Shown: positions 1 to 57,440 of the stretch, one piece after another
How the letters are laid out: the number at the start of each line of letters is the position of its first letter
Position numbering within the stretch: position 1 is the stretch's first letter
From: Sedimenticola sp.
GTDB taxonomy: Bacteria; Pseudomonadota; Gammaproteobacteria; Chromatiales; Chromatiaceae
Direction of reading: 5' to 3'
Length of the DNA: 57,440 bases
Assembly (NCBI GenBank): GCA_027083925.1
Contig: JALWMK010000059.1
Span: 1-57,440, forward strand
Notes under the pieces: generated by a model
What the model was told of the DNA's origin: nothing
Seen by the model: only the letters and a program-made list of their open reading frames with translations
Databases searched by the model: none
Program-made: the position numbers and the translations under genes

Positions 1-53
1 TTGCCCCCACTAGCACCTGAAGCTAGCGTGTCTACCAATTTCACCACCTCGGC
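1..53 (-). tRNA. tRNA-Leu(CAG), truncated by window edge
   Basis: The reverse strand from base 53 reads as the 5' part of a class II leucine tRNA: a 7-nt acceptor strand (GCCGAGG), TG, a D-arm of the GAAATTGGTAGAC type, then an anticodon stem CTAGC/GCTAG around the 7-nt loop TTCAGGT, which gives anticodon CAG. The variable arm, T-arm and acceptor 3' strand lie outside the window. The anticodon arm and D-arm closely resemble E. coli tRNA-Leu(CAG). Confidence 0.93.
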
Positions 54-117
54 AAGAACTCGGGGCAGGCCTTTATTCTTGAGGCGCGAACTGTACAAGT
101 TGCCGGGCTGCCTGTCA

Positions 118-183
118 ACCTCCACCGGACAGTTCTATTTGTTGCTAACACCTCCACCGTACAGTGTAGATGGAGGAGGTGTT
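118..183. repeat. Short direct repeat plus hairpin between macro gene and tRNA-Leu
   Basis: A 16-nt unit (acctccaccgKacagt) occurs at 118-133 and 150-165, 32 nt apart, with one mismatch. The second copy lies in an inverted repeat, AACACCTCC (147-155) against GGAGGTGTT (175-183). It sits just after the stop codon of the leftward macro-domain gene, so it may be a 3'-end hairpin. No T-run follows on either strand, so intrinsic termination is not supported. Confidence 0.4.
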
Positions 184-191
184 CTTGCTCC

Positions 192-677
192 CTATTCGTC
201 CTTTGCCTGCATCCCGGCGTGATAGACAGTGTATACATAGATGGGGATGTCCAGATTGCCAAGATGTTTGTTGATCAATGGTTCTACATCACTCCAGTCC
301 AAGCCGCCAACGCCTGTAGCCAGACGAGGTAGTGCGATGGAAGTGAATTGCTCTTTTATTGCCATTTTGTGCAGGGCTTTCAGGGCGTGATTGACATGCT
401 GAATGGTAGCGTGTTCCGGTTTGCCGCCACGGCCGTAGCCACCGTCCTGGGTGATCAGATTGGCGATGCGGACGCCATCGGGGCCGCCCCACATCCAGGC
501 TTCACCAGGCTTTGGGTGATGCTGGTGACACCAGTGATGGAAATCCTTGTGCATGGCAGGAAATTTTTCATGCAAGGACTTGGCCAGCCCCTGATTCATT
601 GGATCCATGGCAGCAACGCCATGGGCAACAACCTGTGCTTTTGTAAGCAGGATATCGCCTTCCACTTGCTTGATCAT
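192..677 (-). CDS. Macro-domain (ADP-ribose-binding) protein
   Basis: This 161-residue protein consists of one macro domain, a fold that binds ADP-ribose and often removes it from proteins, nucleic acids or O-acetyl-ADP-ribose. A GDI motif lies near the N-terminus (VEGDILLTKAQVVAHG), followed by a glycine-rich GGYGRGG segment and a late LPRLATGVGGLDW segment. The last resembles the PRIGxGxxGLxW loop of the TARG1/DarG-like group more than YmdB. I chose the ATG at 677 because GGAG lies just upstream and the macro fold begins directly after it; an in-frame upstream extension to 758 has no support. The gene stands alone, leftward, between tRNA-Leu and rnr. No DarT-like ADP-ribosyltransferase is beside it, so a toxin-antitoxin role is not indicated. 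The substrate is unknown. Confidence 0.88.
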   Translation of the reverse strand: MIKQVEGDILLTKAQVVAHGVAAMDPMNQGLAKSLHEKFPAMHKDFHHWCHQHHPKPGEAWMWGGPDGVRIANLITQDGGYGRGGKPEHATIQHVNHALKALHKMAIKEQFTSIALPRLATGVGGLDWSDVEPLINKHLGNLDIPIYVYTVYHAGMQAKDE

Positions 678-785
678 ATCTTTTACTCCTCGGGTTTGTG
701 TGTTGGATCTGAATCTATTGTAAACAAGCTTGCCGGCCATGACCTTGATTTGCGGCATGGTTGCCGGATCAAGTGGAGACCGTGG

Positions 786-815
786 TTAGTATTGAACCAG
801 GCAAGAGCGTATAAT
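786..815 (+). promoter_or_regulatory. Candidate promoter for rnr
   Basis: A perfect -10 hexamer TATAAT is at 810-815. The best-spaced -35 candidate, TTAGTA at 786-791 (18-nt spacer), is weak. Transcription would start near 822. That favours the GTG at 857 as the rnr start, since the TTG at 839 would have almost no leader and no ribosome-binding site. Confidence 0.45.
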
Positions 816-856
816 ATGTTTCTGATTAATAAGATGCATTGAAGGTAAATAGGCCT

Positions 857-3112
857 GTGGCCAAGTCGAGAAAGAAGAACAAATCACAAAAACGTGATCC
901 CTATCGCGCCCGGGAAGAGCGCAAATACGATAATCCCATTCCCAGCCGGGAGTTCATACTTGAAACCATGGAAACCCATGGTATTCCCCTGAAATTTGAA
1001 GACCTTGCACCATTGCTGGGGTTGAAAGACCCGAAACAGGTGGAAGCATTGTCGTACCGGATAAAGGCCATGCTCCGCGACGGGCAGATCGTGCGCAATC
1101 GTCGCGGTGGCTTGTGCGTGGTCAACAAGAAAGACCTGATTGCCGGACGGATTATTGCCCACGCCGATGGTTTTGGGTTTCTTCGCCCTGATGAGGGAGG
1201 GGAGGATTTGTTCATGTCTCCCCGGGAAATGCGCCCCCTGTGGCACGATGACCGGGTGGTGGTGCAGGTTACGGGTATGGACAGGCGTGGCCGCAGGGAA
1301 GGTTCTGTGGTGGAAATTCTGGAGCGTGCCCATAGCCAGGTGGTCGGGCGTGTAAATGTGGAAGCCGGTATGGGCTTTCTGGTGCCCGACAACAAGCGCA
1401 TGACACACCACGTCATCATCCCCGATGAGCATTTCAATGGGGTAAAAGAAGGCCAGATGGTGGTGGTGGAGATCCTCGAACAACCGACCAAATGGCGGCA
1501 GCCCATCGGGCGGGTGATCGAGATCATCGGCGATCATCTTGCGCCAGGCATGGAGACGGATGTTGCCATCCGTGTGCATGACATTCCGGTGATCTGGCCG
1601 CAGGAGGTAGAGCAGGAAATTGTGGCTCTGAAAGAAGATGTCCCCGAATCGGCCAAGGAAGGGCGTACCGATCTGCGTAATCTTCCTCTGGTGACCATTG
1701 ATGGCGCTGATGCAAGGGATTTCGATGATGCAGTGTATTGTCAGCGGATGCCCAAGGGGTGGAAGCTGCTGGTTTGCATTGCCGATGTTTCATCCTATGT
1801 GCCGGTCAATTCGGCCCTGGATAAAGAAGCCTATGCGCGTGGAAACTCCACCTATTTCCCCGACCGGGTCGTACCCATGCTGCCGGAAATCCTTTCCAAT
1901 GGCCTGTGTTCACTGAATCCAGAGGTTGATCGCCTGTGCATGGCCGCAGAGCTTTATATCAGCAAGGAAGGCAAAATCCTGCGATCGCGTTTCCTGCAGG
2001 CAGTGATGCGTTCTCATGCGCGCCTGACCTACGATGAGGTGGAAGCGATGCTGTTTGGCGGTGACAAGAAGCTGCGCAAGCAGCATGCTGCCTTGTTGCC
2101 CCATCTCGAAGAGCTGAACCAGCTCTATCATGCGTTGCATGAAGGTAGAAAAGAGCAGGGCGCCATTGATTTTGATACGGTGGAGACGCGCTTTGTATTT
2201 GATGAAAGTGGCCGGCTGAATGGTATCGTTCCCACGGTACGGCATGATGCCCACCGCATTATCGAGGAATGTATGTTGGCGGCGAATGTCGCCTCTGCAC
2301 GACTGCTGCTGCGCAAGAAAATTCCAGCGCTGTATCGTGTGCATGAACGCCCCAGTGAAGACAAACTCAATGACTTGCACCAGTTTCTGGCACAGCTGGG
2401 TTTGCGGCTCAACGGGGGTGACAAACCGACGGCGAAGGACTATGCCGAGCTGATTGAGCAGATCAAGGAGCGACCCGATGTGCACATGATCCAGACGGTG
2501 TTGCTGCGCTCCATGATGCAGGCGATCTACTCGTCTGAGAATATCGGGCATTTTGGCCTGGCCTTCCCTGCCTACACACATTTTACCTCGCCCATTCGCC
2601 GCTATCCAGACTTGCTGGTGCACCGAGCCATCCGGCACTTGCTTATCGATGGCCAGGCGGAAAGCTTCGAGTATTCGCTTCCGCAAATTGCCACCATTGG
2701 TGAGCATTGTTCCATGACCGAACGCCGTTCGGATGAAGCCACCCGGGATTCTGCCGATGCCCTGAAATGCGAGTTCATGCTGGACAAGGTGGGGCTGCCG
2801 TTTGAGGGGCTGATAGTCAGTGTCAACAGCTTCGGCGTGTTTGTGGAACTCAAGGATGTGTACATCACCGGGCTGGTGCATATCACCTCGCTTGACCATG
2901 ATTTCTTCCATTTCGATCCCATTGCCCACAAACTGGTGGGGGAACGTAGCGGCAAGACCTACCGTCTCGGAGATTCCATCCAGGTCATGGTTGCGGCGGT
3001 CAATATGGATGACCGGAAGATTGATCTTGCACTGGCTGGGCGCAGTGAAAAACCAGCGAGTCCAAAAAAATCGGGGAAAAAGCGCCGCTCCGGGCGGCGA
3101 AAGCGGCAATGA
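857..3112 (+). CDS. rnr: Ribonuclease R
   Basis: Processive 3'-to-5' exoribonuclease of the RNB family that degrades structured RNA, including rRNA fragments and mRNA. The order is: lysine/arginine-rich N-terminus; the helix-turn-helix region beginning YDNPIPSREFIL, as in E. coli RNase R; cold-shock domains; the RNB catalytic core with the metal-binding aspartates of GADARDFDDAV and the HFTSPIRRYPDL signature; an S1 domain (FEGLIVSVNSFGVFVEL); and a basic lysine/serine tail. At about 751 residues it is slightly shorter than the E. coli protein, mainly in the tail. The start is uncertain: GTG at 857 has GAAGG 11 nt before it, while an in-frame TTG at 839 lacks a site. It overlaps rlmB by 4 nt, an rnr-rlmB pairing common in gammaproteobacteria. 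Confidence 0.97.
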   Translation: MAKSRKKNKSQKRDPYRAREERKYDNPIPSREFILETMETHGIPLKFEDLAPLLGLKDPKQVEALSYRIKAMLRDGQIVRNRRGGLCVVNKKDLIAGRIIAHADGFGFLRPDEGGEDLFMSPREMRPLWHDDRVVVQVTGMDRRGRREGSVVEILERAHSQVVGRVNVEAGMGFLVPDNKRMTHHVIIPDEHFNGVKEGQMVVVEILEQPTKWRQPIGRVIEIIGDHLAPGMETDVAIRVHDIPVIWPQEVEQEIVALKEDVPESAKEGRTDLRNLPLVTIDGADARDFDDAVYCQRMPKGWKLLVCIADVSSYVPVNSALDKEAYARGNSTYFPDRVVPMLPEILSNGLCSLNPEVDRLCMAAELYISKEGKILRSRFLQAVMRSHARLTYDEVEAMLFGGDKKLRKQHAALLPHLEELNQLYHALHEGRKEQGAIDFDTVETRFVFDESGRLNGIVPTVRHDAHRIIEECMLAANVASARLLLRKKIPALYRVHERPSEDKLNDLHQFLAQLGLRLNGGDKPTAKDYAELIEQIKERPDVHMIQTVLLRSMMQAIYSSENIGHFGLAFPAYTHFTSPIRRYPDLLVHRAIRHLLIDGQAESFEYSLPQIATIGEHCSMTERRSDEATRDSADALKCEFMLDKVGLPFEGLIVSVNSFGVFVELKDVYITGLVHITSLDHDFFHFDPIAHKLVGERSGKTYRLGDSIQVMVAAVNMDDRKIDLALAGRSEKPASPKKSGKKRRSGRRKRQ

Positions 3113-3858
3113 GCAAAAGCGCCCGTTATGTTGCAGGCATTCACAGCGTGCGCACTGCCCTGAAACATGGAGCGGGAAAAATACAAGGGGTCTGGTTTGA
3201 TCGCAAGCGCGATGACCGGCGCCTGGGGCAGCTGCTTTCGGAGGCGCGCAAATCCGGTGTGCAGGTAGTCGCAGCAGATAAGCCCGAGCTGGAGCGGTTG
3301 GCGCCTGACGCCCGGCATCAGGGGGTGGTGGCGAGGGTCGCCATGCCCGCTGCCAGAGGGGAAGACTCCTTGGATCGGCTGCTGGAAGAATTGCGGGAGC
3401 CACCTTTCCTGCTGGTACTCGACGGGGTGCAGGATCCGCATAATCTTGGCGCCTGTCTGCGCACGGCTGATGCGGCGGGTGTGCATGCAGTGATCGCGCC
3501 AAGGGATCGGGCTGTGGGACTCACTCCCGTGGCCTGCAAGGTGGCAAGTGGTGCAGCAGAAACCATGCCTTTTATCCAGGTGACCAACCTGGCACGCACC
3601 CTGCGCCAGTTGCGTGAAGCATGCGGGTTGTGGGTGGTGGGATTGGCAGGTGAGGCAGAGCAGCGCATCTATCAAGCCAACCTGAAAGGGCCGCTGGTGA
3701 TGGTGATGGGTGGTGAGGAAAAGGGGTTACGGCGGCTTGTTCGTGAGCAGTGCGATTTGCTGGTATCTATACCCATGGCGGGCGTGGTGGAAAGTGTCAA
3801 TGTATCTGTAGCCACTGCTGCCGGCTTGTTTGAAGCTGTTCGCCAACGGGGGATTTGA
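3109..3858 (+). CDS. rlmB: 23S rRNA (guanosine-2'-O-)-methyltransferase RlmB
   Basis: SpoU/TrmH-family (SPOUT, trefoil-knot) methyltransferase of 249 residues that methylates the 2'-O of G2251 in 23S rRNA. A small RNA-binding N-terminal domain starts at YVAGIHSVRTAL. The SPOUT domain carries the three family motifs: LDGVQDPHNLGACLRTADAAG, a middle VMGGEEKGLRRLV, and the C-terminal IPMAGVVESVNVSVATA. Length and motifs fit E. coli RlmB. The ATG overlaps the rnr stop (ATGA), so translation is probably coupled. Confidence 0.96.
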   Translation: MSKSARYVAGIHSVRTALKHGAGKIQGVWFDRKRDDRRLGQLLSEARKSGVQVVAADKPELERLAPDARHQGVVARVAMPAARGEDSLDRLLEELREPPFLLVLDGVQDPHNLGACLRTADAAGVHAVIAPRDRAVGLTPVACKVASGAAETMPFIQVTNLARTLRQLREACGLWVVGLAGEAEQRIYQANLKGPLVMVMGGEEKGLRRLVREQCDLLVSIPMAGVVESVNVSVATAAGLFEAVRQRGI

Positions 3859-3913
3859 TCTGCCGCGCCGTAGAGGGGCAATACAAAGCAGGATAGCCGG
3901 AGACGCACTAGAA

Positions 3914-3933
3914 CCTGAATCCGTGGGTTCAGG
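3914..3933. repeat. Solo terminal-inverted-repeat palindrome
   Basis: The 20-bp sequence CCTGAATCCGTGGGTTCAGG, within the longer palindrome ACCTGAA...TTCAGGT, equals the terminal sequence of the 160-bp elements at 14769-14928 and 47527-47685 (CCTGAATCC[A/G]TGGGTTCA). It lies in the short gap between rlmB and the FecR-type gene. It looks like a solo end or excision remnant. A hairpin terminator is possible but no T-run follows. Confidence 0.6.
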
Positions 3934-3975
3934 TAGAATTTAGGCACAAGAGGAGAAAGCACAAGGGGAGGGGAA

Positions 3976-5616
3976 ATGTTTGGGAGTACGGGTGGCCTCA
4001 AGTCCGGGCGGTGGGTGGCTCTGGTGTTGTTTTTCTGGGTGCAGGGGGCGGTGGCCGCAGAAAAGCAGGAGGAGTGGCTGTACAGCTTTGAGCCGGGTGA
4101 TAACCTGTGGAATCTGACGGAACGCTTTCTCATTGACCTGGGCTATTGGAGCAAACTGGTAAGACTAAACAGGATTCAGCGCCCCAGGCAGATGCCCCCT
4201 GGCACTCTGGTGCGTATTCCCCTTGACTGGCTGAAGGTTGAGCCGGCGGCGATCCAGGTGATCGATGTTCGGGGTCAGGCAGTACACCTTATTGCCGGAA
4301 AAAAGGAGCAACCACTTGTACGCAAAGTCTGGTTGCATAGCGGAGATCGGTTGAGAGTGGGAAAGAATGCCAGCGTATTGCTGAAGTTCTCCGATGGCAC
4401 CAGGCAATTGCTGGGAAGCAATACCGAGATCGAGCTGGTTCGGGTAAACAGGTTTCCGGGTACGGGAATTGGAGATACCACGGTCAAGATACTGCATGGA
4501 GAAACAGAGAACAAGGTGCCTGTCAGAGGTACGCGCTTTGAAATCCGCACCCCTTCGGCCAATACCACGGTCCGGGGAACTGTTTTCCGGGTAAAAATCC
4601 CTGCTTCACGGTATCCCGCTTCCCAGGTGGAAGTTGTGGCCGGGGTGGTGCAGGTACAGGGAGATCAGGGCAGGCTAACGCTTTCGACCGGGTTTGGTAC
4701 CCTGGTGAAAAAAGGAGCAGCACCAGCGCCAGCGGTAAAACTGCTGCCTGCGCCCCGGATTGCCGCTCCACCTCCGGTGATACGGCGCTTGCCCCTGGAG
4801 CTGCGATGGAGTCCGGTGGAAGGAGCGAAGGCGTATCGGATACTGGTTGGCGGGCCGGGGGAAGACAGTGCATCAGTGCTCCGTTCTCTGGTGACTCACC
4901 ATCGTTTCAGCACCAGCTCTCTGCCTGATGGCCAGTACCAGGTGCGCGTACGCGCCATCGATGCAGCAGGGCTGGAAGGAAAAGAGAGCACCATCGAATT
5001 TTTGCTGGATGCAAGGCCGTTGCCGCCGGTGCCTGTAGCGCCTACTGCCGATTCCACCGTAAGGACTGGAGCTGTGGATTTTGAATGGTCCACTCCGCCA
5101 CAAGCCAGCCATTACCGTTTTCAACTGTCAGTCGATGAACATTTCCGGACGCTTGTGGTGGATAACAAGGGCTTGAAGAAAACAAGCCTGGCACTCGGCT
5201 CGCTGGTGCCTGGAACCTGGTTTTGGCGCGTGGCTTCTTTTGCCGGAGCCGAGCAAGGGCCTTGGAGCATGCCCCAGCAGTTTGTCTTGAAGCCTGCGCC
5301 AGTGGCTCCTGCGGTGGAAACAGTTACTCATGATGACTCATTGCAACTGCACTGGCAGAAGGTCGGAACAGGGCAAAAATACCGTCTGCAGCTCGCAGAG
5401 GATCAAAGTTTCACCAATCTGCTGACAGATGTGGTGCTGGACGAACCCCGCTGGTCCATGCATCGCCCCCAGTCTCCCGTGCATTTCCGTATTCGAACCA
5501 TTGATGATGACGGGTATGCAGGGGCGTGGAGTCCGGCGCATACCATCTACCCGAAATCCGAGCCATGGTACCTTTTCGGCATACCTGCAATTGCAATCAT
5601 ACTGCTGGCTTTGTGA
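3976..5616 (+). CDS. Secreted LysM/FecR-domain protein with C-terminal sandwich repeats
   Basis: Exported protein of 546 residues. A signal peptide covers about residues 1-28 (hydrophobic core, then AVAAEK). A LysM-like domain follows at about 33-85 (GDNLWNLTERFL...GTLVRIP), which would bind peptidoglycan. A FecR-type domain spans about 115-215 (LHSGDRLRVGKNASVLLKFSDG, then PVRGTRFEIRTP and TTVRGTVFRV). The second half holds three fibronectin/Ig-like segments with the repeated pattern LxWxxVxGAxxYRxxV. The last residues form a hydrophobic stretch (WYLFGIPAIAIILLAL), so the C-terminus may sit in the membrane. The stop codon abuts the ATG of the CHASE2 cyclase/esterase gene, so the two are co-translated. 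FecR/CHASE2 gene pairs are known in proteobacteria; I infer that this protein senses the wall and passes the signal to the partner's CHASE2 domain. Confidence 0.85.
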   Translation: MFGSTGGLKSGRWVALVLFFWVQGAVAAEKQEEWLYSFEPGDNLWNLTERFLIDLGYWSKLVRLNRIQRPRQMPPGTLVRIPLDWLKVEPAAIQVIDVRGQAVHLIAGKKEQPLVRKVWLHSGDRLRVGKNASVLLKFSDGTRQLLGSNTEIELVRVNRFPGTGIGDTTVKILHGETENKVPVRGTRFEIRTPSANTTVRGTVFRVKIPASRYPASQVEVVAGVVQVQGDQGRLTLSTGFGTLVKKGAAPAPAVKLLPAPRIAAPPPVIRRLPLELRWSPVEGAKAYRILVGGPGEDSASVLRSLVTHHRFSTSSLPDGQYQVRVRAIDAAGLEGKESTIEFLLDARPLPPVPVAPTADSTVRTGAVDFEWSTPPQASHYRFQLSVDEHFRTLVVDNKGLKKTSLALGSLVPGTWFWRVASFAGAEQGPWSMPQQFVLKPAPVAPAVETVTHDDSLQLHWQKVGTGQKYRLQLAEDQSFTNLLTDVVLDEPRWSMHRPQSPVHFRIRTIDDDGYAGAWSPAHTIYPKSEPWYLFGIPAIAIILLAL

Positions 5617-8466
5617 ATGTCTGAACGGCGCAGAACAGAGTGGAACCTGCGGCTGATCATCGGCTCCGCCCTGTTGTGTCTGGCGATGCTTTTTACCTGG
5701 CGGGGCTGGCTGTCTGATCTGGACAACCTGGTCTATGACGGCTTCATCCGCCAGATGGACACCCCGGTTCTGGATGAAATTGTTGTGGTGGCAATTGATC
5801 CCAAGAGCCTGTCCAGCCTGGGCCGCTGGCCGTTTCCCCGCAGCCACCATGCTGATTTGCTGCAACAGCTGACCCGGGGAAAGCCCGCAGCCATAGCGAT
5901 GGACATGAATTTCGCAGAGGCAGACCTGCGGCACCCGGAGGATGACAATCGCCTGGTGCAGGCGGTGCAGGAGAGCGGGCGGGTGGTACTGCCGGTGGTG
6001 CTGGAGCAATACAGTGCCGAGCCGGGGCTGAGAGAGAGTTTGCCCGTACTTGCCCTGCACCAGGTAGCTGCGGCGCTGGGTCATGTGGATACAGAACTGG
6101 ATGCTGATGGCATTGCCAGATCCGCATTTCTCATGGCCGGACTGGACAGACCCCGTTGGCCAGCACTATCGCTGGCCATGGCGCAGGTTGGGGGCGGATG
6201 GCCAGCCGGAAAGTCTCTTCCTGATTCTGGAAAAACCCCTGTCTATACCAATATGCTATCGGGCGTGTGGCGGCGTCACCACCAGGTGCTGGTTCCTTTT
6301 CCTGCCCCCGGCAACGACCTCGCAGTGGTTTCCTATGTGGATGTCCTGACCGGAGCCGTGCCAAATACCTGGTTTCACAACAAGTATGTGCTGATTGGTG
6401 CTACCGCACCTGGTTTGGGGGACAACATTCCGACACCGATATCGGCTTCGGGACGGCCGGTTGCCGGGGTGGAGTTCAATGCGTATGTACTGAATGCGCT
6501 TTTACAGAACAGGTTGATCGTTCCGGTGTCCCTGAATCTGCAATACCTGTTCAATGCAGTGTTGATTGTGTTGATGGTGCTGTCGTACCGTCCCCGTGGA
6601 TGGGGGTATGTCTATGGAATTGCCTTACTGCCAGTGGTCGTGCTGGGGGTGGGCTACCTGCTGCTTTCCCGGTTTCAGTACTGGTATCCTCCTGCGGTTA
6701 TGTTGCTCAGTATCGTGCTTTTTTTCCTTATTGCGAACGCGCATCAACTGAGAAGATTGCTGCAGGTGCTGTTCGAAGAAAGGCAGCTTTCGCAAACCGC
6801 ACTGACAGCAATTGGTGATGCAGTTATTCATCTGGATGATCAAGGGCGAATCCGTAAATTCAATCCCATGGCGGAAAAGCTTTCCGGGCTGGATGCAAAC
6901 AAGGCCGAAGGGAAGCTGGCAGATGAAGTGTTCCGGCTGATCTGCACTACCAATGGCCGCAGGTTTTCCCTGCAGGAGTATCTGCAGCGAAAGCAGCCAT
7001 TATACGACCGGATTCTGTCCCTAAGGAATGTACGGGATGAGGAGTACCAGGTGCACATGGCGCTCAATACTGTCCCCGGCACGGAAGGAAGCGCCCAGAT
7101 GACGGTCTTGGTGCTGACTGATGTAAGCAAGGAGTATGTCCTGGCAAATGCAGTTACCTACCGGGAGACACACAATATTCTTACTGATCTTCCAAACCAG
7201 GATTTGATCGTCAAGCACTTGGACAGTGCTTTGCAAAGAGGAGCGGAGGCCAAGACCCAAGTGGCTGTTGTAGATCTCGATATCGATCATTTCTCTCAAA
7301 TCAATGAAGTGCGCGGGATCGATATCGGCAACCAGCTGCTACAGGCGGTGACTTACAGGCTGCATGAACTCCTCGGCGGGCAGGTGGAGATCGGCCACAT
7401 TGGTGGTGATGAATTCCTGCTGATCCTTGAAGAGCAGAAAATCGACAGACCCATTGAGGAAATGGTAAAGCTGGTATTTACGCTGTTTGCGCGTCCCTTG
7501 CTTGTTGTCGGTCACGAGATGCGTATCTCGCTTACCCTGGGGGTGAGCGTCTATCCGGCGCATGGAAACAATTCGGAGCTGTTGATCGGCTGTGCCGGAA
7601 CAGCCATGCACCGCGGCAAAAAGGAAGGCGGTGGACAAATTGCCTACTACATGCCGGGCATGCAGGATCAAGCCAACCGTGCTCTGGAAATCGAATCCCT
7701 GCTTCATCAGACGCTGGAGTCAGGAGGATTTGAGATTTTCTACCAGCCATTGATACGGGCATCCAGCCGGAAAATTATTGGTGTAGAGGCTCTGGCGCGA
7801 TTGCGGGATGCAAATAATATCTACATCAGCCCTGATGAATTTATCGAAGTGGCGGAAAAGGTTGGCTTGATTGCCGAAATGGGCTATCAGCAACTGTACA
7901 GAGCCTGCACGCAGCTCCAGCAGTGGCAAAAGCTTGGTTTTGCATTGCGCCTTTCCTACAATTTTTCACCCAGGCAAATGGGGAGTGCTGATCTTATTGA
8001 AAGAATCGGGCGAATATTGGATCGCACAGGTTTTGATCCTCAATTGCTGGATTTTGAGGTTACGGAAAACTTGCTACTGTCCAATGATCAACTGGTGGAA
8101 ACGGTTCTAACACAGATTCAGGCAATGGGTATCGGAATAGTTATTGATGATTTTGGTACCGGTTATAGTGCCATGAGTTATTTGACCCGCTTTCACTTTG
8201 ACCGCCTCAAGATTGACAAATCCTTTATCAGCAGCCTGAACAGCAGCTCAGGCTCCCGTGCGATTACCTCGGCGATTATTACCATGGCTCATGATTTGAA
8301 GATGGAGGTTGTGGCAGAAGGTGTGGAAACGGCCGGGCAGTATGAGCTGCTGCTTTCCCAGGGTTGTGATGAAGTGCAGGGGTATTTTTTGGGGAAACCC
8401 ATGCCCGCGCAAAAAATCCAGGAATACCTGGTTGCCAATGAGGGATATGTCCAGCTGCCCCAGTGA
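5617..8466 (+). CDS. CHASE2-PAS-GGDEF-EAL membrane c-di-GMP enzyme
   Basis: Transmembrane signalling protein of 949 residues. Order: one membrane helix (about 12-28); periplasmic CHASE2 sensor (about 35-310); three membrane helices (about 311-385); PAS (about 395-505); GGDEF (about 515-680); EAL (about 695-940). The GGDEF motif is intact at 596-600, but the start of that domain departs from consensus (ILTDLPNQ instead of DxLTGLPNR), the residue before GGDEF is not arginine, and no RxxD inhibitory site precedes it. The EAL domain keeps EAL (724-726), VTEN (about 815) and DDFGTGY (844-850). By the motifs the phosphodiesterase half looks active and the cyclase half may be weak or regulatory; this is inference. 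The gene starts directly after the FecR-type gene's stop, so both are one unit. Confidence 0.93.
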   Translation: MSERRRTEWNLRLIIGSALLCLAMLFTWRGWLSDLDNLVYDGFIRQMDTPVLDEIVVVAIDPKSLSSLGRWPFPRSHHADLLQQLTRGKPAAIAMDMNFAEADLRHPEDDNRLVQAVQESGRVVLPVVLEQYSAEPGLRESLPVLALHQVAAALGHVDTELDADGIARSAFLMAGLDRPRWPALSLAMAQVGGGWPAGKSLPDSGKTPVYTNMLSGVWRRHHQVLVPFPAPGNDLAVVSYVDVLTGAVPNTWFHNKYVLIGATAPGLGDNIPTPISASGRPVAGVEFNAYVLNALLQNRLIVPVSLNLQYLFNAVLIVLMVLSYRPRGWGYVYGIALLPVVVLGVGYLLLSRFQYWYPPAVMLLSIVLFFLIANAHQLRRLLQVLFEERQLSQTALTAIGDAVIHLDDQGRIRKFNPMAEKLSGLDANKAEGKLADEVFRLICTTNGRRFSLQEYLQRKQPLYDRILSLRNVRDEEYQVHMALNTVPGTEGSAQMTVLVLTDVSKEYVLANAVTYRETHNILTDLPNQDLIVKHLDSALQRGAEAKTQVAVVDLDIDHFSQINEVRGIDIGNQLLQAVTYRLHELLGGQVEIGHIGGDEFLLILEEQKIDRPIEEMVKLVFTLFARPLLVVGHEMRISLTLGVSVYPAHGNNSELLIGCAGTAMHRGKKEGGGQIAYYMPGMQDQANRALEIESLLHQTLESGGFEIFYQPLIRASSRKIIGVEALARLRDANNIYISPDEFIEVAEKVGLIAEMGYQQLYRACTQLQQWQKLGFALRLSYNFSPRQMGSADLIERIGRILDRTGFDPQLLDFEVTENLLLSNDQLVETVLTQIQAMGIGIVIDDFGTGYSAMSYLTRFHFDRLKIDKSFISSLNSSSGSRAITSAIITMAHDLKMEVVAEGVETAGQYELLLSQGCDEVQGYFLGKPMPAQKIQEYLVANEGYVQLPQ

Positions 8467-8499
8467 ATCGGCCAAAAGTGTTCAAACACCTGAAAAAGC

Positions 8500-8528
8500 T
8501 TGAAATCCTTTCGTTGTTCTCCTAAAAT
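8500..8528 (+). promoter_or_regulatory. Sigma-70 promoter of the rpsF operon
   Basis: TTGAAA (8500-8505) and TAAAAT (8523-8528) are separated by exactly 17 nt, a near-consensus pair. Transcription would start near 8535 and leave a leader of about 78 nt before rpsF. The following bases are G+C-rich (ccgcgctcc), as at many growth-rate-controlled promoters. Confidence 0.75.
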
Positions 8529-8535
8529 CCGCGCT

Positions 8536-8612
8536 CCTGATCGACTTTCGGGTCGATTCTCCTTGCCTCACTGTATTTGCAGGAGGCTGTTTATTAGCCA
8601 TAAGGAGCTACA
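8536..8612 (+). promoter_or_regulatory. Structured rpsF leader, possible S6:S18 autoregulatory site
   Basis: The untranslated leader can form ATCGAC (8540-8545)/GTCGAT (8552-8557), then CCTC-a-CTG pairing with CAG-GAGG with a single bulged base, then GGCT/AGCC just before the ribosome-binding site. rpsF leaders in many bacteria bind the S6:S18 complex through a bulged hairpin. I do not see the characteristic CCG bulge motif clearly, so the assignment rests on location and hairpins. Confidence 0.35.
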
Positions 8613-8963
8613 ATGCGACACTATGAAATCGTTTTTATGGTCCATCCGGACCAGAGCGAGCAAGTGCCCTCCATGACTGAGCGCTATGTTGCCAGCATCA
8701 ATGAAGATGGTGGCAAGATTCATCGTCTGGAAGATTGGGGCCGCCGCCAGCTTGCCTACCCTATCAACAAACTGCACAAGGCACACTATGTGCTGATGAA
8801 TATCGAGTGTGAAAGCAGCACCCTGAAGGATCTGGAAACTGCTTTCCGTTTTAATGATGCAGTGATTCGCCATCTGACTATCCGTCGCGATGGCGCACTG
8901 AGTGAACCCTCTCTGCTGGCCAAGGCTGAAGAGAAAGACGCAGCTCCCGAAGCTGCAGCCTGA
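8613..8963 (+). CDS. rpsF: 30S ribosomal protein S6
   Basis: Small-subunit protein bS6, which pairs with S18 on the 16S rRNA central domain. The N-terminus [19 protein letters not shown] and the internal [20 protein letters not shown] match bS6. At 116 residues it has a short acidic/alanine tail ([11 protein letters not shown]) after the globular part. AAGGAG lies 6 nt before the ATG. First gene of rpsF-rpsR-DUF2232-rplI, in the usual gammaproteobacterial order except that priB is absent between rpsF and rpsR. Confidence 0.98.
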
Positions 8964-8983
8964 TACCCGGGAGGAGTATAGAT

Positions 8984-9211
8984 ATGTCACGTTATATGCG
9001 TCGTAGAAAATATTGCCGTTTCACTGTTGAAGGCATCACAGAGATCGATTACAAGGATCTTGGATTGCTGAAACAGTATGTAAGCGAGTCGGGCAAGATT
9101 GTGCCCAGCCGCATTACCGGTACCAGTGCCAAGTATCAACGCCAGTTGGCAACAGCTATCAAGCATGCGCGGTTCCTGGCTTTGGTGCCTTTTACCGATT
9201 CCCACAAATAA
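8984..9211 (+). CDS. rpsR: 30S ribosomal protein S18
   Basis: Small basic protein bS18 of 75 residues, binding the 16S central domain next to S6. Recognised by RRRKYCRF at the N-terminus, the [22 protein letters not shown] core and the [19 protein letters not shown] end. A good ribosome-binding site (GGAGG) precedes the ATG. It lies 20 nt after rpsF, in the same operon. Confidence 0.98.
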
Positions 9212-9291
9212 GTTCTAAATAGAATTAACTAAGTCTCGTATGGCTTTGCTGTTCAAGAGGAAAAAGTGCCCAATCTTCTGAAAAAAACCTG

Positions 9292-10206
9292 ATGAAAGCC
9301 TTAGCCGCCTTCATCATGAAGGGCCGTATGCAGGCCGTCATGGTAGCCACCGTGTTTACCGTGCTGGCCTTGCTGATTACCCCTCTGGGAATTGCCAGTT
9401 CAGCTGTCATTGCTCTGGTGGTGCTCAGAAAGGGTGTCAGGGAAGGTCTGATGACCGTGGTTCTGGGTGGAGTGGCGCTTTTCATTCTGGGGCTGTTGGT
9501 TTTCGGGCAGCCCCTGCCCCTGGCTATTATCGGCATGTTGTTGTGGCTGCCGATGCTGGTGTTGGGTGAGGTGTTGCGCGCTACCCGCTCCCTGCGGCTG
9601 GTGATTGAAGTGGCAGTGGTGTTGGGTGCGTTGATTATTGGTGTTCAGTACCTGTTGCTTGATGATGTGGTTCTGTTCTGGTCTGGAATACTGGAGCAGT
9701 ACAGCGCCCAGATCATGGATGCCAGGGTAGTCAGCGATGCCGATCGCGAGGCCATGGTGGTGGATTTGGCTCCCTGGATGGCAGGTGGCATGGGGGCGGC
9801 CTGGTTTTTGCAGCTGGCGCTGTCGTTGTTTCTGGCCCGGAGCTGGCAGGCAGCCATGTACAATCCGGGCGGTTTTGCCGAAGAGCTTCGGCAGTTGCGC
9901 CTGGGGCGTTGGCTGCTGATCCTGGTGCCCCTGCTGCTGCTGGTGGGCAGCCTGTCGGATACACCAGGATTTCCTTTGCAGCTGGCGCTGGTAGGCATGA
10001 CGGCGTTCTTTTTGCAGGGAGTAGCCCTGGTGCATGGCCTGGTGCAGGAATTCAAGGGAAATCAGGGGTGGTTGATCGGTTTTTATCTATTGTTGGTCAT
10101 CGGTATGCCGGCGAGTTTTACAGCAATATCTGCTGCGGGCTATGCTGATGGCTGGTTGAATTTTCGGGCGAGAGTCCGGGCTCGCAACCCTGAGGGTGAC
10201 GAGTAA
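9292..10206 (+). CDS. DUF2232 family polytopic membrane protein
   Basis: A very hydrophobic protein of 304 residues with about eight predicted membrane helices, for example ATVFTVLALLITPLGIA, LVVFGQPLPLAIIGMLLW and a LVPLLLLVGSL pair late in the protein. A polar loop lies near residues 130-160. DUF2232 (YybS-like) proteins occupy this same place between rpsR and rplI in many gammaproteobacteria; their function is unknown. The ATG at 9292 has no strong ribosome-binding site; translation could also begin at an internal ATG 24 nt later. It ends with a short basic/acidic cytoplasmic tail. The operon context is conserved, but nothing in the sequence links it to the ribosome directly. Confidence 0.85.
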   Translation: MKALAAFIMKGRMQAVMVATVFTVLALLITPLGIASSAVIALVVLRKGVREGLMTVVLGGVALFILGLLVFGQPLPLAIIGMLLWLPMLVLGEVLRATRSLRLVIEVAVVLGALIIGVQYLLLDDVVLFWSGILEQYSAQIMDARVVSDADREAMVVDLAPWMAGGMGAAWFLQLALSLFLARSWQAAMYNPGGFAEELRQLRLGRWLLILVPLLLLVGSLSDTPGFPLQLALVGMTAFFLQGVALVHGLVQEFKGNQGWLIGFYLLLVIGMPASFTAISAAGYADGWLNFRARVRARNPEGDE

Positions 10207-10228
10207 GACCTAATGAGGTACAAGTAAA

Positions 10229-10681
10229 ATGGAAGTGATTCTTCTGGATAAAGTGAGTGGCCTGGGTGATCTGGGCGACAAGGTTGCAGTAAAACCCGGT
10301 TATGGCCGCAATTTTCTGATTCCCAGTGGCAAAGCAATTCCCGCCACCAGAACCAACCTTGCGGAATTTGAAAAGCGCCGTGCGGAACTGGAGAAAGAGG
10401 CTGCCGGAAAACTGGCTGTGGCGGAATCCAGGAAAGCTGCAGTGGAAGGTCTGAATGGCATTACCATCAGCCACAAGGCAGGTGAGGAAGGCAAGCTGTT
10501 CGGTTCTGTGGGCACCGTGGATATTGCCAGCGCCTGCAACGCAGCTGGCGTTGCTGTGGAAAAGAATGAAATCCGCCTTCCGGATGGTCCTATGCGTGCC
10601 ACTGGCGAGTTTGAAGTGGTGCTGCATCTGCATCCAGATGTGAATGCCATGCTGAAAGTGATTATCATCGCCGAAGAATGA
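10229..10681 (+). CDS. rplI: 50S ribosomal protein L9
   Basis: Large-subunit protein bL9 of 150 residues. The N-terminal rRNA-binding domain begins [19 protein letters not shown] and carries the family signature [14 protein letters not shown] long charged connecting helix ([17 protein letters not shown]) leads to the C-terminal domain containing [12 protein letters not shown]. Length and motifs match E. coli L9 (149 residues). Last gene of the ribosomal operon, followed by a strong terminator. Confidence 0.98.
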
Positions 10682-10774
10682 CGTTGGAGCCGTCCGGGTT
10701 TTGGGCATGACTTCCCCGGGTCGTGCCCGAGACTGGAATTGACTGCTCAGGACAAGAAGATAAGGTAACGCTGC

Positions 10775-10820
10775 AAAAAGCCGCGACAAGTAATTGTCTT
10801 GTCGCGGCTTTTTGTTTTTT
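10775..10820. terminator. Intrinsic terminator after rplI
   Basis: A perfect 16-bp stem pairs AAAAAGCCGCGACAAG (10775-10790) with CTTGTCGCGGCTTTTT (10798-10813) around a 7-nt loop. A T-rich run (tttttgttttttt) follows rightward, and an A-run lies on the opposite side, so it could act in both directions. Confidence 0.95.
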
Positions 10821-10868
10821 TATTTAGCCGCTGTTCTCAAAGCTGCATTTTTTCTGTAACCTTCCTGC

Positions 10869-12287
10869 ATGCCATTCGATACCTCTTTGTCAGAAGCCGT
10901 TCCAGACTATCCTGAAACTGATCGGGAAATGGAACAGTTGCGCATTCCTCCCCATTCCGTGCAGGCGGAGCAATCGGTGGTAGGGGGGCTGATGCTGGAC
11001 AACAGCACCTGGGATCAGATTGCCGATCGGGTGGGATCCAAGGATTTTTATCGTCATGAACATCAGCTGATTTTTTCCGCCATCCAGATTCTTGCCGATG
11101 AGCAGAAACCATTTGATGTTGTGACTCTGGCGGAAGAGCTGGAGCGCCGGGAGGAACTGGAAGACGTGGGCGGCCTGCCTTACCTGGCGGCCCTGGCGGA
11201 AGATACGCCCAGCGCGGCCAATATTCGTGCTTATGCCGATATTGTGCGGGAGCATTCGGTTACCCGCCAATTGATTCGTGTCGGCACAGAAATTGCGGAA
11301 AGTGGTTTTCGCCCGGAAGGACGCAAGGTCGCCGAATTGCTGGACAATGCGGAAAGCAAGGTGTTTCAGATTGCCGAGCAGCGACAGAAAGAAGGTGAGG
11401 GTTTTCAGGCCATCAAGGGTCTGCTGGTCAAGGCTATCGATCGTATCGAGGAGCTGCAAAGCAGTGATGAACCAATTACCGGCATCAGCACGGGGTTTGA
11501 TGATTTTGATGAAAAGACTTCCGGATTGCAGCCTGCCGACCTGGTCATCGTGGCGGGGCGTCCCTCCATGGGCAAGACCACCTTTGCCATGAATATCGCC
11601 GAGAATGCAGCCATAAAGACAGGTCTCCCGGTGGCGGTATTTTCCATGGAAATGCCCAATGAAGCGCTGACCATGCGCATGATTTCTTCTCTGGGGCGCA
11701 TCGACGGCCATCGTATCCGCACGGGAAAGCTGGAGGATGATGAGTGGCCACGCCTCACCTCTGCAATCAATATTCTCAACCAGACCAAGCTGTTTATCGA
11801 TGATACGCCGGCACTCAGCCCCACGGATCTGCGAGCCCGGGCGCGACGCCTGATGCGCGAGCAGGGTGGCAAGCTGGGCTTGATTGTCATTGACTATTTG
11901 CAGCTCATGCAGATTCCTGGTGGAGGGGAGAATCGTACCAATGAAATATCCACCATATCGCGCAGTCTCAAGGCCTTGGCCAAAGAGCTGAATGTTCCGG
12001 TCGTCGCCTTGTCCCAGCTGAACCGCAGCCTGGAACAACGCCCCAACAAACGCCCCATCATGTCCGACTTGCGGGAATCCGGCGCCATCGAGCAGGATGC
12101 GGATCTGGTAGTGTTTATTTACCGGGACGAGGTCTACAACGAAGAAAGCACCGACAAGGGTATGGCGGAAATCATCATCGGCAAGCAGCGCAATGGTCCC
12201 ATAGGCAAAGTGCGCCTGACTTTTCTGGGGCAGTTCACCAAGTTCGAGAACTATATCAATCCGGTTTATGGTGATCCTGTACATTGA
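10869..12287 (+). CDS. dnaB: Replicative DNA helicase DnaB
   Basis: Hexameric 5'-to-3' helicase of the replication fork, 472 residues, close to the E. coli length, so no intein is present. The N-terminal DnaG-interacting domain opens with RIPPHSVQAEQSVVGGLMLDN. The RecA-like C-terminal domain carries Walker A GRPSMGKTT, followed by VAVFSMEMP, Walker B LIVIDYLQLM, and LRESGAIEQDADLV with the arginine-finger region. The ATG at 10869 has no clear ribosome-binding site, but the about 20-residue pre-domain tail fits E. coli DnaB. It lies after the rplI terminator and so needs its own promoter; it heads dnaB-alr-radA. Confidence 0.98.
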   Translation: MPFDTSLSEAVPDYPETDREMEQLRIPPHSVQAEQSVVGGLMLDNSTWDQIADRVGSKDFYRHEHQLIFSAIQILADEQKPFDVVTLAEELERREELEDVGGLPYLAALAEDTPSAANIRAYADIVREHSVTRQLIRVGTEIAESGFRPEGRKVAELLDNAESKVFQIAEQRQKEGEGFQAIKGLLVKAIDRIEELQSSDEPITGISTGFDDFDEKTSGLQPADLVIVAGRPSMGKTTFAMNIAENAAIKTGLPVAVFSMEMPNEALTMRMISSLGRIDGHRIRTGKLEDDEWPRLTSAINILNQTKLFIDDTPALSPTDLRARARRLMREQGGKLGLIVIDYLQLMQIPGGGENRTNEISTISRSLKALAKELNVPVVALSQLNRSLEQRPNKRPIMSDLRESGAIEQDADLVVFIYRDEVYNEESTDKGMAEIIIGKQRNGPIGKVRLTFLGQFTKFENYINPVYGDPVH

Positions 12288-12318
12288 GCCGTACCACTCT
12301 TACTGAACTGTCAGGTTG

Positions 12319-13395
12319 ATGCCTTTTTCTCCATGGATAGAAATAGACGGCGAAGCCTTGCGGCACAATCTGAGAGTGGTGCGAAAGCATGCTGCGCATT
12401 CCCGGGTGATGGCCGTAATCAAGGCTGACGCCTACGGGCATGGCATGTTGCCGGTTGCTGCCGCTCTCGCAGAAGCTGATGGCTTCGCTGTGGCACGGGT
12501 TGATGAAGCAGCCCGGCTGCGTGAAGCCGGCATCGACAAGAAAATATTGGTGCTGTCTGGAGCTCATGATGGGCAGGAATTGCTCCAGGCCTCACGGTTG
12601 GGGGTGGAGCTGGTAATGCATCATGCTGCACAGCTCACATTGTGGGCGGAAACCGGATTGCCCCGCCCGGTAGCTGTGTGGCTGAAGCTCGATACCGGCA
12701 TGAACCGCCTGGGGTTTCCAGCGCAACAGGCACAAGAGCTGCTTTCCCGGCTGCGAAATTTGCCTGGTGTTGCGAAGGTGACCGGGATTCTCACCCATCT
12801 GGCAAACGCCGATCATCTGGAAGATGACTATACTTCGCTTCAACTGCAGCGCTTTTCCCGGGCCACTGCCGCGCTCAATCTACCGCTGTCGATTGCAAAT
12901 TCTGCGGGTATTCTGGGCTGGCCGTCCAGCCATGAGGACTGGGTGCGTCCCGGCATCATGCTCTACGGTGCTTCGCCGTTTTCCGTACAGGTGGAAGAGC
13001 TGCGACCAGCAATGACTTTTGGATCAAGGCTGATTTCTGTTAACACCATCCAGGCCGGTGAACCCATTGGCTATGGCGGCATCTGGCAGGCGCCGGAGTC
13101 CATGCCTGTTGGAGTGGTCGCAGCAGGCTATGGTGATGGTTATCCACGGGAAACGCCTGCAGGAACACCAGTGCTACTCAATAATCAGAGGGTTCCTGTT
13201 GTGGGCCGTGTCTCCATGGATACGCTGATGGTGGATTTGCGCCGGCAGCCACGGGCGCAGGTTGGTGATGAGGTGGTTCTCTGGGGACGGGGTTTGCCTG
13301 CAGAAACCATTGCGGCGGCAGTACAGACCATTCCCTATACGCTGTTTTGCGGAATTACCCCAAGGGTGCAACGCAGGGAGCGTGAGGAACGCTGA
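12319..13395 (+). CDS. alr: Alanine racemase
   Basis: PLP enzyme that interconverts L- and D-alanine for peptidoglycan, 358 residues. The PLP-binding lysine is in VIKADAYGHG near the N-terminus. The C-terminal domain supplies the second catalytic base in AAGYGDGYPR, followed by VGRVSMDTLMVDL. A TTG codon immediately precedes the ATG at 12319; I prefer ATG because an AGG is then 3 nt upstream. dnaB-alr adjacency is common in gammaproteobacteria. The gene overlaps radA by one base (TGATG), so the two are probably translated together. Confidence 0.96.
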   Translation: MPFSPWIEIDGEALRHNLRVVRKHAAHSRVMAVIKADAYGHGMLPVAAALAEADGFAVARVDEAARLREAGIDKKILVLSGAHDGQELLQASRLGVELVMHHAAQLTLWAETGLPRPVAVWLKLDTGMNRLGFPAQQAQELLSRLRNLPGVAKVTGILTHLANADHLEDDYTSLQLQRFSRATAALNLPLSIANSAGILGWPSSHEDWVRPGIMLYGASPFSVQVEELRPAMTFGSRLISVNTIQAGEPIGYGGIWQAPESMPVGVVAAGYGDGYPRETPAGTPVLLNNQRVPVVGRVSMDTLMVDLRRQPRAQVGDEVVLWGRGLPAETIAAAVQTIPYTLFCGITPRVQRREREER

Positions 13396-14765
13396 TGGCA
13401 AAAGCCAGAACCCTATATGTCTGCCGGGATTGTGGTGGTGGTTTTCCCAAGTGGGCCGGGCAATGCTCCGATTGTGGCGCCTGGAACAGCCTGGAAGCGT
13501 CTATTTCCGAAGCGAATCAAAAGACAATGCCACGCTTTGCGGGATACAGCGGTGATGCAGCGGCAGCCATGATTCGCCCCTTGTCTGCGGTCGATGCCGA
13601 GAAGACCCAGCGTACTGCCACTGGATTACCTGAGCTGGATCGGGTGCTGGGAGGGGGGTTGGTGCAGGGTTCGGTTGTGCTTATCGGTGGTGATCCCGGT
13701 ATCGGAAAATCCACCCTGTTGATTCAGGCGCTGGCCAGCCTTTCGGAGCACATGCGGCCTCTGTATGTCAGTGGCGAGGAATCAGCCGAGCAAATCAGCA
13801 TGCGGGCTGCGCGTCTGGGCCTGCCTGTAGACCGCTTGCAGCTGCTTACGGAAACCTGTGTGGAGCGCATACTGGCTCTGGCGGACAAACACCGTCCCAG
13901 TGTAATGGTCATGGATTCCATCCAGACTTTCTATTCGGAGCAGCTGCAATCTGCTCCGGGAGCCGTGGCTCAGGTGCGGGAATCTGCTGCGCAACTGGTG
14001 CGATTTGCGAAGCAGACCGGCATCAGCCTGTTCCTGGTGGGGCATGTCACCAAGGAAGGGGCGCTGGCAGGCCCCAGGGTGCTGGAGCATATGGTGGATA
14101 CCGTGCTGTACTTTGAAGGTGAGGCAGGCAGCCAGATTCGCCTGGTGCGGGCGATCAAGAACCGGTTTGGAGCAGTGAACGAACTGGGCGTTTTTGCCAT
14201 GACAGACAAGGGACTCAAGGAAGTGAGCAATCCCTCTGCCATTTTTCTTTCCCGCCACGAAGAGCAGGTGTGCGGCAGTGCAATCCTGGTCACCCGCGAG
14301 GGCACACGCCCCATGCTGGTAGAAGTGCAGGCGTTGGTGGATCAAAGCTCCCTGGGAAATCCGCGACGAGTGGCCCTGGGGCTGGAGCAGAATCGCCTGG
14401 CCATGCTGTTGGCGGTGCTGCACCGTCACGGTGGCATCGGTATGGTCGATCAGGATGTTTTTCTGAATATCGTGGGTGGCGTGCGGGTGACCGAAACGGC
14501 GGCTGATCTGCCCGTACTGCTGTCGGTGCTGTCCAGCTTTCGCGACCGGTCTTTGCCCATGGGGCTGGCGGCTTTCGGAGAAGTAGGTCTGGCTGGGGAG
14601 ATCAGGCCGGTTCCCTGTGGTGAAGACCGTGTGCGCGAAGCCGCCAAGCATGGCTTCAAGTGCATTCTTCTGCCTGCAGCCAACCGGCCGCGCAAGGCGA
14701 TAACCGGTATCGAGGTGATACCGGTTCAGCGTCTTTCCCAGGCTTTGTCTGTTCTTTTTGAGTAA
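13395..14765 (+). CDS. radA: DNA repair protein RadA
   Basis: RecA-like ATPase and branch-migration factor in recombination, 456 residues. The N-terminal zinc finger is CRDCGGGFPKWAGQCSDC. The ATPase core has Walker A GGDPGIGKST and Walker B VMVMDSIQTFYS, then the RadA-specific KNRFG motif. The C-terminal third is Lon-protease-like (GMVDQDVFLNIVGGVRVTETAADLP). Length matches E. coli RadA (460). It overlaps alr by one base. A 160-bp inverted-repeat element begins 4 nt after its stop codon, so that element probably forms part of the 3' end of the transcript. Confidence 0.97.
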   Translation: MAKARTLYVCRDCGGGFPKWAGQCSDCGAWNSLEASISEANQKTMPRFAGYSGDAAAAMIRPLSAVDAEKTQRTATGLPELDRVLGGGLVQGSVVLIGGDPGIGKSTLLIQALASLSEHMRPLYVSGEESAEQISMRAARLGLPVDRLQLLTETCVERILALADKHRPSVMVMDSIQTFYSEQLQSAPGAVAQVRESAAQLVRFAKQTGISLFLVGHVTKEGALAGPRVLEHMVDTVLYFEGEAGSQIRLVRAIKNRFGAVNELGVFAMTDKGLKEVSNPSAIFLSRHEEQVCGSAILVTREGTRPMLVEVQALVDQSSLGNPRRVALGLEQNRLAMLLAVLHRHGGIGMVDQDVFLNIVGGVRVTETAADLPVLLSVLSSFRDRSLPMGLAAFGEVGLAGEIRPVPCGEDRVREAAKHGFKCILLPAANRPRKAITGIEVIPVQRLSQALSVLFE

Positions 14766-14768
14766 CGA

Positions 14769-14928
14769 CCTGAATCCATGGGTTCATGACGGCGCATAGC
14801 GCAAGCGCTTGATCCCCCAGCGGTTCAAAAAATGCCCGCTTAACCTGAGGGTGAAGCCAGGATTTTTTGATTCCACCGGGAAATCAATATCATACGCGCT
14901 GCAGCCGCCCTGAGCCCACGGATTCAGG
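14769..14928. repeat. 160-bp MITE-like inverted-repeat element, copy A
   Basis: The ends are inverted repeats: CCTGAATCCATGGGTTCA at the left and TGAGCCCACGGATTCAGG at the right. Aligned without gaps to 47527-47685, it differs at about 11 of 159 positions (about 93% identity). It holds no open reading frame; the interior includes AGCGCAAGCGCT and GATTCCACCGGGAAATCAATATCATACG. No target-site duplication is evident. It starts right after the radA stop codon. The third, solo end is at 3914-3933. Confidence 0.85.
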
Positions 14929-15247
14929 TAATAACTGTTTATTTGCCAACAATGCCGTTTGACTGGGTGCTGCTGCTTTATCTGTGCTGGAGCCTATTGC
15001 GTGGCTGGTGAATGGGTTTCTATCCTGAACTATTCCCCCGCCGGGTTACTATTTGTTGTTGGCCATGCTGGCGGACTTGTGCCAGAGCCGGTTATGGGTG
15101 ACAGTGGTACTCGTGGCTATCCGAATGCTGCCATTTTCGGTTTCCAGCGTACTGTATTCCACTTCGGCCCGCCTGGGCCGGCCATTGGCGGGAATAATTG
15201 TCCAGCAGGCGAAGATACCAAAAACTCTATTTGTTCTCCAAAAGGGC
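14929..15247. other. Non-coding or decayed stretch after radA
   Basis: About 320 bases between the repeat and the bactofilin promoter hold only short, overlapping frames of 60-100 codons on both strands, none with a recognisable domain or a good ribosome-binding site. From 14952 a frame reads MPFDWVLLLYLCWSLLRGW and then stops; from 15053 a different frame gives a hydrophobic 76-residue peptide. This could be the remains of a membrane-protein gene broken by a frameshift, but no family is identifiable. Confidence 0.35.
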
Positions 15248-15277
15248 ATGGCAACTGACGGGCAAGCTACCTATAAT
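15248..15277 (+). promoter_or_regulatory. Candidate promoter for bactofilin gene
   Basis: A perfect -10 TATAAT is at 15272-15277. ATGGCA at 15248-15253 (4 of 6 matches to the -35 consensus) is 18 nt upstream. Transcription would begin near 15284, giving a leader of about 70 nt. Confidence 0.5.
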
Positions 15278-15352
15278 CAATGACTCAGCAAGGGACAATG
15301 CTGGCTTGTCTGCCCAAGGCCGGGCCCCTGTAACTTTCCAAAGGAAATCGCA

Positions 15353-15817
15353 ATGTTTGATAAAACCAAGAAAGAGACGGAAAAGAAGCCATCCGCTCCC
15401 AAAGCAACTGCACCAGCAGCATCCAAATCAGCCCCCGCAAGCAATAGCGGGCAGACTACTACCATCGGCTCTTCGATCAAACTCAATGGTGAGCTGAATG
15501 GTGATGAGGATCTGCTGATTCAGGGACAGGTAGAAGGAAATGTCTATCTCAAGGAGCACAATCTTACGATCGGTGAACAAGGTGTCATCAAGGCCAACGC
15601 CTTTGCGCGGACGATTACCGTGCGTGGCCGACTCACGGGAGACCTCAACGGGATGGAGAAGGTAACCATTACCTCCACAGGCAAGGTAAGAGGAAATATC
15701 GTTTCACCCAAAGTCATCCTTGAGGAAGGCGCAACTTTTAAAGGTAGCATTGATATGGATGCGAAGGCAGCCAAGCCAGCATCTCAGCCGGCACCACCAA
15801 GCGCCAAGTCTGCCTGA
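15353..15817 (+). CDS. Bactofilin (polymer-forming cytoskeletal protein)
   Basis: A 154-residue protein with a disordered Lys/Ala/Pro/Ser-rich N-terminus (residues 1-38), a central right-handed beta-helix domain (about 40-135) and a Pro/Ala/Ser tail. The core shows the bactofilin pattern: TTIGSSIKLNGELNGDEDLLIQG, then VEGNVYL, ITVRGRLTGDLNG and GKVRGNIVSPKVILEEGATFKG. Bactofilins form nucleotide-independent filaments used in cell shape, stalk or appendage placement. An adjacent M23 peptidase, the frequent partner, is missing; the neighbour here is a methyltransferase-like gene 21 nt downstream. Its function in this organism cannot be read from the sequence. Confidence 0.92.
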   Translation: MFDKTKKETEKKPSAPKATAPAASKSAPASNSGQTTTIGSSIKLNGELNGDEDLLIQGQVEGNVYLKEHNLTIGEQGVIKANAFARTITVRGRLTGDLNGMEKVTITSTGKVRGNIVSPKVILEEGATFKGSIDMDAKAAKPASQPAPPSAKSA

Positions 15818-15838
15818 CGCAGAAACTGATTCATATCC

Positions 15839-16465
15839 ATGGCTCTTTTTGCCAAGCCAAAAACCCCGGGTATTGCACCTGTGCAATCACAGTCTGGAGA
15901 GTTGGGTTGCCCGGCGTTTGCTTCTCTGGTGGAAACGCTGGAGCGCGAGCCGGAACACAAATACCATATTCTGGATCTGGCGGCAGCATCAGGGAATCAT
16001 ATCGAATTTTTTTCCCGTTTCCGCTGTCGTTATCATATTGGGGATGTGTTGCATGTTCTGCCGGATCTGTCCCCACCGGAGGAAGATGAACCCGCGCTGG
16101 ATTTCGGGCGCATCCTTCCTTTGAATATGCCTGACAGGCTGGATCTGATTCTGGCCTGGGACGGATTGAATTATCTGGATAAAGCGCTGTTGCCTCAATT
16201 CAGTCAGCATCTTGTCCGGCAGTGCAATCCGGGTGCCTGGCTGCATGCTTTCATTTATACTCGTGGAGAAATGGCAGCACAGCCGGTTCAGTTTGAGGTG
16301 CTCTCCAGCAATGCCATGCGGCGTCAGGCCGCTACCGGCAGCACAGTGGGGGCGCCCTGCTATCCGCAAAGGGTGCTGGAAAAGTTGATGCCCGGTTTTC
16401 GCACGGCACAGTCCCGGTTGTTGAAAAATGGACTGCAGGAATGCTTGTTTCAGGTTCAGGAATAG
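15839..16465 (+). CDS. Putative class I SAM-dependent methyltransferase-like protein
   Basis: A 208-residue protein. Residues about 42-62 (HILDLAAASGNHIEFFSRF) look like motif I of a Rossmann-fold methyltransferase, with the usual GxGxG changed to AASGN. The later LDLILAWDGLNYLDKALLPQF resembles the post-II region, in which many methyltransferases have DLVVAWDVLNYL. The second half is less conserved. The substrate is unknown and the altered SAM loop leaves catalytic activity open. It follows bactofilin by 21 nt and is probably in the same transcript, ending at a 22-bp palindrome. Confidence 0.6.
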   Translation: MALFAKPKTPGIAPVQSQSGELGCPAFASLVETLEREPEHKYHILDLAAASGNHIEFFSRFRCRYHIGDVLHVLPDLSPPEEDEPALDFGRILPLNMPDRLDLILAWDGLNYLDKALLPQFSQHLVRQCNPGAWLHAFIYTRGEMAAQPVQFEVLSSNAMRRQAATGSTVGAPCYPQRVLEKLMPGFRTAQSRLLKNGLQECLFQVQE

Positions 16466-16490
16466 TAAATTTTGCATGCTTGTTGGTGGT

Positions 16491-16544
16491 GCATCTTTGA
16501 ACCCGGGATCCACCATTGGTGATGGATCCCGGGTTCAAAGATGC
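16491..16544. repeat. 22-bp perfect inverted repeat
   Basis: GCATCTTTGAACCCGGGATCCA (first arm, 16491-16512) is exactly repeated inverted at 16523-16544 around a 10-nt loop. No T-run follows, so intrinsic termination is doubtful, although a very stable RNA hairpin would form at the 3' end of the methyltransferase-like gene. Confidence 0.8.
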
Positions 16545-16584
16545 GCTAGCATTGCATTCAATCTATAATCACTGCAGGGCACTT

Positions 16585-16649
16585 CTATTAACCCGGCGAC
16601 CAAATATGTCGCCGGGTTAATAGGTTGTTATTCCGGTGGATGCCGGAAT
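16585..16649. repeat. Two further palindromes (REP-like)
   Basis: A perfect 16-bp stem, CTATTAACCCGGCGAC (16585-16600)/GTCGCCGGGTTAATAG (16608-16623), has a 7-nt loop. ATTCCGG (16630-16636) then pairs with CCGGAAT (16643-16649), followed by CCATC. The latter resembles the widespread proteobacterial extragenic palindrome of the ATTCCGG...CCGGAATCCA type. Beyond it, 16650-16845 holds no recognisable gene up to the regulator's start. Confidence 0.7.
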
Positions 16650-16845
16650 CCATCAATTCCTGAAAACCGTAGACACCGGCCTCGGCAATTGCTCCTGCGT
16701 TGCTTTACCTTCACCCATCCATGGGTTCGTGTGCGGGTGTGGCGAAAACCGAGTGATTCGAGGTGCCCTGTATTCTGTTTGAGAAAATATGGAACCAGGG
16801 GGGGAAAGCTTTTCCCCGGGGATGGATTGGACGATTGGAGGGGCT

Positions 16846-17325
16846 ATGGGGTTATTCAGTATCAAGAAACTTTTCCGGCGCGATCAGGCGCGGGCTGTAC
16901 ATGTTATTCGGGATCGGCGGCGTAATTTCCGCACGATGCCGAAAAAAGGTGCGGCTGTTTTGGTTGTCGATGATTCCAAAACCATACGTTTTGCCTTGAA
17001 AAAAATGCTCTCTCAGGGCGGATATCAAGTTCTTGAGGCCGATAATGGCAAAGATGCAATTGAGCTGGCCAGAAATCACGGCCCGATATTGATCATCATG
17101 GATATCGTAATGCCCGGGCTGAACGGCTTTCAGGCCACCCGCCGCATACGCAAGATGGATGAAACCCGCAAGATCCCTATCATCATCATGAGCGGCAACA
17201 AGGAAGCAACAGAAAAGTTCTGGATTCAGCGGATCGGCGCCAATGATTTCATGGGCAAGCCCTTCAACCGCCGCGATGTGTTTCAGCGGCTGGAAATGGC
17301 GGTTTACAAGAACGAAATTGCCTGA
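16846..17325 (+). CDS. CheY/PilH-like single-domain response regulator
   Basis: A 159-residue protein with a basic N-terminal extension (about 35 residues) before one receiver domain. Receiver residues are present: acidic pair D42-D43, phosphoacceptor D86 in IIMDIVMPG, S116 in the Thr/Ser position and K138 in GKPF. There is no output domain. The pattern VLVVDDSKTIRFALKKML and the ANDFMGKPF end resemble PilH/PilG-type twitching-motility regulators. I chose the ATG at 16846 because GGAGGGG (16837-16843) precedes it; the longer frame from 16789 has no site. No histidine kinase or pil gene is adjacent, so the partner is unknown. Confidence 0.9.
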   Translation: MGLFSIKKLFRRDQARAVHVIRDRRRNFRTMPKKGAAVLVVDDSKTIRFALKKMLSQGGYQVLEADNGKDAIELARNHGPILIIMDIVMPGLNGFQATRRIRKMDETRKIPIIIMSGNKEATEKFWIQRIGANDFMGKPFNRRDVFQRLEMAVYKNEIA

Positions 17326-17354
17326 ATAAGGCTCTTGTTGCCCCGCGCCCTCTG

Positions 17355-18623
17355 TCAGCTGCCTCGTCTTTGCAGGGGCAAAATACGGGCGGTCTTCACG
17401 GCATTGTCCTGCATTTGCAGTATTTCTACCGGATAGCCATTGATAAGCAGGCTGGTGCCTGGTTCAGGGATGCATTCAAGCTGCTCGATAATCAGCCCAT
17501 TGAATGTTTTTGGCCCGTTGGTGGGCAGCTCCCAGCCAAATGTTTTTACCAGCTCGCGCACAGTGGCGCTGCCGTTTACCAGAAAGCTGCCATCTTCCTT
17601 GGGTTGAACATCAGCTATGCTGTCTGTTGGGTCGCTGGTGAATTCCCCGACAATTTCTTCCAGCAGATCACTCATGGTAACCAACCCCAGTACATCACCA
17701 TATTCGTCTACAACCAGGCCCACACGGCGTTTTGCCTTTTGGAAGTTCAGCAGCTGGGTGTTGAGGGGGGTGACTTCGGGGATGAAATAGGGGGGCTGGA
17801 TCAGATCCTGCAGAATTTCCCTGGTGAGCTCCCCGCTCATGAGCGCCTGCATTACCTGGCGGGCATGAATAAAACCTACCACATGATCAATGTTGCCCCG
17901 GTACACCAGTGCCTGGGTGTAAGGCATTTGCCGCAGGTCTTCCAGTAGTTCATCCCATGATTCGTCCAGGTCGATGCCATCAATTTCCTGTCGGGGGATC
18001 ATGATGTCTTCTACCGTGGCTTTTTCCAGATCCAGGATTCCCAGCAGCATTTTTCTGTGCTTCTGCGGAATGAGCGCCCCGGCTTCGTTCACGATGGTGC
18101 GCAATTCCTCGCGGGTTACCCTGTCCTGGCCACCTTCTTCCGGGTACACTTTCAACAGGCGCAACAGCGCGTTGGCAAAGAGATTGACCAGCCATACCAA
18201 GGGGTAGGTGATCTTCAGCAGCGGGGTGTAAACCCAGGCGGCCGGGAAAGCCAGCTTTTCCGGGTGCAGGGCGGCCAGTGTTTTTGGTGCGACTTCAGAG
18301 AAGATCAGGATCACCAGGGTGAGCAGGCCGGCGGCAATGGGTATGGCTCCTTCCCCCCCGAGGCGAATGGCGAGGATGGTGGCTAGGGAGGAGGCGAGGA
18401 TATTGACGAAATTGTTTCCCAGCAGGATCAGGCCGATGAGCCGTTCCGGGCGCTTCAGCAGGCGTTCGGCAAGCTGTGCTGCTTTGTGCCCTTCGTCCGC
18501 CAAGTGCCGCAGGCGATAGCGGTTCAAGGTCATCAACGCGGTTTCAGACCCGGAGAAACAAGCGGAGAGTATGATCAGAACAAACAGGGCGGCGAACAGT
18601 CCGCCGATGGGAATCTCGTCCAA
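17355..18623 (-). CDS. CNNM/CorC-type (UPF0053) membrane protein with CBS pair
   Basis: A membrane protein of 422 residues. The N-terminal DUF21/CNNM domain has about four hydrophobic segments (LFAALFVLIILSACFSGSETAL; LILLGNNFVNILASSLATI; LLTLVILIFSEVAPKTLAAL; a fourth at about 130-155). Two CBS motifs follow (about 195-320, including VEDIMIPR and VGLVVDEYGDVLGLVTMSDLLEEIVGE), then the C-terminal CorC/HlyC domain. Such proteins are linked to magnesium or cobalt export and resistance. I prefer the TTG at 18623 because family members start close to DDIPLG and GAAGG is 10 nt upstream; an in-frame ATG lies at 18656 with no ribosome-binding site. Confidence 0.92.
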   Translation of the reverse strand: MDEIPIGGLFAALFVLIILSACFSGSETALMTLNRYRLRHLADEGHKAAQLAERLLKRPERLIGLILLGNNFVNILASSLATILAIRLGGEGAIPIAAGLLTLVILIFSEVAPKTLAALHPEKLAFPAAWVYTPLLKITYPLVWLVNLFANALLRLLKVYPEEGGQDRVTREELRTIVNEAGALIPQKHRKMLLGILDLEKATVEDIMIPRQEIDGIDLDESWDELLEDLRQMPYTQALVYRGNIDHVVGFIHARQVMQALMSGELTREILQDLIQPPYFIPEVTPLNTQLLNFQKAKRRVGLVVDEYGDVLGLVTMSDLLEEIVGEFTSDPTDSIADVQPKEDGSFLVNGSATVRELVKTFGWELPTNGPKTFNGLIIEQLECIPEPGTSLLINGYPVEILQMQDNAVKTARILPLQRRGS

Positions 18624-18698
18624 TGGTGATTTACCTTCAGTACAGGTTAGAATCATTGTCTGTGTTTGCTTGCCAGACTGTCAAGGAGAGGATGGCCC

Positions 18699-19265
18699 AT
18701 GAAAAATATAGTGCTTGGAGGGATGCTGGCCGGTGTGGTGCTGTTTGTCTGGGGAGCAGTGGCCCACTTGTTGCTGCCTGTAGGCAAGATGGGGATGCGG
18801 GAGCTACCCCATTCCACCAGTATCAGCTATGCGCTGGATCTGGCGCTGGAAGAGTCTGGTCTGTATGCATTTCCCTGGATGAATGCAGATGAGAACATGT
18901 CAAAAAAAGCGCTGGCGGATTGGGAAGAGGCGTACCGCGATGGCCCGGTAGGGATGATTCTCTATCACCCCCAGGGAGAGGAACCCATGAGCAGTCGTTT
19001 GTTTGCCGTGCAGTTCGCTACGGATCTTGCGGCTGGCTTGATTGCTGCGGTGTTGCTGTCTTGTACCACATTGTCCTTTGCCGGAAGGCTGTTGTTCGTT
19101 ACCGCTATTGGCGTGTTTTCCTGGATCACATCCAGCATTCCCTGGTGGAACTGGTACGGTTTTCCCGCTGAATTCGTTGCTGGGGCGGGTATTTATATGA
19201 TTGTCGGCTGGTTTCTTGCCGGGCTGGTGCTGGCAGCATTGGGGGGGAGCCAAAGGAGATCCTGA
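18699..19265 (+). CDS. Uncharacterised four-helix membrane protein
   Basis: A 188-residue protein. The first hydrophobic segment is residues 4-25 (IVLGGMLAGVVLFVWGAVAHLLL). A soluble region of about 85 residues with ESGLYAFPWM and YHPQGEEPMSS follows, then three closely packed membrane helices to the C-terminus. The start at 18699 follows a strong ribosome-binding site (AAGGAGAGG, 18683-18691). It is divergent from the CNNM/CorC gene, with about 75 nt between the start codons. I do not recognise a named family. Confidence 0.8.
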   Translation: MKNIVLGGMLAGVVLFVWGAVAHLLLPVGKMGMRELPHSTSISYALDLALEESGLYAFPWMNADENMSKKALADWEEAYRDGPVGMILYHPQGEEPMSSRLFAVQFATDLAAGLIAAVLLSCTTLSFAGRLLFVTAIGVFSWITSSIPWWNWYGFPAEFVAGAGIYMIVGWFLAGLVLAALGGSQRRS

Positions 19266-19274
19266 CGAGGCAGG

Positions 19275-19643
19275 TTAGAGGATGAGGGCAGCCAGGACCC
19301 GCCGGTCTTCCGCCAGCAATATATTGTAAGTGCGGCATGCCGCATGGGTGGGCATGACTTCGTAACCAATGCCCGCTTGCATCAACGGTGCAAAAACCGA
19401 TGGATGAGGAAACAACTGCCGTTCTCCACTGCCCAGAAGGACAATGTCCGGCTGGTATGCCGCCAGCAGGGAAAGGTGTTTTTCCGATAGATCCTGCACG
19501 GCTTGCAGCGCCCAGGGATCACACAGTTTTTCCGGCATCAGCAGCAGATTGTGCCGGAACTCTGCATTGCCGATGTGAATGCAGCCCGCCTCATAAGCCT
19601 CGATGAGGTATCTGCTGTTGACTTGATCCCGGGCGAATTTCAT
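19275..19643 (-). CDS. Mth938-like domain (DUF498) protein
   Basis: A 122-residue protein of the Mth938/NDUFAF3-like (DUF498) fold: IHIGNAEFRHNLLLMPEKL, a central PDIVLLGSGERQLFP and a final AACRTYNILLAEDRRVLAALI, which are the three conserved blocks. Bacterial members are uncharacterised; the mitochondrial relative assists complex I assembly. I chose the ATG at 19643 because the fold begins just after it. It is divergently oriented to alaC and converges on the membrane protein at 18699. Confidence 0.85.
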   Translation of the reverse strand: MKFARDQVNSRYLIEAYEAGCIHIGNAEFRHNLLLMPEKLCDPWALQAVQDLSEKHLSLLAAYQPDIVLLGSGERQLFPHPSVFAPLMQAGIGYEVMPTHAACRTYNILLAEDRRVLAALIL

Positions 19644-19814
19644 GGCCGCTATCATACCTTGAGCGCGGCCATTGTACGACAGGCAAACCAGGAAGGGGCA
19701 GCAGCCCATTCACTCAGCATGAAGGGCAGTGGCATGTGCGCGACAATTGAATTTTCCTTCCTGCTCATGTACTTTACTCGTTTGCCTGAATTTCCAGCTT
19801 GCTAGAGGTTTCCT

Positions 19815-21044
19815 GTGTCCACCCCTGAAATGGAAGAATTCCGCCGCATCAAGCGGTTGCCGCCCTATGTTTTTGCCATCGTCAATGAATTGAAGGCGGA
19901 AGCGCGGGCGCGGGGTGAGGATATCATTGATTTTGGCATGGGCAATCCCGATCAAGGTACGCCCCAGCATATCGTGGACAAGCTGTGCGAGGCTGCCCAG
20001 CGCAAGGATACCCACCGCTATTCCATGTCCAGGGGTATCCCGCGCTTGCGCAGGGCCATTTGCAATTGGTACAGGGACCGCTACCAGGTGGAGCTGGATC
20101 CTGAAACCCAGGCTATCGTCACCATCGGTTCCAAGGAGGGGTTGGCGCACCTGTCTCTGGCCTGCGTGGGGCCGGGGGATTCGGTGCTGGTGCCCAATCC
20201 CGCCTATCCCATCCATCCCTGGGGCTTTGTTATCGCCGGAGCCGATGTGCGCCATGTGCCCCTGGTGGAAGGTGTGGATTTTTTCGAGAAGCTGGAAGAG
20301 GCCATCAAGGCCTCCTGGCCCCGGCCAAAAATGCTGGTGATCAATTTTCCCGGTAACCCGACCAGCCAGTGTGTGGATCTGGATTTCTTCGAAAAGGTGG
20401 TGGAGATTGCCAGGGAGCACAATATCTGGGTGATTCACGACCTGGCCTATGCGGATATAGTATTTGATGGCTACAAAGCGCCCTCGATTCTGCAAGTGCC
20501 GGGAGCGGAAGAGATTGCGGTGGAGTTTTTTTCCCTGTCGAAAAGCTACAATATGCCCGGTTGGCGCGTAGGTTTCATGTGCGGCAACAAGACCCTGGTG
20601 GCGGCTTTGGCGCGGATGAAATCCTATCTGGATTACGGCATGTTCACGCCGATCCAGGTGGCGGCCATTGCCGCCCTGGAAGGCCCCCAGGAATGCGTGG
20701 CGGACATCCGGGGCATGTACGAGTCCCGACGCAATGCGCTTTGCGACGGGCTGAACAACATTGGCTGGGCCGTGGAGCGGCCCAAGGCCACCATGTTTGT
20801 ATGGGCGCCGATTCCTGAAGCGTATTTGGATATGGGTTCTTTGGAGTTTTCCAAGAAATTGCTTATTGACGCAAAGGTGGCTGTGTCTCCCGGTATCGGC
20901 TTCGGCGAATATGGCGACAGTCATGTGCGCTTCGGGCTGATTGAAAACGAGCATCGCACCCGCCAGGCCGTGCGCGGTATTCGGGATATGTTTCGCAAGG
21001 ACGGCGTTTTACAGGAAAACCGGCTGGCATTGTTGCCCCGGTAA
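19815..21044 (+). CDS. alaC: Alanine-forming glutamate-pyruvate aminotransferase AlaC
   Basis: Class I/II PLP aminotransferase of 409 residues. The PLP lysine is K243 in [17 protein letters not shown]; other cofactor contacts are visible in [10 protein letters not shown] and [12 protein letters not shown]. AlaC-type enzymes move the amino group of glutamate to pyruvate. The GTG at 19815 follows AGAGG by 7 nt. Its position directly upstream of hom-thrC is common in Pseudomonadales and Chromatiales and fits an amino-acid biosynthesis unit, with 27 nt between alaC and hom. Confidence 0.94.
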
Positions 21045-21071
21045 CAGATTTGAAATAACAGGAGAAGAAGC

Positions 21072-22379
21072 TTGGAACCCGTAAAAGTGGGATTGCTGGG
21101 ATTGGGTACCGTCGGTGGCGGCACCATGAATGTACTGCACCGGAATGCAGCGGAAATCAGCCGCCGCGCCGGTCGTGATATTGTGGTCAGTCATGCTGCG
21201 GCGCGGGAGTTTGACCCCAAGGACATCGACGGCCTGGACAAGGTGAGTATTACCAACGATGCCTTCGAGGTTGTGCGCCACCCGGAAGTGGATGTGGTGG
21301 TGGAGCTTATTGGCGGTTATTCCCCGGCCAAGGAGCTGGTGCTCGAAGCCATCGCCCAGGGCAAACATGTGGTTACCGCTAACAAGGCGCTGATCGCCTT
21401 GCATGGCAATGAAATCTTCAGCGCGGCTCAGGCGAAGGGCGTCACCGTCGCCTTCGAGGCGGCGGTTGCGGGGGGCATTCCCATCATAAAGGCATTGCGC
21501 GAAGGGCTGGCGGCCAACCACATCGAATGGATTGCGGGCATCATCAACGGCACCGGGAACTTCATTCTGACCGAGATGCGGGACAAGGGCAGGAATTTTG
21601 CCGATGTGCTCAAGGAGGCTCAGGAGCTGGGCTATGCCGAGGCTGACCCCACCTTCGATGTGGAAGGCATCGATGCCGCCCACAAGCTGACCATCCTGGC
21701 GTCACTGGCGTTCGGTATCCCACTGCAATTCGACAAATGCTACACCGAAGGCATAGGCAAGATCGAAGCCCAGGACGTGGAATATGCAGAAGAGCTGGGA
21801 TACCGCATCAAGCATCTGGGGGTTACGCGCCGCACAGACACAGGCGTGGAGCTGCGGGTGCATCCCACGCTGATTCCCGAGCGTCGCCTCATCGCCAATG
21901 TGGATGGTGTGATGAATGCCGTGCTGGTAAAAGGCGATGCTGTGGGTTCCACCCTGTATTACGGCGCGGGGGCGGGTTCCCTGCCTACTGCGTCCGCAGT
22001 GGCCGCTGATATCATCGATATCGCCCGCGCCCTTACCGTCGATCCGGACAGTCGTGTGCCCCACCTGGCCTTCCAGCCGGATGAGTTGTCGGATTTCCCC
22101 GTGCTGGACATGGATCAGATCGAGACCGCCTATTATCTGCGGCTTACCGTGGAGGACAAACCCGGTGTACTGGCGAAAGTGACCGGCATTCTGGGAGAGT
22201 CGGGCATCAGCATCGAAGCGGTAAAACAGAAAGAACCCCCAAGTGGCGAGCCGGAAGTGCCTCTGGTGTTGCTGACCCACCGGGTATTGGAAGGCGACAT
22301 GAATCGCGCCCTTGCCGCCATCGCGGCCATGGATGCGGTAAGAAGCGTTTCCCGAATCCGGGTAGAATACCTGGACTGA
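21072..22379 (+). CDS. hom: Homoserine dehydrogenase
   Basis: Reduces aspartate semialdehyde to homoserine on the way to threonine and methionine; 435 residues. The NAD(P) loop is [16 protein letters not shown] at the N-terminus. The catalytic domain has [14 protein letters not shown] and [18 protein letters not shown]. The C-terminus from about residue 355 is an ACT domain ([19 protein letters not shown]), so threonine feedback control is likely. This is a stand-alone enzyme, not an aspartokinase fusion. The start is a TTG at 21072 with AGGAG 7 nt upstream. Confidence 0.97.
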
Positions 22380-22432
22380 CCGCACCCCATCACAATCAAC
22401 CAAGTACAATCGTCCTATTCGAGGTTTGGAGC

Positions 22433-23515
22433 ATGCCATTTCGTCCCCGTTACACCGGCCTGATCAACAAATACCGTGACCGCCTGCCGGTGCATGATGA
22501 CACCCGTATTATCAGTCTGGGAGAAGGCAACACCCCCCTGATCCGGCTCAACAACATTCCTCGCGCCTTGGGCAAGGACGTGGATATCTATGTCAAATAC
22601 GAAGGCCTGAATCCCACCGGCTCATTCAAGGACCGGGGCATGACCATGGCGGTCACCAAGGCGGTGGAAGAGGGCAGCAAGGCGGTGATCTGTGCTTCCA
22701 CGGGAAATACTTCCGCCTCTGCAGCGGCCTATGCGGCGCGGGCGGGAATAAAAGCCTTCGTGCTGATCCCGGAAGGAAAGATCGCCATGGGCAAGCTGGC
22801 GCAAACCATGATGTATGGCGCAGTCACCATCCAGATTCGCGGCAATTTCGATGATGGCATGCGCCTGGTGAAGGAGGTCGCCGACGAGGCACCTGTGACC
22901 ATTGTTAATTCCATCAACCCGTTTCGCATCCAGGGGCAAAAAACCGCAGCTTTCGAAATTGTTGAGGAACTGGAGGCGGCGCCGGACTATCACTGCCTGC
23001 CGGTAGGCAATGCCGGCAACATCACCGCTTACTGGATGGGATACAAGGAGTATCATGATCACGGTATTGTTAATTCCGCGCCGACAATGGTGGGCTATCA
23101 GGCATCAGGAGCCGCCCCCTTCTTGCGGGGCGGGCCTGTGGATCACCCGGAAACCATTGCTTCCGCCATCCGCATTGGCCATCCCCAGTCCTGGGATCTT
23201 GCCTGGAATGCGCAGAAAGAGTCCGGCGGCTGGTTCGATGAATTCAGCGATGAACAGATCCTCAAGGCACAAAAAATGCTGGCGACCATGGAGGGTGTGT
23301 TCTGCGAGCCGGCCTCAGCTACCTCCCTGGCCGGCGCCATGCGGGACATCCGCTCGGGAAAGATCACTGAAGGCAGCAAGATCGTCTGCACCCTTACCGG
23401 CAACGGGCTGAAAGATCCGGATACGGCAATCAAGCAATGTACCGATCCTGCGATTGTTATTGAAGCCACCCTTGGCTCGGTGAAGGACGCCATTCTGGGC
23501 AATATGCAGGAATGA
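22433..23515 (+). CDS. thrC: Threonine synthase
   Basis: PLP enzyme that turns O-phosphohomoserine into threonine, 360 residues. The PLP lysine is K66 in [28 protein letters not shown] and the phosphate loop [18 protein letters not shown] follow. This is the short form found in Pseudomonas and Gram-positives, not the long E. coli ThrC. GGAG sits just before the ATG. It lies 53 nt after hom and overlaps the next gene by 4 nt. Confidence 0.97.
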
Positions 23516-24459
23516 TCCATCATCTATTGGTTCCCGATCTTCTGGAGCCGCCGCCTGCTGGCATGGAAACCGCGGATATTCCGCGGTTTCCTGTTCTTGA
23601 GAGCCTCCTTGCCCGCGCGGACAAGAAGGCCGCGCCTGGGAACCTCGATACCAACCTTTTCCGGCTTTTCCATCTGGGCGAAGAGGCTCCCGCCACGGCC
23701 CCCCTGTGCTGGCTTGCGGACAGCGGTGAGGAGGCTCCCGGCTGGGTGCTCCAGGCCGTGCCGGTATATCTGCGTGCGGATCGGGACCAGGTGCTGCTTT
23801 TCCCCTTGCAGGAAAAACAGATGGACTGGCAGCAGGCAGAGCGCTTCATTTTGGCATTCAACAGGCATTTTGCCGAAGACGGGCTGGTGCTGAAGGCGGC
23901 TTCCCCCCTGTGCTGGTATCTGTTTACCCAAACGCCCGTCTGTTCCGGTTTTGTTGATCTGTCCCGGGTTGCCGGGCGCAGCATGGCTTCTTTCCTGCCT
24001 GAAGGGAAGGATGAGAGGTTCTGGCGCAACGTCATCAACGAAACCCAGATGCTGTTTTTCCAGCAGGAAGAGAACGAGGCAAGGCAGGCGCAAGGCTGGT
24101 TGCCGGTTAGTGGTTTGTGGTTCAGTGGAGCTGGTGTGCTTCCTGAAAAGCGGCCCGTAGCTCCTGTAGAAACTGCAGGAGAGTATTGCCTGCTGGCCGG
24201 GTTGAAACGCTATGCGGCAAGCACGGATCCTGATTGCTCGGTGATGGTCATCGATACTCTGGCCAAGGCTCGCAGGGAGCGGGATGCAGCAAACTGGCTG
24301 CAGGAAATTCGTGAACTGGAGCGCCAGCTTGCCGCCCTGGTGTATACCGCGAAGGAAATCTGCCTGTATCCCTGCCAGGGAACGGCTTATTACTGGAAAA
24401 GCCGCATGAAATACCGATTGTGGAGAAAGGTCAAAAGCATCACAGGGAAAGATTCCTGA
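23512..24459 (+). CDS. RpfE-type conserved protein
   Basis: A 315-residue soluble protein with conserved blocks such as LPDLLEPP near the start, [40 protein letters not shown] and [10 protein letters not shown]. These match the RpfE-type family (COG4255), named from the Xanthomonas rpf locus and often found beside thrC or recJ in gammaproteobacteria. The biochemical role is not established. Its ATG overlaps the thrC stop (ATGA), so it is part of hom-thrC-rpfE. Its 3' end overlaps the end of the opposing tag gene by 20 bp. Confidence 0.85.
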
Positions 24460-25018
24460 TCTGCTGATACTTGTGACAATGGACGACATGATCATTCACC
24501 ATGCCGGTGGCTTGCATGAAGGCGTAGCAGATGGTGGAGCCGGTGAATTTGAAACCTCTTTTCTTCAGATCCTTGCTCATGGCGTCGGATTCCGCTGAAG
24601 TGGCAGGCACCTCCGCATCGGTTTTCCAGGCATTTTGAATGGGCTGGCCACCGACGAATTGCCAGATATAACGATCAAAACTGCCGTGTTCTTCCTGCGT
24701 GGCGAGAAATGCCTGGGCATTGCTTACCGCAGAATGGATTTTCAGCCGGTTGCGAACGATGCCGGGGTTGGCCAGCAGGGCGGCAATCTTTTTTTCAGAG
24801 TAGCGTGCAATTTTCTTGGCATCGAAATGATCGAATGCCTTGCGATAGTGCTCGCGTTTGCCGAGAATGAGCGCCCAGCTTAATCCCGCCTGGGCGCCAT
24901 CGAGAATCAGCGACTCGAACAGCAGGCGGTCGTCATGAACGGGCTGTCCCCATTCCTGGTCATGATATGTCTGTTCCAGGGAGCTGGCGTTCGCCCATGT
25001 GCAGCGGATGATGGTCAA
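24440..25018 (-). CDS. tag: DNA-3-methyladenine glycosylase I
   Basis: Base-excision repair enzyme that removes 3-methyladenine, 192 residues. The family zinc ligands are present: C6 and H19 (RCTWA...YHDQEWG), and H177 and C181 near the C-terminus (NDHVVHCHKY). The helix-hairpin-helix core includes ILDGAQAGLSWALIL. The start is a TTG at 25018 with GGAG 6 nt upstream, within the end of lexA; the genes overlap by 4 nt, so tag is translated from the lexA mRNA. That predicts DNA-damage induction of Tag. Confidence 0.95.
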   Translation of the reverse strand: MTIIRCTWANASSLEQTYHDQEWGQPVHDDRLLFESLILDGAQAGLSWALILGKREHYRKAFDHFDAKKIARYSEKKIAALLANPGIVRNRLKIHSAVSNAQAFLATQEEHGSFDRYIWQFVGGQPIQNAWKTDAEVPATSAESDAMSKDLKKRGFKFTGSTICYAFMQATGMVNDHVVHCHKYQQIRNLSL

Positions 25019-25638
25019 TGGTAGCTCCGCATCTGCCCTACCAGCACACCCTGTATCTGTACCTGTTCCGGCAAGAAACTCATGGATTGCATATTGCTGT
25101 TGGCTGGATGCAGAACAACCTTTCCCTGCTGCTGTTCGATGCGTTTGAGGGTGGCTTCCTCGCCATCCACCAAGGCAACCACGATCTCCCCGTTGCGCGC
25201 ATGATCGCGTTGCTCGATAACCACCCAGTCGCCGTCCAGTATGCCCTCATCGATCATGGAATCCCCCTTGACCTCCAGTACATAGCAAGGGTTTTCAGTA
25301 CGCAGGGGAGGGGGGATGGTGATGGTTTCCGGATTGGCGATGGCCTCGATGGGCTGGCCGGCGGCAATGCGCCCGTACAGGGGCAGTTCGTTTCCGTCTG
25401 AATTGAACTCTTCTGCTGGCGCCTGGGCAAGACGCACTCCCCGGCGCTGGTTGTGCATGGGTTCGATGAGTTTTTCCTTGATCAGTGCCTGCAATTGCTT
25501 GTGCAGGGAGCCGCGGGAACTCAGTCCCAGTGCGTCGCAGAGTTCATCCAGCGTTGGTGGGTGGGGAAACTCGTGCAGATGGGTGAGGAGGTATTCGTAG
25601 ATTTCCTGCTGGCGGCGGGTCAGGTTGGGCATATTCAT
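25015..25638 (-). CDS. lexA: LexA SOS repressor
   Basis: A 207-residue self-cleaving repressor. The N-terminal winged helix-turn-helix (about 1-65) is LTRRQQEIYEYLL...PPTLDELCDALGLSSRGSLHKQLQAL. The cleavage site is A93-G94, and the serine-lysine dyad is S127 (GDSMIDEGIL) and K165 (EATLKRIE). The recognition helix (SRGSLHKQLQAL) differs from E. coli LexA (RSPNAAEEHLKAL) and resembles LexA2/Xanthomonas-type repressors, so a different operator is expected. I chose the ATG at 25638 because AAGGAG is 7 nt upstream. tag follows with a 4-nt overlap. Confidence 0.96.
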   Translation of the reverse strand: MNMPNLTRRQQEIYEYLLTHLHEFPHPPTLDELCDALGLSSRGSLHKQLQALIKEKLIEPMHNQRRGVRLAQAPAEEFNSDGNELPLYGRIAAGQPIEAIANPETITIPPPLRTENPCYVLEVKGDSMIDEGILDGDWVVIEQRDHARNGEIVVALVDGEEATLKRIEQQQGKVVLHPANSNMQSMSFLPEQVQIQGVLVGQMRSYH

Positions 25639-25663
25639 GTTGCGCTCCTTTAGTGCTACGTTC

Positions 25664-25678
25664 GTTCTATTATAGAAC
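25664..25678 (-). promoter_or_regulatory. Palindromic operator over the lexA -10 box (putative SOS box)
   Basis: GTTCTATTATAGAAC is a perfect 15-bp palindrome (GTTCTA-N3-TAGAAC) 26 nt upstream of the lexA start. On the lexA strand its centre reads TATAAT, a consensus -10 element. Further half-sites GTTC and GAAC lie just outside. It is neither the E. coli CTGT-N8-ACAG box nor the Gram-positive GAAC-N4-GTTC box. Autoregulation by LexA is inferred from position. Confidence 0.65.
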
Positions 25679-25786
25679 AAAACAGGAACATTGATAGTGA
25701 TAAGCGGAAATATCTGCATAAAACTGCTCATTTACCCTCGTCAGCCTGATAAAATGCCTGTTTTCCGACTGTAATAATCATTGCCA

Positions 25787-27187
25787 ATGACAGCCAGAAC
25801 ACGTTTTGCCCCCAGTCCAACGGGCTATTTGCATGTGGGGGGCGCCCGCACGGCATTGTTTTCCTGGCTCTATGCGCGCAAGCATGGTGGCCGGTTTGTG
25901 CTGCGCATCGAAGATACTGACCGGGAGCGCTCCACCCAGGAGTCGGTAAATGCCATTCTCGAAGGTATGACCTGGCTGGGCCTGGAATATGACGAAGGGC
26001 CTTTTTATCAGACCCACCGTTTCGAGCGCTACAACCAGGCCATCGATGAGCTGCTGGAAAAAGGTCTGGCCTATCGTTGTGATTGCTCCAGGGAGCGCCT
26101 GGAAGAACTGCGAGAGCGGCAAATCTCGGCAAAGGTCAAGCCACGCTATGATGGCTTCTGTCACCATCGGGAAATCGACCCGAAACAGCCTCATGTGATT
26201 CGCTTCCGCAATCCGGATACCGGCGCCGTGGTGTTCGACGACCTGGTGCGCGGGCGTATCAGCGTCGCCAATGCGGAGCTGGATGACCTGATCATTCGCC
26301 GTAGTGATGGTGCGCCCACCTACAACCTGACCGTGGTGGTGGATGATGCCGATATGAACATCACCCAGGTGATTCGCGGCGACGACCATATCAACAACAC
26401 GCCGCGGCAGATCAATCTGCTCAATGCCCTGGGGCTGGAGGTGCCTGAATACGCCCACCTGCCCATGATTCTGGGGGACGATGGCGCCCGCCTGTCCAAG
26501 CGTCATGGCGCCGTCAGCGTCATGCAGTACATGGAAGAGGGCTTCCTGCCGGAGGCGCTGCTCAATTATCTGGTGCGCCTGGGCTGGTCTCATGGCGATC
26601 AGGAAATCTTTTCCCTGGATGAAATGGTGGAGCTGTTCGAGTTGAGCGAAGTCAACAAGGCGCCCTCTGCCTTCAATACGGACAAATTGCTGTGGATCAA
26701 CCAGCACTACATCAAGGCGGATGCTCCACAACGCATCGCCCGTCTGCTTTCACCCCACATGGGAAAGCTGGACATCGACCCGGCGGAAGGGCCGGATCTT
26801 GTGAAAGTGGTAGAGGCCCAGCGAGAGCGTGCCAGCACCCTGGTGGAGCTGGCCCGGATCAGCGCCTTTTATTACCGGGATTTTGAAACCTTCGATGAAA
26901 AGGCTGCGAAAAAAGCCTTCAAGGCCGCCGCCCTGAAGCCTTTACAACTGGTGCGCTCCCGCCTGACGGAACTGGAATACTGGAACCGTGAGGATATCCA
27001 TGCAGTGATCGACAGCACCGTAGAAAGCCTGGGAGTCGGCTTCGGCAAGGTCGCCATGCCGGTGCGGGTGGCGGTAACTGGCGGTTCGCCGTCGCCGGAT
27101 CTTGACCTCACCATGGAAATGATTGGCCGGGAAGCCTGTCTGCGCCGCATCGACAAAGCCATCGATTACCTACAGAAACAGTCATGA
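25787..27187 (+). CDS. gltX: Glutamyl-tRNA synthetase
   Basis: Class I synthetase of 466 residues charging tRNA-Glu. HIGH region: [20 protein letters not shown] region: [15 protein letters not shown] cysteine cluster (CDC...Y...GFC) matches the zinc site of E. coli GluRS. The ATG at 25787 starts the usual [12 protein letters not shown] end; a TTG two codons earlier is possible. It is divergent from lexA, with about 150 nt between starts, and its stop overlaps glnS by 4 nt. The cognate tRNA-Glu gene lies 1.9 kb downstream. Confidence 0.97.
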
Positions 27188-28839
27188 CCGATAACAATAC
27201 ACCAACCAACTTCATCCGCCAGATTATTGAAGAAGACCTGGCCAGCGGCAAGCACTCCAGCATCCGCACCCGTTTTCCGCCGGAGCCCAATGGTTATCTG
27301 CATATCGGTCACGCTAAATCCATCGTACTGAATTTCGGTGTGGCGGAAGATTACAAAGGTCAGTGCAACCTGCGCTTCGACGATACCAACCCCCACAAGG
27401 AAGACGAAGAATATGTGGAGGCGATCAAGGATGACGTGCGTTGGCTGGGCTACAACTGGGCGGGGCAATATTTTGCTTCGGATTACTTCGAGCAGTTATG
27501 CGGCTTTGCCGTGGAGCTGATTCGGAACGGCAAGGCCTATGTTTGTGATCTGAATGCCGATCAGGTACGTGAATATCGCGGCACCCTTACCGAACCGGGC
27601 AGGGACAGCCCGTACCGGGAGCGCAGCGTAGAAGAAAATCTGGATCTGTTCCAGCGTATGCGGGCTGGCGAGTTTGAAGATGGCGCCCGCACCCTGCGGG
27701 TAAAAATCGACATGGCTGCTCCCAATATGAATTTACGCGACCCTGCGATCTACCGCATTCGCCGGGGCGTGGTGCATCATCAGACCGGAGATGCCTGGAG
27801 CATCTACCCCATGTATGACTTCACCCACCCGATCTCCGATGCCCTGGAGGGGATCACCCATTCCCTGTGCACCCTGGAATTCGAGGATCACCGCCCCCTG
27901 TATGACTGGATACTGGATAACATCAGCACGCCCTGTCATCCGCGCCAGATCGAATTTGCCCGCCTGAATCTCGAATACACCATCATGAGCAAACGCAAGC
28001 TCACCCAGCTGGTGGCGGAAGAACATGTGGAGGGCTGGGACGACCCGCGCATGCCCACCATCGCGGGCCTGCGCCGCCGGGGTTATACGTCTGCCGCCAT
28101 TCGTGATTTCTGCAACCGCATCGGTGTAACCAAGTCGGATGGAACTGTGGAAATGAGTGTGCTCGAAGCCAGTATTCGTGAGGATCTGGATCGCACAGCG
28201 CCACGGCGCATGGCAGTGCTCGATCCCCTGCGCGTGGTGATCACCAACTACCCGGAAGATCAGGAGGAAACCCTTGTCGGCCCCAACCATCCCAAGGATG
28301 AATCCATGGACTCCCGTGAGCTGAAGTTCTCCCGGGAACTGTGGATCGACCGGGCGGATTTCCGCGAAGAAGCAAACAAGAAGTACAAACGCCTGGTCAC
28401 CGGAGGCGAGGTACGCTTGCGCAACGCCTACACCATCATCTGCAACAAGGTGATCAAGGATGTCAGTGGTGAAATCAAGGAGCTGCATTGTAGCTACGAT
28501 CCCCATACCCTGGGACGCAATCCCGAAGGCCGCAAGCTGCGGGGTGTGATCCACTGGGTTTCCGCCCTTGCAGCCGTCCCGGCGCAAGTGCGCCTCTATG
28601 ACCGGCTGTTTACCGTTCCCGTGCCGGATGGGATAAAGGACAAACCCTTTCAGGAATTCCTCAATCCTGATTCCCTTAAAGTAGTGCAAGCCATGCTCGA
28701 ACCCTCCCTGGCCGATGCCCGCCCGGGAGAGCGCTTTCAGTTTGAGCGTGAAGGATACTTCTGCCGGGACGACAAGGCAGCAGACAAGCTGGTCTTCAAT
28801 CGGATTGTCAGCCTGCGGGACTCTTGGGGAAAAGGGTAA
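27184..28839 (+). CDS. glnS: Glutaminyl-tRNA synthetase
   Basis: Class I synthetase of 551 residues charging tRNA-Gln directly, as in E. coli. HIGH region: [20 protein letters not shown] region: [11 protein letters not shown]. The C-terminal anticodon-binding beta-barrels run from about residue 340 ([13 protein letters not shown]) to the end. The ATG overlaps the gltX stop (ATGA). Paired GluRS and GlnRS mean that a GatCAB route is not required for Gln-tRNA here. Confidence 0.97.
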
Positions 28840-28875
28840 TCGCCTGCCGAACAGCAAAAATTCTTGCGAAAACTG

Positions 28876-28904
28876 TAGACAGAAAAAAACGGCTGGATTA
28901 TCAT
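28876..28904 (+). promoter_or_regulatory. Promoter of the tRNA-Ala/tRNA-Glu unit
   Basis: TAGACA (28876-28881) and TATCAT (28899-28904) are 17 nt apart. The bases after the -10 are G+C-rich (acgcgcctc), the discriminator type of stringently controlled stable-RNA promoters. It lies 55 nt before tRNA-Ala. Confidence 0.6.
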
Positions 28905-28958
28905 ACGCGCCTCTTGAGGAAGCCTAAGGCGCTGCAGAGGTTCCATAGGTACTTAAGC

Positions 28959-29034
28959 GGGGCCATAGCTCAGCTGGGAGAGCGCAACACTGGCAGTGTT
29001 GAGGTCGGCGGTTCGATCCCGCCTGGCTCCACCA
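28959..29034 (+). tRNA. tRNA-Ala(GGC)
   Basis: A full cloverleaf with encoded CCA: acceptor GGGGCCA/TGGCTCC, D-arm GCTCAGCTGGGAGAGC, anticodon stem CAACA/TGTTG around CTGGCAG (anticodon GGC), T-arm GGCGGTTCGATCCCGCC, discriminator A, CCA at 29032-29034. Confidence 0.98.
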
Positions 29035-29087
29035 TATTCAATGGCGCGGCCATAGCGCCTGGAATAAAACCAAAGACAAGTTTACTT

Positions 29088-29163
29088 GTCCCCTTCGTCT
29101 AGAGGCCTAGGACACCGCCCTTTCACGGCGGTAACAGGGGTTCGACTCCCCTAGGGGACGCCA
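29088..29163 (+). tRNA. tRNA-Glu(TTC)
   Basis: A full cloverleaf with encoded CCA: acceptor GTCCCCT pairing with AGGGGAC, anticodon stem CCGCC/GGCGG around CTTTCAC (anticodon TTC), T-arm AGGGGTTCGACTCCCCT, discriminator G, CCA at 29161-29163. It is co-transcribed with tRNA-Ala, 53 nt downstream. Confidence 0.98.
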
Positions 29164-29167
29164 TATC

Positions 29168-29203
29168 AAAGCCTGTCAACTCAACGAGTTGACAGGCTTT
29201 TTC
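29168..29203 (+). terminator. Intrinsic terminator after tRNA-Glu
   Basis: A 15-bp perfect stem, AAAGCCTGTCAACTC (29168-29182)/GAGTTGACAGGCTTT (29186-29200), has a 3-nt loop and a T-run continuing as tttttcttt. Confidence 0.95.
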
Positions 29204-29280
29204 TTTGTCTGGTGGCTTCGGGTATTCCCCTGTGCTTGGAGATTTCTGTGGTTTGAGGTGCGTGTTCCCCCACATGCCAG

Positions 29281-29289
29281 TGGTATAAT
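29281..29289 (+). promoter_or_regulatory. Extended -10 promoter of the mannomutase/sulfotransferase unit
   Basis: TGGTATAAT is a TGnTATAAT extended -10 element with no good -35 hexamer at the right spacing. Transcription would start near 29296, giving a leader of about 34 nt before 29330. It separates this unit from the tRNA terminator. Confidence 0.55.
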
Positions 29290-29329
29290 GCGAAAATAAT
29301 TTGTTTGTCCTGCAGCCCGAGGTTTCTCC

Positions 29330-30688
29330 ATGGAAAAGATCACCTGTTTCAAGGCATATGACGTGCGTGGCCGTATTCCCGATCAGCTCAATGAAGACAT
29401 TGCCTATCGCATCGGCAGCGCCTATGCAGCCTTTCTCCGGCCCAAAACCGTGGTAGTGGGAGAGGATATTCGCCTGTCCAGCCCTGAATTGCTGAAAGCC
29501 GTGGTGCGCGGCCTCACGGACAGCGGCGTGGACGTGAAGGAGCTGGGTCTGTGTGGAACTGAAGTGGTGTATTTCGCCACGGATCATTATGGCTATGACG
29601 GTGGCATTATGGTCACCGCCAGCCACAATCCCATGGATTACAATGGCCTGAAGTTTGTGCGTGAGGGTTCGCGGCCCATCAGCGCCGATACCGGCCTGGA
29701 AGAGATTCGGGAATTGGCGGAAATGAACGAGTTCGCTGATGCCACACCCAAGGGTTCTGTGGAAAGTATCGACTGGAAGGGTGACTACATCCAGGCGCTG
29801 TTGGGCTATGTAGACAGGGACAAACTCAAGCCCCTGAAAATCGTGGTCAACCCCGGCAATGGCGGCGCCGGCCCCATCATCGACCTGCTTGAAGAGCATC
29901 TGCCGCTCGAGTTCATCAAGATCAACCATGAGCCGGATGGCAGCTTTCCCAACGGTATTCCCAATCCCATACTGCCGGAGAACCGCCAGGCCACCATCGA
30001 TGCGGTGCTGGCGCACAAGGCGGATTTCGGTATTGCCTGGGATGGTGATTACGACCGCTGTTTCCTGTTCGATGAGACCGGCCGTTTCATCGAAGGCTAT
30101 TACATCGTCGGCCTGCTGGCCGAAGCCTTTCTGGCCAAATATCCCGGAGCCAGGATTATCCACGACCCGCGTTTGATCTGGAATACGATTGATATTGTGG
30201 AATCCTGCGGCGGCAAGGCCATCCAGACCAAGTCCGGCCATGCCTTCATTAAAGAGCGGATGCGCGAGGAAGATGCCGTCTATGGCGGTGAAATGAGCGC
30301 CCATCATTATTTCCGTGATTTTGCCTATTGTGACAGCGGGCAGATCCCCTGGCTGCTGGTAGCGGATCTGGTCTGCACGAAAGGCGCCAGTTTGAGCAGC
30401 ATGCTGGATGAGCGCATCGCCAAATTCCCTTCCAGCGGCGAGATCAATTTCAAGGTAAAGGATGCGGCAGAAGCGGTGAAGGCTGTGGAAGAGAAATACC
30501 TGCCTTCTGCGAAAAGTGTAGATCGCACCGATGGCTTGTCCCTGGAATACGACCACTGGCGCTTCAACCTGCGGGCTTCCAATACCGAGCCGGTGCTGCG
30601 CCTCAACCTGGAAACCCGTGCCGACCAGAAGCTCATGAAAGAAAAGACTGCTGAACTGCGTGGTTTTCTTCAGGGCATGGCAGGCTGA
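29330..30688 (+). CDS. manB: Phosphomannomutase (CpsG/ManB type)
   Basis: Alpha-D-phosphohexomutase of 452 residues, near the E. coli CpsG length (456). It interconverts mannose-6-phosphate and mannose-1-phosphate for GDP-mannose and surface polysaccharide. Phosphoserine loop: [11 protein letters not shown]. Metal loop: [10 protein letters not shown]. Sugar loop: [13 protein letters not shown]. Phosphate loop: [12 protein letters not shown]. Phosphoglucomutase activity (AlgC-like) is possible. It heads a rightward series with two sulfotransferases, so it probably supplies sugar precursors for the glycan those enzymes modify. The 3' end approaches the next start within 28 nt. Confidence 0.93.
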
Positions 30689-30716
30689 CCCCGGCTCTAC
30701 GAACAGGAAGAATAGG

Positions 30717-32405
30717 GTGCGTATTCTGCTTACCGGGCAACCGGCATCTGGGATTTTCCTTCTGGCGGCATTGTTGCGCCGGGCCTATGGTCTGGATGAT
30801 CTGAATACCGCTCTGGGCGAGCCGCCAGAGGATGCAGCGGCTCTGGTGGAGAGGGTAAAAAAAAATGGTTTTCCGGATCAGTCCCTGCTGGCCTGGCATT
30901 ATCGGGCAGATGATGAACTGCTGAAAACATGCAGGGATCAGGACATACACATGATCTGTATGATCCGTGATCCCTACATGGTTTTTGAAACCCTGTATCT
31001 GCATGCCAACGGTAGCCGGGGCATGCTTGCCGTTCCGGAGGCAGCACAGATCAGGGATGTTTCCCTGGCGGCCCCGGAAATCACCGCCTTTGTGCACGAT
31101 GTGTTCGCCCGGCATTTGCAGCTTACGGCAAGTTGGCAGGAGAGGGACGCTGCCCTTATGGTGCGCCAGGAAGATCTGCTGATGGCGCCGGACGAAGTCA
31201 TGCAATCCCTGTCTGTCGGCCTTGGCGGGCTGGAAGCGGGCAAACTGGCCACAGCCATCCACGAAGTAATGGAAACGCATGCCCTGGGTTCCGTGGGCAA
31301 TCCGCTATCGGATTCCCGCCTGCCACATTCTGTGACCTGCGAGCTGAATGAGGTGATTCCCGAGGCATTTGGCGCACTGGGTTATGAAAAGCGCCCCTGC
31401 GCTCCCGAAGCGGTGATGAATGCCAGGATGCATGATTTTGCCCGCTTCCTCGATCTGTACACCGAGCGGCAGCGTATCTTCCTGGTGGGGCATGGCAAGT
31501 CGGGAACAACCTGGCTGCACATGCTGTTCTTCCATCATCCCAATGCTGCGGTGGTGGCGGAGCGACGCTTGTTCGAGCATCCGGACGAGAACAAGGCGCT
31601 GCTGGATAACCTGCTCGATGATGATTGGTTCGACAGCTGGTTTCAAAGTTCTTCCTTCGGCGTAACAGCGCCGGAACAGGCAGATGTGCGGTACCAGTTT
31701 TCCCGGCTGATGAGCGACTACCTGCTCTACCGCGCCCTGGCGGTGCGCAAGACGCCCAAGGGATTCGAGCGCAAGACGCCTATTACCCACTTCAGCGAAA
31801 AGATTGCCCTGAACACCGAGCAGGATGCGCAGCTGACTATCAATACCCTGAGAAAACTTTATCCCGATACAAAGATCGTGCATATCGTGCGTGACCCCCG
31901 GGACGTGGCGGTATCGGCCATGTTCCATTCCTACCGCAATTTCCGCGAGAAGCGAGAGCGCAACTGGATTACCGATTTCGTCGAATCGGTTCTCGAAGGA
32001 AAGAATGACAACCTTCTCAAGAAACAGGCCGTGTCTGCCTATTTCAAGAGCCATGCCAGGGCCTGGAACCGTATCGCCAGCATCTTCCATGAGCAGGGAA
32101 AGCTGCTTTATGGAGACAACTACCTGTTGGTGCGCTATGAAGACCTGCTGCAGGAGCCCCGGGAACAGGTTAGCCGATTGTTTGCCTTTGCCGGGCTGTC
32201 ACATGACCCGGCGCGGGTGGCGGATGTGGTGGAAAAAGCCTCGTTCAAGAATCTTTCCCGGGGCCGCAAGGCAGGAGAACAGGACAGTTCCAGCTTCTAT
32301 CGCAAGGGTGTGGCCGGGGACTGGAAGAATTACCTTTCCCCGGAAGCCAGCCACAAGGTGTTCAAGGATGCCCGGGAGCTGATGAAGCAGTTCGGCTATG
32401 AGTAG
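30717..32405 (+). CDS. Two-domain sulfotransferase
   Basis: A 562-residue protein made of two sulfotransferase-like halves. The C-terminal half (about 250-562) has the PAPS signatures: 5'-phosphosulfate loop GHGKSGTTWL (258-267), 3'-phosphate motif IVRDPRDVAVS (about 390-400) and RKGVAGDWK (529-537). The N-terminal half repeats the plan: a loop LLTGQPASGIFLL (4-16) lacking the Gly-Thr-Thr core, then MIRDPYMVFETL (about 82-93), a later VRQEDLLMAP matching VRYEDLLQEP, and both halves end in FGxxGYE-like residues. The N-half is probably a decayed duplicate with a structural or acceptor role. I chose the GTG at 30717 (AGGAAG 6 nt upstream). It overlaps the next gene by 8 nt. Confidence 0.88.
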   Translation: MRILLTGQPASGIFLLAALLRRAYGLDDLNTALGEPPEDAAALVERVKKNGFPDQSLLAWHYRADDELLKTCRDQDIHMICMIRDPYMVFETLYLHANGSRGMLAVPEAAQIRDVSLAAPEITAFVHDVFARHLQLTASWQERDAALMVRQEDLLMAPDEVMQSLSVGLGGLEAGKLATAIHEVMETHALGSVGNPLSDSRLPHSVTCELNEVIPEAFGALGYEKRPCAPEAVMNARMHDFARFLDLYTERQRIFLVGHGKSGTTWLHMLFFHHPNAAVVAERRLFEHPDENKALLDNLLDDDWFDSWFQSSSFGVTAPEQADVRYQFSRLMSDYLLYRALAVRKTPKGFERKTPITHFSEKIALNTEQDAQLTINTLRKLYPDTKIVHIVRDPRDVAVSAMFHSYRNFREKRERNWITDFVESVLEGKNDNLLKKQAVSAYFKSHARAWNRIASIFHEQGKLLYGDNYLLVRYEDLLQEPREQVSRLFAFAGLSHDPARVADVVEKASFKNLSRGRKAGEQDSSSFYRKGVAGDWKNYLSPEASHKVFKDARELMKQFGYE

Positions 32406-33519
32406 GCGCATGACGCCCATGGAAGCGCGCCTGAAGTGCTATGCCATCAGCCTTGCGCTGCTACTGGTGGCTGGTTTGATCCTGGCCTGGTACCTGCATT
32501 TCAAGGGGAGGGAGCAGGGCGTGTATGCCCTGTCCCGGGAACAGGTGGTTGTTCCGGCAAAGGGAAAAGTCCGCAAGATGGCTTTGCCGGAAATCGACGG
32601 CCTGCCCATCTGGAGCGTGGATACCAAGGTCAACCGCATCGCCTGCAACCGCCAGTACAAGGAAGCCTCGCAGGGTTGGGTGATCAAACAATGGAAGAAT
32701 CAGGACTCCCTGTGTAACGACAAGTCACCGGAGCCAGCGGCAAGCTGTCCCGATGCTTCCTCAGAGCTGTCCACCCGAACCTCCCGCTACTGCCACTGGA
32801 AGCGGGAACGCAAGGTGCTGCTTTCCATGGATGCCGCGAAGATGGTCAATCGTGGCTGCAACCCCAATGCCAAAGGTAATGTGGGCGGCTTCGTTTCCTA
32901 CCTGGCCTGGGAGCCAAAAATACTGCCGGATTTCTTCAAGCAGCGGGAAAGATATATGCTGCGCAACATCGAGGAAATTTTCGTGCGCTTCCGCTTTCGC
33001 AATCGCAAGGTCGATGATGCCTACGAATGCGACAGAAGCAAGGTGGACAAGGATGCCGTGCATACCAAAGCGATTGTCCATTCCTATGCTACTGCGACCT
33101 TTTCCGAGATCGAACCCGGCACACGCCGGGGCACGGGGCGTACCATTTTCTACCAGATTCTCAACTATGATGCCCGCGCCAAAGTGCAGAAACATATTCT
33201 GCAAGGGCGCCATGTGTATGTGACCTGCAACTACAAGAATCACAAACACAGTACCATGATCTACCGGGACACGGTGTGGGAATTTGGTCAGCCCATCGCC
33301 TGGCCGCCGCGCAAAGGAGGCGGTGAGTTCGTGGACTATGAATTCAATCTGCTGGCTGGCATGCAGCGCGGCATCGAGGAATGTTACGGCGATATCGATC
33401 CGGGCAACTTCATATTCACCGGCTTTCATATCGGTACAGAGATCAAGAATGGCGCCTTCCACGAATTTGCGATTGAAAAGCCGGAAATTGAAATCATCTA
33501 CAGCAGGGATCCAGGCTGA
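32398..33519 (+). CDS. Cysteine-rich membrane-anchored periplasmic protein of unknown function
   Basis: A 373-residue protein with a short basic cytoplasmic N-terminus, one hydrophobic helix at about 15-34 (YAISLALLLVAGLILAWYL) and a long periplasmic region. That region has many cysteines (RIACNRQ, SLCNDK, SCPDAS, RYCHWK, RGCNPN, YECDRS, VTCNYK, EECYGD), suggesting several disulfides. I recognise no catalytic motif or family. Its ATG overlaps the sulfotransferase stop, and its stop overlaps the next ATG by 1 nt, so it is tightly embedded between two sulfotransferases and probably acts with them. Alternative starts are at 32410 and 32419. Confidence 0.75.
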   Translation: MSRRMTPMEARLKCYAISLALLLVAGLILAWYLHFKGREQGVYALSREQVVVPAKGKVRKMALPEIDGLPIWSVDTKVNRIACNRQYKEASQGWVIKQWKNQDSLCNDKSPEPAASCPDASSELSTRTSRYCHWKRERKVLLSMDAAKMVNRGCNPNAKGNVGGFVSYLAWEPKILPDFFKQRERYMLRNIEEIFVRFRFRNRKVDDAYECDRSKVDKDAVHTKAIVHSYATATFSEIEPGTRRGTGRTIFYQILNYDARAKVQKHILQGRHVYVTCNYKNHKHSTMIYRDTVWEFGQPIAWPPRKGGGEFVDYEFNLLAGMQRGIEECYGDIDPGNFIFTGFHIGTEIKNGAFHEFAIEKPEIEIIYSRDPG

Positions 33520-34808
33520 TGGAAGGGGACAGCACCCGGCCCTGGTATTTCTTGCACATTCCCAAGACAGCGGGCACCACGTTTCGGGTGTTGCTGGAAA
33601 ATTGCTTTCACATGGATGAGATCTGTCCCGCCTACGAGTTTTTCCAGATCAAACAGTATTCTCCTGAGCAACTGGCGCGTTTTCAGCTGTTTCGCGGCCA
33701 CATGGGGTACAACCTGGTGCATTATTTGCCTCGCAGACCCCGGCTTCTGGTGGTGCTGCGCAATCCCATGGAGCGGACGGTTTCCCATTTCGATTATATT
33801 CGCCGGGATCCAAGCCATCCCAAATACGGCGTGATCCATGAGCGCAAACTGGGGCTGAAGGAATACCTTCTCGACCCCGTGCTCAGTGCGGAAGTGACCC
33901 ATGCCCAGGTGCGACCCCTGGCGCATACGGCGGAGTATTCTGTTCTGCGGGAACTTCTCGGTGGCAGCGATTCACAGGCAAGCTTTGCCCGTGCCTGGCG
34001 CCACAGGGCCGGCGTGTTGCCGCCGGATGATGAGTTGCTGGGCGTGGCTCTGCAGCGCCTGGAAAAGATGGACTTCGTGGGTACGGCAGAGCAGCTGCCT
34101 CGCGGACTGCAACTTGCCGGAGAGATGCTGGGCGCTCATCCCCAACAACAGCTGCAGTCACTCAACATCAATCCCCGGCGCACCCGCCTGGAAGCCTTGC
34201 CTGGTGATGTTCTGGAGCTGCTGGAACAGGTCACGGCCCTGGATAGGCAGTTGTACGCCCGGGGGAAAGCACTGTTTGAGGCGCAGTATCAGCGCATGGT
34301 CAATGGTCATTTGCAGGAGCAGTACCGGCATGCTTCCTTGCCTTGCCGTAACCCTGTCCGTGAAAATGGCAACAGCCTGGTTTTCGATTTCAGCCAACCC
34401 CTGTGTGGCAGCGGCTGGCATCAACGGGAGCTGGTGCCCGGGCAGGGTGTGCTGCGCTGGAGCGGCCCCGAGAACTACTCCTACATCGATGTTCCCCTGC
34501 AGAAAGGGCAGGGGTACCGATTGAAGATAACCCTTGCCGACTGGGTGGGCGAGGAAGTACTGCGCAGTCTGGCCATTTCCGTCAATGATGTTGACTTGCC
34601 TGTTTCCCTGGTTGAAGAAGGGCAGATGATGTATGCCCAGGCCGAGATGGATGCATCAACGATAAAGGAAGATCAGCCTTTCGTCCGCATCGGCCTGCGG
34701 TTTTCGCGCACCCAGGTTTTGCCTGCTGCAGACCATGCCGTCATCGACCATAGCCATGCCCGCAAGGTGGGCATCGCCGTCTATCGCTTCGAGTTCACCC
34801 GGAAGTAG
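33519..34808 (+). CDS. Sulfotransferase-2-like protein with C-terminal beta-sandwich
   Basis: A 429-residue protein. N-terminal domain (about 1-240): carbohydrate sulfotransferase of the heparan-sulfate 2-O/6-O type (Sulfotransfer_2), with the PAPS loop LHIPKTAGTTFR (12-23) and 3'-phosphate motif LVVLRNPMERTVSHF (about 77-91). The C-terminal region (about 270-429) has a different composition, with SYIDVPLQKGQGYRLKITLADW and LAISVNDVDLPVSL, resembling a carbohydrate-binding beta-sandwich. The fusion suggests a polymeric sugar acceptor. It has no signal peptide, so a cytoplasmic site is likely. It overlaps the upstream gene by one base and is last in the unit. Confidence 0.85.
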   Translation: MEGDSTRPWYFLHIPKTAGTTFRVLLENCFHMDEICPAYEFFQIKQYSPEQLARFQLFRGHMGYNLVHYLPRRPRLLVVLRNPMERTVSHFDYIRRDPSHPKYGVIHERKLGLKEYLLDPVLSAEVTHAQVRPLAHTAEYSVLRELLGGSDSQASFARAWRHRAGVLPPDDELLGVALQRLEKMDFVGTAEQLPRGLQLAGEMLGAHPQQQLQSLNINPRRTRLEALPGDVLELLEQVTALDRQLYARGKALFEAQYQRMVNGHLQEQYRHASLPCRNPVRENGNSLVFDFSQPLCGSGWHQRELVPGQGVLRWSGPENYSYIDVPLQKGQGYRLKITLADWVGEEVLRSLAISVNDVDLPVSLVEEGQMMYAQAEMDASTIKEDQPFVRIGLRFSRTQVLPAADHAVIDHSHARKVGIAVYRFEFTRK

Positions 34809-34879
34809 CCCCGGTCAGCGCCGAAAAGATTCCCTGTTTATCGCCATTGGCGAGTGCTCCGTGGTTGTGTTTTGATGTC

Positions 34880-36766
34880 TCAGTCATATGCCGGATACAA
34901 GCGCCCTCTGTTGCGCAGATACTCAGAATACTTCAATATCCGGTGTAAAGAGAGGATTGTTTTTCTGTCCGCTTTATTTCTGATTCTGCTTGGCACTTCG
35001 TTGACCAGTCTTTTCCCGGTACGAAAAAATACTTTGTAGTCGGGATAAGGAGAAATGCCAAAAGCTGCATCGAAGGGGCGCGAATCGAAAAGGGCCCTCC
35101 CGAGAAATGCATTCTCCTGTATTGGATTGATATTGGCCAGTTGCAGAATGGTTGGCGCCAGGTCGACAGATGTTGCATTGATGTATTTGGCGTTGGGCAA
35201 CAAGTGCACCGGATCGTATATGATCAGGCTCATTTCATCAAAAACACTTGTTTTCCAGTTTTTCCCAGCGACTTCGACATACTCCCTGCTCTTGTAGGGG
35301 GCATGATCCCCGGTAAGGACAATGACGGTATTGTGGGCGTATTTTGAATGCTTGAAGTATTTCCAAAACAGACCGAAGGCATGGTCAAAACTATGGGTCA
35401 TGTTGAGTACACTGTTTTTGCCTTCAGCATATTTAATGCCATCCTTGGATAGCTTGAAACCAACATGCGTTTCAATGGTTGATACACCTAACAGAAACGG
35501 TTTTTCCCTGGTGTGTTTTTTCATGAACTCGGTAATGCTGCGCATCATCTGGTGATCAGAGACGCCACTGAAATCCAAGCCAAGTTTTTCTTTTCCCAGA
35601 AAGCTGTTGAGCAGATTTTGCCAAAAATAGCGTTTTTCGTAACCCCATAGCTTGAGGTTTTGGGACATATGCCATTTGCCGGGTTTGGTGTGACTGAAGT
35701 AGATTGTCTCGTAACCGGCTTCCCTGAAGAATTGTGGATAGCATTTCGTTCCCAGCTTGGCGATCAGATTGTTTTTTCCTTTCATCTGTTTGCCGGTGAT
35801 CAGCGGATACAGAGAACAATGTTGACCGAACAGGCTGGGCATGGTGGGTGTAGTGTGATTGTAGTAACCGCTCACGACTGTGGAAGATTGTGCAAATGCA
35901 TCGATGTTCGGAGTCAGTCCTTCGTAGGAGTTGCCGTAGCTGCCAAGCAGCCTTGCCGAGAGGCTCTCGACAAAGAAAACGATTACATTTGGCTTGTCCA
36001 GGGCTTTGGGAGTCGTGGTTTCGAGCTCCTGGTCGTAGATTCGTTTCTTCAGGAAGGGATAGTAACTGTCAGGGTTCACAGCCAAATTGAATCTGTCGGC
36101 GACCTCCAGATCCTCTTGTGAAGGCTGGTTGACGTCGTCTGTTTCCCTTTCCAGAAGATACAGCTTTGCTACCGTGAAAAAATTACGGAAGGGTGATGCC
36201 GGGGAGGAATACTGGTGCTGCTCTGCCTGTTCAGTATAGCGTTCAAATGCGTTTGAATGTTTGTATTTCAGTGCCAGGGGGTAGGCTATGGCCAATACAC
36301 AAAGGTAAATGATGGCCAGTTTTCCGGGGAACACATTGTGTGCAAGAAAATACAGCAACAGAAAGAACAAGGCGGCGGTCAGGAGTCCGGCCGTAAGTGT
36401 TTGGCGATTGATCAACAGCGCTATTTCATTGATATTGTAAAGTGCTGCCAGCACCAGGGGAGACCCGGATATCCCGATACTTGCCGCCTGGGCGATGAAT
36501 ATCAGGAAGTAGATGCTGAATATTGAAACGAGTACTACTTTTGCTGACCTCCAATACAGGCTTCCCGCCACCAAGAGCGCCGCATTCAATACCGATAGCT
36601 CCAATAGAACATTGAGCGTATGGTTGGCTATGGAAATCGCTTTAGAATCAGCAAAATAAATATTTTTCCAGGTAATGATGACAAAGGCTGTAATGAAAAA
36701 CAGGTTTAGCGCAAGCAATAAGAAGATGCTTTTTTTCATGCAAGTATCTTGAGACTTCCCAATCAT
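34880..36766 (-). CDS. LTA-synthase-like sulfatase-fold membrane enzyme
   Basis: A 628-residue protein. About five N-terminal membrane helices (about 10-180) are followed by an extracytoplasmic alkaline-phosphatase/sulfatase-fold domain (about 255-560). Family features: metal acid in VIVFFVESLSARLLG, probable nucleophilic threonine in NHTTPTMPSLFG, FSHTKPGKWHM, the histidine in STIETHVGF, and metal residues in LTGDHAPYK. Relatives transfer phosphoglycerol or phosphoethanolamine to surface glycans (LtaS, OpgB, EptA). The gene is visibly A+T-richer than its neighbours (one 60-nt sample at 35401 is 38% G+C), suggesting acquisition. It faces the sulfotransferase unit. An alternative start is ATG at 36739, before KKSIFLLLAL. 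Confidence 0.85.
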   Translation of the reverse strand: MIGKSQDTCMKKSIFLLLALNLFFITAFVIITWKNIYFADSKAISIANHTLNVLLELSVLNAALLVAGSLYWRSAKVVLVSIFSIYFLIFIAQAASIGISGSPLVLAALYNINEIALLINRQTLTAGLLTAALFFLLLYFLAHNVFPGKLAIIYLCVLAIAYPLALKYKHSNAFERYTEQAEQHQYSSPASPFRNFFTVAKLYLLERETDDVNQPSQEDLEVADRFNLAVNPDSYYPFLKKRIYDQELETTTPKALDKPNVIVFFVESLSARLLGSYGNSYEGLTPNIDAFAQSSTVVSGYYNHTTPTMPSLFGQHCSLYPLITGKQMKGKNNLIAKLGTKCYPQFFREAGYETIYFSHTKPGKWHMSQNLKLWGYEKRYFWQNLLNSFLGKEKLGLDFSGVSDHQMMRSITEFMKKHTREKPFLLGVSTIETHVGFKLSKDGIKYAEGKNSVLNMTHSFDHAFGLFWKYFKHSKYAHNTVIVLTGDHAPYKSREYVEVAGKNWKTSVFDEMSLIIYDPVHLLPNAKYINATSVDLAPTILQLANINPIQENAFLGRALFDSRPFDAAFGISPYPDYKVFFRTGKRLVNEVPSRIRNKADRKTILSLHRILKYSEYLRNRGRLYPAYD

Positions 36767-36934
36767 TTGATATCCATTGCTCCAGCAATAGCCGGAGTTC
36801 GGGCGGCACTGTAACCCGGCAACCTACGCTATCGGGTTCAGGAGTATTCCGGAGCAAGGCGCGGCTTGCAGGCAAGGGGCATTCCCTTGGCAAGAGTCAC
36901 CATGCAGAGGCGGGTTTGATTTTCTTCCGCATGC
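36767..36934 (-). ncRNA. Candidate structured leader RNA before the LTA-synthase-like gene
   Basis: The gap between mfd and the sulfatase-fold gene folds well on the reverse strand: CAAGGG/CCCTTG (about 36873-36889), AACCCG/CGGGTT (36833-36838 with 36813-36818) and CTCC-n-GC-AATA-GC-n-GGAG (36780-36797), the last close to the start codon. On the gene's strand, GTAGGTTGCCGGGTTAC resembles the 3' half of c-di-GMP-I riboswitches (GGTAGCCGGGTTACC), but the conserved 5' half (GGGCAAACC) is not present. I cannot assign it to a known class. Confidence 0.35.
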
Positions 36935-39900
36935 TCAGTGTAGCATCTGCAGCAGTTCTCGTACCTTGTTCACCCGGCTTTCCGGTTCCTCCAGGCTGGT
37001 GAAGAAACGCAGCTTGTCGCTGCCGTCCAGCCTGAATTGCTGTGGCCGGGTCTGTATGAGCTGGATGATGCGCGCCGGGTCGATGGCGGGCTGTTCCTCG
37101 AAATGAATTTTCCCACCCTGGGATCCGGCCTCGATCTTGCGGATGCCCAGGGGTTGTACTTCCAGTTTTAGTTCCGTGATGTCGAACAGGTTTTTTGCTT
37201 GCCCGGGCAGCAGGCCAAAACGGTCGATCATTTCCACCCGCAGTTCGTGCAGCTCTTCCTGGCTGGTGGCGGAGGCGATGCGCTTGTACTGGATCAGGCG
37301 CATATGCACGTCGGGCAGGTAATCCTCTGGCAGCAGGGCGGGGAGGCCCAGGTCGATTTCCGTGCCGTGATCCAGGGGGCGATCCAGCTCTGGTTGCTTG
37401 CCTTCCCTGATGGCGCGCACGGCGTGTTCCAGCATCTGGGTGTAAAGGGTGAATCCGACTTCGTGGATCTGGCCGCTCTGGTCTTCGCCCAGCAGCTCGC
37501 CCGCGCCGCGGATCTCCAGGTCATGGGTGGCCAGGGTGAAGCCGGCGCCCAGGTCTTCCAGCGCTTCCAGCGCCTGCAGGCGTTTTAGCGCATCCTTGGT
37601 CATGGCTTTGGCTGGCGGGGTGATGAGGTAGGCGTAAGCACGATGATGGGAACGCCCCACGCGACCGCGCAACTGGTGCAACTGGGCCAGTCCCAGCTTG
37701 TCTGCCCGGTTGATGATGATGGTGTTGGCGGTGGGTACGTCGATGCCGCTTTCGATGATGGTGGTGGCCACCAGGATGTTGAAGCGCTGGTGATAGAAGT
37801 CGCGCATGATGCGCTCCAGCTCACGTTCACGCATCTGGCCATGGGCAAAATCCACCCGGGCGCCTGGCGCCAGTTTTTTGATGTCTCTGACCATGCGCTC
37901 GATGCTGTTGACTTCATTGTGCAATACATAGACCTGACCGCCACGCTGCAGCTCCCGCTGGCAGGCTTCGCTGATGAGTGCATCGTTCCATTGCTGGACA
38001 AAGGTTTTTATCGGCTGGCGTTTTGCCGGAGCTGTGGCGATGATGGACAGGTCACGCATGCCGGACATGGCCATATTCAGGGTGCGTGGGATGGGGGTCG
38101 CGGTGAGAGTCAGGATGTCCACTTCGGCGCGCATTGCCTTGAGGCGCTCTTTATGGCGCACGCCGAAGCGATGTTCCTCATCGATTATCACCAGCCCCAG
38201 GTTCCTGAATTTGATCTGTTCGCTGAGGATTTTGTGGGTGCCCACGACGATATCCACGGTTCCCGCTTTCAGTCCTTTGAGTACAGCGTTGGTTTCCTTC
38301 ATGGAGTTGAAACGTGACAGCGAGGCGATCTTTACCGGCCAGTCGGCAAAACGGTCGGTGAAGTTGTCATAGTGCTGTTGCGCCAGCAGGGTGGTGGGAA
38401 CCAGCACTGCAACCTGTCTTCCACCCTGGGCAGCGACGAATGCAGCGCGCATGGCAACCTCGGTTTTGCCAAAACCCACATCGCCGCAGACTACACGATC
38501 CATGGATTTGGGGGAGGTCATGTCGGCGAGGACGTCTTCGATGGCGGATTGTTGATCCGGGGTTTCCTCGAACTCAAATTCTGCGGTGAACTGCAGATAC
38601 TCTTCACCTGCTGCGGGAAAGGCGAAGCCCTGGCGTACCTCCCGGCGGGCGTAGATCTCCAGCAGTTCTGCGGCGGCATCGCGCACTTTTTGCGCGGCTT
38701 TTTTGCGGGCCTTTTCCCACTGGTCGCTGCCCAGGCGGTGCAAAGGGGCGTTTTCTTCCGTTGCGCCCGTATAGCGGCTGATGAGATGCAGCGCGGAAAC
38801 CGGCACATACAGCTTGTCGCCCCGGGCATATTCCAGGGCCAGAAATTCTGTGGACATGCCGCCCACGTCCAGGCTCTGCAGTCCCAGATAGCGGCCCACG
38901 CCGTGTTCTTCATGCACTACGGGGGATCCAATCTGTAATTCGGTCAGGTTGCGTACGACCTGGTCGGCATCCGGGCCTGCCTTGCGGCGCTTGCGGGTCT
39001 GGCGCACCCGTTCCCCCAGCAGCAGGGTTTCGGAGATGATGGTCAGGTCGGCATCGGTGAGATCCAGCCCTTCTTCCAGGGGTGCGACGGTAATTCCCAG
39101 AGGAATATCGCTCTGCAGGAATGCCTGCAGATTTTCCACAACGGTTGGGCGCAGCTGGAATTCGGTGAGGGTCTGCAGCAGATGTTCCCGCCGGCCAGCG
39201 CTTTCTGCGGTGAACAGCGTACGTGATTTCCGGTTGGCGAGAAAATCCTGCAGCAGTCCAGCAGGGCGAGCCGACCGGGCCTGTACGGCGAGGGCGGGCA
39301 GGGGAGCGGCGTTGAAGTTGTAGTGCCGGGCAAATCCCTTGCGCCGCTCGTCCACATTTCCGGTACGCCAATGTATGCCGGCATATGGCTTTAGCCTGTG
39401 CACCAATTCATCTGCATTCAGATACAGTTTTGAAGGGGGCAGCAGGGGGCGCTCGAGGTCGTGGCGGCGCTGCTCGTAGCGCTCTTCCACCTGCTGGTAG
39501 AAATGCGCCGCTTCCTGGGGGATGTCCCGAGGCTGTATGACCAGGCAACCCTCTCCCAGATAGTCAAACAATGTGGCTGCCTGCTCATGGAACAGTGGCA
39601 GATAGTATTCCAGTCCGCCCGGCATGTTTCCGTCACTGACTTCCCGATAGATCAGGCTGGACTGGGGGTCGCCTTCAAACTGGTTGCGATATCGGCGGCG
39701 GAAGCGGGTGATCGCCTCTTCATCTACCGGGAATTCCCGTGCGGGCAACAGGCGAACGCTGTCCACTTTTTCCGAAGAGCGCTGGGTTTCCGGATCGAAC
39801 AGGCGAATGCTGTCGATCTCGTCATCGAACAAGTCGATGCGGTAGGGCCGGTCTGTGCCCATGGGAAACAGATCCAGCAGCGAGCCGCGCACGGCAAATT

Positions 39901-40411
39901 CGCCATGCTCCATTACCTGGGAGACGCAGCGATAGCCCGAGCGCTCCAGGCGCTGCCGAAAGCGCTCGATGTCCAGCTGCCCCCCGGTATCGAGCACCAG
40001 GCTGCGGCTATCCAGGTAGTCCGGTGGCAGAATGCGCTGCTGCAATGTCGCCACAGGCACGATGATGATGCCTTTTTTTGCTGCTTGCAATCGCTGCAGG
40101 GTCAGCAAACGCTGGGATACCAGCTCCGGCAATGGCGAGAATACATCGTAGGGAAGGGTTTCCCAATCCGGAAAATGCAGGATGGGCAGCTGCTTGTCCT
40201 GAAGGAAGAATCCCAGGGTCTGTTCCAGGCGGGCGGCCTCCTGCACATCCCGGGCAACCACGACTGCCAGACCGGGCCATTGTTGTGCAGCCCGGGCGAT
40301 AGCCAGTTCATGCACCGCCCCGCTACAGCGCCCCCATTGCAGACGTTCCCCGGTTTTTCCCGGCAAGGGGGGGTGGACAGCGGAGGCGGTTTGTTCAGCA
40401 AGCAGGCTCAT
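36935..40411 (-). CDS. mfd: Transcription-repair coupling factor Mfd
   Basis: A 1158-residue DNA translocase that removes stalled RNA polymerase and recruits UvrA; length matches E. coli Mfd (1148). The N-terminal UvrB-like module (about 1-340) contains FPDWETLPYDVFSP. The RNA-polymerase-interacting domain is at about 490-570 (VVHEEHGVGRYLGLQSL). The SF2 motor has Walker A GDVGFGKTE, DEEHRFGV, TATPIPRTL and LHQLRGRVGR, and the C-terminal TRCF domain follows. It is oriented leftward and diverges from the exported protein at 40545. Confidence 0.98.
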   Translation of the reverse strand: MSLLAEQTASAVHPPLPGKTGERLQWGRCSGAVHELAIARAAQQWPGLAVVVARDVQEAARLEQTLGFFLQDKQLPILHFPDWETLPYDVFSPLPELVSQRLLTLQRLQAAKKGIIIVPVATLQQRILPPDYLDSRSLVLDTGGQLDIERFRQRLERSGYRCVSQVMEHGEFAVRGSLLDLFPMGTDRPYRIDLFDDEIDSIRLFDPETQRSSEKVDSVRLLPAREFPVDEEAITRFRRRYRNQFEGDPQSSLIYREVSDGNMPGGLEYYLPLFHEQAATLFDYLGEGCLVIQPRDIPQEAAHFYQQVEERYEQRRHDLERPLLPPSKLYLNADELVHRLKPYAGIHWRTGNVDERRKGFARHYNFNAAPLPALAVQARSARPAGLLQDFLANRKSRTLFTAESAGRREHLLQTLTEFQLRPTVVENLQAFLQSDIPLGITVAPLEEGLDLTDADLTIISETLLLGERVRQTRKRRKAGPDADQVVRNLTELQIGSPVVHEEHGVGRYLGLQSLDVGGMSTEFLALEYARGDKLYVPVSALHLISRYTGATEENAPLHRLGSDQWEKARKKAAQKVRDAAAELLEIYARREVRQGFAFPAAGEEYLQFTAEFEFEETPDQQSAIEDVLADMTSPKSMDRVVCGDVGFGKTEVAMRAAFVAAQGGRQVAVLVPTTLLAQQHYDNFTDRFADWPVKIASLSRFNSMKETNAVLKGLKAGTVDIVVGTHKILSEQIKFRNLGLVIIDEEHRFGVRHKERLKAMRAEVDILTLTATPIPRTLNMAMSGMRDLSIIATAPAKRQPIKTFVQQWNDALISEACQRELQRGGQVYVLHNEVNSIERMVRDIKKLAPGARVDFAHGQMRERELERIMRDFYHQRFNILVATTIIESGIDVPTANTIIINRADKLGLAQLHQLRGRVGRSHHRAYAYLITPPAKAMTKDALKRLQALEALEDLGAGFTLATHDLEIRGAGELLGEDQSGQIHEVGFTLYTQMLEHAVRAIREGKQPELDRPLDHGTEIDLGLPALLPEDYLPDVHMRLIQYKRIASATSQEELHELRVEMIDRFGLLPGQAKNLFDITELKLEVQPLGIRKIEAGSQGGKIHFEEQPAIDPARIIQLIQTRPQQFRLDGSDKLRFFTSLEEPESRVNKVRELLQMLH

Positions 40412-40544
40412 GGCGGCGCGTATTGTCGCATACCCGGATGCGCCTTGGTACCGATCTGGTGGGGAAGTTGTTTCAGTCTGTTCAGGTTTCGTTCAGGCGG
40501 ATCTGGATAAGCTGTAACTGCAAACTGACTGATGGAGAATACTT

Positions 40545-41336
40545 ATGTGCAAGTCGATAACAATCCTGTTTTTGATGATCTTGTCGTCCAGCCTGTCCAT
40601 GGGAGTGATGGCGAGCAGTGATTATTATGAGAATGTGGAAATTGAGGTGATTTCCGATAACCGTGGGGAGTTGCGCCAGTATCCTGTCCGTTCCCATGGC
40701 AACAAGCAGCGCGCCTATATTGCAGCGCGTGATGGCGAGCGCTACAGCATTCGTGTGCGCAACCGCAGTGGTGAGCGTATCGGGGTGGTGATTGCTGTGG
40801 ATGGCCGCAATATCATCAGCGGCAAGAAATCCTGGCTCAAGCGTAGGGAGGCGAAATATGTGCTTGGCCCCTGGGAAACTGCGGAATACGAAGGCTGGCG
40901 CACCAGTCGGCAGCGGGTCAACCGCTTCTATTTTACCGATGTTGGCGATGCCTATGCCGATGCCTGGGGGGATCACAGCGCCATGGGGGTTATCGCCGTG
41001 GCGGTATATGGGGAGAAGCATCGCAAGCGCCATGATTACAGCATGCAGAAGAAACGGGACGGCTATTCGGCACGCAGTGAAGCCATGCGTGATGCCCCCG
41101 GCACCGGATTTGGTGAAAGTGAATGGTCGCCGAGCCACAAGGTCAGGTTCAAGGCGCGCAAGAAGCCCATATTCAAGAAATTCATCAAGTATGAATGGCG
41201 CAGAACCCTGTGTCGGAAAGGCATCATTCCCAGGTGTGGGCATCGTGATGGTGACTATGGCAATCGCTTCTGGCCACATGAGGACTGGAACGATGATTTT
41301 GCGCCCTATCCCCGGGGGTGGGGCCATCGGCATTGA
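40545..41336 (+). CDS. Exported conserved protein of unknown function
   Basis: A 263-residue protein with a signal peptide of about 23 residues (ILFLMILSSSLSMGVMASS). The mature part has a conserved core: VEIEVISDNRG, RAYIAARDGERYSIRVRNRSG, VVIAVDGRNIISGKKSWL, GPWETAEYEGWRTS, VNRFYFTDVGDAYADAWGD and MGVIAVAVYGEK. Similar exported proteins occur in many proteobacteria without assigned function. The last 80 residues are basic and aromatic (FKARKKPIFKKF...GWGHRH). GGAG is 7 nt before the ATG at 40545. It is a single gene between mfd and a small reverse-strand frame. Confidence 0.83.
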   Translation: MCKSITILFLMILSSSLSMGVMASSDYYENVEIEVISDNRGELRQYPVRSHGNKQRAYIAARDGERYSIRVRNRSGERIGVVIAVDGRNIISGKKSWLKRREAKYVLGPWETAEYEGWRTSRQRVNRFYFTDVGDAYADAWGDHSAMGVIAVAVYGEKHRKRHDYSMQKKRDGYSARSEAMRDAPGTGFGESEWSPSHKVRFKARKKPIFKKFIKYEWRRTLCRKGIIPRCGHRDGDYGNRFWPHEDWNDDFAPYPRGWGHRH

Positions 41337-41382
41337 TATCCCCTGGTTCGGCATGGCAGCGGTTTTTCTGCCATCTGCCGGG

Positions 41383-41553
41383 CTAGCCGGATTTGGCTGC
41401 CCAGATCAGTCCGGCGGCCCCGGCGATCACCAATGCGAAGGTGACCAGCGAGCCGCCCAGAGCATGTCCCTGGTTGACCAAAGCGGATACGCCACCATAA
41501 AACATCATCAGCGCCGCAAAAACTGCTCCGAGAATTAACAAGGGTTTTTTCAT
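41383..41553 (-). CDS. Small two-helix membrane protein
   Basis: A 56-codon frame from ATG at 41553: KKPLLILGAVFAALMMFYGG then a short polar turn (NQGHALGGS) and LVTFALVIAGAAGLIWAAKSG. Both halves are hydrophobic, giving an N-in/C-in helical hairpin. There is no clear ribosome-binding site, but the start with two lysines and the ending are typical of small inner-membrane proteins. It diverges from the RND/MMPL gene with about 70 nt between starts. No family is recognised. Confidence 0.55.
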   Translation of the reverse strand: MKKPLLILGAVFAALMMFYGGVSALVNQGHALGGSLVTFALVIAGAAGLIWAAKSG

Positions 41554-41625
41554 GGTAAATGGCCGCGTCTGGAAGGTTTCGGAGTATCATAAAGTATTCC
41601 GCAACAGTACAGAACCGGATTGCTT

Positions 41626-43911
41626 GTGAGTCAAGCCTATTTCTCATGGATTTTGCGCCACAGATGGCTGGTGGTGGTACTCAGTGTGCTGCTGATGGGA
41701 TTGACGGCATCAGGCGTGCGTTTTCTTGGTTTCAGCAATGACTACCGCATGTTCTTCAGTGAGGAAAATCCGCAATTGCTGGCGTTCGAGGCATTGCAGG
41801 ACACCTATACCAAGACAGACAATGTATTGTTCGTCGTCTCCCCCAGGGGTGGTGATGTATTCACCCCCGAGGCGCTGGCCACGGTGGAATGGCTGACCAG
41901 AGAAGCCTGGCAGATCCCCTATTCCCTGCGTGTCGATTCCATTACCAACTACCAACACACGGAAGCGGAGGAAGACGATCTGCTGGTGGCGAACCTGGTG
42001 GAAGAGGCGGAAACCCTGGATACGCAGCAGTTGCAGAGAGTGCGCCAGATCGCGTTGAATGAACCGCTGTTGCTTGATCGCCTGGTTTCTCCCGATGGCA
42101 AGCACACTGGTGTCAATATCACTGTGCAACTGCCGGGCAAGAAGTTGGATGAGGTGCCGGAGGTGGCGGCGTTCGCCCGGCAGCTTGCCCAGCAGGCGAT
42201 GCAGCGGAATCCTGATCTGGATGTTCGGCTGACCGGCCTGGTGATGATGAACGCCGCTTTTCCCGAGATGGCGCAGCGGGACATGCAGACCCTGTATCCA
42301 CTGATGCTGCTGATTATACTGGCTGCCATGGCCATCATGTTGCGATCCATTTCCGGTGTGCTGGCATCCATGCTGGTATTGGTAATGGCGGTTTTCGCCA
42401 CCCTGGGACTGACCGGTTGGATCGGCATGGAAATGAGTCCGCCAACCACCAGTGCGCCGGTAATGGTCATGACCCTTGCGGTAGCAGACTGCATACACAT
42501 CATCGTCTTGTTCCTGCAGGGATTGCGCAAGGGAGAGCGCAAGGAAGCGGCCATGCTGGAAAGCCTGCGCCTGAACCTGGGGCCGGTTTTTCTCACCTCG
42601 ATTACCACCGCCATCGGCTTTCTCAGCCTGAACTTCAGTGATGCGCCACCGTTTCGGGATCTGGGCAATATGGCGGCGATGGGTGTGATGGTGGCGTTCG
42701 TGCTTTCCCTGAGCTTTTTGCCTGCCCTGCTCATGATTCTGCCGGTGCGTCCCGGCACCCGCCATACTCGTGGTCAGGGGGTGATGGAATGGCTGGGTGA
42801 TTTCGTCGTCCGCAGGCGCACGCCCTTGTTCTGGGGCATGGCGGTAACCATGTTGTTGCTGGTGAGCCAGTTGCCGCGCAATCAGCTCAATGATGAATTC
42901 ATCAAATACTTCAGTGAAGATGTGCCTTTCCGCGTGGATACGGATTTTGCGGTGGAGCATCTTACGGGCATCTATCTGCTGGAATACTCCCTGCCAGCGG
43001 GTGGCGAGGGCATGATTGCCGATCCACAGTATCTGCATCAGGTAGAGGCGTTCGCCCAGTGGCTGCGGCAACAGCCGGAGGTGCTGCATGTCAACAGCAT
43101 CACCGATATCATGAAGCGGCTGAACAAGAACATGCATGGCGACGATCCCGCATGGTACAAGCTGCCGGATGACCGGGAGCTGGCGGCGCAGTATCTCCTG
43201 TTGTATGAGTTTTCCCTGCCTTTCGGCCTGGATCTGAACAACCAGATCAATGTAAAAAAGTCGGCAACCCGACTGGTCGCCAGCCTGAAGAGCATTTCTT
43301 CTGAGGAGCTGCTGGTGCTGGATGAAAAAGCCTACCGGTGGTTGGTGGACAACGCGCCGCAGTACATGCAAACTCATGGCGCCAGCCCGTCGGTGATGTT
43401 CGCCAATATCGGGCATCGCAACATCCGGGCCATGCTTCAGGGAACTACGGTGGCGCTGGTGCTCATCTCGCTGATCCTGATGGTTTCCCTTCGCTCGGTG
43501 CGCATCGGCCTGCTCAGCCTCATCCCCAATCTTGCTCCCATTGGCATGGCTTTCGGCTTGTGGGGAATGTTTGTCGGACAGGTGGGGCTGGCGCTTTCCG
43601 TGGTGAGCGGTATGACCATTGGCATCGTGGTTGATGATACGGTGCATTTTTTGAGCAAATACCTGCGTGCCCGGCGGGAGCGGGGATTCAGTTCGGAGCA
43701 AGCGGTGCAGTATGCTTTTCGTACCGTAGGCACGGCGCTGTGGGTGACTACGTTGGTGCTGATGCTGGGCTTCGGGGTGCTGGCGCTTTCGGATTTCGAG
43801 CTTAACGCCAGCATGGGGCTGCTGACGGCCATTACCATCGGCCTGGCGTTGTTTGCCGACTTCTTTTTTCTGCCGCCCCTGTTGATGAAATTTGGAGACA
43901 AGAAAAAATGA
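41626..43911 (+). CDS. RND/MMPL-family exporter permease
   Basis: A membrane protein of about 761 residues built as two repeats, each one helix plus a large extracytoplasmic loop plus five helices. The first helix is WLVVVLSVLLMGLTASGVRFLG. Functional helices carry conserved acids: LAVADCIHIIVLFLQGLR in the first half and GMTIGIVVDDTVHFLSKYL in the second. Each is followed by the paired TTAIGFLSLNFSD / TTLVLMLGFGVLALSDF element typical of the COG1033 exporter family. The start is GTG at 41626 or TTG at 41620, with no strong ribosome-binding site for either. It overlaps the LolA-like gene (ATGA); together they appear to be an envelope transport unit. The cargo is probably lipidic, by analogy. 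Confidence 0.93.
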   Translation: MSQAYFSWILRHRWLVVVLSVLLMGLTASGVRFLGFSNDYRMFFSEENPQLLAFEALQDTYTKTDNVLFVVSPRGGDVFTPEALATVEWLTREAWQIPYSLRVDSITNYQHTEAEEDDLLVANLVEEAETLDTQQLQRVRQIALNEPLLLDRLVSPDGKHTGVNITVQLPGKKLDEVPEVAAFARQLAQQAMQRNPDLDVRLTGLVMMNAAFPEMAQRDMQTLYPLMLLIILAAMAIMLRSISGVLASMLVLVMAVFATLGLTGWIGMEMSPPTTSAPVMVMTLAVADCIHIIVLFLQGLRKGERKEAAMLESLRLNLGPVFLTSITTAIGFLSLNFSDAPPFRDLGNMAAMGVMVAFVLSLSFLPALLMILPVRPGTRHTRGQGVMEWLGDFVVRRRTPLFWGMAVTMLLLVSQLPRNQLNDEFIKYFSEDVPFRVDTDFAVEHLTGIYLLEYSLPAGGEGMIADPQYLHQVEAFAQWLRQQPEVLHVNSITDIMKRLNKNMHGDDPAWYKLPDDRELAAQYLLLYEFSLPFGLDLNNQINVKKSATRLVASLKSISSEELLVLDEKAYRWLVDNAPQYMQTHGASPSVMFANIGHRNIRAMLQGTTVALVLISLILMVSLRSVRIGLLSLIPNLAPIGMAFGLWGMFVGQVGLALSVVSGMTIGIVVDDTVHFLSKYLRARRERGFSSEQAVQYAFRTVGTALWVTTLVLMLGFGVLALSDFELNASMGLLTAITIGLALFADFFFLPPLLMKFGDKKK

Positions 43912-44687
43912 CCAAACTACTGATCATGCTTCTGGTTGCGTTGCCCGGCTTCAATGCAAGCGCGCAAACCCAGGAAGAAAAAGGCCTGACAATTGCCCTG
44001 GAGGTGGATCGCAGGGATAGCGGCTGGGGTGATTTCCAGGCGCAGATGGGCATGCTGCTGCGCAACCGCCATGGTGAGGAAAGTCTGCGGCAGATGCGGG
44101 TGAAATCCCTGGAGACGGCTGATGATGGTGACAAGAGCCTGATCGTTTTCGATGAACCAAAGGATGTGAAGGGCACCGCGCTGCTGACCTTCTCCCATAA
44201 GGTCAAAGATGACGACCAGTGGCTGTATCTGCCTGCCCTGAAAAGGGTCAAGCGTATTGCATCGCGCAACAAATCCGGTCCTTTCATGGGCAGTGAATTT
44301 GCCTTCGAAGATCTGGCTTCCCAGGAAGTGGAAAAATATACCTACCAGTACATCAGGGATGATGAACTGGATGGCAAGCCGGTGTTTATCAATGAGCGTT
44401 ATCCGGCCAGCAAGTATTCCGGTTATACCCGGCAGCTGGTATGGGTGGATCAGAAGGAATACATTCCTCTCAAGGTGGAATATTACGATCGCAAGAATGC
44501 CTTGCTCAAGACTCTGATATTCAAGAGCTATCGGCAATATCTTGACAGATACTGGCGTGCGGATGAAATGTTCATGGAAAACCATCAGACCGGAAAAAGC
44601 ACCTTGCTGACCTGGAAGGACTACCGCTTCGGTACCGGTCTCAAGGACAGTGACTTCACCCGCAACAGCCTGAAGCGCATGCGCTAA
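43908..44687 (+). CDS. LolA-like outer-membrane lipoprotein-sorting family protein
   Basis: An exported protein of 259 residues with a signal peptide of about 19 residues (LIMLLVALPGFNASAQ). The mature protein is a half-barrel of the LolA/LolB type. Conserved patterns include LTIALEVDRRDSGWGDFQAQMGM, DEPKDVKGTALLTFSHK, WLYLPALKRVKRIAS, GPFMGSEFAFEDL and WVDQKEYIPLKVEYYDRK. The family often sits next to MMPL/RND exporters and is thought to carry a hydrophobic molecule across the periplasm. It overlaps the permease gene by 4 nt and is followed after 4 nt by a barrel protein. Confidence 0.9.
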   Translation: MTKLLIMLLVALPGFNASAQTQEEKGLTIALEVDRRDSGWGDFQAQMGMLLRNRHGEESLRQMRVKSLETADDGDKSLIVFDEPKDVKGTALLTFSHKVKDDDQWLYLPALKRVKRIASRNKSGPFMGSEFAFEDLASQEVEKYTYQYIRDDELDGKPVFINERYPASKYSGYTRQLVWVDQKEYIPLKVEYYDRKNALLKTLIFKSYRQYLDRYWRADEMFMENHQTGKSTLLTWKDYRFGTGLKDSDFTRNSLKRMR

Positions 44688-44691
44688 CGTC

Positions 44692-45876
44692 ATGCATGCC
44701 CTGTTGCCTGTCCTTCTGCTTTCTCTCGCTGCGGGAAATGCCCTGGCCTGGCGGCTGGCCGGAAATATGGCAATGGAAAGCCGGGTTTTCTTTCAGCAGC
44801 CCCTGGATGCGAGCCAATATGGCGCTGATTATTCCGTCAGCATGGAGCCAGAGTTTTCCCATCAATGGGACGATGACCGGCAAAGTCTGGTGTTCCGCCC
44901 TTTCGCCCGTCTGGATCGCCATGATGATGAACGCAGTCATTGGGATATTCGCGAGCTGCAATGGGTCTATGCGGGCGATGGCTGGGAGGCTCGCCTGGGG
45001 GTGGGAAGGATCTACTGGGGCGTTACGGAGGCCGTGCATCTGGTGGACATCATCAATCAGACGGATCTGGTGGAAAACATCGATGGCGAGCAAAAGCTGG
45101 GCCAACCCATGGTCAAATTGTCCCTGGAGGAAGACTGGGGAACCCTGGATTTTTTTCTTTTGCCGGGCTTCCGTGAGCGCACTTTTCCCGGTGAGGAAGG
45201 GAGGCTGCGCAGTCATTCCAGGGTAGAACAGGATTTGGTGGAGTATGAATCTTCCGCCGGGCAGCGCCATGTGGATTACGCCTTGCGCTGGTCCCATTAC
45301 ATCGGGGAGTGGGATATGGGGCTGGCCTGGTTTCAGGGTACAGGGCGGGATCCGCTTTTTCGGCCTGGGTTTACCCGCAAAGGCGAGCTTGTGCTTGCGC
45401 CATTCTATGAGCAGACCAGCCAGGCCAGTGTGGATCTGCAGGCGACTTTGGGAGAGTGGCTATGGAAGCTGGAAGCCATTTATCGCAACGGCCTGGAAGA
45501 AGACTACTATGCTTTCACCGGAGGTTTCGAATATACCCGGATTGGGATCCTGGACACCGCCGCAGATCTTGGTGTAATTGCCGAACTGGTGATGGATGAA
45601 AGGGGTGATCAGGCAGCCACGGCGTTCAATCATGATGTATTTCTTGGCTTGCGCTGGACGGCAAACGACGCGCAGAGCCTGACAGTGCTGGCGGGCGCGG
45701 TCGTGGACTGGGAGAACGGCTCCACCTTGCTGAACCTGGAAGCCAGCCGCCGGTTTGGCCAGGCCTATCTGTTTAGCGTACAGCTACGCAGCTGGTTGCA
45801 TATCGATCCAGAGGATTTGCAATACATTTTTCGTCAGGATGACTACCTCCAGGTGGAGCTTGCCCGTTATTTCTAG
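44692..45876 (+). CDS. Predicted outer-membrane beta-barrel protein
   Basis: A 394-residue exported protein with a signal peptide (LLPVLLLSLAAGNALA, cleavage near residue 19). The mature part alternates amphipathic strands with aromatic girdles, for example VFRPFARLDRHDDERSHWDIRE, WEARLGVGRIYWGVTEAVHLVD and DYALRWSHYIGEWDMGLAWFQG, and it ends VELARYF with a C-terminal aromatic, as outer-membrane barrels do. The layout resembles DUF1302/alginate-porin-type proteins found with MMPL exporters. It is 4 nt after the LolA-like gene and completes an inner-membrane, periplasm and outer-membrane set. Confidence 0.8.
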   Translation: MHALLPVLLLSLAAGNALAWRLAGNMAMESRVFFQQPLDASQYGADYSVSMEPEFSHQWDDDRQSLVFRPFARLDRHDDERSHWDIRELQWVYAGDGWEARLGVGRIYWGVTEAVHLVDIINQTDLVENIDGEQKLGQPMVKLSLEEDWGTLDFFLLPGFRERTFPGEEGRLRSHSRVEQDLVEYESSAGQRHVDYALRWSHYIGEWDMGLAWFQGTGRDPLFRPGFTRKGELVLAPFYEQTSQASVDLQATLGEWLWKLEAIYRNGLEEDYYAFTGGFEYTRIGILDTAADLGVIAELVMDERGDQAATAFNHDVFLGLRWTANDAQSLTVLAGAVVDWENGSTLLNLEASRRFGQAYLFSVQLRSWLHIDPEDLQYIFRQDDYLQVELARYF

Positions 45877-45994
45877 TGTACCGCATCAGAATCCAAGGCC
45901 CTTTATACGTTACAACTCTTCCGCAGTTCCGTAAGGGTTTTGTTGGTTTGGGCGAGCTCGTTTTCTGCGGCAATGGCTATCCAGTTGGCGCTTG

Positions 45995-47110
45995 TCATTT
46001 CACCCGGTTGGCCGCCTTGCCGGAATCCAGTATGGCACGAACGGCTTCAGCAGCTTCTTGCAGATTGCCATGCTTGCCCATATGTTTGAGGATCAACGCG
46101 CCAGTGTAAACCAGTGAGTCATATGTCACCCCCTGTTTTCCATTGAGTGCCTGCATCCCGGCGTCAGCAGCCGCCAGGGCGGCGTCCTTGCTGTCCACGG
46201 CAATGGCAATCTCGTCGCCCGGGCGCGCAATTTTTGGCAGATTTTCCGGCAGAGGAACCGCACGCAGGGTTTGTGTGATACCAGCCATATCCGGATGGAT
46301 GTCCACGCCGATTTCTTCTCCCCGGTCGTGGTAGCTGAAGTAGTTTCCGTCCTGCCTCAGAGAAGGAATGATGCCGCCTTCTACACCACGGACAAGCAAG
46401 GCTGAATCGAACCCGACATGGCGGGCCAGCATGGCGTAAACCGGCGGGTAGGGCTTGTGCACATAACCGCTGACAAAATGTGTCTGCTGCCTGCCAGCTA
46501 CTGGCTTGGCCAGTACCTCCACTGTGGTGAGCACCTGGCGCTTGATCATCAGGGTGCGCAGGGGAATCAGGTCATGCAGCGGCTTGCAGAAGTTGGCCTG
46601 GTCAACATAGGCCCAGCCGGTATCCGGGTTGGACAGTCGCTGGGCGGCCTGCCGGGAATCAAGGCCAACATCAACGCCTGCCGCCCGCAGCACCTGATGG
46701 TGGGTGATGCCAAATTTTGGCCCCACGGCGCTCAGGCCATGAGAGATGGGGTGCAGGCCACATTCCGCCAGCAGCGGTGAAAGAAAGGGTGCTGCTGGCA
46801 GCGTGCGGTTGTAGCCGCCATAGGGGTCGGCAATGTCGATGACGTGGTCAACCTTGGCTGTTACACCATCTACAACTTCCCGAACGCCGTCCAGTACGCC
46901 CTTGAATTCGTCACTGCTTTCCCTTTTCATGCGCAGGGCGATAAAAAAAAGTGCGGCTTGCACCGGGTGTATCTGGTCATGCAATACGGCAACGGTCGCA
47001 TCCCGGGCTTCGTCCAGGCTGATGTCCTTGGAAAGCTCTGGCCCGGTAGCAATGCGTTGCAGGATGGAATGCATGAGCATATGAGCCTGAGTGGTTTTGG
47101 TGGCAGTCAT
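45995..47110 (-). CDS. TrpD-like (glycosyltransferase family 3) protein, non-canonical
   Basis: A 371-residue protein with the anthranilate phosphoribosyltransferase fold: an all-helical N-terminal domain (DISLDEARDATVAVLHDQIHPVQAALFFIALRMK) and an alpha/beta domain. The two substrate loops are changed: GTGGD is replaced by ADPYGGYNRT, and KHGNR-type residues by SHGLSAVGPKFG. Such TrpD2/YbiB-like paralogues are not tryptophan enzymes; E. coli YbiB binds nucleic acid. No trp genes are nearby. AAGGAG lies 5 nt before the ATG. The gene precedes a small exported protein's locus on the opposite side and converges with the barrel gene. Confidence 0.82.
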   Translation of the reverse strand: MTATKTTQAHMLMHSILQRIATGPELSKDISLDEARDATVAVLHDQIHPVQAALFFIALRMKRESSDEFKGVLDGVREVVDGVTAKVDHVIDIADPYGGYNRTLPAAPFLSPLLAECGLHPISHGLSAVGPKFGITHHQVLRAAGVDVGLDSRQAAQRLSNPDTGWAYVDQANFCKPLHDLIPLRTLMIKRQVLTTVEVLAKPVAGRQQTHFVSGYVHKPYPPVYAMLARHVGFDSALLVRGVEGGIIPSLRQDGNYFSYHDRGEEIGVDIHPDMAGITQTLRAVPLPENLPKIARPGDEIAIAVDSKDAALAAADAGMQALNGKQGVTYDSLVYTGALILKHMGKHGNLQEAAEAVRAILDSGKAANRVK

Positions 47111-47138
47111 TATTGCTCCTTGAATGGGTCAGGGGTGT

Positions 47139-47444
47139 TTACTGCTCCCTGGAGGGCGATGTATTTCGTTTCAGCACCGAAGTGATTACGCGGTCGTGCT
47201 CAAAATAGACGGCAAATTTTGCATAGTCCCAGCGGCTGATCGGAGGGTCTCCGATGGGTGCGTGTTTTGTCAGGGGACTGCCGAAACGCTTTTCTACCGC
47301 GCTCATGGCGTCGCCTCGTTGCGGGCGAGGTGTATCTGCCTGCTGTTCTTCCTTCACTGCGTCAATGAGCAGCACCTGGGACAGTCCGGTAGCGGGCAAG
47401 GACAAAGAGCAGGCAAAGAGCAAGATCCATGTGTGTTTCATCAT
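47139..47444 (-). CDS. Small exported conserved protein
   Basis: A 101-residue protein with a signal peptide (TWILLFACSLSLPATGLS) and a mature domain of about 78 residues. Conserved features are RGDAMSAVEKRFGSP, GDPPISRWDYAKFAVYFEHDRVITSVL. The pattern (a variable linker, FGxP, PPIxRWxYxxFxVYFExxxVI) is known from gammaproteobacterial hypothetical proteins and looks like a BamE/SmpA-type two-strand fold. AGGA lies 6-7 nt before the ATG at 47444. It is 28 nt upstream of the TrpD-like gene on the same strand, so the two may share an mRNA. Confidence 0.8.
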   Translation of the reverse strand: MMKHTWILLFACSLSLPATGLSQVLLIDAVKEEQQADTPRPQRGDAMSAVEKRFGSPLTKHAPIGDPPISRWDYAKFAVYFEHDRVITSVLKRNTSPSREQ

Positions 47445-47526
47445 AATTTATCCTGTCTGGGAATACTGTTTCAAAATATAGCATTTGAGCTTCCACAAAG
47501 GGAGGGGGTAGCCGGTATTTGTTCAA

Positions 47527-47685
47527 CCTGAATCCGTGGGTTCATGACGGCGCATAGCGCAAGCGCTTGATCCCCGAGCGGTCCAAAAAATGCCCGCTTG
47601 ACCTGAGGGTGAGGCTAAGATGTTTTGATTCCACCGGGAAATCAATATCATACGCTCTGCATCCGCCCTGAACCCACGGATTCAG
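47527..47685. repeat. 160-bp MITE-like inverted-repeat element, copy B
   Basis: Aligned gap-free with copy A at 14769-14927, with about 11 differences in 159 positions. Ends: CCTGAATCCGTGGGTTCA and TGAACCCACGGATTCAG, a perfect 17-bp inverted pair. It has no open reading frame. The differences include both transitions and transversions, and the ends are more perfect here than in copy A. No clear target-site duplication is seen. Confidence 0.85.
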
Positions 47686-47759
47686 ATGCAATTTATTGAC
47701 CTGCAGCAGTTTTTTGCTGGCAACTATGTATTAGAATGAAGCGTATACCAGAGTACTAA

Positions 47760-47921
47760 AGGAACCTCTGATTAATTCATGACCGGTCGCTGATCGGCTG
47801 AAGTTTCCGGCTTCTGTATTACAAATCCTGGCAATAGTCCTGCTATTCCCTGCGATTTATGTCTTGAATCCGAAAATTTCATCTCGGTCATCACTCCACT
47901 CAGAATTAGTCAGGGATTCCT
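47760..47921. mobile_element. Second miniature inverted-repeat element (different family)
   Basis: AGGAACCTCTGATTAATTC (47760-47778) is matched at 16 of 19 positions by the reverse complement of GAATTAGTCAGGGATTCCT (47903-47921). The 162-bp segment between and including them contains no gene. Ends of the CTCTGATTAAT kind resemble termini of insertion sequences, so this may be an internally deleted element. It ends 18 nt before ppk2 and therefore supplies that gene's 5' leader. There is no obvious target duplication. Confidence 0.5.
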
Positions 47922-47939
47922 GAACGAGGAGTAGTTTAC

Positions 47940-48836
47940 ATGGGCAGGAAAAAGAAAAATAAGGCAACACTAAAAAAGCTGTTGAACCGCCTGAGCAATC
48001 CGCAAAAAGTGCTGGAATCCCCAAAAATCATATCCGGAAAAAAGCTGCTGCAACTCACCTACGAGCTGGGCGAATACCCGTATGCGGTGAAGATGGATCT
48101 GGAAGAGTATGAGCAGGAAAAACACCTGCTGCAAATCGAGTTGCTCAAGGTGCAAGCCTGGGTCAAGGAAGAAAGCAAGAAAATCCTGGCGTTGTTTGAA
48201 GGGCGTGATGCTGCAGGCAAGGGCGGTACCATCAAGCGTTTCATGGAGCATCTGAACCCGCGCGCCGCCCATGTGGTTGCCCTGGAGAAACCTACGGAGC
48301 GGGAGCTGGGGCAATGGTATTTTCAGCGCTATGTGCAGCAGTTGCCCACCAGGGGCGAAATCGTGCTGTTCGATCGCTCCTGGTACAACCGTGCCGGTGT
48401 GGAGCGTGTCATGGGGTTCTGTACGGATGAAGATTACCTGGAGTTCCTGCGCCAGGCTCCCCAGTTGGAACAGATGCTGGTGAATGCAGATACGATCTTC
48501 TGCAAATACTGGTTTTCTGTCAGTCGGCAGGAGCAGTTACGGCGCTTCCACTCCCGCTATCATGATCCCTTGAAGCACTGGAAACTCAGCCCCATCGATC
48601 TCCAGTCCCTGGAAAAATGGGATGACTATACCAATGCCCGCAAGGCCATGTTCTTTTATACCAATACTGCCGATGCTCCCTGGACGGTGGTGAAGTCTGA
48701 TGACAAGAAGAGAGCGCGCATCAATTGTCTGCGCGATTTCCTGCACAAACTGGACTATCCCAACAAGGATCACAATGTTGCCCGGGCACCCGATCCCCTG
48801 ATTGTCGGCCCGGTATCAAAAGCCTATAACCCTTGA
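47940..48836 (+). CDS. ppk2: Polyphosphate kinase 2
   Basis: A single-domain PPK2 of 298 residues that moves phosphate between polyphosphate and nucleotides. Walker A: FEGRDAAGKGG (about residues 84-94). Walker B/lid: LFDRSWYNRAGVERVMGFC. A basic lid segment contains RFHSRYHDPLKHWKLSP. One PPK2 domain of this length fits class I enzymes, which mainly make GTP or ATP from polyphosphate. The ATG has GAGGAG 8 nt upstream. A lysine-rich basic protein follows after 17 nt. Confidence 0.95.
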   Translation: MGRKKKNKATLKKLLNRLSNPQKVLESPKIISGKKLLQLTYELGEYPYAVKMDLEEYEQEKHLLQIELLKVQAWVKEESKKILALFEGRDAAGKGGTIKRFMEHLNPRAAHVVALEKPTERELGQWYFQRYVQQLPTRGEIVLFDRSWYNRAGVERVMGFCTDEDYLEFLRQAPQLEQMLVNADTIFCKYWFSVSRQEQLRRFHSRYHDPLKHWKLSPIDLQSLEKWDDYTNARKAMFFYTNTADAPWTVVKSDDKKRARINCLRDFLHKLDYPNKDHNVARAPDPLIVGPVSKAYNP

Positions 48837-48853
48837 CGGAGCGGAGTGCTATC

Positions 48854-49357
48854 ATGGCAAAAAAAGACAAGAAGAAGGGTAGAGAAACTGCAGCTTCCGA
48901 ACAGCTGAAAATGCTCGGCAAGCTGAAAAAGGCGATCAAGAAAGCCAAAAAGGCCGCAGCTGCAGCCCAGGAGGCGGCACAGGATGTCAGCAGGGTTTTG
49001 AGCAAGGCCCATGCTGCGGCTAAAGGTGCCCAGGCTCATGCGGAAAAAAGCCGGAAAGAACACAGTGCCTTGAAGATGCAGCTTGAGGACAAGCAAAAAT
49101 ATTCAGAAAAACAGGCAAAAAAAGCAGCTGCAAAAGCCAAAGCGAGGCGCTCGGCCACGCGCTTGAAAAAAGCGGCAAAGCAGGTTGCCAAAGAGGCCAG
49201 GAAAGCAGAAAAGAAAAAAAAGGCCTTTTCCAATCCCAAGACAGCAAAGGTAAAAAAGAACAAGGAGTCCTTGGGAAAGCTGGCCGGCAAGACGGGTAAA
49301 GCGAAACTACCTCTGAAAAAACAAAAAAGAAAACAGAGGCGCCACGGAAAAAAGTAG
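48854..49357 (+). CDS. Lysine/alanine-rich basic protein (histone H1-like)
   Basis: A 167-residue protein, extremely rich in lysine and alanine. Residues about 15-105 form a probable long helix with an Ala/Lys heptad-like pattern (KKAKKAAAAAQEAAQ, KAHAAAKGAQAHAEK). The C-terminus (about 105-167) is a highly positive disordered tail ending KQKRKQRRHGKK. It resembles AlgP/histone-H1-like proteins by composition, but low-complexity similarity is not proof of descent. GGAG is 7 nt before the ATG and the gene follows ppk2 by 17 nt, so both are probably co-transcribed. I infer a role in binding polyphosphate or DNA. Confidence 0.8.
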   Translation: MAKKDKKKGRETAASEQLKMLGKLKKAIKKAKKAAAAAQEAAQDVSRVLSKAHAAAKGAQAHAEKSRKEHSALKMQLEDKQKYSEKQAKKAAAKAKARRSATRLKKAAKQVAKEARKAEKKKKAFSNPKTAKVKKNKESLGKLAGKTGKAKLPLKKQKRKQRRHGKK

Positions 49358-49438
49358 CTATTGCCTGAAAATCTCCTGGCTGGCCTGTTGGATTTCTTTT
49401 GATGGGCCGGCTTTGCCGGGAATGGCTATAATACGCGC

Positions 49439-50689
49439 ATGTTTTATCCTCTGTCAGTCTGGATCGGCCTGCGCTATACCCGCGCAGAACGCCGGAATCA
49501 CTTCATTTCCTTTATCTCTTTCATTTCCACCATGGGGATCACCCTGGGGGTGATTGTTTTGATCACCGTGTTGTCGGTGATGAATGGATTCCACAAAGAA
49601 GTTCGTGAACGTATTCTCGGCATGGCCTCTCATGCGGATATCAATGCTGTGTCCGGCGGTGGCATGAAAAATTGGCGGCAAGCGCTGGAGCAAGCCAGGC
49701 AACATCCGAGAGTGGTAGGAGCAGCTCCTTATGTGGAAGTCATGTCCATGCTGGTGCATGGCAAGCAGGTAAGTGGTGCGCTGGTTCGTGGGGTGTTGAA
49801 AGACATGGAGCCGGGCGTTGTGGATGTGGGGCAGCATATGGAGGCGGGGTCTCTGGATGACCTGGTGCCGGGAGGCTTCAACATTGTTTTGGGGAGGGAG
49901 CTGGCGTATGCCCTGCGGGTTAAGGTGGGGGATAAAATTACCATGCTGGTGCCCAAGTTCACTTCTACCCCTGCCGGCACCATGCCGAGAACGAAGCGTT
50001 TCGTGGTTAGCGGGATCTTCAGCGTTGGTATGGGGGAATATGATCGTGGCATAGCCATGGTAGACATGCGGGATCTGGCAAAACTGTTGCGCATGGGGGA
50101 TGCGGTATCCGGTATTCGCCTCAAACTGGATGACCTGTATGCGGCAACCCAGGTTTCCAGGGAGTTGGCATCGCAGTTCAGCGGCCTGTTTCGCGTTTCT
50201 GACTGGACGGATCAACACCGGAATTTCTTTTCCGCCCTGAAGATGGAGAAGCGCATGATGGGGCTGCTGCTGTTTTTTATTGTTGTGATTGCGGCCTTCA
50301 ATATTGTTGCTACTCTGGTGATGGTTGTGGTGGACAAACGGGCGGATATTGCGATCCTCAAGACCTTTGGTGCATCGCCCCGGCAGATTATGTATATCTT
50401 CATCGTACAGGGATCCGTAATCGGACTCGTGGGCACCGTTATCGGTGTGGTGCTGGGAGTGCTGTTGGCGGTGAACGTGGAGCAGGTAGTAGGGTGGATT
50501 GAATCCTTGTTCAACGTACAGTTTATTGATCCCAGCGTGTATTACATCAGCATGTTGCCATCCCAACTACGCTGGGAGGACGTGCTGTTGGTTGGCGTTG
50601 GGTCTTTCCTCTGCAGCTTCCTCATGACGCTTTACCCTGCCTGGAATGCATATCGCACCTCTCCGGCAGAGGCGTTGCGCTATGAGTAA
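49439..50689 (+). CDS. lolC: LolC/LolE-family lipoprotein-releasing permease
   Basis: An inner-membrane permease of 416 residues. TM1 is at about residues 22-45 ([27 protein letters not shown]), then a periplasmic MacB-type domain (about 50-265). Three helices follow at about 275-300, 320-345 and 375-400, the FtsX-type end. With LolD it extracts lipoproteins from the inner membrane for transfer to LolA. Only one LolC/E gene is present here and lolE does not follow lolD, so this may be a LolF-type single permease working as a homodimer. A -10 TATAAT is at 49427-49432. The stop overlaps lolD by 8 nt. Confidence 0.93.
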
Positions 50690-51362
50690 TCCGGTGCTGG
50701 AAAGCCTGGGGCTGCGCCGCACTTTCACAACCGGGCCGGCAGAGATACAGGTGCTGCGTGGGGTGGATCTGGCTGTAACAAAGGGAGAACAGATAGGTAT
50801 TTTGGGAGCTTCCGGTTCGGGAAAGAGCACCCTGTTGCACTGTCTTGGTGGGCTGGACGATCCGGATGAGGGAGAGGTGCTGCTTAACGGCGGGCCATTC
50901 AGCTGTTTGCCGGAAGCAAGGCGTTGCCGCCTGCGCAATCAACATCTTGGCTTTATTTACCAGTTCCACCATCTGCTGGCGGAGTTTACCGCACTGGAAA
51001 ATGTCGCCATGCCGCTATTGCTTCGGAAAATGCCGATTGCGGAAGCGGCAGAACTGGCCAGGGAAATGCTGGTGAACGTAGGCCTGAAAAACCGTATCGC
51101 CCACAAGCCATCCGAATTGTCCGGAGGTGAACGTCAGCGCACCGCCGTTGCCCGGGCGCTGGTTTCAAAACCTGATTGTATTCTGGCAGACGAGCCTACA
51201 GGCAACCTGGATCCAAAAACTGCGGCTGGAATCTACGACCTGATGCTGGAGCTGAACCGGGAGCAGGGAACCAGTTTTATCATTGTTACCCATGATTCTG
51301 GCCTGGCACAGTGCATGGATCGGGTGTTTCAGCTGGAAGACGGTTTTTTGCGCCCTTGCTGA
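50682..51362 (+). CDS. lolD: LolD lipoprotein-releasing ATPase
   Basis: An ABC ATPase of 226 residues. Walker [10 protein letters not shown] (42-50); signature [19 protein letters not shown]; Walker [16 protein letters not shown]-loop IIVTHD. Small LolD/MacB-type ATPases power release of lipoproteins by LolC/E or LolF. I chose the ATG at 50682, which overlaps the lolC-type stop by 8 nt. Its 3' end overlaps the opposing DUF2062 gene by 34 bp. Confidence 0.95.
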
Positions 51363-51859
51363 CGCTTTTTGTACTGCGAGATGATATGCCAGCGCCAATA
51401 GAGGCGTATTGCCACATATCCTGTCGCCGCCAGTATGATCCCGACGACAATAGAGCCAAGGTACAGGGGCTGCCAGATTTCTCCCATGCTTTTCGTGAAC
51501 CATTCCAGCGACATCTCCACATTTCCCAGGGGTTCTTGATGGGGTAGTAGCCAAGTTCCGACCATATAGTTGAAATAAAAGATTGGCGGTATGGTGAAAG
51601 GATTGGTCAGCCACACCAGGGCAACGGAAACCGGCAGGTTCACCCGCGCAAGAATAGCGGTGGCTGCAGCGGCAATCATTTGCAGTGGCATGGGAATCAT
51701 GGCCCAGAAAAGACCGGCGGCAAAGGCACCGGATACGGAATGCCGGTTAAGATGCCACAAGTTTTGATCAAGCAAATGCCCGCCAAAAATCCGCATATGC
51801 TTGTGTTCACATAGCTTTTTTGGGTCTGGTGTGTATTGTTTGAATAGTTTTCGTGGCAT
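51329..51859 (-). CDS. DUF2062 membrane protein
   Basis: A 176-residue protein with DUF2062 signatures: [22 protein letters not shown], a helical hairpin, and [28 protein letters not shown]. Two or three membrane helices precede the final [21 protein letters not shown]. The family is widespread near comEC/lol genes in gammaproteobacteria but uncharacterised. I took the ATG at 51859 because the basic [12 protein letters not shown] end is family-like. The 3' end overlaps lolD by 34 bp, in opposite orientation. Confidence 0.88.
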
Positions 51860-52009
51860 GAAAAAAAGCGCTGTAAAACTCACGCAGTTTGAATGATTCA
51901 TTCAAGCATGATCTGCATGACTTGGCCAGCGTAAATCAATATTGAATGTTTTGGCGCGATAGTGTTTGATTCGGTTATCTGAAGAACCGTCACAACCCAG
52001 GGAGGGATT

Positions 52010-54298
52010 GTGTTACTTGCAGCGGCAGGGTTTGCCCTTGGTGTCGTCACATTTCAGCAGCTGCCGGAGCTGCCACATGCCGGCTGGTTGCTGTTTCTGT
52101 TGCCGGTGTTGTGGTGCTGGTGGCATTTCCCCCGGACGGGGTTGCTTTGCGCTGTACTTGCAGGTTTTCTCTGGGGGCAGGCTTCTGCGCTGGCAAGCCA
52201 GCCCCGGCCTGTACCGGAATCAATGCTGGAGGATGTCGTTCTGGCATCGGGCGTCATTGAAGGCATTCCTGACAGCAATCTCCAACGCAGCCGGTTTTTC
52301 TTCCGGGCAAGCCGTTTGCAGCAGGGGGGGCTGGTGCTTTCGGGCAGCTGGCGCTTCCGTGTTTCCTGGTATGGACATGCATCCAGGCCGGTTGCAGGCG
52401 ACAAGTGGGTGTTGCCGCTGCGGCTGAAGCTGGCACACGGCTACCGCAATCCTGGAGGGTTTGACTATGCAGGATGGCTGTATGCCCGGCAAGTAATCCA
52501 TACAGGCTATGTGAAAGGCGAAGGAATTCCTGCTGGCAGGCAATTGTGGTCGTTGGATCGTCTGCGGCAAAAGCTTGCCGAGGATATTTTTCTGTCGGGT
52601 ATTTCCCATCGTTCTGCAGCGGTGCTGAGCGCGTTGGTGGTAGGAGATCGCTCCACATTGTCCCGGGAAGACAAATCGGTGTTTGCAGCTACAGGCACCA
52701 GTCATCTGATTGCCATTTCTGGCCTGCATATCGGCCTGGTTGCTGCGCTGATGTATCTTCTTGTGCAATGGGGCTGGCGCCGTATCCCTCAGCTATGCAG
52801 CCGTTGGCCTGCGAAAGTGGCGGCGGCACCTTTTGCCATGGTTGCAGCTTTGATCTACGCGGCAATGGCAGGGTTTTCCATTCCTACCCAACGTGCTTTG
52901 ATTATGCTGCTCATTGTTATGTTGGGAACCCTGTTTCGCCGCTCGGCAGAGTCGGTTCGTGTTCTTGGCCTGGCTTTGTTTGCGGTGGTACTGTGGGATC
53001 CGCTTTCGGTGATCTCAGCGGGATTCTGGTTGTCTTTTGGCGCAGTTGCGGCCATTCTGTTTCTCGCCAGCGGGGGTACGGGTCGTTTTTTCTGGTTGTG
53101 GCTGCAACCAGGAATTTTCCTGGCCCTGGCTCCTCTTCTGGTTTGGCAGCAGCTGCCGGTATCCCTATTTTCCCCGCTGGTAAATCTGCTGGCAATTCCC
53201 GTGTTTGCTATGCTGATCGTCCCGCTTTCCATGGCCGCTGTCGTATTGCAGCTGGCACATCCGGATCTTGGTCAGTTGCTGATGTCTGTTGTGGGCTGGT
53301 TGCTGGATGGGATTCTGATGCTGCTGGACGTTGTGGCGCTGTGGTCGCCAGTGTTGCATTGGGAAGCCGTTCCTGTGGGGATGCTAATGTTTCTTGGCAT
53401 GGTGGCGCTACCCGCATTATGGTTGACGATGAAATGCACTTGTCACCCATTGTGGCAGTTGTCTCTTTTCTCCATATTGCTTTTGTGCCTGACGCTCTAT
53501 GCCAAGCGGGTTTCTGCACCGCTCCCGAACCATTTTCGCTTTGTCCTCATGGATGTAGGGCAGGGCCTTTCCGTCGTGGTGCGTACCGCCCGTCATGTTC
53601 TGGTATTTGATGCGGGGCCGCGTTTTCCATCAGGATTCAATACCGGATCTGCCGTACTGCTCCCCTATTTTGAAAGCCAGGGGATCCGCAGTATTGACAA
53701 GCTGATCCTCAGCCACAGCGATGTCGATCATATTGGCGGAGCACCGGATCTGACCCAGAACCTGCCCGTCGGTGAGCGCCTGTCGGGGGAGTTGTCCGGG
53801 CTTGGGTTGAAGGAGGATGTTCGCCGCTGTCTGGCTGGTGAAATGTGGTGGTGGGATGGGGTGCGATTTGAAATCCTCTATCCGCCGGTTGGTGCTGGTC
53901 GGGAGGGCAACGATGCATCCTGTGTGCTGAAAGTGACCGCTGGCAGGCATAGTGCATTGATTGCCGGTGATGTCGAGCGCTGGGGGGAAACGTGGCTGGT
54001 CGAATTTGCGCCGGACAAGTTGAAAAGCCGGGTCGTGGTGGCGGCGCACCATGGTAGCGCCAGCTCTTCCAGCGAAAAATTTATCCGCGCTGTCCAGCCT
54101 CGTTATGTCCTGTTCGCCACGGGCAGGGCGAACCGTTGGGGATTCCCCCGCGAGGAGGTGGTAAATCGCTGGCAGGCTGTTGGCGCGAGCACCCTGAATA
54201 CCGCCGCAGAGGGTGCGATCGAGTTTAATCTGGGGGTGGATGAGGCTGGCGAGCCCCTGTCCTGGCATTCCGTTTCCAGACGCTATTGGCACAAATAG
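52010..54298 (+). CDS. comEC: ComEC/Rec2 DNA-uptake channel protein
   Basis: A 762-residue membrane protein. The N-terminal part has two hydrophobic segments and an OB-like DUF4131 domain (about 30-190), then the Competence domain (about 200-470) with a run of about eight helices starting GTSHLIAISGLHIGLVAALMY. The C-terminal metallo-beta-lactamase-like domain (about 500-762) has VGQGLSVVVRTA, FDAGPRFPSG, LSHSDVDHIGGA, IAGDVERWGE and VVAAHHGSASSSS. ComEC carries single-stranded DNA across the inner membrane. The GTG at 52010 has GGAGG 4 nt upstream. Whether the host takes up DNA depends on pilus genes not present here. Confidence 0.95.
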   Translation: MLLAAAGFALGVVTFQQLPELPHAGWLLFLLPVLWCWWHFPRTGLLCAVLAGFLWGQASALASQPRPVPESMLEDVVLASGVIEGIPDSNLQRSRFFFRASRLQQGGLVLSGSWRFRVSWYGHASRPVAGDKWVLPLRLKLAHGYRNPGGFDYAGWLYARQVIHTGYVKGEGIPAGRQLWSLDRLRQKLAEDIFLSGISHRSAAVLSALVVGDRSTLSREDKSVFAATGTSHLIAISGLHIGLVAALMYLLVQWGWRRIPQLCSRWPAKVAAAPFAMVAALIYAAMAGFSIPTQRALIMLLIVMLGTLFRRSAESVRVLGLALFAVVLWDPLSVISAGFWLSFGAVAAILFLASGGTGRFFWLWLQPGIFLALAPLLVWQQLPVSLFSPLVNLLAIPVFAMLIVPLSMAAVVLQLAHPDLGQLLMSVVGWLLDGILMLLDVVALWSPVLHWEAVPVGMLMFLGMVALPALWLTMKCTCHPLWQLSLFSILLLCLTLYAKRVSAPLPNHFRFVLMDVGQGLSVVVRTARHVLVFDAGPRFPSGFNTGSAVLLPYFESQGIRSIDKLILSHSDVDHIGGAPDLTQNLPVGERLSGELSGLGLKEDVRRCLAGEMWWWDGVRFEILYPPVGAGREGNDASCVLKVTAGRHSALIAGDVERWGETWLVEFAPDKLKSRVVVAAHHGSASSSSEKFIRAVQPRYVLFATGRANRWGFPREEVVNRWQAVGASTLNTAAEGAIEFNLGVDEAGEPLSWHSVSRRYWHK

Positions 54299-54361
54299 CC
54301 AGGAAGATTCATGTTTGTTTTAGTATGATTGGCCTCTGGGAAATAAGGAGGATGACTGGCG

Positions 54362-54976
54362 GTGTTTGAATTTATTAAAGCAGGTGGATTGTTGATGTGG
54401 CCTATCATTGCCTGCTCGGTTATTGCGATGGCGATCACCCTCGAACGGCTTTGGTCCTATCGGCGCAAGCGCGTAGTTCCTGATCATCTGTTTCCGCAAA
54501 TCTGGAAGCTGTACAAGAGCAAGGAACTGGATCGGCAGCGCATTCTGGCTATTCGGGAAAGCTCCCCCTTGGGGCGATTGCTAGCCACAGGGCTAACCAA
54601 TCTCCATCATTCCCGGGAGGTGATGAAAGAAGCCATCGAGGAAGAAGGCAGGCAGGTGGTTCACGGCCTGGAACGCTACTTGAATGCGCTGGGCACGGTT
54701 GCTGCGATAGCGCCATTATTGGGTCTTTTGGGTACAGTTTTTGGCATGATCGAGGTTTTTGCGGCGATTACCAGTGCAGGCGGAGTAGGCAATCCTGCGG
54801 TATTGGCGGGTGGCATATCCAAGGCGCTGATTACTACGGCGGCAGGCCTGTCTGTTGCCATTCCCAGTCTGATCGCCCATCGCTACCTTACCGGGCGGGT
54901 GGATGAGCTGGCAATCGCCATGGAACAGCAAGCCATCAAAATGGTGGAAGTACTGCATGGAGAGCGGGAGAAATAG
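54362..54976 (+). CDS. exbB: ExbB/TolQ-family proton-channel protein
   Basis: A 204-residue inner-membrane protein of the MotA/TolQ/ExbB family. TM1 is at 6-25 (IKAGGLLMWPIIACSVIAMAITLERLW), with later helices LGTVAAIAPLLGLLGTVFGMIEVF and ALITTAAGLSVAIPSLIAHRYL, the proton-path helices of the family. The start is a GTG at 54362; GGAGG lies 12 nt upstream. Overlapping exbD follows (1 nt). The pair upstream of lpxK is typical of gammaproteobacteria; whether it energises TonB-dependent uptake or other envelope work is not shown. Confidence 0.93.
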   Translation: MFEFIKAGGLLMWPIIACSVIAMAITLERLWSYRRKRVVPDHLFPQIWKLYKSKELDRQRILAIRESSPLGRLLATGLTNLHHSREVMKEAIEEEGRQVVHGLERYLNALGTVAAIAPLLGLLGTVFGMIEVFAAITSAGGVGNPAVLAGGISKALITTAAGLSVAIPSLIAHRYLTGRVDELAIAMEQQAIKMVEVLHGEREK

Positions 54977-55404
54977 TGAATATCCGTCCTTCCCGACGTT
55001 CCAGAAATGTACTGGTGGATATGACGCCGCTGATTGATGTGGTGTTCCTGCTATTGATTTTTTTCATGGTGTCCACCACCTTTGACAAGCAAACCCAGCT
55101 CAAGGTGGATCTTCCCCAGGCCAGCGCCCAGACGGAAGAAAACAACAAGGCAGAAACCATTGCCGTCACCATCGACGCCAAGGGGAACTTCTACCTCAAC
55201 GATCAAGAACTGGTAACCCATGACGTGGATACCCTCAAACGCGCCCTGAAAAAAGCGGCTGCAGAGCGCACGGATGTTCCTGTAACGGTTACCAGCGACA
55301 AACAGGCGCCTTTCCAGGCGGTGATGATGGTGATGGATGCCGCCGGACAACTGGGTTTGAGCCGCCTCAGCTTTCTTGCCAGGGCCGCTCAAGCCGAGGA
55401 ATAG
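54976..55404 (+). CDS. exbD: ExbD/TolR-family protein
   Basis: A 142-residue protein with a short basic cytoplasmic start (IRPSRRSRN), one helix at about 16-40 (DMTPLIDVVFLLLIFFMVSTTF, with the conserved aspartate of the proton path) and a periplasmic TolR-like domain. The start is a GTG that overlaps the exbB stop (TAGTG). The following lpxK gene begins 6 nt after its stop. Confidence 0.93.
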   Translation: MNIRPSRRSRNVLVDMTPLIDVVFLLLIFFMVSTTFDKQTQLKVDLPQASAQTEENNKAETIAVTIDAKGNFYLNDQELVTHDVDTLKRALKKAAAERTDVPVTVTSDKQAPFQAVMMVMDAAGQLGLSRLSFLARAAQAEE

Positions 55405-55410
55405 ACGGAA

Positions 55411-56400
55411 TTGAAAAGCATCTGGTATGGCAACAATTTCCTGAGTTACTTGTTGCTGCCGTTGTCCCTGGTATTCTGGATGCTTGGCGTATTTCGCCGC
55501 ATGCTGTTCTTTTTTCATCTGAAGAAAACCCACAGATTTCCCGCACCGGTCATTGTAGTGGGCAATATTACCGTTGGCGGCACGGGCAAGACGCCCCTGG
55601 TGATATGGCTTGCCCGGCATCTCATCGCCCTGGGTTACCAGCCAGGCATTGTAGCCCGGGGCTATGGCGGAAAAGCCAGCCACTGGCCCCAGCAGGTCAG
55701 GGCGGACAGTGATCCGGTAATGGTGGGTGATGAAGCAGTGTTGCTGGCGCGGCTCAGTGGTTGCCCCGTATGTGTGGCGCCAAAGCGTGCACAGGCGGTG
55801 CAGGAGCTGCTCGAATATACCCGCTGCAACATCGTATTGTCTGATGATGGGCTGCAACACTACGCCATGGGAAGAGACCTGGAGATCGTCGTCGTTGACG
55901 GGGAAAGAGGGTTTGGCAACGGCTTCCTGTTGCCTGCCGGACCCTTGCGGGAACTGCCTGGTCGTTTGCGTCGGGCGGACCTGCTGATCAGCAACGGCCC
56001 GTGGCGGGATGGAACGCCGGCCATGGCTGTTCGGGAGCCGCAAGTTCTGCCATTGCTGGATCTGTCAGAGGAACCACAGCCGCTGTCCCGGGCATCTGGC
56101 GAGACGGTTCATGCGGTGGCCGGAACGGGAAATCCACAGCGTTTTTTTTCCCTGTTGCAGTACCATGGGCTGAAGGTGATTCCCCACGCCTTTCGCGATC
56201 ATCGCGTATACCGACAGAAAGACCTGCAGTTTGGTGATGATCTTCCGGTTCTGATGACCGAGAAAGATGCGGTAAAGTACGCACGGTTTGCCACCAGAAA
56301 CTATTGGCTGGTGCGTATTGAAATGCTCCCGGATCCGGCTTTCGTGAAAAAATTTGACCAACTACTACAGGATTTGAAACATGGACAAAAAGCTGCTTGA
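55411..56400 (+). CDS. lpxK: Tetraacyldisaccharide 4'-kinase LpxK
   Basis: A lipid A biosynthesis kinase of 329 residues. An N-terminal hydrophobic helix ([21 protein letters not shown]) anchors it to the membrane. The Walker A is [15 protein letters not shown] (about 48-62), then [45 protein letters not shown] and the C-terminal [12 protein letters not shown]. It makes lipid IVA. The start is a TTG at 55411, with no better alternative. Its 3' end overlaps the Trm112/YcaR gene by 20 nt. Confidence 0.96.
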
Positions 56401-56560
56401 TATTCTGGTATGCCCAATTTGCAAGAGCAAACTGATCTACGAGAAATCTGAACAGGAGCTTATCTGCAAAGCGGATCGTCTTGCCTTTCCCATTCGTGAC
56501 GGCATCCCCGTCATGCTTGAGCAGGAAGCGCGCGAACTGGCGGCAGACGAAGAAGTCTGA
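56381..56560 (+). CDS. Trm112/YcaR-family small protein
   Basis: A 59-residue protein with one CPIC motif ([16 protein letters not shown]) and a later [20 protein letters not shown], the full Trm112/YcaR signature. The second zinc pair of Trm112 is reduced (only one cysteine in LICKADR), as in YcaR. Bacterial members are small accessory proteins of unknown role beside lpxK and kdsB. The ATG at 56381 lies within the lpxK end, and its stop overlaps the kdsB ATG (TGATG). Confidence 0.93.
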
Positions 56561-57327
56561 TGCGCATCGTAATCCCGGCGCGCTATGCTTCCACCCGGCT
56601 TCCTGGCAAGCTGCTGCTGCCTTTGGCTGGCAAGCCCCTGTTGCAGTATGTGTATGAGCAAGCCTGCCAGAGTCAGGCGCAGGAAGTGGTGATTGCCACC
56701 GATGATGAGCGCATCGCCAAAGCTGCCGACAGTTTCAATGCGCGGGTTTGCATGACCGATGTAAAGCACAGCAGTGGGACCATGCGCATCGCCGAAGTGA
56801 TTGATGTCATGAATTGGAGCGATGATGAAGTCATCGTTAACTTTCAGGGAGACGAGCCCCTGGTGCCGGTGTCCCTGTTGAACCAGGTAGCCCAGGATCT
56901 GGAGCACCACCGGTATGCAGACACCGCCACCCTGGCTGCGCACCTGGAGCACCCACAGCAACTGTTTGATGCCAATGTTGTTAAAGTGGTGCTGGACAGA
57001 AAGGGCTATGCCTTGTATTTCAGCCGTGCGCCTATTCCCTGGAAACGGGATGAGATTGCCTGGGGGAAGGAGGTTGGTGTGGAAATGTCCCGGGGTTACT
57101 TGCGGCATATTGGCCTGTACGCCTATAGAGCCGCTTTCATCAAGGAATATGTCAGCTGGCCTGAAGCACCTATCGAAAGCAGTGAATCATTGGAACAGCT
57201 GCGTACCTTGTGGCATGGCAAGCGCATTCATGTTTCTCTGGCCGCAGAGATTCCCCCGGCTGGGGTGGATACCATTGAAGACCTGCAGCGGGTTGAGGCC
57301 CTACTCGGGAATGCGTCCGGACAATAA
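56560..57327 (+). CDS. kdsB: 3-deoxy-manno-octulosonate cytidylyltransferase
   Basis: Makes CMP-Kdo for lipid A-Kdo attachment; 255 residues. Nucleotide loop: IPARYASTRLPGKLL. Substrate residues: VIATDDERI, SGTMRIAEV, NFQGDEPLVP and YFSRAPIPW. The start overlaps the Trm112/YcaR stop by one base. lpxK-ycaR-kdsB is the usual lipid A/LPS core unit. Confidence 0.97.
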   Translation: MRIVIPARYASTRLPGKLLLPLAGKPLLQYVYEQACQSQAQEVVIATDDERIAKAADSFNARVCMTDVKHSSGTMRIAEVIDVMNWSDDEVIVNFQGDEPLVPVSLLNQVAQDLEHHRYADTATLAAHLEHPQQLFDANVVKVVLDRKGYALYFSRAPIPWKRDEIAWGKEVGVEMSRGYLRHIGLYAYRAAFIKEYVSWPEAPIESSESLEQLRTLWHGKRIHVSLAAEIPPAGVDTIEDLQRVEALLGNASGQ

Positions 57328-57440
57328 TTCCATTACCTCCATGGAATACTCATCCGTATTGTCCTTGTTGCTCAAGGGTAAGGTCTTGCAATGGTCGCAG
57401 CGTCGCATGGCATTGCCATACTGGTCTGCTTGAATGCGCT
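57301..57440 (-). CDS. 3' part of an opposing gene (cut by window)
   Basis: The reverse strand from the window edge is open to a TAG at 57303-57301 and reads (final 45 residues) with MRRCDHCKTLPLSNKDNTDE and MEVMELLSGRIPE. A CxxC pair is visible. It converges with kdsB and overlaps it by 27 bp, so the assignment as a gene is tentative. No family can be named from so short a piece. Confidence 0.4.
   Translation of the reverse strand, partial: RIQADQYGNAMRRCDHCKTLPLSNKDNTDEYSMEVMELLSGRIPE

Follow-up and report, generated by a model that had tools for sequence, protein, structure and literature searches.

A 160-bp palindromic MITE-like element of Sedimenticola and its 20-bp short forms within target duplications

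The 160-bp element at positions 14769-14928 of the window (the whole 57,440-nucleotide stretch of Sedimenticola sp. DNA that was analysed) shows these features of a MITE: it is short, non-coding and multicopy, carries terminal inverted repeats, lies within a target duplication, and is missing from precisely empty sites in a close relative. Many insertions of the family appear to have collapsed to a 20-bp palindromic scar. The reading that we consider probable is that a non-autonomous, fully palindromic MITE is inserted in trans and is then reduced to 20-bp scars when slippage occurs at the hairpin's foot, while the hairpin itself is maintained. The features in the window are as follows.

14769-14928, + strand: copy A of the 160-bp palindromic element, with the left end (CATGACGG side) at 14769; the orthologous site in G009, the nearest relative, is empty
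14769-14788, + strand: left 20-bp end of copy A, itself an imperfect palindrome
14909-14928, - strand: right 20-bp end of copy A, itself an imperfect palindrome
14763-14768: left 6-bp target duplication of copy A, TAACGA (TAATGA at the empty site), which holds the radA stop codon
14929-14934: right 6-bp target duplication of copy A, TAATAA
47527-47686, + strand: copy B of the 160-bp element; the orthologous site in G009 is empty
47522-47526: left target duplication of copy B, TTCAA
47687-47691: right target duplication of copy B, TGCAA (one mismatch)
3914-3933: 20-bp solo palindrome, read as the probable collapse scar of a 160-bp insertion; the site is empty in G009
3909-3913: left target duplication of this solo, TAGAA
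3934-3938: right target duplication of this solo, TAGAA

Copy A is present as first described, a 160-bp non-coding sequence with inverted ends. Copies A and B align without gaps at 93% identity, again as described, but the end assigned to copy B (47685) is one base short of the true end at 47686; the last base of copy B is mutated (CAGG to CAGA). The sequence at 3914-3933, CCTGAATCCGTGGGTTCAGG, had been correctly located as a related "solo end", an imprecise term for what is a complete 20-bp palindrome with TAGAA on both sides. It is one of about 50 20-bp solos inspected; TAGAA is present once in G009 and twice around 3914-3933, so that the solo represents a separate insertion. The 18-bp end matches the window at eight places with up to three mismatches (0.14 expected from shuffles). 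The two ends of the element pair over 18 bp, and a single strand folds end to end (z = -5.5 as DNA, -7.0 as RNA).

Across the 2.58-Mb genome, 60 matches to copy A correspond to about 35 complete or partial relatives, copy B included; most of the other matches are the same places on the opposite strand, since the element is palindromic. The 18-bp end has 161 matches in the genome at up to two mismatches and its reversed control none. At one mismatch there are 122 matches, compared with at most 13 in the 115 members of the host's family, and 10 of 116 genomes of that family have such a match. The original prediction had named a lack of further copies in the genome as evidence against mobility; instead, many were found there and in relatives. 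Among named contigs, more than 81 stretches contain the exact 20-mer, and its carriers among the matches listed are mostly Chromatiales, Sedimenticola, Thiodiazotropha and unclassified gammaproteobacterial MAGs, together with Geothermobacter and Reinekea, a distribution scan in which single matches may be due to chance. Geothermobacter hydrogeniphilus HR-1, from another phylum, carries a 163-bp member within an exact TTCCA duplication (L093:5849-6011), which suggests horizontal transfer. The element matched nothing in the plasmid, phage and viral collections or in Rfam. The 14-bp core of its end gave no match in the literature text searched, and within that scope the suggestion that the family may be undescribed holds.

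Mobility is evident from the flanks of the elements and from the empty sites. In a set that combines elements of this genome with others on named contigs from further genomes, the length distribution has two sharply defined classes, one of 20 bp and one of 160/161 bp. A 5-bp duplication is exact around 30 of the 54 full copies and 24 of the 69 solos, against about 0.95 in each class for shuffled flanks, and an exact 6-bp duplication is found around six full copies and four solos. Within the genome itself, 23 of 60 short matches have an exact 5-bp duplication (0.66 when shuffled); about 50 of the 60 are genuine solos and the others are ends of partial copies, and the sample, drawn from the best 100 matches ranked by mismatches, is biased towards perfect solos. 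Solos were counted from such match lists and from extracted stretches. Insertion sites are found less frequently within long reading frames than are control points: the share lying in a stop-free stretch of 150 aa or more is 0.39 for full copies, 0.60 for solos and 0.90 for control points.

G009 is approximately 96% identical beside copy A, and its orthologous site is precisely empty, reading TAATGA where the Sedimenticola genome reads TAACGA-element-TAATAA. The same holds for copy B and for no fewer than nine solos, at whose sites G009 carries the duplicated bases once. G009 has just seven end matches at two mismatches, and from this and the empty sites it follows that the expansion of the family postdates the split between the two lineages. 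The family has thus undergone a recent lineage-specific transposition burst rather than vertical inheritance. The MITE-like behaviour originally proposed is borne out by the many locations, by 5/6-bp duplications far above shuffled flanks and by the precise empty sites; the opposing outcome, the same sequence at the same places in all relatives, did not occur, as the sites of both copies A and B are empty in G009.

The short forms were compared with the products expected from deletion between direct repeats. The 160-bp consensus contains CCTGAA at positions 1 and 141 and TTCA at positions 15 and 155, and deletion between direct repeats is predicted to leave, at its shortest, 20 bp (CCTGAA, TTCA) or 31 bp (ATCCG, ACGG). 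The short forms found measure 20 bp or, in only two known cases, 31 bp; both of the latter have the ACGG junction, and one lies within an exact AAGAT duplication. Partial forms of 102-150 bp also lie within exact duplications. Collapse in place by slippage is suggested by these product sizes and junctions. The sequence variants of the solos relative to the two ends do not discriminate which direct repeat is used, and among orthologous sites none was found that is full-length (160 bp) in one genome and short (20 bp) in a second. Some solos are old, as one site is occupied in three genomes of the Thiodiazotropha group.

Insertion of the 20-bp palindrome as a unit by a transposase, with the 160-bp and 20-bp sequences being independent mobile forms, is the alternative that survives best, although we regard it as unlikely. 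It is supported by the number of solos, which equals or exceeds that of full copies, by the many solos that combine perfect cores with exact duplications, and by some genomes that showed solos only. Against it, the sizes found are the two predicted for slippage products, 20 and 31 bp, and a 20-bp unit would be very short for two transposase-bound ends.

Two further kinds of solo were observed. A 28-bp form at L040:1501-1528 (G000:C24) consists of the 20-bp solo plus an 8-bp tandem repeat within an exact TGTTA duplication. At L143:3126-3145, L150:2251-2270, L337 (the site of L123) and L076:4495-4514 the flanking repeats are inverted, not direct (for example AACAGGCT / AGCCTGTT) and lengthen the palindrome of the solo; template switching or a palindromic target could account for them.

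The 20-bp solos resemble REP sequences, and the label "REP-like" given to the family holds for this appearance; target duplications and the absence of GTAG separate the solos from REPs. We consider it very unlikely that the family is a REPIN/REP system, in which an inverted REP pair forms a hairpin, a RAYT (Y1 transposase) moves single-stranded DNA, and solos are decayed singlets. IS200/IS605 elements are not known to duplicate their target on insertion, whereas 5/6-bp duplications are present here at both full copies and solos. GTAG or CTAC occurs within 6 bp in none of 51 solos. The genome does contain one intact Y1_Tnp gene and fragments, but no element end lies near these loci, and hence there is no linked RAYT with flanking palindromes. 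The general outline is nevertheless that of REPINs: short palindromes in inverted orientation, a hairpin with compensatory changes, and doublets together with singlets (PMC3116915). As a candidate REPIN, the element thus has the inverted-palindrome hairpin and its compensatory changes and lacks the GTAG tag, the linked RAYT and the insertion without duplication.

Members from the Sedimenticola genome itself, HyVt-583, the relatives G004/G006/G009 and Geothermobacter have diverged in their interiors while length (160-163 bp), ends and pairing are kept. In an alignment that was not fitted to the structure, 94.9% of cells pair, compared with 84.3% after shuffling and at most 45.7% after sliding, and 98 cells are changed on both sides, compared with 36 after shuffling. 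These figures are strong but do not translate into a probability, because the structure was predicted from the alignment that was tested, whose rows are themselves related. Diverged subfamilies, one of them in Geothermobacter, have retained the length, the ends and, by compensatory changes, the hairpin. The numbers of G.U and A.C cells are nearly equal (31 and 27), indicating no strand preference and favouring a palindrome at the DNA level over an RNA made from one strand. An RNA-level regulatory or terminator element inherited vertically at fixed places, as the very stable fold, the compensatory changes and the mostly intergenic location might otherwise suggest, is hardly credible given the empty orthologous sites, the target duplications, the lack of an Rfam match and the equally common G.U and A.C cells. 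The empty sites and duplications refute vertical inheritance, though individual copies may have acquired an RNA function secondarily.

Copy A had been placed just after a stop codon. More precisely, the radA TAA (14763-14765) falls inside the duplicated target TAATGA, which in G009 overlaps both this stop codon and the ATG start of a Colicin_V (CvpA-like) gene, so that the insertion spans the end of one gene and the start of the next. The Colicin_V gene that follows radA (window 14931-15400) is a decayed pseudogene with no ATG and an in-frame stop, and is intact in G009. Copy A and the decay of this gene coincide at one locus, and the observation is of coincidence only.

Nested in two copies of the 160-bp family, at a near-identical internal position, is a second palindromic repeat whose ends read GGGCACCTCTATTAATTC:

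L029:1587-1746 (G000:C70): nested second-repeat site
L161 ~3360-3540 (G000:C165): nested second-repeat site

Shortly after copy B, window 47764-47778 reads ACCTCTGATTAATTC, which resembles these ends; no partner arm was found nearby.

An autonomous transposase sharing the ends of the element, which the original prediction had proposed looking for, was not found: searches of 10-20 genomes with PF13701 and PF01609 gave matches, none of which had matching ends. Among end pairs 0.2-4.5 kb apart, none had a full duplication except one copy holding a nested MITE. IS1380-family elements have ends that begin with CCT and generate duplications of about 5 bp, as does the element studied here, and it is solely these two likenesses that suggest an IS1380 mobiliser. 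Two full-length IS1380-type copies (G060) have CCTAG ends, unlike CCTGAATCC; most other matches are fragments, and none found carries CCTGAATCC.

For the palindromic MITE inserted in trans and reduced by slippage, the following sequence of events can be proposed. A transposase, probably of the DDE type in view of the target duplication, would insert the 160-bp unit at mostly AT-rich intergenic sites, generating a 5- or 6-bp target duplication; the insertion and duplication are themselves observed. The long hairpin would be unstable once inserted, and replication slippage between the short direct repeats at its foot (CCTGAA 1/141 or TTCA 15/155) would delete 140 bp, leaving a 20-bp palindrome between intact target duplications. 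The compensatory changes suggest that the hairpin is maintained, through selection or homogenisation of the arms, probably since transposition requires it. This suggests a route by which short genomic palindromes may originate. A broader proposal, which we hold tentatively and at slightly less than an even chance, is that mobile palindromes usually collapse to 20 bp within their target duplication, that REP-like repeats thus arise by MITE insertion and hairpin-driven deletion independently of a RAYT, and that the 160-bp hairpin is under selection across bacterial phyla.

Among known systems, the palindromic MITEs (Correia/NEMIS, ERIC, RUP, YPAL; PMC2229807) are alike in being non-coding sequences of 100-200 bp with terminal inverted repeats, target duplication, a long stem-loop and a mostly intergenic location. 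The 160-bp element differs in its 5/6-bp duplication instead of TA ends, and in that most copies here are a 20-bp palindrome between duplications; a sequence match was sought in Rfam and the literature. TIMEs, derived from Tn3, are likewise non-autonomous, with 5- or 6-bp duplications and AT-rich targets, but are at least 262 bp long and have Tn3-type ends, a dissimilarity judged by eye (PMC4133298). Nearly precise excision of the Tn10 type (PMC12524634) is similar in that short direct repeats close to the two ends of a hairpin element delimit the deletion, which leaves a remnant within the target duplication; it is a rare laboratory event in a large transposon, whereas collapse would be the usual fate of the 160-bp MITE. 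REPINs and REP singlets share two inverted short palindromes, a hairpin-forming spacer with compensatory changes, and doublets accompanied by common singlets that are interpreted as remnants, and differ from the 160-bp element in its target duplications, its lack of GTAG and of a linked RAYT, and its length of 160 rather than about 100 bp (PMC3116915). The cause of the frequent REP singlets was left open in that work (PMC3116915); the present family has a comparable two-state pattern, in which target duplications show the solos to be insertion events.
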